In this document: positions 1 to 28,021 of the stretch, one piece after another
How the letters are laid out: every line of letters starts with the position of its first letter
Position numbering within the stretch: the first letter of the stretch is position 1
DNA from: a virus
Strand: one strand, 5' to 3'
DNA: 28,021 nt
IMG/VR virus record: IMGVR_UViG_3300046171_000041
Coordinates: 1 to 28,021 of that record
Made by a program: the position numbers and the translations under genes
Notes under the pieces: generated by a model
Told to the model about the DNA's origin: nothing
What the model saw: only the letters and a program-made list of their open reading frames with translations
Database searches by the model: none

Positions 1-459
1 GGGGCTGTTATATCTGACACAGGTAGGTTATTTTCTTCTGTAAATGGTGCATCTTCTTCGTTTAACAGAAACACGGATAACGGTGAGCTTATTCAGATGC
101 GTAGAAGTGGGACTCAGGTTGGCTCAATTAGTGTGACTACAAGTAGCACAGCTTACAACACATCTTCAGACTACCGCCTTAAGGAAAACGTAGACTACAC
201 ATGGGATGCAACTACACGCCTTAAGCAGCTTAAACCTGCACGGTTTAACTTCATTGCAGATGCAGACACCACGGTTGATGGCTTCCTAGCACATGAAGTT
301 CAGTCAGTTGTTCCAGAGGCAATATCAGGCACTAAAGACGAAGTAGATGCAGATGGTAACGCAGTAATGCAAGGCATAGATCAGGCAAAATTAGTACCAC
401 TGCTTGTTAAAACAATCCAAGAACTAGAAGCACGTATCACAGCCTTAGAAGGAGCATAA
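1..459 (+). CDS. Tail fibre/tail spike protein, C-terminal part with S74 chaperone domain (5' truncated)
   Basis: The frame is open from the first base of the window, so this is the C-terminal 152 residues of a longer protein. The end carries the intramolecular chaperone domain of phage tail fibres and spikes (Peptidase_S74 type): a Ser-Asp-Tyr-Arg-Leu-Lys-Glu-Asn motif near residues 56-63, then a GFLAHEVQ-VVPEA stretch, and a C-terminal helix rich in Leu/Glu. In this family the domain helps the fibre trimerise and then cuts itself off at the Ser of the S-D motif (Ser codon 166-168 here). The upstream residues are Ser/Asn/Thr-rich, as in fibre shafts. It is followed at once by a small coding region, consistent with a late structural operon. 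The fold is recognised with good confidence; receptor specificity cannot be read. Confidence 0.85.
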   Translation, partial: GAVISDTGRLFSSVNGASSSFNRNTDNGELIQMRRSGTQVGSISVTTSSTAYNTSSDYRLKENVDYTWDATTRLKQLKPARFNFIADADTTVDGFLAHEVQSVVPEAISGTKDEVDADGNAVMQGIDQAKLVPLLVKTIQELEARITALEGA

Positions 460-462
460 ATT

Positions 463-684
463 ATGACTGATACACCAACCGCAGAAGAAATCGCACAACA
501 CTACACAGCGATGGGTCACTCTGTTGACTTGCTAGATGCAGGGCAGCCAGAGGATATGGAAGATGCCGATTGGACTGACACTGTTTCACGCAATGTCGAG
601 CATCTGCAACTGATGGTAGCCAAAGACTTCTGGACTTCAGAAGATATGACTGCCGCAAACGCTGCGATTGCAGCAAATACTTAA
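463..684 (+). CDS. Small acidic phage protein next to tail fibre
   Basis: A 73-residue acidic protein starting three bases after the tail-fibre stop, with a GGAG ribosome binding site inside the end of the fibre gene. It is predicted to be mostly helical, with Met-Glu-Asp and Trp-Thr runs, and has no signal peptide or membrane segment. I do not recognise its family. Small proteins just after a tail fibre gene are sometimes fibre-assembly or accessory proteins, but that is context only. It is rich in Ala, Asp and Glu and has a complete reading frame. Confidence 0.7.
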   Translation: MTDTPTAEEIAQHYTAMGHSVDLLDAGQPEDMEDADWTDTVSRNVEHLQLMVAKDFWTSEDMTAANAAIAANT

Positions 685-704
685 CTTAACGAAAGGAAAT
701 GGTA

Positions 705-935
705 ATGGGAAAAAACGAAAAGACCCCAGTAACTATTAATGATGTAGAATACTTTGTAGAAGACTTAACAGATCAACAGCGCACTATACTAAATCACATT
801 CAAGATTTAGAACGTAAACTAGCAAGTACTCGTTTTAATGTTGATCAACTTACTGTAGGACGTGACGCATTTATTAATATGCTGACACGATCATTAGAGA
901 CTACAGAAGAAGAAGTTTCACCTGAAGCAGCTTAA
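705..935 (+). CDS. Small coiled-coil phage protein
   Basis: A 76-residue protein beginning MGKNEKTP. A start six bases earlier (699) is possible, but the GAAAGG ribosome binding site at 691-696 lies only two bases from that ATG and eight from this one, so 705 is preferred. The middle (an ILNHIQDLERKL heptad stretch) looks like a short coiled coil, and the C-terminus is Glu-rich. Similar short proteins with a QQRxxxxHIxDLxRK pattern are common in marine phages, with unknown function. It lies within the rightward late operon between the tail fibre and the large virion proteins. Confidence 0.7.
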   Translation: MGKNEKTPVTINDVEYFVEDLTDQQRTILNHIQDLERKLASTRFNVDQLTVGRDAFINMLTRSLETTEEEVSPEAA

Positions 936-950
936 TATGTTTTAACCATA

Positions 951-978
951 GATAGGGCTGCAGCAATGTAGCTCTATC
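951..978 (+). other. Hairpin in late intergenic gap
   Basis: Arms 951-959 and 970-978 pair over nine positions with one G-T wobble around a ten-base loop. It sits in the 64-base gap between two late genes and is followed by an A-rich stretch, not a T-run, so it is not a typical terminator. It could be an RNA processing or stability element; its function is unknown. Confidence 0.35.
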
Positions 979-999
979 ATAGTATAAAAAGAAAAGTTA

Positions 1000-1254
1000 A
1001 TGAGTGACATCAAACTAACCCCAGAAGAAGTAGAGACAATGCTAGACAACGCAGCTAGGCGTGGTGCTAAAGAGGCATTACGTTCTATTGGGCTACTTGA
1101 TAATGATGCACAAAAAGATATACTAGAGATGCGTAACTTAATAGAAGCGTGGCGTGATACACGCAGATCAATATGGTCAACATTAGTAAAAGTATCTACC
1201 GTTGGAGTCCTGACATTTATTGCAGGGGCGGTATGGATGACAATGGGTAAATAA
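1000..1254 (+). CDS. Small single-pass membrane protein of the late region
   Basis: An 84-residue protein. The N-terminal 55 residues are charged and helical (LTPEEVETMLDNAARRGAKE, then a DILEMRNLIEAWRDTRR stretch). A hydrophobic segment near residues 61-80 (STVGVLTFIAGAVWM) looks like one transmembrane helix close to the C-terminus. The pattern of an Ala-Arg-rich helix, a RNLIEAWRDTRR motif and one C-terminal membrane span resembles DUF6127-like proteins of phages and alphaproteobacteria, as far as I can judge. It lies directly before the large virion protein genes. A holin-like or virion-membrane role is possible, but only the topology is visible. Confidence 0.7.
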   Translation: MSDIKLTPEEVETMLDNAARRGAKEALRSIGLLDNDAQKDILEMRNLIEAWRDTRRSIWSTLVKVSTVGVLTFIAGAVWMTMGK

Positions 1255-1264
1255 GGAATAGAGT

Positions 1265-3907
1265 ATGGCAAATTATGTAACTGGTAGAGATGAAAAACCT
1301 ATAATGTCAGGTAATGAAAAAATAGGATTTAGCCCTGTATTAAATCCTCAAGGTGCTCAACCAGATAATCCTAACGCTAGGGAAAGAGCACAAGAGATTG
1401 CAGCAGCAGAAGCTGCAGCCGCTAGAGCAGATCTTCAAAAGTCTGGTGACTTTGATAAAGCTACTACAGGAACTCCTATTCTTTATAAAAATGGACAAGC
1501 AGGAACATCAACAGACCTTGAAAGATTTAACGAAGGAAAAGGTTATGCCGTTTATAATAGTGTTACAGATGCAAATGGTGATCAATATGTAGCTGTATCT
1601 GGTAAAAACTCTAGCTTTATTGAAAAAATAAGTGCTGATGGAACTGTTGAAAGAATAGCACAACCACCTAAAAAAAGTGGAAAAAGAAATACTAACGTAA
1701 ACAGAGTTCTTGGAGCTTTTGAAGATTTAAAATCAACACTAGATTTAAGCACACCTGCTGATGAAATACCAATAGATGATGATATACCTGTAGATCAACT
1801 TCCTGTAGATGAAGTACCAGTAGATGAAGAACCTGTACTACCAGAAGAACCTGTACTACCAGAAGAACCTGTACTACCAGAAGAACCTGTACTACCAGAA
1901 GAACCTGTACTACCAGAAGAACCTGTAGTATCTGGAGGAGATTTTACTTCTACAATACCTTCAACAGAAGTGTTGGAACTACAAGCTGACGAAGTAGCTC
2001 CTATAATTCCAGATACTCCTAAGACTGTTGTACAACAAGTAGCACCTGTAACATATCAATCAGATTCTGGTAGTGGCCTTGCTCCTGTAACGTCTGGAAC
2101 AAGTACTCAAATTCCTACAACAGGGACATTCTCTGCACCTGTACAAACTGCAGGTCTTTCTGCTGTACCTAAACAAGTAACATACAAAACACATTACGCA
2201 GGTACTGCAGGTGCTGTGCCTCAAACACTTGTCACTACTGCCCCAGGATCAGGTGAACAATATACGTCAGGATATAGGACAGTCTACTACGTAAATGATC
2301 TAGGACAACGTATTCCTATTACTGAGTTTAACGGTAGACCTACTACCTACGTACCACCAGGTTTTTACAGACCAGGATCTAAGCAAAAAGGAATGTATGT
2401 GACTGGAACTACTACACCTACATCTGAATCTCAAGGTGATCCTAACAAGCAAGTACAATTACCAAGAAATCCTGATGAAACAGCAGGTATGATGGGTATG
2501 TCTGAAGGTGGGGATGTATCACTAGCTAGAAAGTTTTTAGGGTTTGATGGCCCTTCTCAACAACTTAATAATTTCTTACAAGCTAACCCTGCTGCTGCTG
2601 CACGTATGGGTAAATACAGACAAGCTATGACAAACATGGGCGGTATGCGTATGGGTGCTCAAGAAGGTACTGTTGTAACAAGTAATCCTACAGTTGGTAC
2701 AGAAGTTACTGGTGAAACTCAAGCTGTTGTAAGTCCTTTAGCTCAAATGACGAGTAACTTGGTAGGTCAAACAATGCAGCCAATACAAGCTCCTACAGGT
2801 ATGATACAACCTACTTCAGGTGAGTTTATTCCAGTGGATGCAGGTATGACTACACCTATTGCTCCTTTTGCTGAAGCTGCTACTACAGGGGAAGTACAAC
2901 AGGTATCGATGCCCACACAAACTCCTGTAGTAAAAGCTAAAGTTGATTCTGTAGCACCAGACATAGCTACCGAAACAGCAAAGCTAACTGCTCAAAAAGG
3001 GGAGATAACACCTGGCGCAACTATCACTGCGGAACAACAAACAACTAGTGCTGTTTCAAATGTAAAAGAAGCACAAGGAACAGCGGTACAGGTAGATGGA
3101 CCAGAAGCTAGAAAACTACAAACTGATCCTGTTACAGGTGAAAGTGAAATAATATCTGGTGTTGCTAACGCACAGACTGCTGCTGCATTTACTGAAGCAA
3201 AACAACATGCTGAAGCCACACCAAGTAAAAAGGCTACGGTTGCAGGTCAGCTAGAAGGACTCATGGCTCAGTTTGAAGGAGGTAACACACCTGCTTGGGC
3301 TTCAGGATCAATGAGAGCAGCTATGGCTACCCTGTCTGCTCGTGGACTAGGCGCATCTAGTTTAGCAGGACAGGCTGTTATACAAGCTGCTATGGAGTCT
3401 GCACTACCTATCGCTCAGATGGATGCACAAACTCAAGCTCAGTTTGAAGCACAGAACTTGTCTAACAGACAACAACGTGCTATGCTTGCAGCACAACAAC
3501 GTGCAACATTTATAGGTCAAGAGTTCGATCAAGCATTCCAGGCTCGTGTACAGAATGCTTCTCGTATAGCTGACATAGCTAACATGAACTTTACTGCTGA
3601 ACAGCAGATAGCTTTAGAAGATGCTCGTGCTGCTAATACTATGGAGTTGTCTAATTTATCTAACAGACAAGCTATGGTAATGGCAGAGGCTGCTGCGTTG
3701 TCACAACTTGATATGGCTAACCTATCAAATAGACAGCAGACTGCTGTACAAAATGCTCAAAACTTTTTACAGATGGATATGACCAATCTATCTAACAAAC
3801 AGCAAACAGAAATGTTTAAGTCTCAACAAAACATTCAAGCTTTATTTACAGACTCTGCTGCAGAAAATGCTTTTGCTCATTTAACGCAGCAAATGAGAAC
3901 CAAGTAA
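1265..3907 (+). CDS. Large glutamine-rich virion protein, probably frameshifted 5' part
   Basis: An 880-residue reading frame with start ATG preceded by AAGGAA. Residues 1-180 are charged. Residues 189-218 are five exact EPVLPE repeats. A long low-complexity Thr/Pro/Gln/Val region follows, then an Ala/Gln/Met-rich helical C-terminal third carrying four copies of an N-L-S-N-[RK]-Q motif. Proteins with such NLSNRQQ repeats are common next to internal or tail proteins in marine phage late operons, so a virion structural role is likely. The same composition continues in the next reading frame after position about 3880. This frame ends abruptly with HLTQQMRTK, so the gene is probably one protein of about 1040 residues broken by a one-base shift, natural or from assembly. 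Confidence 0.75.
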   Translation: MANYVTGRDEKPIMSGNEKIGFSPVLNPQGAQPDNPNARERAQEIAAAEAAAARADLQKSGDFDKATTGTPILYKNGQAGTSTDLERFNEGKGYAVYNSVTDANGDQYVAVSGKNSSFIEKISADGTVERIAQPPKKSGKRNTNVNRVLGAFEDLKSTLDLSTPADEIPIDDDIPVDQLPVDEVPVDEEPVLPEEPVLPEEPVLPEEPVLPEEPVLPEEPVVSGGDFTSTIPSTEVLELQADEVAPIIPDTPKTVVQQVAPVTYQSDSGSGLAPVTSGTSTQIPTTGTFSAPVQTAGLSAVPKQVTYKTHYAGTAGAVPQTLVTTAPGSGEQYTSGYRTVYYVNDLGQRIPITEFNGRPTTYVPPGFYRPGSKQKGMYVTGTTTPTSESQGDPNKQVQLPRNPDETAGMMGMSEGGDVSLARKFLGFDGPSQQLNNFLQANPAAAARMGKYRQAMTNMGGMRMGAQEGTVVTSNPTVGTEVTGETQAVVSPLAQMTSNLVGQTMQPIQAPTGMIQPTSGEFIPVDAGMTTPIAPFAEAATTGEVQQVSMPTQTPVVKAKVDSVAPDIATETAKLTAQKGEITPGATITAEQQTTSAVSNVKEAQGTAVQVDGPEARKLQTDPVTGESEIISGVANAQTAAAFTEAKQHAEATPSKKATVAGQLEGLMAQFEGGNTPAWASGSMRAAMATLSARGLGASSLAGQAVIQAAMESALPIAQMDAQTQAQFEAQNLSNRQQRAMLAAQQRATFIGQEFDQAFQARVQNASRIADIANMNFTAEQQIALEDARAANTMELSNLSNRQAMVMAEAAALSQLDMANLSNRQQTAVQNAQNFLQMDMTNLSNKQQTEMFKSQQNIQALFTDSAAENAFAHLTQQMRTK
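1829..1918 (+). repeat. Five exact 18-bp tandem repeats encoding EPVLPE
   Basis: Five identical in-frame copies of an 18-base unit (gaacctgtactaccagaa), followed by a partial sixth (1919-1927) that changes to EPVVSG, and preceded by diverged VDEVPVDE units. Complete identity at third codon positions points to recent expansion by slippage or unequal recombination. The encoded Pro/Glu segment would be an extended spacer in the virion protein. The copy number may vary between related phages. Confidence 0.9.
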
Positions 3908-3969
3908 ATCAATTCTTTGCTAGTCTGTCTAATCAAACCTCTCAGTTTAACGCCACACAGCAGAATGCT

Positions 3970-4392
3970 ATGGATCAGTTCAACACAAACAGTGTTAACG
4001 CTTTACGTGAGTTTAACTCTGGGTTACAACAAAATCGTGATTTGTTTAACGCACAAAATGGTCTAGTGATAGCACAGGCTAACGCTCAGTGGAGACAGAA
4101 CATAGCAACCATAAATAATGCCACTCAGAATGAAAGTAACATGGCTTTTGCTCAAACTATAAATGCTTTGACATCTACCAATCTTGATTCGATATGGCAA
4201 AGAGAAAGAGATATGTTGTCGATGGCTTTTCAAGTATCAGAGGGTAACGCTGACAGGGCTAACAGTATTATACTTCAGAAGATGGCTGCAGATGCTTCAA
4301 TAGATGTTGCAGAACTACAAGCAAAAATTCAAGCTGCAGGACAAGAAGGTAACTTTTTAAGTGACATCTTTACTACAATTATAGGTTTATAG
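3970..4392 (+). CDS. 3' part of the glutamine-rich virion protein (out-of-frame continuation)
   Basis: This frame is open from 3820. Protein-like sequence begins near 3880 (FNAANENQVNQFFASLSNQ) and then runs through the first ATG at 3970 to the stop at 4390-4392. Its composition (Gln, Asn, Ala, LSNQ and FNA motifs) matches the C-terminal third of the preceding frame. No Shine-Dalgarno sequence is visible before 3970, where the bases read ccacacagcagaatgct. The simplest reading is that it is the C-terminal 170 residues of the preceding virion protein, displaced by -1. An independent 140-residue protein starting at 3970 is less likely. Confidence 0.6.
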   Translation: MDQFNTNSVNALREFNSGLQQNRDLFNAQNGLVIAQANAQWRQNIATINNATQNESNMAFAQTINALTSTNLDSIWQRERDMLSMAFQVSEGNADRANSIILQKMAADASIDVAELQAKIQAAGQEGNFLSDIFTTIIGL

Positions 4393-4406
4393 GTTAGGAT
4401 TAAGAT

Positions 4407-5177
4407 ATGAGAACCAATGCAGAGGATAGACAAAGAAAAAGAATAGAGGCTTCACAGCAAAATCCTGAGTTAAATGTAGGTGATCCTGGTGATAAACGAA
4501 AATCAAAAAGAAGTCTTGCTGAAAGAACTACAGTTCCTAGTCCAGAGGAATCTGCAGAAGGTGTAAGGAGAATGCAAAATGATCCTAAAAAGACATCTCA
4601 AGAAAAAGACTCTGCTGATATTCTTGCTACAGTAAGCGGATGGATGGAAGCTATAGCAAACCTAGAAGAGGCTCCTGAGTTAAAGGAAAAGAAAGCTAGT
4701 TTAAACATAGGCTCTATGCAAAGCTCTCTTTCTCCTAAAAAAAAAGAGTCAAAAAAGTCGGATAATTTAATTAATTTTATTGTAGAACACGAAGGCTTTA
4801 GTTCAACTGCTTACGATGATTTTAAACAAACATCCATAGGTTATGGAACAAAAGCTACCAGTAAAAATCAAACAATAACTGAAGTTGAAGCAAAAAAATT
4901 ATTAGAAAGAGATTTAGATACTGCACGTAAAGCTGTTTTAAAAATGAAAGACAAAGCAGGTTACGACTGGAACGAAAATAAAGTAGATGCCCTTACTAGT
5001 TTTACTTACAATGCAGGGGAAGGTAACCTTAAAAAGTTAACAAAGAATGGCACAAGAAGTAACGAAGAAATTGCTGCTATGCTACCAGAATACAAAAAGG
5101 CAGGTGGTAAAGTTCTTGATGGTCTTATAAAAAGAAGAGCAGCAGAACTTAAATTATTTAACGAAGGATACACTTAA
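4407..5177 (+). CDS. Virion-associated or lysis protein with C-terminal T4/lambda-type lysozyme domain (GH24)
   Basis: A 256-residue protein. Residues 1-115 are charged, Lys/Glu/Ser-rich and probably disordered. Residues 120-255 form a muramidase domain of glycoside hydrolase family 24, which cuts the N-acetylmuramic acid to N-acetylglucosamine bond of peptidoglycan. The family triad can be placed: Glu129 (in EHEGF), Asp137/138 (in YDD) and Ser143 or Thr142 just before IGYG, where T4 lysozyme has Thr. A later ALTSFTYNAGEG stretch is also typical. It has no signal peptide. The long N-terminal extension and the location between virion genes suggest a virion-borne wall-degrading enzyme used at entry, but a lysis role is equally possible. 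Its stop overlaps the next start (TAATG). Confidence 0.88.
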   Translation: MRTNAEDRQRKRIEASQQNPELNVGDPGDKRKSKRSLAERTTVPSPEESAEGVRRMQNDPKKTSQEKDSADILATVSGWMEAIANLEEAPELKEKKASLNIGSMQSSLSPKKKESKKSDNLINFIVEHEGFSSTAYDDFKQTSIGYGTKATSKNQTITEVEAKKLLERDLDTARKAVLKMKDKAGYDWNENKVDALTSFTYNAGEGNLKKLTKNGTRSNEEIAAMLPEYKKAGGKVLDGLIKRRAAELKLFNEGYT

Positions 5178-5689
5178 TGACAGAGGCGGCACTTAGAGCA
5201 GCGATACCAGGACAGTCTTTAACAGACACACCTAAGAACTATCCTTGGGAAAGACCTGCAGAAATAGCAGATCCAGATGAAGCTATAAGATACCACATGG
5301 ATAGGGTTTCACAGGAAGAGGTTATAGATAATATCTTTCACGCTCTTGAATTTGGAGTACCTGCTAAAACACTTTCTGAGTCTATGATGACAGGGGCTGT
5401 ATCAAAGGGTATTCATAGTATAGATGTAAGTTTAATAATAGAACCTGTTATCAGGGCTTTTATTATGAAGTCTGCTGACATGGCAGGAGTAGAGTACAAA
5501 GAAACATTTAAAGACGATGAAAGAAGTCCTGTTGAACGTGCTGCTGTCCTCATGGGAGCAGTTAAAGCAACTCCGAAGGACAACATGGATGAAGGTTACG
5601 AAGTAATTAAAGAAGCTGCTGAGTCAGTACAGGAAGAACCTGAAGAAAAAATAACAGAAGAAAAACCAAAAGGTTTAATGGCGAGGTAA
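5177..5689 (+). CDS. Putative virion structural protein (170 aa)
   Basis: A 170-residue protein whose ATG shares a base with the stop of the lysozyme gene. It begins with an IPGQSLTDTPKNYPWERP stretch, then EIADPDEAIRYHMDR, and has a central GIHSIDVSLIIEPVIRAFI segment. The C-terminal 50 residues are Glu/Lys-rich and probably disordered. The PGQSLT...PWERPPE and GIHSIDVS-IIxP pattern is one I associate with conserved virion proteins in marine T4-like and podovirus-like phages, where the exact role is unknown. It has no membrane segment. Context among structural genes supports the call. Confidence 0.7.
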   Translation: MTEAALRAAIPGQSLTDTPKNYPWERPAEIADPDEAIRYHMDRVSQEEVIDNIFHALEFGVPAKTLSESMMTGAVSKGIHSIDVSLIIEPVIRAFIMKSADMAGVEYKETFKDDERSPVERAAVLMGAVKATPKDNMDEGYEVIKEAAESVQEEPEEKITEEKPKGLMAR

Positions 5690-5693
5690 TAAA

Positions 5694-6659
5694 ATGGTAA
5701 CAGCAGCAGTAAGAAGGGGTGCTTTCTTTGGTGGTCTTTCAGATAAGATAAGAGAAAACAGAGAATATACTCAAAAGACTTCTAGTGCTATGCAGGAATA
5801 CTTGTGGAAAGCAGGTCTTGAAAGAAACAACGAAGTAAAAAAAGCAAGGACTTCTCTTGAAAACTCTTTTAATTATTTAACATCAAAGGGTCTTGAGGAA
5901 AAGTCTGCTTTATTTCTTTTAGAAAAAAGTCCAACAGAGCTACTTAGAATAGCAAAGGCTGCAGAACAAGCAGAATTAGAAGGTGTACTAGATTCAACTA
6001 AATTAAATCAAACTATGGAGAGGTATGGTAATGTCTTAGAGGACTATGACATATCTGGGGTATCCTCTCAAGATTTAATTAAACAAGCAACACCTACTTT
6101 TGTAGAGGGAACTGACCTGGAAGTTCCAGAGGAAGAAAGAAGTTTACTACAAAAAATGTTTGTAGCACCTGATCTTCAAAGTGTGATGGGTGACGTTTAT
6201 AGATCAGAGATAATGGGTCAAAAGGGTTCAGACATTGCTGCCAGTATAACGGCTCCTACAATAAAGATTACAGATCCAGGTCAAACGCCTATTACTGCTG
6301 ACCTAACAGCCTTTACAGATCCTTTCGGTGCAGGAACTAAAAGAGATTTAACTAATCAAATACATGATAGGTATGACAAACATTTAGCTAATTTAAAAAG
6401 TGCTGCTAGTGATGCGATGACAGAAGCAGAAAGTGGCACTGAGCAAGATCAAGCAAACGCTCAAGCAAACTATACGGCCCTTCTAGAAATAGAAAAAATG
6501 GAGGACGAACAAAAGTATATTGAGCTTGTCAGACTCTATCCTAAATTTGCATATGACTTTTATAATCAAGCTGATGCTTTCAAAAATACTTTTAGTGATC
6601 CTGCTTATTTTTCACCAACCATTCTAGAAATAATAAACCAATACGAAGCAGAGGAATAA
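5694..6659 (+). CDS. Putative internal virion protein (321 aa)
   Basis: A 321-residue, largely helical protein beginning MVTAAVRRGAFFGGLSDKIR. The first 150 residues are Lys/Glu-rich amphipathic helices with coiled-coil character, the middle has Thr/Asp/Pro-rich loops (near DPGQTPITADLTAFTDPFGA), and the C-terminus is acidic. I recognise no enzyme motif. The gene lies between the 170-residue virion protein and the 1150-residue protein, spaced one base from the latter, so they probably form one assembly or DNA-ejection unit. In podoviruses, several large helical internal proteins are encoded together at this position. A structural role is inferred from context. Confidence 0.65.
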   Translation: MVTAAVRRGAFFGGLSDKIRENREYTQKTSSAMQEYLWKAGLERNNEVKKARTSLENSFNYLTSKGLEEKSALFLLEKSPTELLRIAKAAEQAELEGVLDSTKLNQTMERYGNVLEDYDISGVSSQDLIKQATPTFVEGTDLEVPEEERSLLQKMFVAPDLQSVMGDVYRSEIMGQKGSDIAASITAPTIKITDPGQTPITADLTAFTDPFGAGTKRDLTNQIHDRYDKHLANLKSAASDAMTEAESGTEQDQANAQANYTALLEIEKMEDEQKYIELVRLYPKFAYDFYNQADAFKNTFSDPAYFSPTILEIINQYEAEE

Positions 6660-6660
6660 C

Positions 6661-9600
6661 ATGGCAGATCTCTTAGGTCTTCAGAATAGAATGTTAGAAC
6701 AGCAAAGTTCTGTACCTCAAGAGGAACAGACTGAAGAGGTTTTTGATCCAACAGGTAAAAGTTTAATTGAAACTTTATCTGCTGATACAAATTACAAAGT
6801 TTTAAAAAACTACATGTCTGACAGGTACGGCATGGAGGAATCAGAGTACGATAAAAGAAAAATAATTGACGCATATATAAATCAAATGAGAAGGTTTAAC
6901 TCAGGTCAATCTGTTGTTGCTCTCAGTGAACTTACATATTTAAATACAGGCGATACTGACCAGAAGCTTGCACTAAGACGTAAGAAAGCAGCAGACGCTT
7001 ATCAGTTATTTGATAGTCTTGATAGTGCGTTTAGTGAAGACAGAACCTTTGGTGAAAAAGCTGATGCTGTGTATGACTATGCAAGAGCAGCTATTGTTGA
7101 CCCTGTTAATATTGTATCTTTGGGTGTAGGTAAAATATTTGGATATGCAGGAGCTAAAGCTGCTGTAGCAGGAGCTAAACATCTAGCCTTTAGAGTTGGA
7201 AGACAAGCAGGTTATCAGACATTAAAGAAAACTGGATCTAAAAAAGTTGCACAACAAGTTCAAAGAGAGACAACACAAAGAGCTTTTCAAGCAGCACTAA
7301 AAAAATCTAAAACAAAATCTATAATAGATAAAGCAGACAAGAAAGCTATATATGGTAGCCTTGGTTTTGATATGGCTGCTGCAGGTGGTTTTGATTTAGC
7401 GCAACAACAGGCAGAAATAACTTCAGGTTACAAAGAAGATTTAGATTTCTTTCAAGCAGGTATATCTACAGCCACTGGTGCTCTTGGTGGTGCAACACAA
7501 CTTGGGTTGATAGCTCTTAAAAACAAAGAACAGATACCTCTAGCCTCTGTAGAAATAAATAGATCTAGAGAAATAATGAAATCTTTAGATGACTCTATAG
7601 AACCTTTGAGTGATGAGGCAAGGAAAGAAATACTCGCCAGTGATAGTATAAAGAATGCTTTGGAGAATTTAAAAACAAGAACAACTAGTTGGGCAGAAAA
7701 AGTAAGAAAAGGTAAAGAGTTAGCTAAGAAGTCAGATAATCCAAAGACTTCTATAGACTATGACACTGAGTTTGCTCATATGTTTTTTGTTGGTAGTGGA
7801 GAATATAAATGGGATGGTCTTATAAATATTCTAGCAAAGGAAGGTTACAGACAACCTCGCACTATGAACTTCACAGACTTTATGGGTGAAGCAATATCTG
7901 ATCTCTCTGAAGATAATAAAAAGATTGTAGTAGATGCTTACGAAATACTTAGAGGCTCCTCTGATCAGTTAGAAGGTTTTGGTCTTGAAGATTTTATAAA
8001 TATAGATGCAGCAAAAACTAAAGAAGCCGCACAAATATTAAACGCTAAATCTTTAGCTAAACAAAAGTTTCAAAGACTTGGACTTGATTACAGTGATGTA
8101 AACGCTGAAGATGCTGCAAAGATTTTATCTGAGCCTATAGAAGAGGAAACACGTAGAGGTATTCTTGCACCTTTTAAACCACTTCAAAGTAACCTTATTA
8201 GATCTCTTGTTACTCATCCAGGAACCACAGCATTAAACGCTATTGGTTGGAAAGCAGCTACAGTGAATCAAAGTGTTTCAGATATGATACGTGGTGCTCT
8301 GTATGGCGGTAACGCAGTATTAAAACAACTTACAGGTGATAGTGTAAACGCAGTTAAATATAAAAACTTAGCTGTTCAAATGATGGATCTTCAAAGACAA
8401 AAAGTTAAAAACATGGTTGATCCTTACGGAACTTATGAATCTGTGATGGACTATCTAGCTATAAGACCTGATGCACAAAAAGAATTGTTTAGGTACATAA
8501 ATGGTGGCGTAGAAGTAAAAGGTATTCTTGACGAGTTTGAAATGAACCCTGCCATGAAACCTGAAAAGGGTAACTATCAAAAGTTTAACGAGTTCTTTGA
8601 AACTATCTATGGTGTTAAAGCTCAAGACTTTCTAACTAAAACCCAAGAGTTTGTTTACGCATTAGATAAACAAATGAGAATAAAATATGGTAAAAGCTAT
8701 ATGGAGTTTATGAATGATCCAGAGCTAGTAACTTATTTATCTGAACCTGGTTCAGCTAGGTTTAAAGAGTTTGCGGAGATTGAAGCTGCTGCAGTACAGG
8801 ACGCTTTGCGTAATACTTTTTCTAAGAAGTATGGTGGTCAAGATGGTATTATTCAAGGTGTTGCAAACGTAATAGAAGAGGCTAGAAATGTTCCTGGTAT
8901 CGGTGCTCTCGTTCCTTTTGGGCAGTTTTGGAATAACAGTGTAGCGTTTATGCTTGATCATTCAGGTATTAGTTTGCTTAACAAATACACTTTAAAAGCA
9001 GGTGGTAAGGCTGCAGTAGAAAGAGATCCTTTAGATCTGTTTACTAAGTCTGCTGTTGGTTGGAGTGCTGTAGGAATTAGCACATATTCTCAAATGGATA
9101 ATTTAGAGGAAGGTCTTGCTTGGTATGAAGACAGGGATGAGACAGGATCTGTGAGAAGTTATCTATACGACTATCCAAGAAATGTACCCATGATTGTAGG
9201 AAGGATGGGTGCTCATTTAGTAAGAGACGGAGTAATACCTGTAGACTTAATAACAGCCTTTGGAGATAACTTTGGTACTCGTGCTCTAACGAGAGAGCTT
9301 GGAGATGCTTATGGTTTAGTGAGCAAAGGAATCTTTCTTGCATCAGAAGCAAAGGACGAAGAATATTTATTTGCTGCCCAGACAGTTTTAGGGGATATGG
9401 TGTCTCAGTATGCTTCAGGATTTACGAGAAGGTTTGAACCAATAAATCAAGTTGTAGGTATGGCAAGAGGTGAAGACTACACAGTAGTTGATAGGAAGCA
9501 GGGTAGTGAAACTCTAAATAACTCTTTAAGATATGTAGATCAAATCTATACTGTTTTATCTGGTAAAGAGTTAGCGGAAGAAAAAGAAAAAGCTTTATCT

Positions 9601-10113
9601 GCAGAAGATGTACCAGTTAATATTGGTAGAATTGTTGGATATAGAGATGTACTTCCATCGACAACAATAGAAAAGTTATATAATGATATTGGTAGATCTC
9701 AATGGAAGACTGAGATAAAAAGTAAATCACCAGAAGCTGTTAATACTTTTAATAAATACGTAAGACCTCACCTAGAAATGTTAGCAGATGCTTTGGTAGA
9801 ATCTGGTCAATGGGATGGTGCTAGTCTTCAGGAAAAGAAAGACGCTTTAGATTATATACTAAAGACAGCAAAAACAAATACTCTAGACATCCTAGAAAAC
9901 AGCACTGACAAAGAAGATAAAAAATTAAAACTCATCTTTGATGTTAAGAATGCAGGTTCTAAAAAAGACCTTAACGATGTTCTTGGATACTTTGGGGTAA
10001 GAGAAAAAGATATGTGGACACTAGATGTTAATCAATTAATGATTGTTGAAGACATGGTTAAAGAGATGAAGAAAGATAGAAAGAGTATAGGAAAGAAATT
10101 AGGTTTTGAATAA
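6661..10113 (+). CDS. Very large putative internal/ejection virion protein (1150 aa)
   Basis: This is the largest gene of the window and the last of the rightward module. It has an N-terminal charged, helical region (1-150), two Ala/Gly-rich hydrophobic patches (about 155-180 and 250-285) that could be membrane-active, a long soluble helical region, another weakly hydrophobic patch near 750-815 (VPGIGALVPFGQFWNN...), and a Lys/Glu-rich C-terminus. No lytic transglycosylase or protease motif is seen. The size, helical nature, hydrophobic patches and position after smaller internal proteins fit the ejected inner-core proteins of podoviruses. No family can be named, so this is inference. A strong terminator follows after four bases. 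Confidence 0.65.
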   Translation: MADLLGLQNRMLEQQSSVPQEEQTEEVFDPTGKSLIETLSADTNYKVLKNYMSDRYGMEESEYDKRKIIDAYINQMRRFNSGQSVVALSELTYLNTGDTDQKLALRRKKAADAYQLFDSLDSAFSEDRTFGEKADAVYDYARAAIVDPVNIVSLGVGKIFGYAGAKAAVAGAKHLAFRVGRQAGYQTLKKTGSKKVAQQVQRETTQRAFQAALKKSKTKSIIDKADKKAIYGSLGFDMAAAGGFDLAQQQAEITSGYKEDLDFFQAGISTATGALGGATQLGLIALKNKEQIPLASVEINRSREIMKSLDDSIEPLSDEARKEILASDSIKNALENLKTRTTSWAEKVRKGKELAKKSDNPKTSIDYDTEFAHMFFVGSGEYKWDGLINILAKEGYRQPRTMNFTDFMGEAISDLSEDNKKIVVDAYEILRGSSDQLEGFGLEDFINIDAAKTKEAAQILNAKSLAKQKFQRLGLDYSDVNAEDAAKILSEPIEEETRRGILAPFKPLQSNLIRSLVTHPGTTALNAIGWKAATVNQSVSDMIRGALYGGNAVLKQLTGDSVNAVKYKNLAVQMMDLQRQKVKNMVDPYGTYESVMDYLAIRPDAQKELFRYINGGVEVKGILDEFEMNPAMKPEKGNYQKFNEFFETIYGVKAQDFLTKTQEFVYALDKQMRIKYGKSYMEFMNDPELVTYLSEPGSARFKEFAEIEAAAVQDALRNTFSKKYGGQDGIIQGVANVIEEARNVPGIGALVPFGQFWNNSVAFMLDHSGISLLNKYTLKAGGKAAVERDPLDLFTKSAVGWSAVGISTYSQMDNLEEGLAWYEDRDETGSVRSYLYDYPRNVPMIVGRMGAHLVRDGVIPVDLITAFGDNFGTRALTRELGDAYGLVSKGIFLASEAKDEEYLFAAQTVLGDMVSQYASGFTRRFEPINQVVGMARGEDYTVVDRKQGSETLNNSLRYVDQIYTVLSGKELAEEKEKALSAEDVPVNIGRIVGYRDVLPSTTIEKLYNDIGRSQWKTEIKSKSPEAVNTFNKYVRPHLEMLADALVESGQWDGASLQEKKDALDYILKTAKTNTLDILENSTDKEDKKLKLIFDVKNAGSKKDLNDVLGYFGVREKDMWTLDVNQLMIVEDMVKEMKKDRKSIGKKLGFE

Positions 10114-10117
10114 AAAG

Positions 10118-10144
10118 AAACCCCCAGGAATTAACTGGGGGTTT
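10118..10144. terminator. Bidirectional intrinsic terminator between convergent modules
   Basis: A ten-base-pair stem (aaacccccag with ctgggggttt) around a seven-base loop. It is followed on the + strand by a T-run (10142-10147) and preceded by an A-rich stretch (10112-10120) that is a T-run for leftward transcripts. It lies between the stop of the rightward 1150-residue gene and the stop of the leftward early/replication module, so it can end both transcripts. Confidence 0.9.
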
Positions 10145-10153
10145 TTTAGTTTG

Positions 10154-10378
10154 CTATTTGTTTTTAGTATTTTTATACTTTATCATTTTGTCTGAGTAAG
10201 AGAAGGCCTCTTCAACTATCTCCTCAGACCTTTTATACTTACCAGAAGCAAGGAGTCCTGACAAGGCATGACCTGCAAAGAAATCGTCAGTCTCTACCTT
10301 TATCTGAGTAGTATCTTTACCTGATACAAACTCTTGGGCTTCCTGCTCAAGGGTTTTTTTATTATCTTTACTAGTCAT
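10154..10378 (-). CDS. Small conserved phage protein (74 aa)
   Basis: The last gene of the leftward module, 74 residues. A charged N-terminal helix is followed by DDFFAGHALSGLLASGKYKR and a C-terminal helix. The FFAGxALxGLLAxG pattern recurs in small proteins of marine and T7-like phages, as far as I recall, with no known function. The start overlaps the stop of the preceding DUF3310 gene by four bases (ATGA), implying translational coupling. Confidence 0.65.
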   Translation of the reverse strand: MTSKDNKKTLEQEAQEFVSGKDTTQIKVETDDFFAGHALSGLLASGKYKRSEEIVEEAFSYSDKMIKYKNTKNK

Positions 10379-10722
10379 TTATGTTTTTCTTTTAGTGACT
10401 CTAACATCCTGGCAAGATACCACTGAGCTTTCTCCATATCTTCTACAGGATTAGTTTTATATCTGTAACGATGCTGATACTTTATCATGTTACCATGACA
10501 GTAATCTATAAAGCCATCAAGACCAAGGACTTGTTTGATGTAGTCAATACACTCTATCCCACCGTCTGCATGATTGTAGTGAAAAGGTTTATCAACTGGA
10601 TTAAATTTAGAACTCATTTCTTTCCTTCCTGCTAAGTCTATTATATCTGAAATACTATACCTGTTGCACTCTCCACAGTGACCATCATCATCTAGAAGAA
10701 AACCGCAGTCTTTACATTTCAT
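10375..10722 (-). CDS. DUF3310 family protein with N-terminal zinc ribbon
   Basis: A 115-residue protein. Residues 45-110 match the DUF3310 pattern of phage proteins: NPVDKPFHYNH, IECIDYI, a YCHGNMIKYQHRYRYK core, then EDMEKAQWYLARML. The family includes T7 gene 1.7-like proteins linked to nucleotide metabolism. The first 20 residues carry two CxxC pairs (Cys3/Cys6 and Cys16/Cys19), a small zinc ribbon that DUF3310 proteins usually lack. It overlaps both neighbours by ATGA and lies in the same unit as the RNR and MazG genes, which supports a role in nucleotide supply; that role is inferred. Confidence 0.8.
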   Translation of the reverse strand: MKCKDCGFLLDDDGHCGECNRYSISDIIDLAGRKEMSSKFNPVDKPFHYNHADGGIECIDYIKQVLGLDGFIDYCHGNMIKYQHRYRYKTNPVEDMEKAQWYLARMLESLKEKHK

Positions 10723-11207
10723 ACCGTTACTAGCTCTGCTTCTTCATAAGGAATATGATAGAACGTTTCAGACTTATGTACTCTAGCAAAGTCTGGTCTG
10801 TGATTAACATCATCAGTCATCTGAGTTGCTTTGATCTTCCAAGCTTTATCATACTCAAAGTTAAACACGTAAAAGAAAAGATTATCTATTTGATCTTTGT
10901 ATTTTTCTATTAGTCTTTTCTTTCTTCCTGGTATCCTGACTTCTCTCCAGAAGGGAGGCCAATTACTATCAGGAAGAACATCATAGTTTTTATTCTTTAG
11001 ATAGTCTTGACCCCACTGTGCTTTACGTTCTGCTTCATGATAATAAGTAACCCCATCCTTTGTAGAAACTACATCAGCGTAGTAATCTTCTTTAGAAGAA
11101 ACTATCTCATGACCTTCAGACAATAAAATTTTTATTAAAGCTTGTTTAGAAGGTGTGTCTACCTTGTCGTAAACATCCTTTTGAAATGGTCTAACGTAAG
11201 GTTTCAT
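10719..11207 (-). CDS. Conserved phage protein, possible PD-(D/E)XK nuclease
   Basis: A 162-residue protein with a strong ribosome binding site (AGGAG). The visible pattern is Asp45 in YYADVV, a hairpin, then Glu58-Ala-Glu60-Arg-Lys62 in YYHEAERKAQW, followed by a REVRIPGRKKRLIEKYKDQ segment and an FFYVFN strand. A D...ExK arrangement around a beta-hairpin is the core of PD-(D/E)XK nucleases, but I cannot confirm the fold. Similar proteins occur in cyanophages and other marine phages with unknown function. It sits directly after the RNR gene and overlaps the DUF3310 gene by four bases. Confidence 0.65.
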   Translation of the reverse strand: MKPYVRPFQKDVYDKVDTPSKQALIKILLSEGHEIVSSKEDYYADVVSTKDGVTYYHEAERKAQWGQDYLKNKNYDVLPDSNWPPFWREVRIPGRKKRLIEKYKDQIDNLFFYVFNFEYDKAWKIKATQMTDDVNHRPDFARVHKSETFYHIPYEEAELVTV

Positions 11208-11208
11208 A

Positions 11209-13107
11209 TTATGCTCCTATATCTACTACCTCGCAGACATCACCAGTGCAAGCCATTGTTTGACTTGACGTAGTAGTGTCCTCTTTTTCATACTCGCTGA
11301 GTCTAGACCAGTCAATAGTTTTTGGCATAGTAGTTAAAATATTTTTGTATTCTTCTTTGTCTATCTCCTGATATGGAGCTTGTTGATAAGTGTGTTCGTT
11401 ATAGGGTAGGAAAGATACACCACTCATTTCATCGAAGTGTTCGTACACAAATGTTCCAACTTCAAACCACTCATCTTTCTTGACGTTGATTGTCACACTA
11501 GGTTTATGCTCTGACCAATGCCTCTGATACATCAACCACATTTTAAGTTGATCAACAGCAGACAAGTCAGACGTAACTACAGCCTTGTTAGGAGCTTTAA
11601 CAGGAAACGAGAACACAGTTGTTTGATCTGGTTTAAATACATCAGGTTCACTAGGAATACCCTGATCCTTCATGAAGGTGGTAAGAGGATCTTTGTTATC
11701 TCCTCTAACGGTTCTAACGTAATAAGGTGAATGACGTGCATGGATTCCAGAGGCAGAGTCAACCAACTGTGAGACTGTACCTGATGGTTTGACACAGGTG
11801 ATAGCTGCTGACTGTGGAATACCAAGGCGGTCAGCCCACTCAGCATTAGTAACAACAGCAACGTTACGTAAGTTCTCAAGGGTTTTATCCAGTCCTTTAT
11901 TCTTTGTAGTCATTACAGGGTTATCCATAATACCAGTTAAGCTTACACCTAAGAGTCTTTCTTCTTCTGTGTTGGTTGTCCAGATTTTTCTGAGGTATGG
12001 GAACTTTGTGTACGTGCTTTGGATCGTCCCAAGTATTGTGGCGAGTCTGACTTTTCTAGCCAGGTCATCCACTGTGTCCGTGGCTCGTACCACAACTTCC
12101 GTAAGATTGCAGAACTGATACGGTCTAAGAATAATCTCACTACAAGGATTAGTTCCGAAGTCAAAGTCAGAATTACGTCTGCCATTCTTTGCAGCCTGTC
12201 TCTTAGACGCCTCACGATTAAATATACCACGTTCACCACTCCCTGATTCTACTAATGCCATCCACTCACGCATGAAGGACAGACTGTCTGGTTTCTCTGT
12301 GTATGCTACACTGTTATTAGCCAAGGCACGTTGGGGTTCGTTGTCCCACCAGTTACCTGATTTAGCATGACGCATACGATCATCTGATAGATTAGATAGA
12401 GAGATCATAGCAGACCTACGTACTCCACCTACAACTACTATCTCTCCTATCTTACACATTAGATCGTGACACTCTATTGAGGATAGCTTACGGCCTTCTG
12501 CTTCCCTGAACATCTTAACTGTAAAGTTAAATAGATCTACAAGAGGAGCAGGACCAGAGGCTCTACCACCAAATGTCCTCAACCTTGCACCTGCAGGTCT
12601 TACCCTGCTTACATCCCACTGAGGAATCTCACCTGCCCATAGGAGTACTAGTAATTGTCTGAACGCTTTAGCCCACCCCTCCTTGCTGTCCTTTACCACA
12701 ATGGTAGTATCACTCTCGAAGAGTTTAGGAATTTCGGGAAGCTTGCTAATGAACTGTCTCTCGACACTGAAGCCAACGCCAGTACCACAGAGGAGGATAA
12801 ACATAGCCTCATCGAAGGACTTTGGGTCATCTACAGGTAAGTAACTGCAGTTATACCCTGCAGTGTTGTCTCTGTCTAAAGCTATACCTGCTGTCATCAT
12901 AGCTCTCATGCTAGGCATGATCTCTAAGTTGAGTATAGCAAACATTATTTCATCTTTAGTATCTGTATCTACTTTGTCGCCTATAACATTATCTATGTAA
13001 CGATCTACTGTTTCAGGCCAGGCTTCTCTGCCCTTACCATCAAAGTATTTAGCGTACCTTGATGTGTGAATAAATGCTTGGTAATCTGTTGGTAAGTAAT
13101 TGTTCAT
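11209..13107 (-). CDS. Class II adenosylcobalamin-dependent ribonucleotide reductase, monomeric RTPR type
   Basis: A 632-residue enzyme that reduces ribonucleoside triphosphates to deoxynucleotides using coenzyme B12, supplying dNTPs for phage replication. The key residues of the Lactobacillus leichmannii-type enzyme can be placed. Cys87 (in GYNCSYLP) and Cys333 (in QFCNLTE) are the redox pair. Asn320, Cys322 and Glu324 lie in NPCSE, with Cys322 as the thiyl-radical residue; the spacing of 11 from Cys322 to Cys333 matches the family. Cys620 and Cys625 near the C-terminus form the CX4C relay pair reduced by thioredoxin. It also has the GTGVGFSVE loop. It is about 100 residues shorter than the bacterial enzyme. 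No B subunit or activase is needed or seen. It overlaps mazG by four bases. Confidence 0.95.
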   Translation of the reverse strand: MNNYLPTDYQAFIHTSRYAKYFDGKGREAWPETVDRYIDNVIGDKVDTDTKDEIMFAILNLEIMPSMRAMMTAGIALDRDNTAGYNCSYLPVDDPKSFDEAMFILLCGTGVGFSVERQFISKLPEIPKLFESDTTIVVKDSKEGWAKAFRQLLVLLWAGEIPQWDVSRVRPAGARLRTFGGRASGPAPLVDLFNFTVKMFREAEGRKLSSIECHDLMCKIGEIVVVGGVRRSAMISLSNLSDDRMRHAKSGNWWDNEPQRALANNSVAYTEKPDSLSFMREWMALVESGSGERGIFNREASKRQAAKNGRRNSDFDFGTNPCSEIILRPYQFCNLTEVVVRATDTVDDLARKVRLATILGTIQSTYTKFPYLRKIWTTNTEEERLLGVSLTGIMDNPVMTTKNKGLDKTLENLRNVAVVTNAEWADRLGIPQSAAITCVKPSGTVSQLVDSASGIHARHSPYYVRTVRGDNKDPLTTFMKDQGIPSEPDVFKPDQTTVFSFPVKAPNKAVVTSDLSAVDQLKMWLMYQRHWSEHKPSVTINVKKDEWFEVGTFVYEHFDEMSGVSFLPYNEHTYQQAPYQEIDKEEYKNILTTMPKTIDWSRLSEYEKEDTTTSSQTMACTGDVCEVVDIGA

Positions 13108-13490
13108 CTGTTGTCTCCCGATCCTTGTAGTGTTCCTCTTTTTTCCCTATCATCTAACTTAGCTACATTCTTTTCCATTACAATAGCTAAGTTCTCACCA
13201 AAATAATTAGCTAGTGCAGTTACATAAAATAAAACGTCACCCAGTTCTTTAACTATTTCTTCTGAAGAAACTTTGTTTTTATCCCTGATTTTTTTCTTTA
13301 TCTTTTCTGCTACTTCTCCTGCCTCCCCTATAAGACCAAGTGTGTTCTCTACAAGTCTATCATCACCTGCTGTTATAATTTTCTTTTCAACCCAGTCTGT
13401 GTAATCTGCAAGAACTGTACTGTTCTCTGGTTTATTTAAATCAAATTGATCAAAGTATCCCATGTCTTCTAAGTCTTTACCTGTAATCAT
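13104..13490 (-). CDS. mazG: MazG-like nucleotide pyrophosphohydrolase
   Basis: A 128-residue protein of the all-alpha NTP pyrophosphatase superfamily. The metal-binding motif ExxE-(22)-ExxD is present as Glu56, Glu59, Glu82 and Asp85 (GLIGEAGEVAEKI and KELGDVLFYV), and the C-terminus ends in the typical NVAKLDDREKRGTLQGSGDNR-like tail. Such enzymes hydrolyse (d)NTPs to monophosphates and pyrophosphate. Phage versions have been proposed to act on dNTP pools. The ATG overlaps the stop of the upstream 54-residue gene, and its own stop overlaps the RNR start, so all three are probably coupled. Confidence 0.9.
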   Translation of the reverse strand: MITGKDLEDMGYFDQFDLNKPENSTVLADYTDWVEKKIITAGDDRLVENTLGLIGEAGEVAEKIKKKIRDKNKVSSEEIVKELGDVLFYVTALANYFGENLAIVMEKNVAKLDDREKRGTLQGSGDNR

Positions 13491-13651
13491 TTCTTTTCCT
13501 TTACTTCTATTTCAATCATTTCAACATCATCAATATCGTATATGGTATCTGATACAACTTGTTCAAGTCCTATTGCAGCACCATTCTTATCTGAGGCTAT
13601 AAAGTTAGCGTCAGGATCTAGCTTTAATAGCATTGTTATTTCAAACAACAC
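13487..13651 (-). CDS. 54-residue protein upstream of mazG (GTG start)
   Basis: A short frame of 54 residues, acidic and Ile/Val-rich, ending in an EMIEIEVKEKK tail. The GTG at 13651 follows a perfect GGAGG five bases upstream, and the stop overlaps the mazG start (ATGA), which argues strongly that it is translated. It has an MLLKLDPDANFIA stretch and a DTIYDIDDVEM stretch and no cysteine or membrane segment. Comparable short proteins next to nucleotide genes occur in cyanophages, as far as I recall. Function unknown. Confidence 0.75.
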   Translation of the reverse strand: MLFEITMLLKLDPDANFIASDKNGAAIGLEQVVSDTIYDIDDVEMIEIEVKEKK

Positions 13652-13693
13652 AGGAACCTCCAAGTTATAATACTATATTTAATTCCGTCAAGA

Positions 13694-14095
13694 TTATTCT
13701 TCAAGCCAATCATCAGGAATTAACTTATCAGCGTATTTAAATCCATGACGTTTACACCAGTCAGCATAACAAGACTTAGCACCCTTGTACAACTTGATCC
13801 TACTGTTCTGAAATACAAACCTCAAGTCTAACTCAGGATATTGTTTTCGTATCTCTATATGTTTTCTTCTGTCGGTAGATACAAAACGTCCTTTGGTTTC
13901 TATAACAATACCATTCTCTAGAATAAAGTCAGGTGTGTAGTGTCGAGTCCTAACATCTAACCACTCTATACGTTCTTTCTCGTAGGTAAAGTTAATACCT
14001 TTTTCTTTTAGATACTTGGCTGTATCATCCTCAAAACCAGAACGATACCCTGCCTTGAGTGCTGCTGCACTAAATCTTTTCTTGTTCTTTTTCAT
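13694..14095 (-). CDS. Endonuclease I, T7 gp3-like Holliday junction resolvase
   Basis: A 133-residue structure-selective nuclease of the T7 endonuclease I family, which cuts four-way junctions and branched replicated DNA. With the ATG at 14095 as start, the active-site residues are Glu22, Asp56, Glu66 and Lys68, in GFEDD, YTPDF and ETKGR, almost exactly the T7 numbering (Glu20, Asp55, Glu65, Lys67). The C-terminal KLIPDDWL stretch is also typical. An upstream GTG (14104) adds three residues but is less likely. Its start lies inside the end of the HNH gene. A separate 54-codon gene lies 43 bases downstream. Confidence 0.92.
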   Translation of the reverse strand: MKKNKKRFSAAALKAGYRSGFEDDTAKYLKEKGINFTYEKERIEWLDVRTRHYTPDFILENGIVIETKGRFVSTDRRKHIEIRKQYPELDLRFVFQNSRIKLYKGAKSCYADWCKRHGFKYADKLIPDDWLEE

Positions 14096-14540
14096 GCAAC
14101 TCACAGTGACAGTTAGAACAAACTAAAATACAATTACGCATCTCTTCTTTTATAGACTTACGAGAATATCCAAACATATTGCTTATTCCATTAACCTTGG
14201 GGCCAATATGATGAAAGTGTAAACCCATCAAAGATTTTTTGTAGCCGCACACAGAACATCCATAAATTCTTTTAACTCTTTTAACAAACTGTCTGTTTGA
14301 ATCAGAATTTCTTTTCTTTTGATTGGCCTTGGCAGCTAATTGTTTTCTCCAAGACTCTTCACTAGACCAATGTTCATAAACCCTGGACTCTTCTCCAGTA
14401 TCTTTGTTTATCCGCACATAATAATGTTTAAAAATAAAACCATCTCCCCTTACATCTCTTTGTCTAAAAGGTAAGTTAAGAGACTCTACTTCAGAAAGCC
14501 TAAGAACTCTCATAGTTCTGTTACGTTTCTTGTGAGGCAT
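14070..14540 (-). CDS. HNH endonuclease, probable free-standing homing endonuclease
   Basis: About 156 residues (148-164 depending on start; 14540 has AGAGG 12 bases upstream, while 14564 and 14513 have no clear site). The N-terminal half has basic DNA-binding-like sequence with YEHWSSEESWRKQ. The C-terminal half is an HNH/ββα-metal nuclease with a zinc knuckle: CSVCGYKK, then a LHFHHIGPK motif carrying the catalytic His, an NCILVCSNCHCELH closing motif with the second CxxC and the final His. Such genes are often mobile. It overlaps the exonuclease stop by 20 bases and the endonuclease I start by 26, so it sits wedged between two replication genes without disrupting them. Confidence 0.85.
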   Translation of the reverse strand: MPHKKRNRTMRVLRLSEVESLNLPFRQRDVRGDGFIFKHYYVRINKDTGEESRVYEHWSSEESWRKQLAAKANQKKRNSDSNRQFVKRVKRIYGCSVCGYKKSLMGLHFHHIGPKVNGISNMFGYSRKSIKEEMRNCILVCSNCHCELHEKEQEKI

Positions 14541-15393
14541 TGTAGGTAAGATCCTCTGGTACATTTGGTTTCTTAACTACATCTACCAGATAAGCATCAT
14601 AGTTACTGTAGACAAACTTCCTGGCTTCAGGCCAACATTTCTTTTTAAAGTCACAGAAAGTACAAGCTTTCGGTAGCTTTGTATTAGGGTTAGTTGCAGA
14701 GACAGGAACAGGATCAAATGGACGATCAGGTATCTTACCCTTTACCATCTTCTTTACAGTGCCTATCTCTTTTTCTTTTTGTTCTAACTCTTTTGAGAAG
14801 TCATAGACATCCAGGCAGATTGTTCCGTTGACTTTATCAACAACAAGAAAAGCCCCATGTGTTTTGTTTGTTACAAGTGGATCATCTTTTGCAGCGTAAA
14901 CATACGAACTTAACTGACTGATATATCCAAAGGGATCGTCCTCACGTAAGTTACCCTCTGCAAACTTTTTAAATGAGTAAGGAGATGCAGACTTAACATC
15001 GATAGTCATTCCGTCAATCACTGCATCTCTGTGACCTGCCATCTCACCAATGTACATACGGTCTTGTTCACCTGTAACTTTATGTCCAGATACTTTAACA
15101 ATAGAAAGAACTAACTCCTCTATCATATCTCCGTAGAAAAACTTTAGCAGATCTCCTGCAGACAAAGGCTTTGCAGACTCAGTATCATTTATCTTGTACC
15201 AAAGTTTCCTTTGACAAGGACTTCCTATACTAGAGAAAGATAAGTACTTACGAGGTTTCTGTGGTTCACTGAATCTTTTTAAAGCAGTCTTGGCAATGGC
15301 ATCACCCATCCTTAGACCAACGATGTGATCCCAACCTTTTAAACCAAGGATGGTATCTTCCATGTCTTTAACTAGTGTATCTATTGTGGGCAT
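14521..15393 (-). CDS. RecB/Cas4-like PD-(D/E)XK exonuclease with probable Fe-S cluster
   Basis: A 290-residue nuclease. Motifs are Gly120-His121-Arg122-Asp123 (GHRD), Asp132-Val-Lys134 (the D-x-K core) and Gln160-x3-Tyr164 (QLSSY), as in RecB-family exonucleases. Four cysteines, Cys60 near the N-terminus and Cys244, Cys247 and Cys253 near the C-terminus (CTFCDFKKKC), match the split iron-sulfur cluster ligands of Cas4 and AddB. In T7-like phages a 5'-3' exonuclease at this position degrades host DNA and primers; this enzyme probably replaces T7 gp6. It is preceded by a strong Shine-Dalgarno sequence (AAAGGAAAGATA) and a hairpin. Confidence 0.88.
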   Translation of the reverse strand: MPTIDTLVKDMEDTILGLKGWDHIVGLRMGDAIAKTALKRFSEPQKPRKYLSFSSIGSPCQRKLWYKINDTESAKPLSAGDLLKFFYGDMIEELVLSIVKVSGHKVTGEQDRMYIGEMAGHRDAVIDGMTIDVKSASPYSFKKFAEGNLREDDPFGYISQLSSYVYAAKDDPLVTNKTHGAFLVVDKVNGTICLDVYDFSKELEQKEKEIGTVKKMVKGKIPDRPFDPVPVSATNPNTKLPKACTFCDFKKKCWPEARKFVYSNYDAYLVDVVKKPNVPEDLTYNASQET

Positions 15394-15412
15394 TATCTTT
15401 CCTTTTTGTAGT

Positions 15413-15449
15413 AGCCCCCACCTAAAAATGAACGAAAAAGATGGGGGCT
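15413..15449 (-). other. GC-rich hairpin upstream of exonuclease gene
   Basis: Arms 15413-15423 and 15439-15449 form an 11-bp stem (eight pairs of AGCCCCCA/TGGGGGCT plus three, one a wobble) with a 15-base AT-rich loop, between SSB and exonuclease. In the leftward sense it is followed by actacaaaaagg, with no T-run, so it should not terminate efficiently. It may mark an RNA cleavage or pause site that lets SSB be made in excess. Confidence 0.6.
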
Positions 15450-15477
15450 TATTCTTCTAGGGTAAAAGGAACAAAAC

Positions 15478-16002
15478 CTAGAAGGGTACTGAGTCCTGTG
15501 GTTCTTTTTGGGAGGAAGACTTACCACCAGAACTCTTTGAATGATCTTGAAACATTGAAGAAGAAGACTGGGAGGAACCTCCTTCAGTTTCATAGACCAC
15601 ATGATCAAGGACTTGAAGTCCCATGAGTCGTGTACCTACAAGACCTTTCTTTGTACGATACACCTCAACCTTTACGATGCCTTTACTTCCGTTACCGATA
15701 AGACCTTTATCCTCTAGATCCCAAGCCTTACCTGCAATGTCAGCCACGACAGGTTCACCACCCATCCAATCTTCAGCACCAGTATGAGGACGAGAAACAG
15801 TAAGCCTATGCCCATCGTCTACTTCCTCAATTTTCTTTTGACACCCTGCTTTCTTTAAAGCATCTGCTGTCTTCTTATCAGTGGTTACTGTAACCTTATA
15901 CTCTCCGTTAGTATCCACGTTCCATTCGGCTTGATCTCTATTGGACTCAAATACTTTTGCCCATTCGATTGTACCCTTAATATCTATTTGTGTTGATGGC
16001 AT
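15478..16002 (-). CDS. Single-stranded DNA-binding protein, T7 gp2.5-like
   Basis: A 174-residue protein. Residues 1-140 have the strand-rich pattern of an OB fold (GTIEWAKVFESNRD, EYKVTVTTDK, GIVKVEVYRTKKGLVGTRLMGLQVLDHV). A Ser/Gly/Gln-rich flexible linker follows, with a short tail ending Asp-Ser-Val-Pro-Phe. The acidic tail with terminal aromatic residue is the hallmark of bacterial and T7-like SSBs, used to recruit polymerase and helicase. It lies between polymerase and exonuclease, with AGGAGGG before the ATG. The tail is less acidic than in T7. No other SSB is seen in the window. Confidence 0.82.
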   Translation of the reverse strand: MPSTQIDIKGTIEWAKVFESNRDQAEWNVDTNGEYKVTVTTDKKTADALKKAGCQKKIEEVDDGHRLTVSRPHTGAEDWMGGEPVVADIAGKAWDLEDKGLIGNGSKGIVKVEVYRTKKGLVGTRLMGLQVLDHVVYETEGGSSQSSSSMFQDHSKSSGGKSSSQKEPQDSVPF

Positions 16003-16031
16003 ATTGCCCTCCTTTTCTTTTACTGTTGTTA

Positions 16032-16060
16032 CATCTAATATTTTTTACTGTGGTTGTCAA
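16032..16060 (-). promoter_or_regulatory. Candidate sigma70-like promoter upstream of SSB
   Basis: Reading leftward, a perfect -35 TTGACA (16055-16060) overlaps the polymerase stop codon. After a 17-base spacer comes TAGATG (16032-16037), which matches three of six -10 positions. It would add transcription of SSB and downstream genes. Not tested; the weak -10 limits confidence. Confidence 0.4.
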
Positions 16061-18018
16061 TGGGTCTCAGCCCAATTTTTTCCTATGTCGTATGATCCAG
16101 GAGTAGGTATCTTAAACCCTAACTCCTGACCAGTTTCTAACATGCAGTCTGCTTGTATCTGTCCTAACCTTTTAGCTTCCTCCTCTGTGCCTGTTACCTC
16201 TACTTGGTATTCATCGTGGATGAACCCAACCATCTTAAACTTTATCCCTTCCTGTCTAGCCTTGTCGTGCCACTTGAGTAGGCTGTGCTTCATCAAGCAA
16301 GCCTCACCATTCTGTAGTATCCCTGCCAAGGTTTTGTGTGCGTTGGGTACTGGAACTCTACGTCCATCATACCCAGTAAAGTATCCCTGCTCTGCTATGT
16401 AAGGTACGAGTTGGTTCTTTAGATTATATAAACCATCAATGCTCATCTCGAAACGAGTACGTGCTTCCTGTGCTTCCTTCATGTTGACTTTAAGTATCTG
16501 ACCAGTCTTTGCTACACCTGCACCCAATAACCAAGCGTAAATAAAAGTCTTAGCCATATCCCTTGTACCATTTGGTACGTCTAAAGCTTTCTTGTTGACG
16601 TTGTGTATGTCTGTCTCGTCTTCTTTCTTTCCCTTCATGATGGCTTGTGCGTATTGATCAGCATCAAAGTGTCTCCAGAGATAGTCAGCTAACACACGTA
16701 ACTGAATACCGTCTGCGTCTGTACCAACTAACCAAGAGTCAGAAGGAACTGTCCAACAAGAACGTAGATGCACATCAAATTGTTTCTTTACTTCATCAAC
16801 TGCTGACTTAGGTTGACCATGGAACGGAGAGGATATGTTAGCGGTGTTAGGATCTTTGTGAGCACACCGTCCTGTCCATGCTCCAATGTTATTTATCCTG
16901 CCATGAATACGTAAATCATCACCACACTGCCCTAGCCACTCAACCAGTGAGCTTCTGCGTCCTTCTAGTGTCAGCCACTGGGCTAGAGCTTTCGCTCCTG
17001 TAGGTGCTGTCTCAGGGAGTGTACTAAGGTTTGCCTCTGATACAGTGAATCCGTACCTATCTAGGTCTTTTTTCTTTTGGTTGTAGAAATCCTTATCCAT
17101 AGAGGCTACTGACTTACCATATGGATCACCTATTTTCTTTCGAGAGAAGTTAATAGCAGTCTTTGTTTTATCTACTGGCTTCCATCCTGCATCCCAGAGT
17201 ACATCTATCCTGTCCTTTGCAGAACCTGGATTAAACTCTATCCAGTCGAGACAAACTAAGTCATCGTCCTCTATGTTTGTAATAGCGTACTTCTCTTTAG
17301 CCCTGATAACTGTAGCCATCTCACCGCCATCCTTCTTGAGTCGATATTTGATACGATTGACCTCAGTAAGTTTTGGTGGGAAGTCTACTTGGAACTGTTC
17401 TTCCAGTGTGTTCATCTTTGTCTTGACTGAGTTGAGAAGAAACTCTGCTTTATTTTTATCAAAGAAGAAACCGTAATACTGTGTACGGACTAACTCTATC
17501 TGTACATCGTGTTCTGTCCTTAAAGACTTACGCCAATCAGGACTCCAAATAATATCGTTGAAGTGATCATACAAAGATTCTGTAACCTCGATGTCTTGAT
17601 ACCAGTAGTCAACCATTTCGATACTGAACTTATCGAACTCATGAAAATCTCCTTTATGTTTGTTGAGCCTTATACCCCAAGCCTGTAGACTGTGAGGAAA
17701 CTTAGCACCCTTTGGTGTTTCGATGTCGTAGTTTACTAACCTACTAATAAGTAAAGTATCTACAATCTTTCTTGGATCTATAAGTCTGGGTTTAAGTAGT
17801 TTGTTTAACATGGGTGCATCGAACTGCACAAAGTTGTGACCAACAATTAGATCTGCTGACTCGTACCACTTGATAGCCTCACGTCTAGCAACCCCATCCT
17901 CGTGACAGTTATCAAACCTTACTGTCTCACCAGTAGTAATATCTTTACCACCACAGATCCAGAGCTTGTCACTGTTAGTAAGACCGTTTGTTTCTATGTC
18001 GCTGATGACAATCTTCAT
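16057..18018 (-). CDS. Family A DNA polymerase with 3'-5' exonuclease domain (T7 gp5-like)
   Basis: A 653-residue replicative polymerase. The exonuclease domain has Asp7-Ile-Glu9, a GHNFVQFDAPM motif (60-70) and YWYQDIEVTESLY (138-150). The polymerase domain has motif A around Asp434 (VGTDADGIQLR), motif B at 486-499 (RDMAKTFIYAWLLG) and motif C His601-Asp602-Glu603. Tyr494 occupies the E. coli Phe762/T7 Tyr526 position, a residue that marine viral surveys associate with lytic phages. Gln439 stands where T7 has Glu480 and E. coli Glu710, the ribonucleotide steric gate. There is no 5'-3' exonuclease domain and no inserted DnaJ-like domain. The start overlaps the primase-helicase stop by ATGA. 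Confidence 0.96.
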   Translation of the reverse strand: MKIVISDIETNGLTNSDKLWICGGKDITTGETVRFDNCHEDGVARREAIKWYESADLIVGHNFVQFDAPMLNKLLKPRLIDPRKIVDTLLISRLVNYDIETPKGAKFPHSLQAWGIRLNKHKGDFHEFDKFSIEMVDYWYQDIEVTESLYDHFNDIIWSPDWRKSLRTEHDVQIELVRTQYYGFFFDKNKAEFLLNSVKTKMNTLEEQFQVDFPPKLTEVNRIKYRLKKDGGEMATVIRAKEKYAITNIEDDDLVCLDWIEFNPGSAKDRIDVLWDAGWKPVDKTKTAINFSRKKIGDPYGKSVASMDKDFYNQKKKDLDRYGFTVSEANLSTLPETAPTGAKALAQWLTLEGRRSSLVEWLGQCGDDLRIHGRINNIGAWTGRCAHKDPNTANISSPFHGQPKSAVDEVKKQFDVHLRSCWTVPSDSWLVGTDADGIQLRVLADYLWRHFDADQYAQAIMKGKKEDETDIHNVNKKALDVPNGTRDMAKTFIYAWLLGAGVAKTGQILKVNMKEAQEARTRFEMSIDGLYNLKNQLVPYIAEQGYFTGYDGRRVPVPNAHKTLAGILQNGEACLMKHSLLKWHDKARQEGIKFKMVGFIHDEYQVEVTGTEEEAKRLGQIQADCMLETGQELGFKIPTPGSYDIGKNWAETH

Positions 18019-19610
18019 ACGTTAAATACTACCTCTTCAAGAACAGTTGTCTCAGGATCGTAGAAGACTGAACCTGCATTCCCTAGCTTGGCGAAAGGTC
18101 TGTTCTTATCAACAATGAAGTGAGTTGTATTTCTCTCCACATCATCCTCTGATTCAGTATCTCTGTTAAGTTTTATACAGACAATAGCTTCCTCTTCCAG
18201 AGAGGCTGCATACTTTGTCCTACCATCATCGTTGACCTGTGATATAAATACCACACCTATGTTTAATTCTTTAGCAAGTTGAGCCATCCTAGCCCCAAGA
18301 GTTGTCAGCGTACTGGTTGCTGCATCAACACCAGAATTTGACAGGTAGGCTAGACGTTGGACGTGATCTATGAAGATGTACTCTGCACCATAGACTGTGG
18401 CTGCAAGCCTAACGTAGTCCAGGAGTTGCATTGGATCATCATGACTACGCATCTCAAAGATAACTGTGTTCTCTCCACCTGCCATCTTCTGTGCTGCTTT
18501 GATTACTTGATCCTCACTGAACCCTGTAGAGACTGCATCCTCTTTGGTTCTGACATTCCATCCTAGTTCGTAGGTTGCCATAGCCCTGTAGGTTGTAGAC
18601 TTCATCTCTTCCATGTGCAGTAGAGCAAGACGTGTATTCTGTTTGAGTAGTCCTACCTCAAAGTATCTGACTAGCTCAGTCTTACCCTGACCCCTGAGTG
18701 CTTTGATGAATGTAAGTCCACCCTTCACCAGTCCTCTGATCTTATCATCAATACCAGTGTGTCCTGTAGGTACATACTCGTAAGGGTTTTCTGTGGTGAT
18801 AGCCTTCTCTACTTCCAAGTCTCCAACAAAGAAGTTGTCTGGTGCAAATCTCTGTGGCTTGAGTGCTGCCCACTTGAGGTCTGACTCATCACCCTCCATG
18901 AGAAACTCGTTTGCATCCTTGTGCTTAGACATAGGTACATAGTAAAACTTCTCAGGCATAATGCTGTACAGTTTCTGTGCTGCACCCTGACCTGCTGCAT
19001 CTAGTTCACCTGCGTAGACTACCATCTCAAAGGCGTTGAGGTAGTCAAAGTTATCCTTGATAAACTTATCTGATAAGGCGGCACTTGGTAGTGACTTTAC
19101 AGGATAGGATTTACCCAAGACCTGATACAGACTGGCTGCATCAAACTCACCCTCAGTAATGTATATACGCTTACTAGATCCTGCGTTAAAGTCAGGACCG
19201 AATAGTTCGGTCAGAGATCCACGTTCCTTTGTCCAGAACTTCTTCTCGTGGTAGCCACGATACTTGACGTTATCTTTGTACTTGAAAGCGTAGCGTACAG
19301 GATCACCACCCTCACCTATCTGTAACTGAATGTTGTAGAGTTTAGCTACGTCCTCATCTAGTCCACGAATACCTTCATGCCTACCTGAAATAATCTTTAC
19401 ATTTCGTAAGTCTACTTTAGGTGGAGGAGGTGGATAAGTTGCCTCTGCCCAGTCAAACTTCTTTGCTGAGTTTGGATACCCTTTATTACAAGAGTGGCAC
19501 TTACCTACTTTAGTTACTAGGTTGTAGCTAAAAGCATCTGAACTTGCACAGTCCTCGAAAGGACATGGTTGATGAGTAATCTCACTCTTGCTGTTCACTG
19601 CTGCTGTCAT
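18015..19610 (-). CDS. Primase-helicase, T7 gp4-like
   Basis: A 531-residue bifunctional replication protein. The N-terminal zinc-binding domain has Cys16, Cys21, Cys38 and Cys41. The TOPRIM primase domain has ITEGEFDA (Glu153, Asp157) and a second motif Glu202-Leu-Asp204-Ala-Ala-Gly, where T7 and DnaG have Asp-x-Asp. The DnaB/RecA-like helicase domain has Walker A ending Gly-Gln-Gly-Lys310-Thr311, Walker B around Asp415 (YIFIDHVQ) and a VVFISQVND stretch near 453-461. It unwinds the fork and primes lagging-strand synthesis with the polymerase encoded just downstream. Its start lies inside the end of a 45-codon frame. Confidence 0.95.
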   Translation of the reverse strand: MTAAVNSKSEITHQPCPFEDCASSDAFSYNLVTKVGKCHSCNKGYPNSAKKFDWAEATYPPPPPKVDLRNVKIISGRHEGIRGLDEDVAKLYNIQLQIGEGGDPVRYAFKYKDNVKYRGYHEKKFWTKERGSLTELFGPDFNAGSSKRIYITEGEFDAASLYQVLGKSYPVKSLPSAALSDKFIKDNFDYLNAFEMVVYAGELDAAGQGAAQKLYSIMPEKFYYVPMSKHKDANEFLMEGDESDLKWAALKPQRFAPDNFFVGDLEVEKAITTENPYEYVPTGHTGIDDKIRGLVKGGLTFIKALRGQGKTELVRYFEVGLLKQNTRLALLHMEEMKSTTYRAMATYELGWNVRTKEDAVSTGFSEDQVIKAAQKMAGGENTVIFEMRSHDDPMQLLDYVRLAATVYGAEYIFIDHVQRLAYLSNSGVDAATSTLTTLGARMAQLAKELNIGVVFISQVNDDGRTKYAASLEEEAIVCIKLNRDTESEDDVERNTTHFIVDKNRPFAKLGNAGSVFYDPETTVLEEVVFNV

Positions 19611-19719
19611 TTTGTTGTTCCTTTTCTTTTGATCTCTGTCGTTCTTCCTTGGTCATTGGTCTTATCTCTTTCGAGATTCCCTTCCTCCTGTCAATGTGCC
19701 ATTCTTTTACTTCATCCAT
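19582..19719 (-). CDS. Possible 45-residue charged protein overlapping primase-helicase start
   Basis: A 45-residue Lys/Arg/Glu/Gln-rich frame (starting MDEVKEWHIDRRKG) that overlaps the primase-helicase start by 29 bases and begins four bases after the stop of the upstream membrane protein. No strong Shine-Dalgarno sequence is visible before it. The tight spacing suggests coupling, and it fills a gap in an otherwise gapless operon. Coding is plausible but unproven; function unknown. Confidence 0.45.
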   Translation of the reverse strand: MDEVKEWHIDRRKGISKEIRPMTKEERQRSKEKEQQNDSSSEQQE

Positions 19720-19723
19720 AGCT

Positions 19724-19897
19724 TTACCACATCGGATTCATTAGGTCAAATCTTTCGTACCAGTCAGCCCCTTCCAAGGCTAACCACATCAGTACAGGCA
19801 CACCCAATATGAGAAACATACAGGTAACAAAAGCCCACCCTAATCCTTTTGTTGTACAATACTGCTTACTCGTATCACTAATGCAGTTTTTTGTCAT
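19724..19897 (-). CDS. 57-residue single-pass membrane protein
   Basis: A short frame (start 19897) encoding 57 residues: a 20-residue N-terminus with two cysteines, one hydrophobic segment of about 20 residues (GWAFVTCMFLILGVPVLMWL) and a short Asp/Glu/Trp-containing tail. A GGAAG purine-rich stretch precedes the ATG. It overlaps the end of the zinc-ribbon gene by 20 bases. The topology and coupling support a real small membrane protein. The role is unknown; host envelope modification or replication-complex anchoring would be guesses. Confidence 0.55.
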   Translation of the reverse strand: MTKNCISDTSKQYCTTKGLGWAFVTCMFLILGVPVLMWLALEGADWYERFDLMNPMW

Positions 19898-20060
19898 CAT
19901 CTTCTTCTTCCCTTGGATAGTATACTAAAACATATGATTCACACTCAGGGCAACTGAGATTAGTTACCATGCTGTATTCTCCAAAGAGATATGTTTCATC
20001 CTCTTCAATGTCATGATCACCACCCCAAGTTAACTTGGTATCACAGTGCCAACAGTTCAT
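19878..20060 (-). CDS. Small zinc-ribbon protein (60 aa)
   Basis: A 60-residue protein with an N-terminal Cys-x-x-Cys (MNCWHC) and a second Cys-x-x-Cys in NLSCPECESYV, the spacing of a zinc ribbon. The sequence between is acidic (HDIEEDE) and the C-terminus is very acidic, ending DDDKKLH. Proteins starting MNCWHCxTxLxWGGDHD are widespread in marine phages, as far as I recall, with no assigned function. AGGATTACAC precedes the ATG, which overlaps the upstream stop (ATGA). Confidence 0.75.
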   Translation of the reverse strand: MNCWHCDTKLTWGGDHDIEEDETYLFGEYSMVTNLSCPECESYVLVYYPREEEDDDKKLH

Positions 20061-20275
20061 GTGTAATCCTTCCTGGCTTTAGGTGGAAAGCTATCTTTGT
20101 TCCATCCTTTGTTTACTTGCTCAGTTGCCCAGGCGTAAGTGATCTTCCAATACCTTGCTGCCTCTGCCATGTTGCTGAAGTCTTTTCCGTAGAGTCTACA
20201 CTTTCTACCCTTCTGTTTAAAGGTAGGTTCGTACCTGATACGGACATGACTTGGTACTTCTTTCGGCTGCATCAT
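20057..20275 (-). CDS. Small basic phage protein (72 aa)
   Basis: A 72-residue Lys/Arg-rich protein with an MAEAARYWKITYAWATEQVNKG helical stretch and a C-terminal SFPPKARKDYT. The central region resembles a helix-turn-helix of the homing-endonuclease associated kind (a position-specific helix repeat), which would suit DNA binding, but the match is weak. It starts with two ATG codons (20275 and 20272) directly after the hydrolase stop, and overlaps the zinc-ribbon gene by ATGA. Confidence 0.6.
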   Translation of the reverse strand: MMQPKEVPSHVRIRYEPTFKQKGRKCRLYGKDFSNMAEAARYWKITYAWATEQVNKGWNKDSFPPKARKDYT

Positions 20276-20671
20276 CTACTCCTTATAAAATATGTGTGAT
20301 CCTAAAGTCACAGTATGTTTATAGTGTTTACTCCAGAAAGGTTTAACATAGTTTGCATGGTAATAGACAGATCCATCGGTATTGTCCTTGACATACCCAT
20401 GTACTACCTTGTGTGCTACAAGCTGAGAGTTTAACCATGCCCGTTGTTCTTTTGGTGTATCTGACTTACCATCACAGTACCAACTGAACTGACATCTACC
20501 TATACCTTTTTCTAGACCTTGCTTAACTACTTTACATGCATCGTTAGGAAACTTATCATCAGCCACACGATTAAGCACAACGTGAGCTACTGCATACTGT
20601 CCCTCTAACGGCTCACTACGTGCCTCATAATACACGTTGAGTGCTATGCATGTAAGCATCTCAGCTATCAT
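20276..20671 (-). CDS. Cell wall hydrolase, SleB type (Hydrolase_2)
   Basis: A 131-residue murein hydrolase of the SleB/CwlJ family. The ALNVYYEARSEPLEGQYAVA motif carries the catalytic Glu (Glu16), followed by VVLNRV, FPNDACKVV and QFSWYCDG. Almost the whole protein is the catalytic domain. There is no signal peptide, so export would need a holin or a host route. It is the second peptidoglycan-cleaving enzyme of this window besides the lysozyme domain in the late operon, but it lies in the leftward cluster. Its start overlaps the stop of a small membrane protein (ATGA), which suggests a lysis-type cassette. Confidence 0.88.
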   Translation of the reverse strand: MIAEMLTCIALNVYYEARSEPLEGQYAVAHVVLNRVADDKFPNDACKVVKQGLEKGIGRCQFSWYCDGKSDTPKEQRAWLNSQLVAHKVVHGYVKDNTDGSVYYHANYVKPFWSKHYKHTVTLGSHIFYKE

Positions 20672-20865
20672 TTATCTACTCCTATATTAGTTGGCGCATA
20701 GACTGCACCGTTGTACTGGCTACCAGTCTCAGTATCAGCACCAAAGTTACACCAAGCTAGGATAATTAAAATTGTCATGATCCAGTAGAATGAAACCTTC
20801 ACCCACTTGATAAAGTCCTCGAATGTTTTCTTTGCTTCTACCTCTGCTGCTTGACTTGGTGTCAT
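20668..20865 (-). CDS. Small membrane protein upstream of SleB hydrolase, possible holin or spanin-like
   Basis: A 65-residue protein. The ATG at 20865 has AGAGG seven bases upstream; an upstream TTG (20889) is less likely. The first 26 residues are a charged helix (AAEVEAKKTFEDFIKWVK), followed by one hydrophobic segment (VSFYWIMTILIILAWC) and a Ser/Asn/Gly-rich tail. One membrane span beside a murein hydrolase recalls pinholins or inner-membrane spanins, but no family is recognised. It overlaps the SleB gene and the upstream secreted protein by four bases each. Confidence 0.65.
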   Translation of the reverse strand: MTPSQAAEVEAKKTFEDFIKWVKVSFYWIMTILIILAWCNFGADTETGSQYNGAVYAPTNIGVDK

Positions 20866-21035
20866 TGTTGTACCTCTACTTCTAGACAAGCCACTGTCTC
20901 TGACTTGTGCGTTACCATCTTGGCTGCTTTGCTCAATTCAATCTGGCACTCCTCAAGTGTGGCGTAGTTACCTAACTGGTAGTGCTCGACTGTCTGTGTG
21001 CTGAACAATTGCATCCACACTAATACAAACATCAT
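20862..21035 (-). CDS. 57-residue putative secreted two-cysteine protein
   Basis: A short frame (start 21035) preceded by AGGAG at seven bases. The N-terminus MMFVLVWMQLFSTQ looks like a short signal sequence or membrane anchor. The rest (YATLEECQIELSKAAKMV, then VACLEVEVQQ) is a small helical domain with two cysteines about 20 residues apart that could form a periplasmic disulfide. The stop overlaps the start of the next membrane protein (ATGA). Short signal-bearing two-cysteine proteins of this sort occur in cyanophages, as far as I recall. Function unknown; spanin-like is one possibility. Confidence 0.65.
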   Translation of the reverse strand: MMFVLVWMQLFSTQTVEHYQLGNYATLEECQIELSKAAKMVTHKSETVACLEVEVQQ

Positions 21036-21048
21036 TTACTCTCTCCTT

Positions 21049-21234
21049 TTAAAACATTGGATACCATAGTTCACCTCTATCTCTATATCCTTTTACTTCG
21101 TTCAACAAAATCTTTAGCTTGTCTGCTTTGTACTGCTCACCATCCCACTCAAGATCGTCAATGTCTTTCTGTAGATCTTTGAGATAGGATTCAACAGCGA
21201 CTACCTTTTCATCCTCATATTTTAAATGTCTCAT
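21049..21234 (-). CDS. Small helical phage protein (61 aa)
   Basis: A 61-residue protein starting MRHLKYEDEKVV. A TTG at 21270 would add 12 residues, but the ATG at 21234 overlaps the upstream stop as TAATG and is preferred. It is Asp/Lys/Leu-rich and mostly helical, with YLKDLQKDIDDLEWDGEQ and a C-terminal RGELWYPMF. No family is known to me. It precedes the secreted two-cysteine protein by 13 bases. Confidence 0.65.
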   Translation of the reverse strand: MRHLKYEDEKVVAVESYLKDLQKDIDDLEWDGEQYKADKLKILLNEVKGYRDRGELWYPMF

Positions 21235-21485
21235 TAGTGATAAGTCCTTATTTCTTTTTTTGCTACCCAATTTCTAAACTGTTCTGGAGTAATACCTTTC
21301 TCGTGCATAAACCATTGCATATCTAGTATAACTTCCAACAAGGTATTATTCTGATCAAGTATAGTTTCAACCATATCCTTATCTTTATTTTTAAGTTTTG
21401 AAAGAAGAACATTTATTTCTTCAACAGCTAAGTATTCAACATCACTAAAATCTTCATCGTCATCATCATCGTTACCATTATCCAT
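21234..21485 (-). CDS. Acidic helical phage protein (83 aa)
   Basis: An 83-residue protein with an acidic N-terminus (a run of five Asp then Glu-Asp) and a helical C-terminal part with KGITPEQFRNWVAKKE. The ATG is preceded by AAAGGAA nine bases upstream. It is the first gene after the 225-base dyad-rich gap, so it is probably the first translated from the promoter there. No recognised domain; the long Asp run might interact with basic partners, which is inference. Confidence 0.65.
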   Translation of the reverse strand: MDNGNDDDDDEDFSDVEYLAVEEINVLLSKLKNKDKDMVETILDQNNTLLEVILDMQWFMHEKGITPEQFRNWVAKKEIRTYH

Positions 21486-21507
21486 ACTGTTAGTTCCTTT
21501 CTTTAAG

Positions 21508-21568
21508 TTATACCTAAAGTATTATTTCTTATATAAGAATAATAAATATTAGTATACTTTAGGTATAA
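21508..21568. repeat. Inverted repeat with 15-base perfect arms flanking a 14-bp palindrome
   Basis: Arms 21508-21522 (ttatacctaaagtat) and 21554-21568 are perfect inverse complements, extended by one G-C pair outside. Between them lies a separate 14-bp palindrome, ttcttatataagaa (21526-21539). The region is strongly AT-rich and lies just upstream of a leftward gene start. It could be a repressor operator, a replication origin element or a cruciform. Confidence 0.85.
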
Positions 21569-21607
21569 CCTTTAGTTATTAGTTGGCAACTGTTGTTTTT
21601 ATTTCAA

Positions 21608-21626
21608 GTGGGGCAAGTTGTCCCAC
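21608..21626. promoter_or_regulatory. 19-bp dyad GTGGGGCAAGTTGTCCCAC
   Basis: Nine pairs around a central G, with one G-T wobble as the only mismatch. It stands out as GC-rich within an AT-rich gap and lies 42 bases downstream (leftward) of the promoter candidate. It is a good size for a dimeric repressor operator. As RNA it would form only a tiny loop, so a DNA-level role is favoured. Confidence 0.6.
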
Positions 21627-21667
21627 CTATCTCAACATATAGAAAGCCCAAATATAAAAGACTATAC

Positions 21668-21695
21668 AACATACCAACACAATATATGGTGTCAA
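21668..21695 (-). promoter_or_regulatory. Candidate sigma70-like promoter in the 21.5-21.7 kb gap
   Basis: Reading leftward, TTGACA (21690-21695), a 16-base spacer, then TATGTT (21668-21673; four of six positions match TATAAT). It lies just after the stop of the 104-residue gene and would drive the 83-residue gene and the replication cluster beyond. The perfect -35 and the dyads downstream support it. Confidence 0.5.
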
Positions 21696-21710
21696 ATATT
21701 ATTTCCCCTA

Positions 21711-22025
21711 CTATACGTTGACATACTGATGTGTGTTCATAACATATTCCACACCTATCTCGTAGTCATAACAAGAAGAATATAATTCTGCTAGTGCATC
21801 CACTGTAACCTTTACATTATTTTGGAATTCACCTGATGAATCTTGATAGTCATCTCCATAATTGTGAACAGGTACTACTGCTATTACTTCTTTCCAGTGT
21901 TTCCACTTGCGCTTTTCTAGATCCTTTTCTTCAGGGTTTAACTGTTTAGTGTGCCTCGAATATACATATATCACTGCATCATGGGAGTCATATACTTTGA
22001 TCTTATGTGTTTTATCTTCTAACAT
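21711..22025 (-). CDS. Unrecognised phage protein (104 aa)
   Basis: A 104-residue protein rich in Tyr, Val, His and charged residues, with VYDSHDAVIYVYSRHTKQ, a WKHWKEVIAVVPV segment and a YEIGVEYVMNTHQYVNV C-terminus. A mixed alpha/beta fold is likely. GGAG lies upstream of the ATG. It is the last gene of the right-hand early cluster before the dyad-rich gap. No family recognised. Confidence 0.65.
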   Translation of the reverse strand: MLEDKTHKIKVYDSHDAVIYVYSRHTKQLNPEEKDLEKRKWKHWKEVIAVVPVHNYGDDYQDSSGEFQNNVKVTVDALAELYSSCYDYEIGVEYVMNTHQYVNV

Positions 22026-22045
22026 TTTAGTTCTCCTTTTTATTT

Positions 22046-22249
22046 TTAAGATGTAAAGTCACAAACAATATTCATTTCTAATCTGTAGTCATCCGTACCT
22101 GACATTTCCAAAGCAGTCTTGTCTGCTAATGCCCAAGCTCGATTTACAAAATCAACTGTATCAAGATTTGGGTTAGCATTAAAATGTACGTCTGTATTAA
22201 CTATCTCTACATGCTCCTCATCTTTTAATATTATTTTTGCACTTATCAT
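22046..22249 (-). CDS. Unrecognised phage protein (67 aa)
   Basis: A 67-residue protein, acidic, with strand-like segments (MISAKIILKDEEHVEIVN) and a helix (DFVNRAWALADKTALEMS). GGAGAGAACA precedes the ATG, a clear ribosome binding site. No motif recognised. It lies between the 104-residue protein and the metallopeptidase in the same orientation. Confidence 0.6.
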   Translation of the reverse strand: MISAKIILKDEEHVEIVNTDVHFNANPNLDTVDFVNRAWALADKTALEMSGTDDYRLEMNIVCDFTS

Positions 22250-22264
22250 TGTTCTCTCCTTTTT

Positions 22265-22672
22265 TTAATCTTGTGTCCAAGGTCTATTACCTAGTTTGTT
22301 TTCTTCTACCCAAGTAATGAATAGTCCTACTTCACGTCCATAGGCTTCGATCTCTGAGGGTTTATCCCAGTATGGTATGTTGTCCTCACTGTTCTGTGTT
22401 AGATCTCCACACTCGTACTGTTTGACGTGTACCAGTTCGTGAGCCAGTGTTATAAGCATATCTCTGAGCTTCAGAGATCTATCTATGTCTATCATAAACT
22501 CACCCTCTTCCATCTGAACACACCCACCTAGACCGTAATCTTTTCTTCGGAAGCACACCTCTATGTAAGGATCTATGTCGAACTTCTTCTTAAAGAACAT
22601 GATCATACTTATGGCGTGTTTCTGTTGGCTCTTTGTACCACCCTCAATCATAATCCATTTATCGTAGCTCAT
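22265..22672 (-). CDS. HExxH zinc metallopeptidase-like protein (135 aa)
   Basis: A 135-residue protein with a clear zinc metallopeptidase signature: LAHELVHVKQY (His78, Glu79, His82), followed 25 residues later by KPSEIEAYGRE, where Glu107 or Glu109 could be the third ligand. A strand segment with CVQMEEGEFMIDID lies before it, as in SprT/minigluzincin-like folds. These are single-domain enzymes with unknown substrates. An early-expressed phage protease could act on host or phage proteins; that is inference. The start overlaps the upstream gene by 14 bases. Confidence 0.75.
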   Translation of the reverse strand: MSYDKWIMIEGGTKSQQKHAISMIMFFKKKFDIDPYIEVCFRRKDYGLGGCVQMEEGEFMIDIDRSLKLRDMLITLAHELVHVKQYECGDLTQNSEDNIPYWDKPSEIEAYGREVGLFITWVEENKLGNRPWTQD

Positions 22673-22922
22673 TGTATGCTTTCTCCACTTCTTCAGCAGT
22701 GATGGGTTCTAGGTCAGTAACACTGTCCTTTATTTCAGTCCAGTCATAGATACTCTCGACTGATGGATGATCCTGATCGTAATCATCATAGAGTCTAGGC
22801 TTCCAGTATCCGTTGTTCTTTTCTCTCTTTATCATGTAGTCAGCAGTGTTGTAGCAGTGATCAAGGCTACAGTTAATAAACATCACTGACTGTTCTTTAT
22901 AGTTAAACATTCTAGTATTCAT
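22659..22922 (-). CDS. Unrecognised acidic phage protein (87 aa)
   Basis: An 87-residue protein with many Tyr/Asp residues (YDDYDQDHP), two Cys near the N-terminus (FINCSLDHCYNTADY) and a helical acidic end (ITAEEVEKAYNELR). It overlaps the gene before it by 11 bases and the gene after it by 14. Its composition resembles the next three small acidic proteins upstream. No family recognised. Confidence 0.6.
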   Translation of the reverse strand: MNTRMFNYKEQSVMFINCSLDHCYNTADYMIKREKNNGYWKPRLYDDYDQDHPSVESIYDWTEIKDSVTDLEPITAEEVEKAYNELR

Positions 22923-23142
22923 TATTCCACTCCTCTCCTACCTCTTCCCAATCGTACCAACTCCTATCACTGTCATAGTCTTCATAGTTAAACTCTGATT
23001 GATTTTCATCTATCCAGTTATGAATAGCATTCTTTAAGTAAGTCTTAGATAATCTCTCTTTACTTTGTTCTACTATCTCTTCTGGTACATCAACAAAGTA
23101 TTCCAGATAAACAGTCTCTTCTGCTTTTACTCTTATTCTCAT
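22912..23142 (-). CDS. Acidic Trp-rich small protein, probable paralogue of its neighbour
   Basis: A 76-residue protein starting MRIRVKAEETVYLEYF. Starts further upstream exist (23193, 23157), but the ATG at 23142 overlaps the upstream stop as ATGA. The architecture is a strand pair followed by a very acidic Asp/Glu/Tyr/Trp tail with SWYDWEEVGEEW. The next gene (23139-23372) has the same order of elements. Strongly negative charge with aromatic residues would suit a DNA-mimic or protein-inhibitor role, but that is a guess. Confidence 0.6.
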   Translation of the reverse strand: MRIRVKAEETVYLEYFVDVPEEIVEQSKERLSKTYLKNAIHNWIDENQSEFNYEDYDSDRSWYDWEEVGEEWNNEY

Positions 23143-23372
23143 TCTTCTGTCTCCCATTTCCAATCGTATCCTACATCTTCTGGTGTCTCCCAATCTATCC
23201 AGTCATAATAGTCTGATATTTGTTTGTAGTTCTGTGGTGATATTCCTATCTCTCTATCCCAGTCTATAGTCTGTAGGTAGTCCCTGACTTGTTCATACTT
23301 GTGATCGTTATCTACACCCACAGATACTTCATACTCTATGGTTCTATTTACTCTGACTTTAATTAGTTTCAT
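23139..23372 (-). CDS. Acidic Trp-rich small protein (77 aa)
   Basis: A 77-residue protein: strand pair KVRVNRTIEYEVSVGVD, an amphipathic middle (YEQVRDYLQTIDWDRE), then a C-terminal tail with YYDWIDW and VGYDWKW. Acidic residues outnumber basic ones about two to one, and five Trp are spread through the second half. It resembles the next downstream protein in layout. The start overlaps the upstream stop (TAATG) and its own stop overlaps the next start (ATGA). Function unknown. Confidence 0.6.
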   Translation of the reverse strand: MKLIKVRVNRTIEYEVSVGVDNDHKYEQVRDYLQTIDWDREIGISPQNYKQISDYYDWIDWETPEDVGYDWKWETEE

Positions 23373-23587
23373 TATACTACTTCCCTATATTCATATGTGT
23401 AATTAAATTCTGCATCTAATGAATGCCATGCTTGTTCGTATTCATAATCCCAGTTAGTACCACCATCCTCCATCTCACCCTCTGCTATTATCCAAGCCCA
23501 ATGATTTAGGCTAGGCTCGTGATCAAGTGATAACTCTTCTTGAAAATATATGCTTACCTCATCTATATCGTGAACCGTCACCTCCAT
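23372..23587 (-). CDS. Acidic small protein (71 aa)
   Basis: A 71-residue protein rich in Glu, Asp, Tyr and Trp: MEVTVHDIDEVSIYFQEE, then LNHWAWIIAEGEMEDGG and a Tyr-rich end (FNYTYEYREVV). Its length and composition place it with the acidic neighbours, though I see no clear alignment. GGAG lies before the ATG. No family recognised. Confidence 0.6.
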   Translation of the reverse strand: MEVTVHDIDEVSIYFQEELSLDHEPSLNHWAWIIAEGEMEDGGTNWDYEYEQAWHSLDAEFNYTYEYREVV

Positions 23588-23589
23588 TG

Positions 23590-23922
23590 TTACTCTCCTA
23601 TGTTTTGTAGTTCCTTCTGTTTACTTAGTCCTCTCTCTAGCATTTTGATTGCCTCTGCTTTGTCACCTCTGGCGAGTGTCTCATATGCCCATGATACCCA
23701 ACTGTAAGCCTCTGGATCTATCAACTCTGGATCAGGTGTAGCCATCACTGGCTGTTGTGGTGGAGACTGTGAATACGCCCCTACCTTGTGAACGTTAAGG
23801 AACTCAATGAGATACTCCTTAGATACAGGTACATCTACTTGCTCCCAGTCTTTAGGGAAGTATCTCTGAGCATCTCTCTGAGTACCAACCCACTGTCCTT
23901 TACTTGATCTATACAGTATCAT
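23590..23922 (-). CDS. Unrecognised phage protein (110 aa)
   Basis: A 110-residue protein with an N-terminal strand-rich module (MILYRSSKGQWVGTQRDAQR, then FPKDWEQVDVPVSKEYLIEFLN), a Pro/Gln linker (SPPQQPVMATPDPE) and a C-terminal two-helix segment (AYETLARGDKAEAIKMLERGL) that resembles a single TPR-like hairpin. It reads like a two-part protein with a flexible joint. The N-terminal GQWVGTQRDAQ pattern recurs in phage proteins, as far as I recall. Function unknown. Confidence 0.62.
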   Translation of the reverse strand: MILYRSSKGQWVGTQRDAQRYFPKDWEQVDVPVSKEYLIEFLNVHKVGAYSQSPPQQPVMATPDPELIDPEAYSWVSWAYETLARGDKAEAIKMLERGLSKQKELQNIGE

Positions 23923-23937
23923 CTATTAACTCCTCTA

Positions 23938-24120
23938 TTAACTTTTCTGCTTCCTATTGAAAGCCTCTATTCTTTCGTCTAGCTTTAACATGCTTATCAA
24001 ATCTTCTGCTTCTTCTTTAGTATCAAAGAGATTATTTCCTCTATCATCATAAGCTACTTCTCCATCTTCATCATGGACTTCATAGTTAATCCATGGCACT
24101 TCTACTATTTTGTATCTCAT
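23938..24120 (-). CDS. Small protein with TKEEA-type helix (60 aa)
   Basis: A 60-residue acidic protein. It consists of a strand pair with a DEDGEVAYDDRGNN turn, then FDTKEEAEDLISMLKLDE, a helix begun by Phe-x-Thr-Lys-x-Glu-Ala. The same hairpin-then-helix pattern is seen in the 44-residue protein at 25665-25799. The start overlaps the upstream stop as ATGA. Function unknown. Confidence 0.62.
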   Translation of the reverse strand: MRYKIVEVPWINYEVHDEDGEVAYDDRGNNLFDTKEEAEDLISMLKLDERIEAFNRKQKS

Positions 24121-24317
24121 CTCAGGTTATCACCTCCATCAAAGTCTAGTTCCATCTCATCAGATAACTTGTAGCTGCTTACAGTGTCTGCTGTCTCATG
24201 CCATGATGCATCACTTAGTGTCATACCAAGTAGACCTATTGCCAATTGTTTAATCTCGTACTCATCAAAGTCTGAGTAGTAGATCAGGTTATATATCTTT
24301 TCTATTCTAGGTGTCAT
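24117..24317 (-). CDS. Unrecognised small acidic protein (66 aa)
   Basis: A 66-residue protein, helical at the start (RIEKIYNLIYYSDFDEYEIKQ) and acidic at the end (DEMELDFDGGDNLR). It overlaps the upstream 58-residue gene by 11 bases and the next gene by four. No motif recognised. Confidence 0.6.
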   Translation of the reverse strand: MTPRIEKIYNLIYYSDFDEYEIKQLAIGLLGMTLSDASWHETADTVSSYKLSDEMELDFDGGDNLR

Positions 24318-24483
24318 AGTTATCCATCCTCATTCTAACGTCTAGTCTCCAACTAAACCCTGTTAAAGTTGTAGGTGTTGCCACACCAATATCCAAGATG
24401 TGTTTTTTAATTGTGTCATAGATTGTGTCTATTTCATCACACTCCAGATCTTCTGCTGCTATTACAATCTCTTTATATCTCAT
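24307..24483 (-). CDS. 58-residue protein in coupled early cluster
   Basis: A 58-residue frame, MRYKEIVIAAEDLECDEIDT at the start and GFSWRLDVRMRMDNYDT at the end. Its ATG overlaps the upstream stop (ATGA) and its end overlaps the next start by 11 bases, the same organisation as its neighbours, which supports real coding. Predicted mixed helix and strand. No family recognised. Confidence 0.6.
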   Translation of the reverse strand: MRYKEIVIAAEDLECDEIDTIYDTIKKHILDIGVATPTTLTGFSWRLDVRMRMDNYDT

Positions 24484-24629
24484 GACAAAAACCTTTTCTT
24501 TACTTCAATTGTTATCCCTCTCATACTTAGATACTTGGCAACAAGCCTATCTAATTCTGATGTGTCCTTTGTGGAGTGGTAAGCGAAACACTCACCACCC
24601 TTTTTACTTATGTGTATGACGTACTCCAC
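24480..24629 (-). CDS. 49-residue protein with GTG start, coupled on both sides
   Basis: A 49-residue frame starting at GTG 24629, which shares a base with the stop of the 123-residue gene (TAGTG). The stop overlaps the next ATG (ATGA). The sequence MEYVIHISKKGGECFAYHST, then a helix (ELDRLVAKYLSM) and a basic strand, has a strand-helix-strand look. The overlaps on both sides make it a probable gene. Function unknown. Confidence 0.55.
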   Translation of the reverse strand: MEYVIHISKKGGECFAYHSTKDTSELDRLVAKYLSMRGITIEVKKRFLS

Positions 24630-25000
24630 TAGTCTAGCCTACTGTTAGGGTAAGCATCAAAACCTACATCCTCTAAGACTTTGGCTGCTGCTCTAGCACC
24701 TGCCTCTTTACAGTCTATGTTTTGAAAGTAGGACTTGCTAGGATTCCATAGGCTGAACCTTTTACCAGTGTAGTCTAGCTCGAACCCTAGATCTTTTATT
24801 ACTTTGCGCTCTGCTTTTCCATCCTTGGTATTGCCCTTGAATTTAGGATCAATATTTACCCAAGCGAACCCACAAGAGAAGGCATCCTCACCTTTCAGTA
24901 CATCTCTGATGAAGGTTTCTGTCGCATCATGCGCAGCATCAAACATCTGGGTTTTCAACTCATTAGTGTTGATTGTCTTTAGTGTGTCGATGTATTCCAT
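24629..25000 (-). CDS. Conserved phage protein (123 aa)
   Basis: A 123-residue protein. A helical N-terminus is followed by a conserved-looking core: FSCGFAWVNIDPKFKGNT, KDGKAERKVIKDLGFELDYTGKRFSLWNPS and a C-terminal EAGARAAAKVLEDVGFDAYPNSRLD. I have seen this CGFAWV-I-PK-KGNTK-GK-ERK pattern in hypothetical proteins of diverse phages, but no function is known. Purine-rich AAAAGGATAAAG lies before the ATG. It couples to the 49-residue gene by TAGTG. Confidence 0.72.
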   Translation of the reverse strand: MEYIDTLKTINTNELKTQMFDAAHDATETFIRDVLKGEDAFSCGFAWVNIDPKFKGNTKDGKAERKVIKDLGFELDYTGKRFSLWNPSKSYFQNIDCKEAGARAAAKVLEDVGFDAYPNSRLD

Positions 25001-25018
25001 TTTTCTTTATCCTTTTTA

Positions 25019-25267
25019 TTATAATAGTCTTTCGCTGCATATGTAGCCTAGTGTGTCACCACTAGCTGAGTGTACTGATACACTGTTTTTTGTGCGTCCA
25101 TTTATAGAACCTAACTTGTCTACTTTAATCAACTCTATGTAGGACTTGGCACGTTCAACAGCCTTCTTCTTACTGGTGTGATATGTAGAATAACGATCTA
25201 CAAATTTGTTTTCTGAATTATCCCAGTCCATAAGGTCTAGCTTCCATATTTTTCTAAAGTTACTCAT
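25019..25267 (-). CDS. Unrecognised basic protein (82 aa)
   Basis: An 82-residue protein rich in Lys and Ser: MSNFRKIWKLDLMDWDNSEN, then a VDRYSTYHTSKKKAVERAKSYI segment recalling the T-K-x-A helix of nearby small proteins, and a C-terminal HSASGDTLGYICSERLL. AAAGGAGAATAAAA precedes the ATG. No known function. Confidence 0.6.
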   Translation of the reverse strand: MSNFRKIWKLDLMDWDNSENKFVDRYSTYHTSKKKAVERAKSYIELIKVDKLGSINGRTKNSVSVHSASGDTLGYICSERLL

Positions 25268-25269
25268 TT

Positions 25270-25476
25270 TTATTCTCCTTTAATTTCCCAAGTTCCAATT
25301 TTATTTCCATTGATATCCCATATTGTTTTTGTGCGTTCACTATATGCAAACTCATTAACTTCTTCTGCTATCTTTTTAATAATTTTAGACAACTCAAAGT
25401 GTTGATCCTCTAGGCAAAGGCCTCCACCGTTTGCAAATGCATCATTATCCATGTTTATTATGCAATCAAATTTCAT
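25270..25476 (-). CDS. Unrecognised phage protein (68 aa)
   Basis: A 68-residue protein with MKFDCIINMDNDAFANGG, a helix (FELSKIIKKIAEEVNEF) and a C-terminal strand (WDINGNKIGTWEIKGE). The opening is a pattern seen in small phage proteins, where the terminal strand repeats Gly-Asn-Lys-Ile-Gly. GGAGGGAATATAAAA precedes the ATG, a good ribosome binding site. Function unknown. Confidence 0.62.
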   Translation of the reverse strand: MKFDCIINMDNDAFANGGGLCLEDQHFELSKIIKKIAEEVNEFAYSERTKTIWDINGNKIGTWEIKGE

Positions 25477-25478
25477 TT

Positions 25479-25661
25479 TTATATTCCCTCCTTGGCTAAT
25501 ATTCTTAATACGTAGTGCAGTGGTTGCTCACCTAGTGTAATCTCTTTTTGTTTACTGTTACTGTATCTCTTGGCCTTTGCCATTGCTTCTATGTCGCTAG
25601 GTATTTTGCGAGTAGCTAGGACGTTTTCCATAGCTAGTATTTGATTGAGTGTTACTGTCAT
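25479..25661 (-). CDS. Unrecognised phage protein (60 aa)
   Basis: A 60-residue protein, helical and mildly basic: MTVTLNQILAMENVLATRKI, AMAKAKRYSNSKQKEI and HYVLRILAKEGI. AGGAGAATAAAAA precedes the ATG. It starts three bases downstream of the 44-residue gene. No motif recognised. Confidence 0.6.
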   Translation of the reverse strand: MTVTLNQILAMENVLATRKIPSDIEAMAKAKRYSNSKQKEITLGEQPLHYVLRILAKEGI

Positions 25662-25664
25662 TTT

Positions 25665-25799
25665 TTATTCTCCTATACTTTTAACATAATCTATATATTC
25701 TTGAGCTTCACGCTTAGTCGAAAATTCTTGTATGCAACCTTCATCCTCAACATGATAAACTATTTCCCCATATTCATTTTTTACTATTTGAATTACCAT
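25665..25799 (-). CDS. 44-residue protein with FSTKREA helix
   Basis: A 44-residue frame, MVIQIVKNEYGEIVYHVEDE then CIQEFSTKREAQEYIDYVKS. AAGGATAAAATAAA precedes the ATG. It shares the strand pair, [EG]-x-[VI]-x-Y turn and F-[SD]-T-K-x-E-A-x-x-x-I helix with the 60-residue protein at 23938-24120, which supports coding and suggests a family of tiny related proteins. Function unknown. Confidence 0.58.
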   Translation of the reverse strand: MVIQIVKNEYGEIVYHVEDEGCIQEFSTKREAQEYIDYVKSIGE

Positions 25800-25800
25800 T

Positions 25801-25860
25801 TTATTTTATCCTTTTTATTTGTTCTATCCCTTCAATATCAGATAGAATTGTTGCTGTCAT
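25801..25860 (-). CDS. Possible 19-residue leader-like frame
   Basis: A 19-residue frame (MTATILSDIEGIEQIKRIK) whose ATG overlaps the stop of the 66-residue gene as TAATG, ending just before the ribosome binding site of the 44-residue gene. It may be a coupling peptide or chance. The opening MTATIL resembles the MTVTL start of the 60-residue protein further downstream. Confidence 0.3.
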   Translation of the reverse strand: MTATILSDIEGIEQIKRIK

Positions 25861-26060
25861 TATACCTCATGAACTTGGTTATACTGTGTGTCTTTTATGT
25901 CACTCTCATATTCTACATAGTAGGTCACACTGTCAAAGCTAGGAGCATATGCCCCTCCAAATATAGCCCTGTCTAGCTCTTGCCTACTAGGTGCACTAAT
26001 GAATTGTCGCTCACCATGCTTATAGAATAGCGCCCAGTGTTTTAATATTTTTCTAGTCAT
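25860..26060 (-). CDS. Unrecognised phage protein (66 aa)
   Basis: A 66-residue protein: MTRKILKHWALFYKHGERQF, a helix (SRQELDRAIFGG) and a C-terminal acidic strand region (DSVTYYVEYESDIKDTQYNQ). AAGGGATAATTAAAA precedes the ATG. No motif recognised; function unknown. Confidence 0.6.
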   Translation of the reverse strand: MTRKILKHWALFYKHGERQFISAPSRQELDRAIFGGAYAPSFDSVTYYVEYESDIKDTQYNQVHEV

Positions 26061-26062
26061 TT

Positions 26063-26272
26063 TTAATTATCCCTTTTAGGTATCTTTATATATTCTCTAG
26101 TCTCAATATGTTTGAACATCATATATTTAAATCCATGTTGTGCGTCTGTCTCAGTGCCCATGTACATATAGTCATTTATCAAAGCATCTCTTGCCATGTT
26201 GAAAGCCTCTTGTACTTCTACTTTTATGTCGTAATCCGTTCCAGTATGTCCATTTGTATCTCGATTATTCAT
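26063..26272 (-). CDS. Unrecognised phage protein (69 aa)
   Basis: A 69-residue protein starting MNNRDTNGHTGTDYDI, with a helix (VEVQEAFNMARDALIND) and an aromatic C-terminal part (GFKYMMFKHIETREYIKI). It overlaps the upstream 56-residue gene by eight bases, with AAAGGA inside that gene as its ribosome binding site. Function unknown. Confidence 0.6.
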   Translation of the reverse strand: MNNRDTNGHTGTDYDIKVEVQEAFNMARDALINDYMYMGTETDAQHGFKYMMFKHIETREYIKIPKRDN

Positions 26273-26435
26273 CGTTCATTATCCTTTCTAAAAAATTATT
26301 TATCTCACATATTTTGTTTAAAGCCTCACGCCTTTGTTCCTCAGTGTTGAAGACTGTACTAGCTGATAGCTCCAGACTGTTCATGTAGTCGCTGAAATCG
26401 TAAAGCTTTTCTTTATGGTAAAACATATGCTGCAT
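26265..26435 (-). CDS. 56-residue helical protein
   Basis: A 56-residue frame starting MQHMFYHKEKLYDFSDYMN and continuing with a helical, Glu/Arg-rich second half (TEEQRREALNKICEINNFLE). GGAG lies ten bases upstream of the ATG. The downstream overlap with the 69-residue gene supports coding. No known domain; the composition suggests one helical bundle or coiled coil. Confidence 0.55.
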   Translation of the reverse strand: MQHMFYHKEKLYDFSDYMNSLELSASTVFNTEEQRREALNKICEINNFLERIMNDE

Positions 26436-26439
26436 TCTT

Positions 26440-26532
26440 TTATATCTCCATTATTAAATAGGTTATGATCCAAGCTAGTATGCCTAGAATAGTTGTTATT
26501 GCTATCGTCCCTACGATTAAAGTTAAAAGCAT
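26440..26532 (-). CDS. 30-residue membrane peptide
   Basis: A 30-residue frame (MLLTLIVGTIAITTILGILA, then WIITYLIMEI), hydrophobic throughout and able to span the membrane once. It is preceded by an excellent Shine-Dalgarno sequence (GAGGTGAT) at good spacing. It lies 15 bases after the GP88-like gene. Tiny hydrophobic peptides of this kind occur in phage early regions and can act on the host membrane, but no specific role can be assigned. Confidence 0.55.
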   Translation of the reverse strand: MLLTLIVGTIAITTILGILAWIITYLIMEI

Positions 26533-26547
26533 TTTATCACCTCTCAA

Positions 26548-27288
26548 TTAATGTAATGGATAGCTAATATTAGCTACCTCTTTAGACCAACAAGCTCGAC
26601 AATCACCACAATGCCCAAAGTCTTGTTCTTTTTTATCTGGCCTACTCATAGCTTTAAATGTCTCTAGATCGACAACAATATTCTCTTTGTTGGTGCGATA
26701 AGCTAGGCACTCTTTACCATGTACAGTTTCTTTATGTTTGTGGACTGTACTAGTGTGAGTGTGACCTTTAATAGGTGCGTCACTAATCATAGTAGCACTA
26801 ACTCTAATCACTAAATTATCTGGCTCTAGTCCATGCCTTTTACGATATGTTTGCACAATCTTAGCTTCTCTAGTAGGCAACCAATGCTTTATATCTGGAG
26901 TTTCTAGACAACAAAGAATGATAGCATGTAACATTTCAACCGATTGTAAATCACCACTATCAAACCACCTATGATGGAATATGCCTAGCTTGTTGCAACC
27001 TCTTTTAATCTGAAAGGCCATTTGTTTTGCCCACAATTTAGGGTTACTAGCTATAAGCTTTTCAGCCTTGAATAAATTGTTTGTCCATCCAGTATCAACA
27101 CTTGGTCTAAGCTTTTGAAGTTTAAGAGCATAGCACCTTGAACAAGTGCTACCCTCTATCTTTGCAAGCTTAGATCCTACTTTGCAATGCTTGGCACTAA
27201 TAGCAAATGTAGTACTAGGCATTTTAGTATTTCCTAGCGATACCTTGCCGCTATTCTCAATAGTTTCTTTTAGTGTGAACTTATCCAT
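26548..27288 (-). CDS. GP88-like cysteine-rich phage protein
   Basis: A protein of about 246 residues (248 if the ATG at 27294 is used; the second ATG at 27288 is better spaced from AAAGGA). Numbering here is from 27294. The N-terminal part reads VSLGNTKMPSTTFAISAKHCKVGSK, then STCSRCYALK, giving Cys37, Cys51 and Cys54. The middle has a FHHRWFDSGDLQS stretch, and the C-terminus HCGDCRACW gives Cys229, Cys232 and Cys235. This arrangement matches the gene product 88 (GP88) family of phages as I know it. The six cysteines suggest a metal or iron-sulfur site, which is inferred. The biochemical function is not known. It is the second gene of the leftward cluster, so probably expressed very early. 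Confidence 0.72.
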   Translation of the reverse strand: MDKFTLKETIENSGKVSLGNTKMPSTTFAISAKHCKVGSKLAKIEGSTCSRCYALKLQKLRPSVDTGWTNNLFKAEKLIASNPKLWAKQMAFQIKRGCNKLGIFHHRWFDSGDLQSVEMLHAIILCCLETPDIKHWLPTREAKIVQTYRKRHGLEPDNLVIRVSATMISDAPIKGHTHTSTVHKHKETVHGKECLAYRTNKENIVVDLETFKAMSRPDKKEQDFGHCGDCRACWSKEVANISYPLH

Positions 27289-27304
27289 TTTCATTAATCC
27301 TTTA

Positions 27305-27514
27305 TTATGCTGTTTCTTTTAAAAATAAACTTTTAACAAAAGTAACCTTGTAATGTGTATCCCATTTTTGAGACTTAAAGATTAATGTATTCTTTTTGGG
27401 AGTATAAAATTCAATACAATTGTTATTATTTGTTACAGTGAAACCCTCAGATTTTAACCAGTTAATCATAAAATCATTTACTTTTGTATCAACAATGTCT
27501 GTTTCATATTCCAT
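27305..27514 (-). CDS. First gene of leftward early cluster (69 aa)
   Basis: A 69-residue protein: MEYETDIVDTKVNDFMINWL, a NNNNCIEFYTPKKNTLIF segment and a Lys-rich end. AAAAGGAC lies eight bases upstream of the ATG. It is the first gene downstream of the palindrome-rich right-end region, so it is likely the earliest expressed. No family recognised. Confidence 0.6.
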   Translation of the reverse strand: MEYETDIVDTKVNDFMINWLKSEGFTVTNNNNCIEFYTPKKNTLIFKSQKWDTHYKVTFVKSLFLKETA

Positions 27515-27569
27515 AAGAGCAAGTCCTTTTCATTTAAAATAAATTATGTAAATCAAGTTAGGTGTTTTC

Positions 27570-27588
27570 CTGGTAGTCACAATACCAG
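27570..27588. other. Small hairpin upstream of the first early gene
   Basis: Arms ctggta (27570-27575) and taccag (27583-27588) with a seven-base loop, 56 bases upstream of the first leftward gene. It would lie in the 5' untranslated region of the early transcript and could affect stability or translation. No T-run follows on either strand. Confidence 0.35.
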
Positions 27589-27656
27589 TTATTCATTATT
27601 TTTAAACGTGTGATAAACTTGCAACAAATATAGCTAAATTAGGTAAAGCAACATTT

Positions 27657-27782
27657 ATGAGCCACAACATAGGAAAACAGTTAAAGCTACTCAGAGAGCG
27701 TTATATTGAGTGTGAGAGGTATTTCTTGTTTTGTTCTATGTCTGTTCTTTACTGGTGGCATAGTGTGATCACAAAATTATAG
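27657..27782 (+). CDS. Tentative 41-residue rightward frame with XRE-like N-terminus
   Basis: A rightward frame, MSHNIGKQLKLLRERYIECE then a hydrophobic aromatic part ending WWHSVITKL. The first 16 residues resemble the first helix of XRE/Cro-type repressors (IGKxLKxLRER). The rest does not give a helix-turn-helix, and the frame is far too short. No good ribosome binding site is visible. It could be a remnant of a divergent regulator gene or chance. It overlaps one TGTGATCACA palindrome. Confidence 0.2.
   Translation: MSHNIGKQLKLLRERYIECERYFLFCSMSVLYWWHSVITKL
27764..27773. repeat. TGTGATCACA palindrome, copy 1
   Basis: A perfect 10-bp palindrome followed by AAA, identical to the copy at 27838-27847 (centres 74 bp apart, about seven helical turns). 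It lies two bases downstream (leftward) of a TATAAT element, so it would cover the start site of that promoter, as a repressor operator would. Confidence 0.7.
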
Positions 27783-27802
27783 GGTATAGTTTAAGCGTCC
27801 AA
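27776..27802 (-). promoter_or_regulatory. Candidate leftward early promoter
   Basis: Reading leftward, TTGGAC (27797-27802), a 15-base spacer and a perfect TATAAT (27776-27781). The short spacer weakens the -35, but the -10 is consensus. It faces the early gene cluster starting at 27514 and would give a 5' leader of about 250 bases. The TGTGATCACA site lies at the expected start point. Confidence 0.42.
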
Positions 27803-27837
27803 GTAAAGCATAGGGGTATACATAAAATCTTTTGTTC

Positions 27838-27847
27838 TGTGATCACA
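27838..27847. repeat. TGTGATCACA palindrome, copy 2
   Basis: The second exact copy, also followed by AAA. A short direct repeat TTTTGTTCT[AG]TG (27729-27740 and 27830-27841) overlaps this copy and precedes the first. Being identical and in phase, the two copies could be bridged by one protein through a DNA loop. Confidence 0.7.
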
Positions 27848-27854
27848 AATAAAA

Positions 27855-27983
27855 GTTTAGTACTAAACGTTATTCGCAGAGAATTAGTTTAACATTAAAC
27901 TATTTTTGAGCAGTAATACTTTAAGATTAAACTAAAAGTAGTTTAACGTTAAACTATCTGTTTAACTTTCGATAATTAAACAG
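27855..27983. promoter_or_regulatory. Array of five TTTAA/TTAAA dyads, operator or origin candidate
   Basis: Five dyads: GTTTAGTACTAAAC (27855-27868, perfect); 27885-27902 (eight-base arms TAGTTTAA/TTAAACTA, centre CA); 27918-27933 (ACTTTAA-GA-TTAAACT, one flank mismatch); TAGTTTAACGTTAAACTA (27939-27956, perfect 18 bp); and 27958-27983 (arms CTGTTTAA/TTAAACAG with a ten-base centre). Centres are 32, 32, 22 and 23 bp apart, near whole helical turns, so all face the same side of the DNA. A half site, TAGTTTAA, lies at 27787-27794. No gene is visible here. Such spacing is typical of multi-site repressor operators or initiator-binding repeats at an origin. Confidence 0.75.
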
Positions 27984-28021
27984 GGGGTAGATGGGCCATA
28001 TGGGGTTATACGGTTACGTAT
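27984..28021. other. Right edge of the window, no gene seen
   Basis: A G-rich stretch (27983-27987) then an AT-rich end with a CCATATGG palindrome (27996-28003) and an inverted pair ATACG/CGTAT at the very edge (28008-28021). No open frame, promoter or terminator can be assigned. Whether this is a genome end or just the window edge cannot be told. Confidence 0.4.

Follow-up and report, generated by a model that had tools for sequence, protein, structure and literature searches.

A helically phased palindrome array in the divergent early/late control region of CRP-9-type marine phages matches the operator pattern of a MarR/nitroreductase operon

The tripartite operators of lambdoid phages such as lambda and P22 consist of several palindromes of 14–18 bp, graded in strength and placed a few helical turns apart at divergent promoters. 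The array described here, located at the end of a 28,021-nucleotide IMG/VR virus record (the window), resembles them in its graded palindromes and its position at a divergent control region. It differs in that no CI/Cro-type repressor gene was recognised in the window or in Roseobacter phage CRP-9, and in that CRP-9 and CRP-13 were obtained as lytic isolates. In phage phi29, the sites of p4 lie between the divergent early promoters A2b/A2c and the late promoter A3 (PMC3100819). The likeness consists of inverted-repeat sites in the early/late control region of a lytic phage, the array likewise being situated in a divergent early/late intergenic region; p4 is phage-encoded, however, its sites are unlike the array in sequence and spacing, and no p4-like gene was found with Pfam or PHROGs. 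Iteron-type origins differ in that a cognate initiator gene was not found for the array. The palindrome itself recurs in two cellular systems. LacI-family GTTTAACGTTAAAC operators of Enterobacteriaceae and Enterococcus are paired and have the same 14-bp core, but an invariant CG centre and other flanks. An alphaproteobacterial operon encoding a MarR protein and a Tat-signal nitroreductase (Pfam MarR_2, Nitroreductase) carries the same palindrome together with its flanks, at sites phased by about two turns. The cellular operon has two such sites with the MarR gene beside them, whereas the phage has four, most of them separated by three turns, and lacks a MarR gene. We found no paper on the palindrome, and in the one CRP-9/CRP-13 genome paper searched, promoters, repressors and intergenic elements go unmentioned.

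The window covers part of the genome of a CRP-9-type phage, with Roseobacter phages CRP-9 and CRP-13 as relatives. Phages of this type combine modules of HMO-2011-type phages and cobaviruses, two groups that have been called dominant among ocean phages (PMC8528129). A single intergenic region separates the diverging early and late arms of CRP-9 and CRP-13, and it is this region that holds the array. As the window stops inside it, the first genes of the late arm are missing; the leftward early arm opens with a predicted gene of 69 aa (27305–27514, minus strand). Four dyads of the pattern T(A/G)GTTTAA-YR-TTAAAC(T/C)A span positions 27854–27956 (no strand is assigned to the palindromic features). 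Dyad 1 (AGTTTAGTACTAAACG, 27854–27869) is a weaker site with the right half CTAAAC and encloses a perfect 14-bp palindrome (27855–27868); it reads GTTTAATACTAAAC and GTTCAATACTAAAC in L027 and L015, respectively, the closest relatives. Dyad 2 (TAGTTTAACATTAAACTA, 27885–27902) is strong and kept in the aligned relatives, and dyad 3 (TACTTTAAGATTAAACTA, 27917–27934), with a weaker left half, is identical in L027 and varied in L015. Dyad 4 (TAGTTTAACGTTAAACTA, 27939–27956), a perfect 18-bp palindrome, is the best-conserved site, and the 26 bp surrounding it are identical in CRP-13. Dyads 3 and 4 lie 22 bp apart and the other centre distances are 32 bp, also in phase, which places at least two sites on one face of the helix. 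The sequence-only reading had listed five dyads with centre distances of 32, 32, 22 and 23 bp. Its coordinates, distances and both perfect palindromes were confirmed, but the fifth element, a stretched half-site pair at 27959–27982, is absent from L027 and L015 and is probably no site; four dyads are therefore supported. Beyond it, on the plus strand, begins a conserved G-rich core (27985–28021; GGGGCATGGGCCAYGGGGGGTRTACGTATATATGCCCAATGACAG in relatives), a candidate genome terminus that is cut by the window end.

Alignment of six control regions revealed half-sites that are kept and spacers that are altered, in line with the conservation that the sequence-only reading had proposed looking for in related genomes. 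Some eight distinct records have the core in the same locus and a polymerase identity of 73% or more, and every one of them has the array. It was absent from two records with 64% polymerase identity, in one of which this core occupies the same locus. In near-complete CRP-9-type records exact dyads are confined to this one place per genome; a few isolated one-mismatch sites occur outside the array in G397 and G401. The spacing of the dyads was analysed over 105 array-bearing sequences, grouped into 22 similarity clusters and thus 22 non-redundant arrays. Spacings concentrate at 22–23, 28–32, 42–45 and 52–55 bp, with a best-fitting period of 10.75 bp (Rayleigh p ~1.5e-7, an approximate value because the spacings of any one array are partly interdependent and because other periods, from 8 to 12, give some fit as well). 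The helical phasing read from the single array thus extends to the non-redundant set.

Five phages that share the RCA host strain FZCC0023 (CRP-1, -2, -4, -125 and -143) are without dyads, so the dyads are not needed in that strain. Arrays are also found in phages with unrelated terminase and structural (late) genes, DNA polymerase A being the only gene in common; one such phage encodes a TerL sharing 64% identity with its Roseobacter phage CRP-6 counterpart. A cobaviral origin of the array was rejected, as CRP-4, CRP-5 and ICBM2 have no dyads. In dyad-less HMO-type relatives, other repeats or palindromes occupy the array position. Upstream of the core, the dyad-less relatives L196 and L222 carry a run of many different perfect palindromes there, e.g. 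TTCCCCTTTAGGGGAA, TTGGTCTAAAGACCAA and CAATGACTTGTCATTG.

Two adjacent exact dyads were found in 42 stretches across 84,980 genomes scanned, mainly in LacI-type sugar operons of Enterobacteriaceae and Enterococcus and in the Tat-nitroreductase/MarR operon of alphaproteobacterial and some other metagenome-assembled genomes. The former group includes L230, L246, L252 and others, LacI-family sugar-transport operons with paired GTTTAACGTTAAAC sites; the latter includes L263, L229, L350–L361 and other host loci, with paired GTTTAANNTTAAAC-like sites 20–27 bp apart. So that the palindrome itself would not bias the choice, MarR homologues were next picked on protein sequence alone from 289 genomes of the alphaproteobacterial class. 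All 12 of the 12 best homologues (seed excluded) have two dyads 21–24 bp apart upstream of the nitroreductase operon, at the operon head and about 1.2 kb from the MarR gene; weaker homologues are mostly without paired dyads. Symmetrised profiles, built from 28 MarR-locus sites found through the protein and from 68 phage sites, agree in T at −9 (0.91 vs 0.89), A/G at −8 and the YR centre, where the core columns of the MarR profile are biased by the ≤3-mismatch scan that located the sites, the flanks lie outside that scan, and one of the phage scans required TA flanks of one site per array. The phage array shares the palindrome of the MarR/nitroreductase operator, flanks included. LacI-type sites have A/T at −9 and always CG at the centre, and these differences led us to reject the LacI type as the operator class of the array; as its operators have the same core, the palindrome does not by itself suffice to identify the protein. 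In L263 a dyad lies between TTGACA and TATACT, as a repressor site would. A widespread alphaproteobacterial operator was not borne out, the exact 18-mer occurring in only 4 of 385 sampled genomes of the class, and no named Rhodobacterales plasmid with MarR or nitroreductase was among the matches listed.

Conserved half-sites with variable spacers, phasing, the divergent control region and the identity with MarR operators together give good support to an operator array for a phage or host regulator, as the sequence-only reading had suggested. More tentatively, and as the reading we prefer, the dyads may be operators of a MarR-type, most likely host-encoded, regulator of the divergent early/late control region. 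They would serve a dimeric winged-helix protein as a series of four operators, graded in strength and placed on one helix face, 2–3 turns apart, between the early and late arms. Through cooperative binding, this protein would then control how host RNA polymerase transcribes the early arm, the late arm or both. The regulator would most likely belong to the host MarR subfamily whose alphaproteobacterial gene adjoins the nitroreductase operon with the same palindrome upstream. A host origin is favoured because unrelated phages have the sites in common but no regulator gene, and is weakened by the same-host phages without dyads. No MarR gene was found among the early proteins of the window or the small proteins of CRP-9; a pattern search of IMG/VR, which could miss divergent relatives, retrieved no MarR relatives in phages, and INPHARED provided weak generic matches only. 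The narrower proposal that the array silences the early cluster is more tentative than the operator array itself: no sigma-70-like promoter overlapping the dyads was found in the window by a consensus scan with 16–18 nt spacers, and the late arm faces the same region. We consider it rather unlikely, if worth stating, that unrelated lytic marine phage lineages independently carry host MarR operator arrays, and that phage expression is coupled to, or titrates, a ligand- or redox-sensing host regulator. The array would represent a concrete switch in these marine phages; if its binder is a host MarR protein, a lytic phage would read the state of its host through a borrowed operator, and one operator would be common to unrelated phages.

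The main rival to a host MarR protein is a phage-encoded regulator unrecognised by sequence, such as a small divergent helix-turn-helix protein, a ribbon-helix-helix protein or another fold, acting in an early-to-late switch like that of phi29 p4. This is possible, if somewhat doubtful. The topology is the same as that of the phi29 early/late switch region (PMC3100819), the array is limited to certain phage lineages even on one host strain, and inside the group its presence follows the CRP-9-type early module (found at polymerase identities of at least 73%, absent at 64%). The protein searches argue in the opposite direction. Neither the small proteins of CRP-9 nor the early proteins of the window include a helix-turn-helix regulator by Pfam or PHROGs (at most 25 families listed, so that weak PHROG matches may be hidden), and the earlier remark that no recognised repressor gene is present holds for the proteins scanned. 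Across lineages no gene family tracks the dyads except the broad polymerase A family, also the only one common to array-bearing lineages, and none of the phage families examined as candidates on this basis was regulatory. A phage-encoded binder would thus have to be a different protein with the same 18-bp specificity in each lineage, or one protein too diverged to be seen.

A replication origin at the genome end or within the divergent region, with the dyads as repeats bound by an initiator, is an improbable explanation. Multiple phased repeats beside an AT-rich stretch would suit an origin, and the cumulative GC skew of the window, a check put forward in the sequence-only reading, indeed reaches its minimum at the array end; the skew is, however, accounted for by gene orientation. 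Position apart, nothing positive points to an origin. Replication by a T7-like polymerase and primase-helicase is not normally iteron-based, cobaviruses with a related replication module have no dyads, and neither Pfam and PHROGs scans nor the gene-family comparison recognised an initiator gene. Moreover, the dyads are palindromes, not direct iterons, and are the same as a transcriptional operator of a known type.

Still less probable is a role in packaging, with the dyads as pac/cos sites recognised by the small terminase close to a genome terminus. This explanation draws on the adjacent core, which resembles a cobavirus genome terminus, and on two other lineages in which the array lies near terminase genes. 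The core (GGGGCATGGGCCAYGGGGGGT...CAATGACAG) is complete in L027, L015, L074 and L075 and, ending in CAATGACAG, is largely common to HMO-type phages with and without dyads. A core weight matrix gave its top genome-wide score in cobavirus CRP-5 (0.9 bits vs −15.6 for the next), at a position whose sequence counterpart in ICBM2 is the start of the annotated direct terminal repeat. The same matrix found no match at the termini of ICBM2 and CRP-4, CRP-5 alone being positive, and a location of the array just inside the genome terminus is therefore suggested and no more. Contig ends did not define a sharp terminus, as those close to the array fall anywhere from 3 to 1138 bp away from the anchor; some records overlap at their own ends, as closed circles would. 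Candidate small terminases differ among array-bearing lineages, for which reason TerS was rejected as the binder. Furthermore, dyad-less HMO-type phages have the CRP-9-type small terminase too, and what the HMO-type packaging group has in common is the core, not the dyads.

A chance cluster of AT-rich palindromes, to which the AT-rich region and the frequency of lone loose dyads (9 with ≤3 mismatches found vs 5.3 expected) might seem to point, can be dismissed with near certainty given the shuffles, the spacing of the non-redundant arrays and the persistence of the array across dozens of contigs. Mismatches were counted against GTTTAANNTTAAAC for sites within 130 bp, and none of 2000 dinucleotide-preserving shuffles of 27701–28021 gave three sites with ≤1 mismatch or four with ≤2; shuffling the whole window 100 times yielded at most one and two sites, respectively. 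Sequence of the same composition does not reproduce the cluster, and the original observation stands.

Further elements surround the array. A TGTGATCACA palindrome (27838–27847) lies 19 bp, centre to centre, from dyad 1, with columns invariant in the six-sequence alignment. A second copy (27764–27773), kept in L027 and L015, is found just downstream of a candidate early −10, the two copies being 74 bp apart and flanking the early side of the array. The motif is present, too, in the control regions of the dyad-less HMO-type phages CRP-1, -2, -345 and -603, and it is found in other array-bearing phages. As it is not tied to the dyads, an additional regulator may be at work at these palindromes beside the array. 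The −10 belongs to a weak candidate for a leftward early promoter, identified by eye (27776–27802, minus strand): TTGGAC (27802–27797), a 15-nt spacer and TATAAT (27781–27776), the short spacer explaining why the consensus scan did not report it. On the late side, the first gene beside the core (L031:477–731 and homologues) encodes a conserved 84-aa protein (cluster 0) with an all-helical AlphaFold model (pLDDT 90), for which no PDB fold match was found; it was rejected as array binder because it occurs in dyad-less phages too. Between core and late genes, L027, L015, L016 and L200 carry a tiny ORF of about 36–40 aa (MKLYK.../MKIFKKKNKYYL...), which is conserved in 21 loci.
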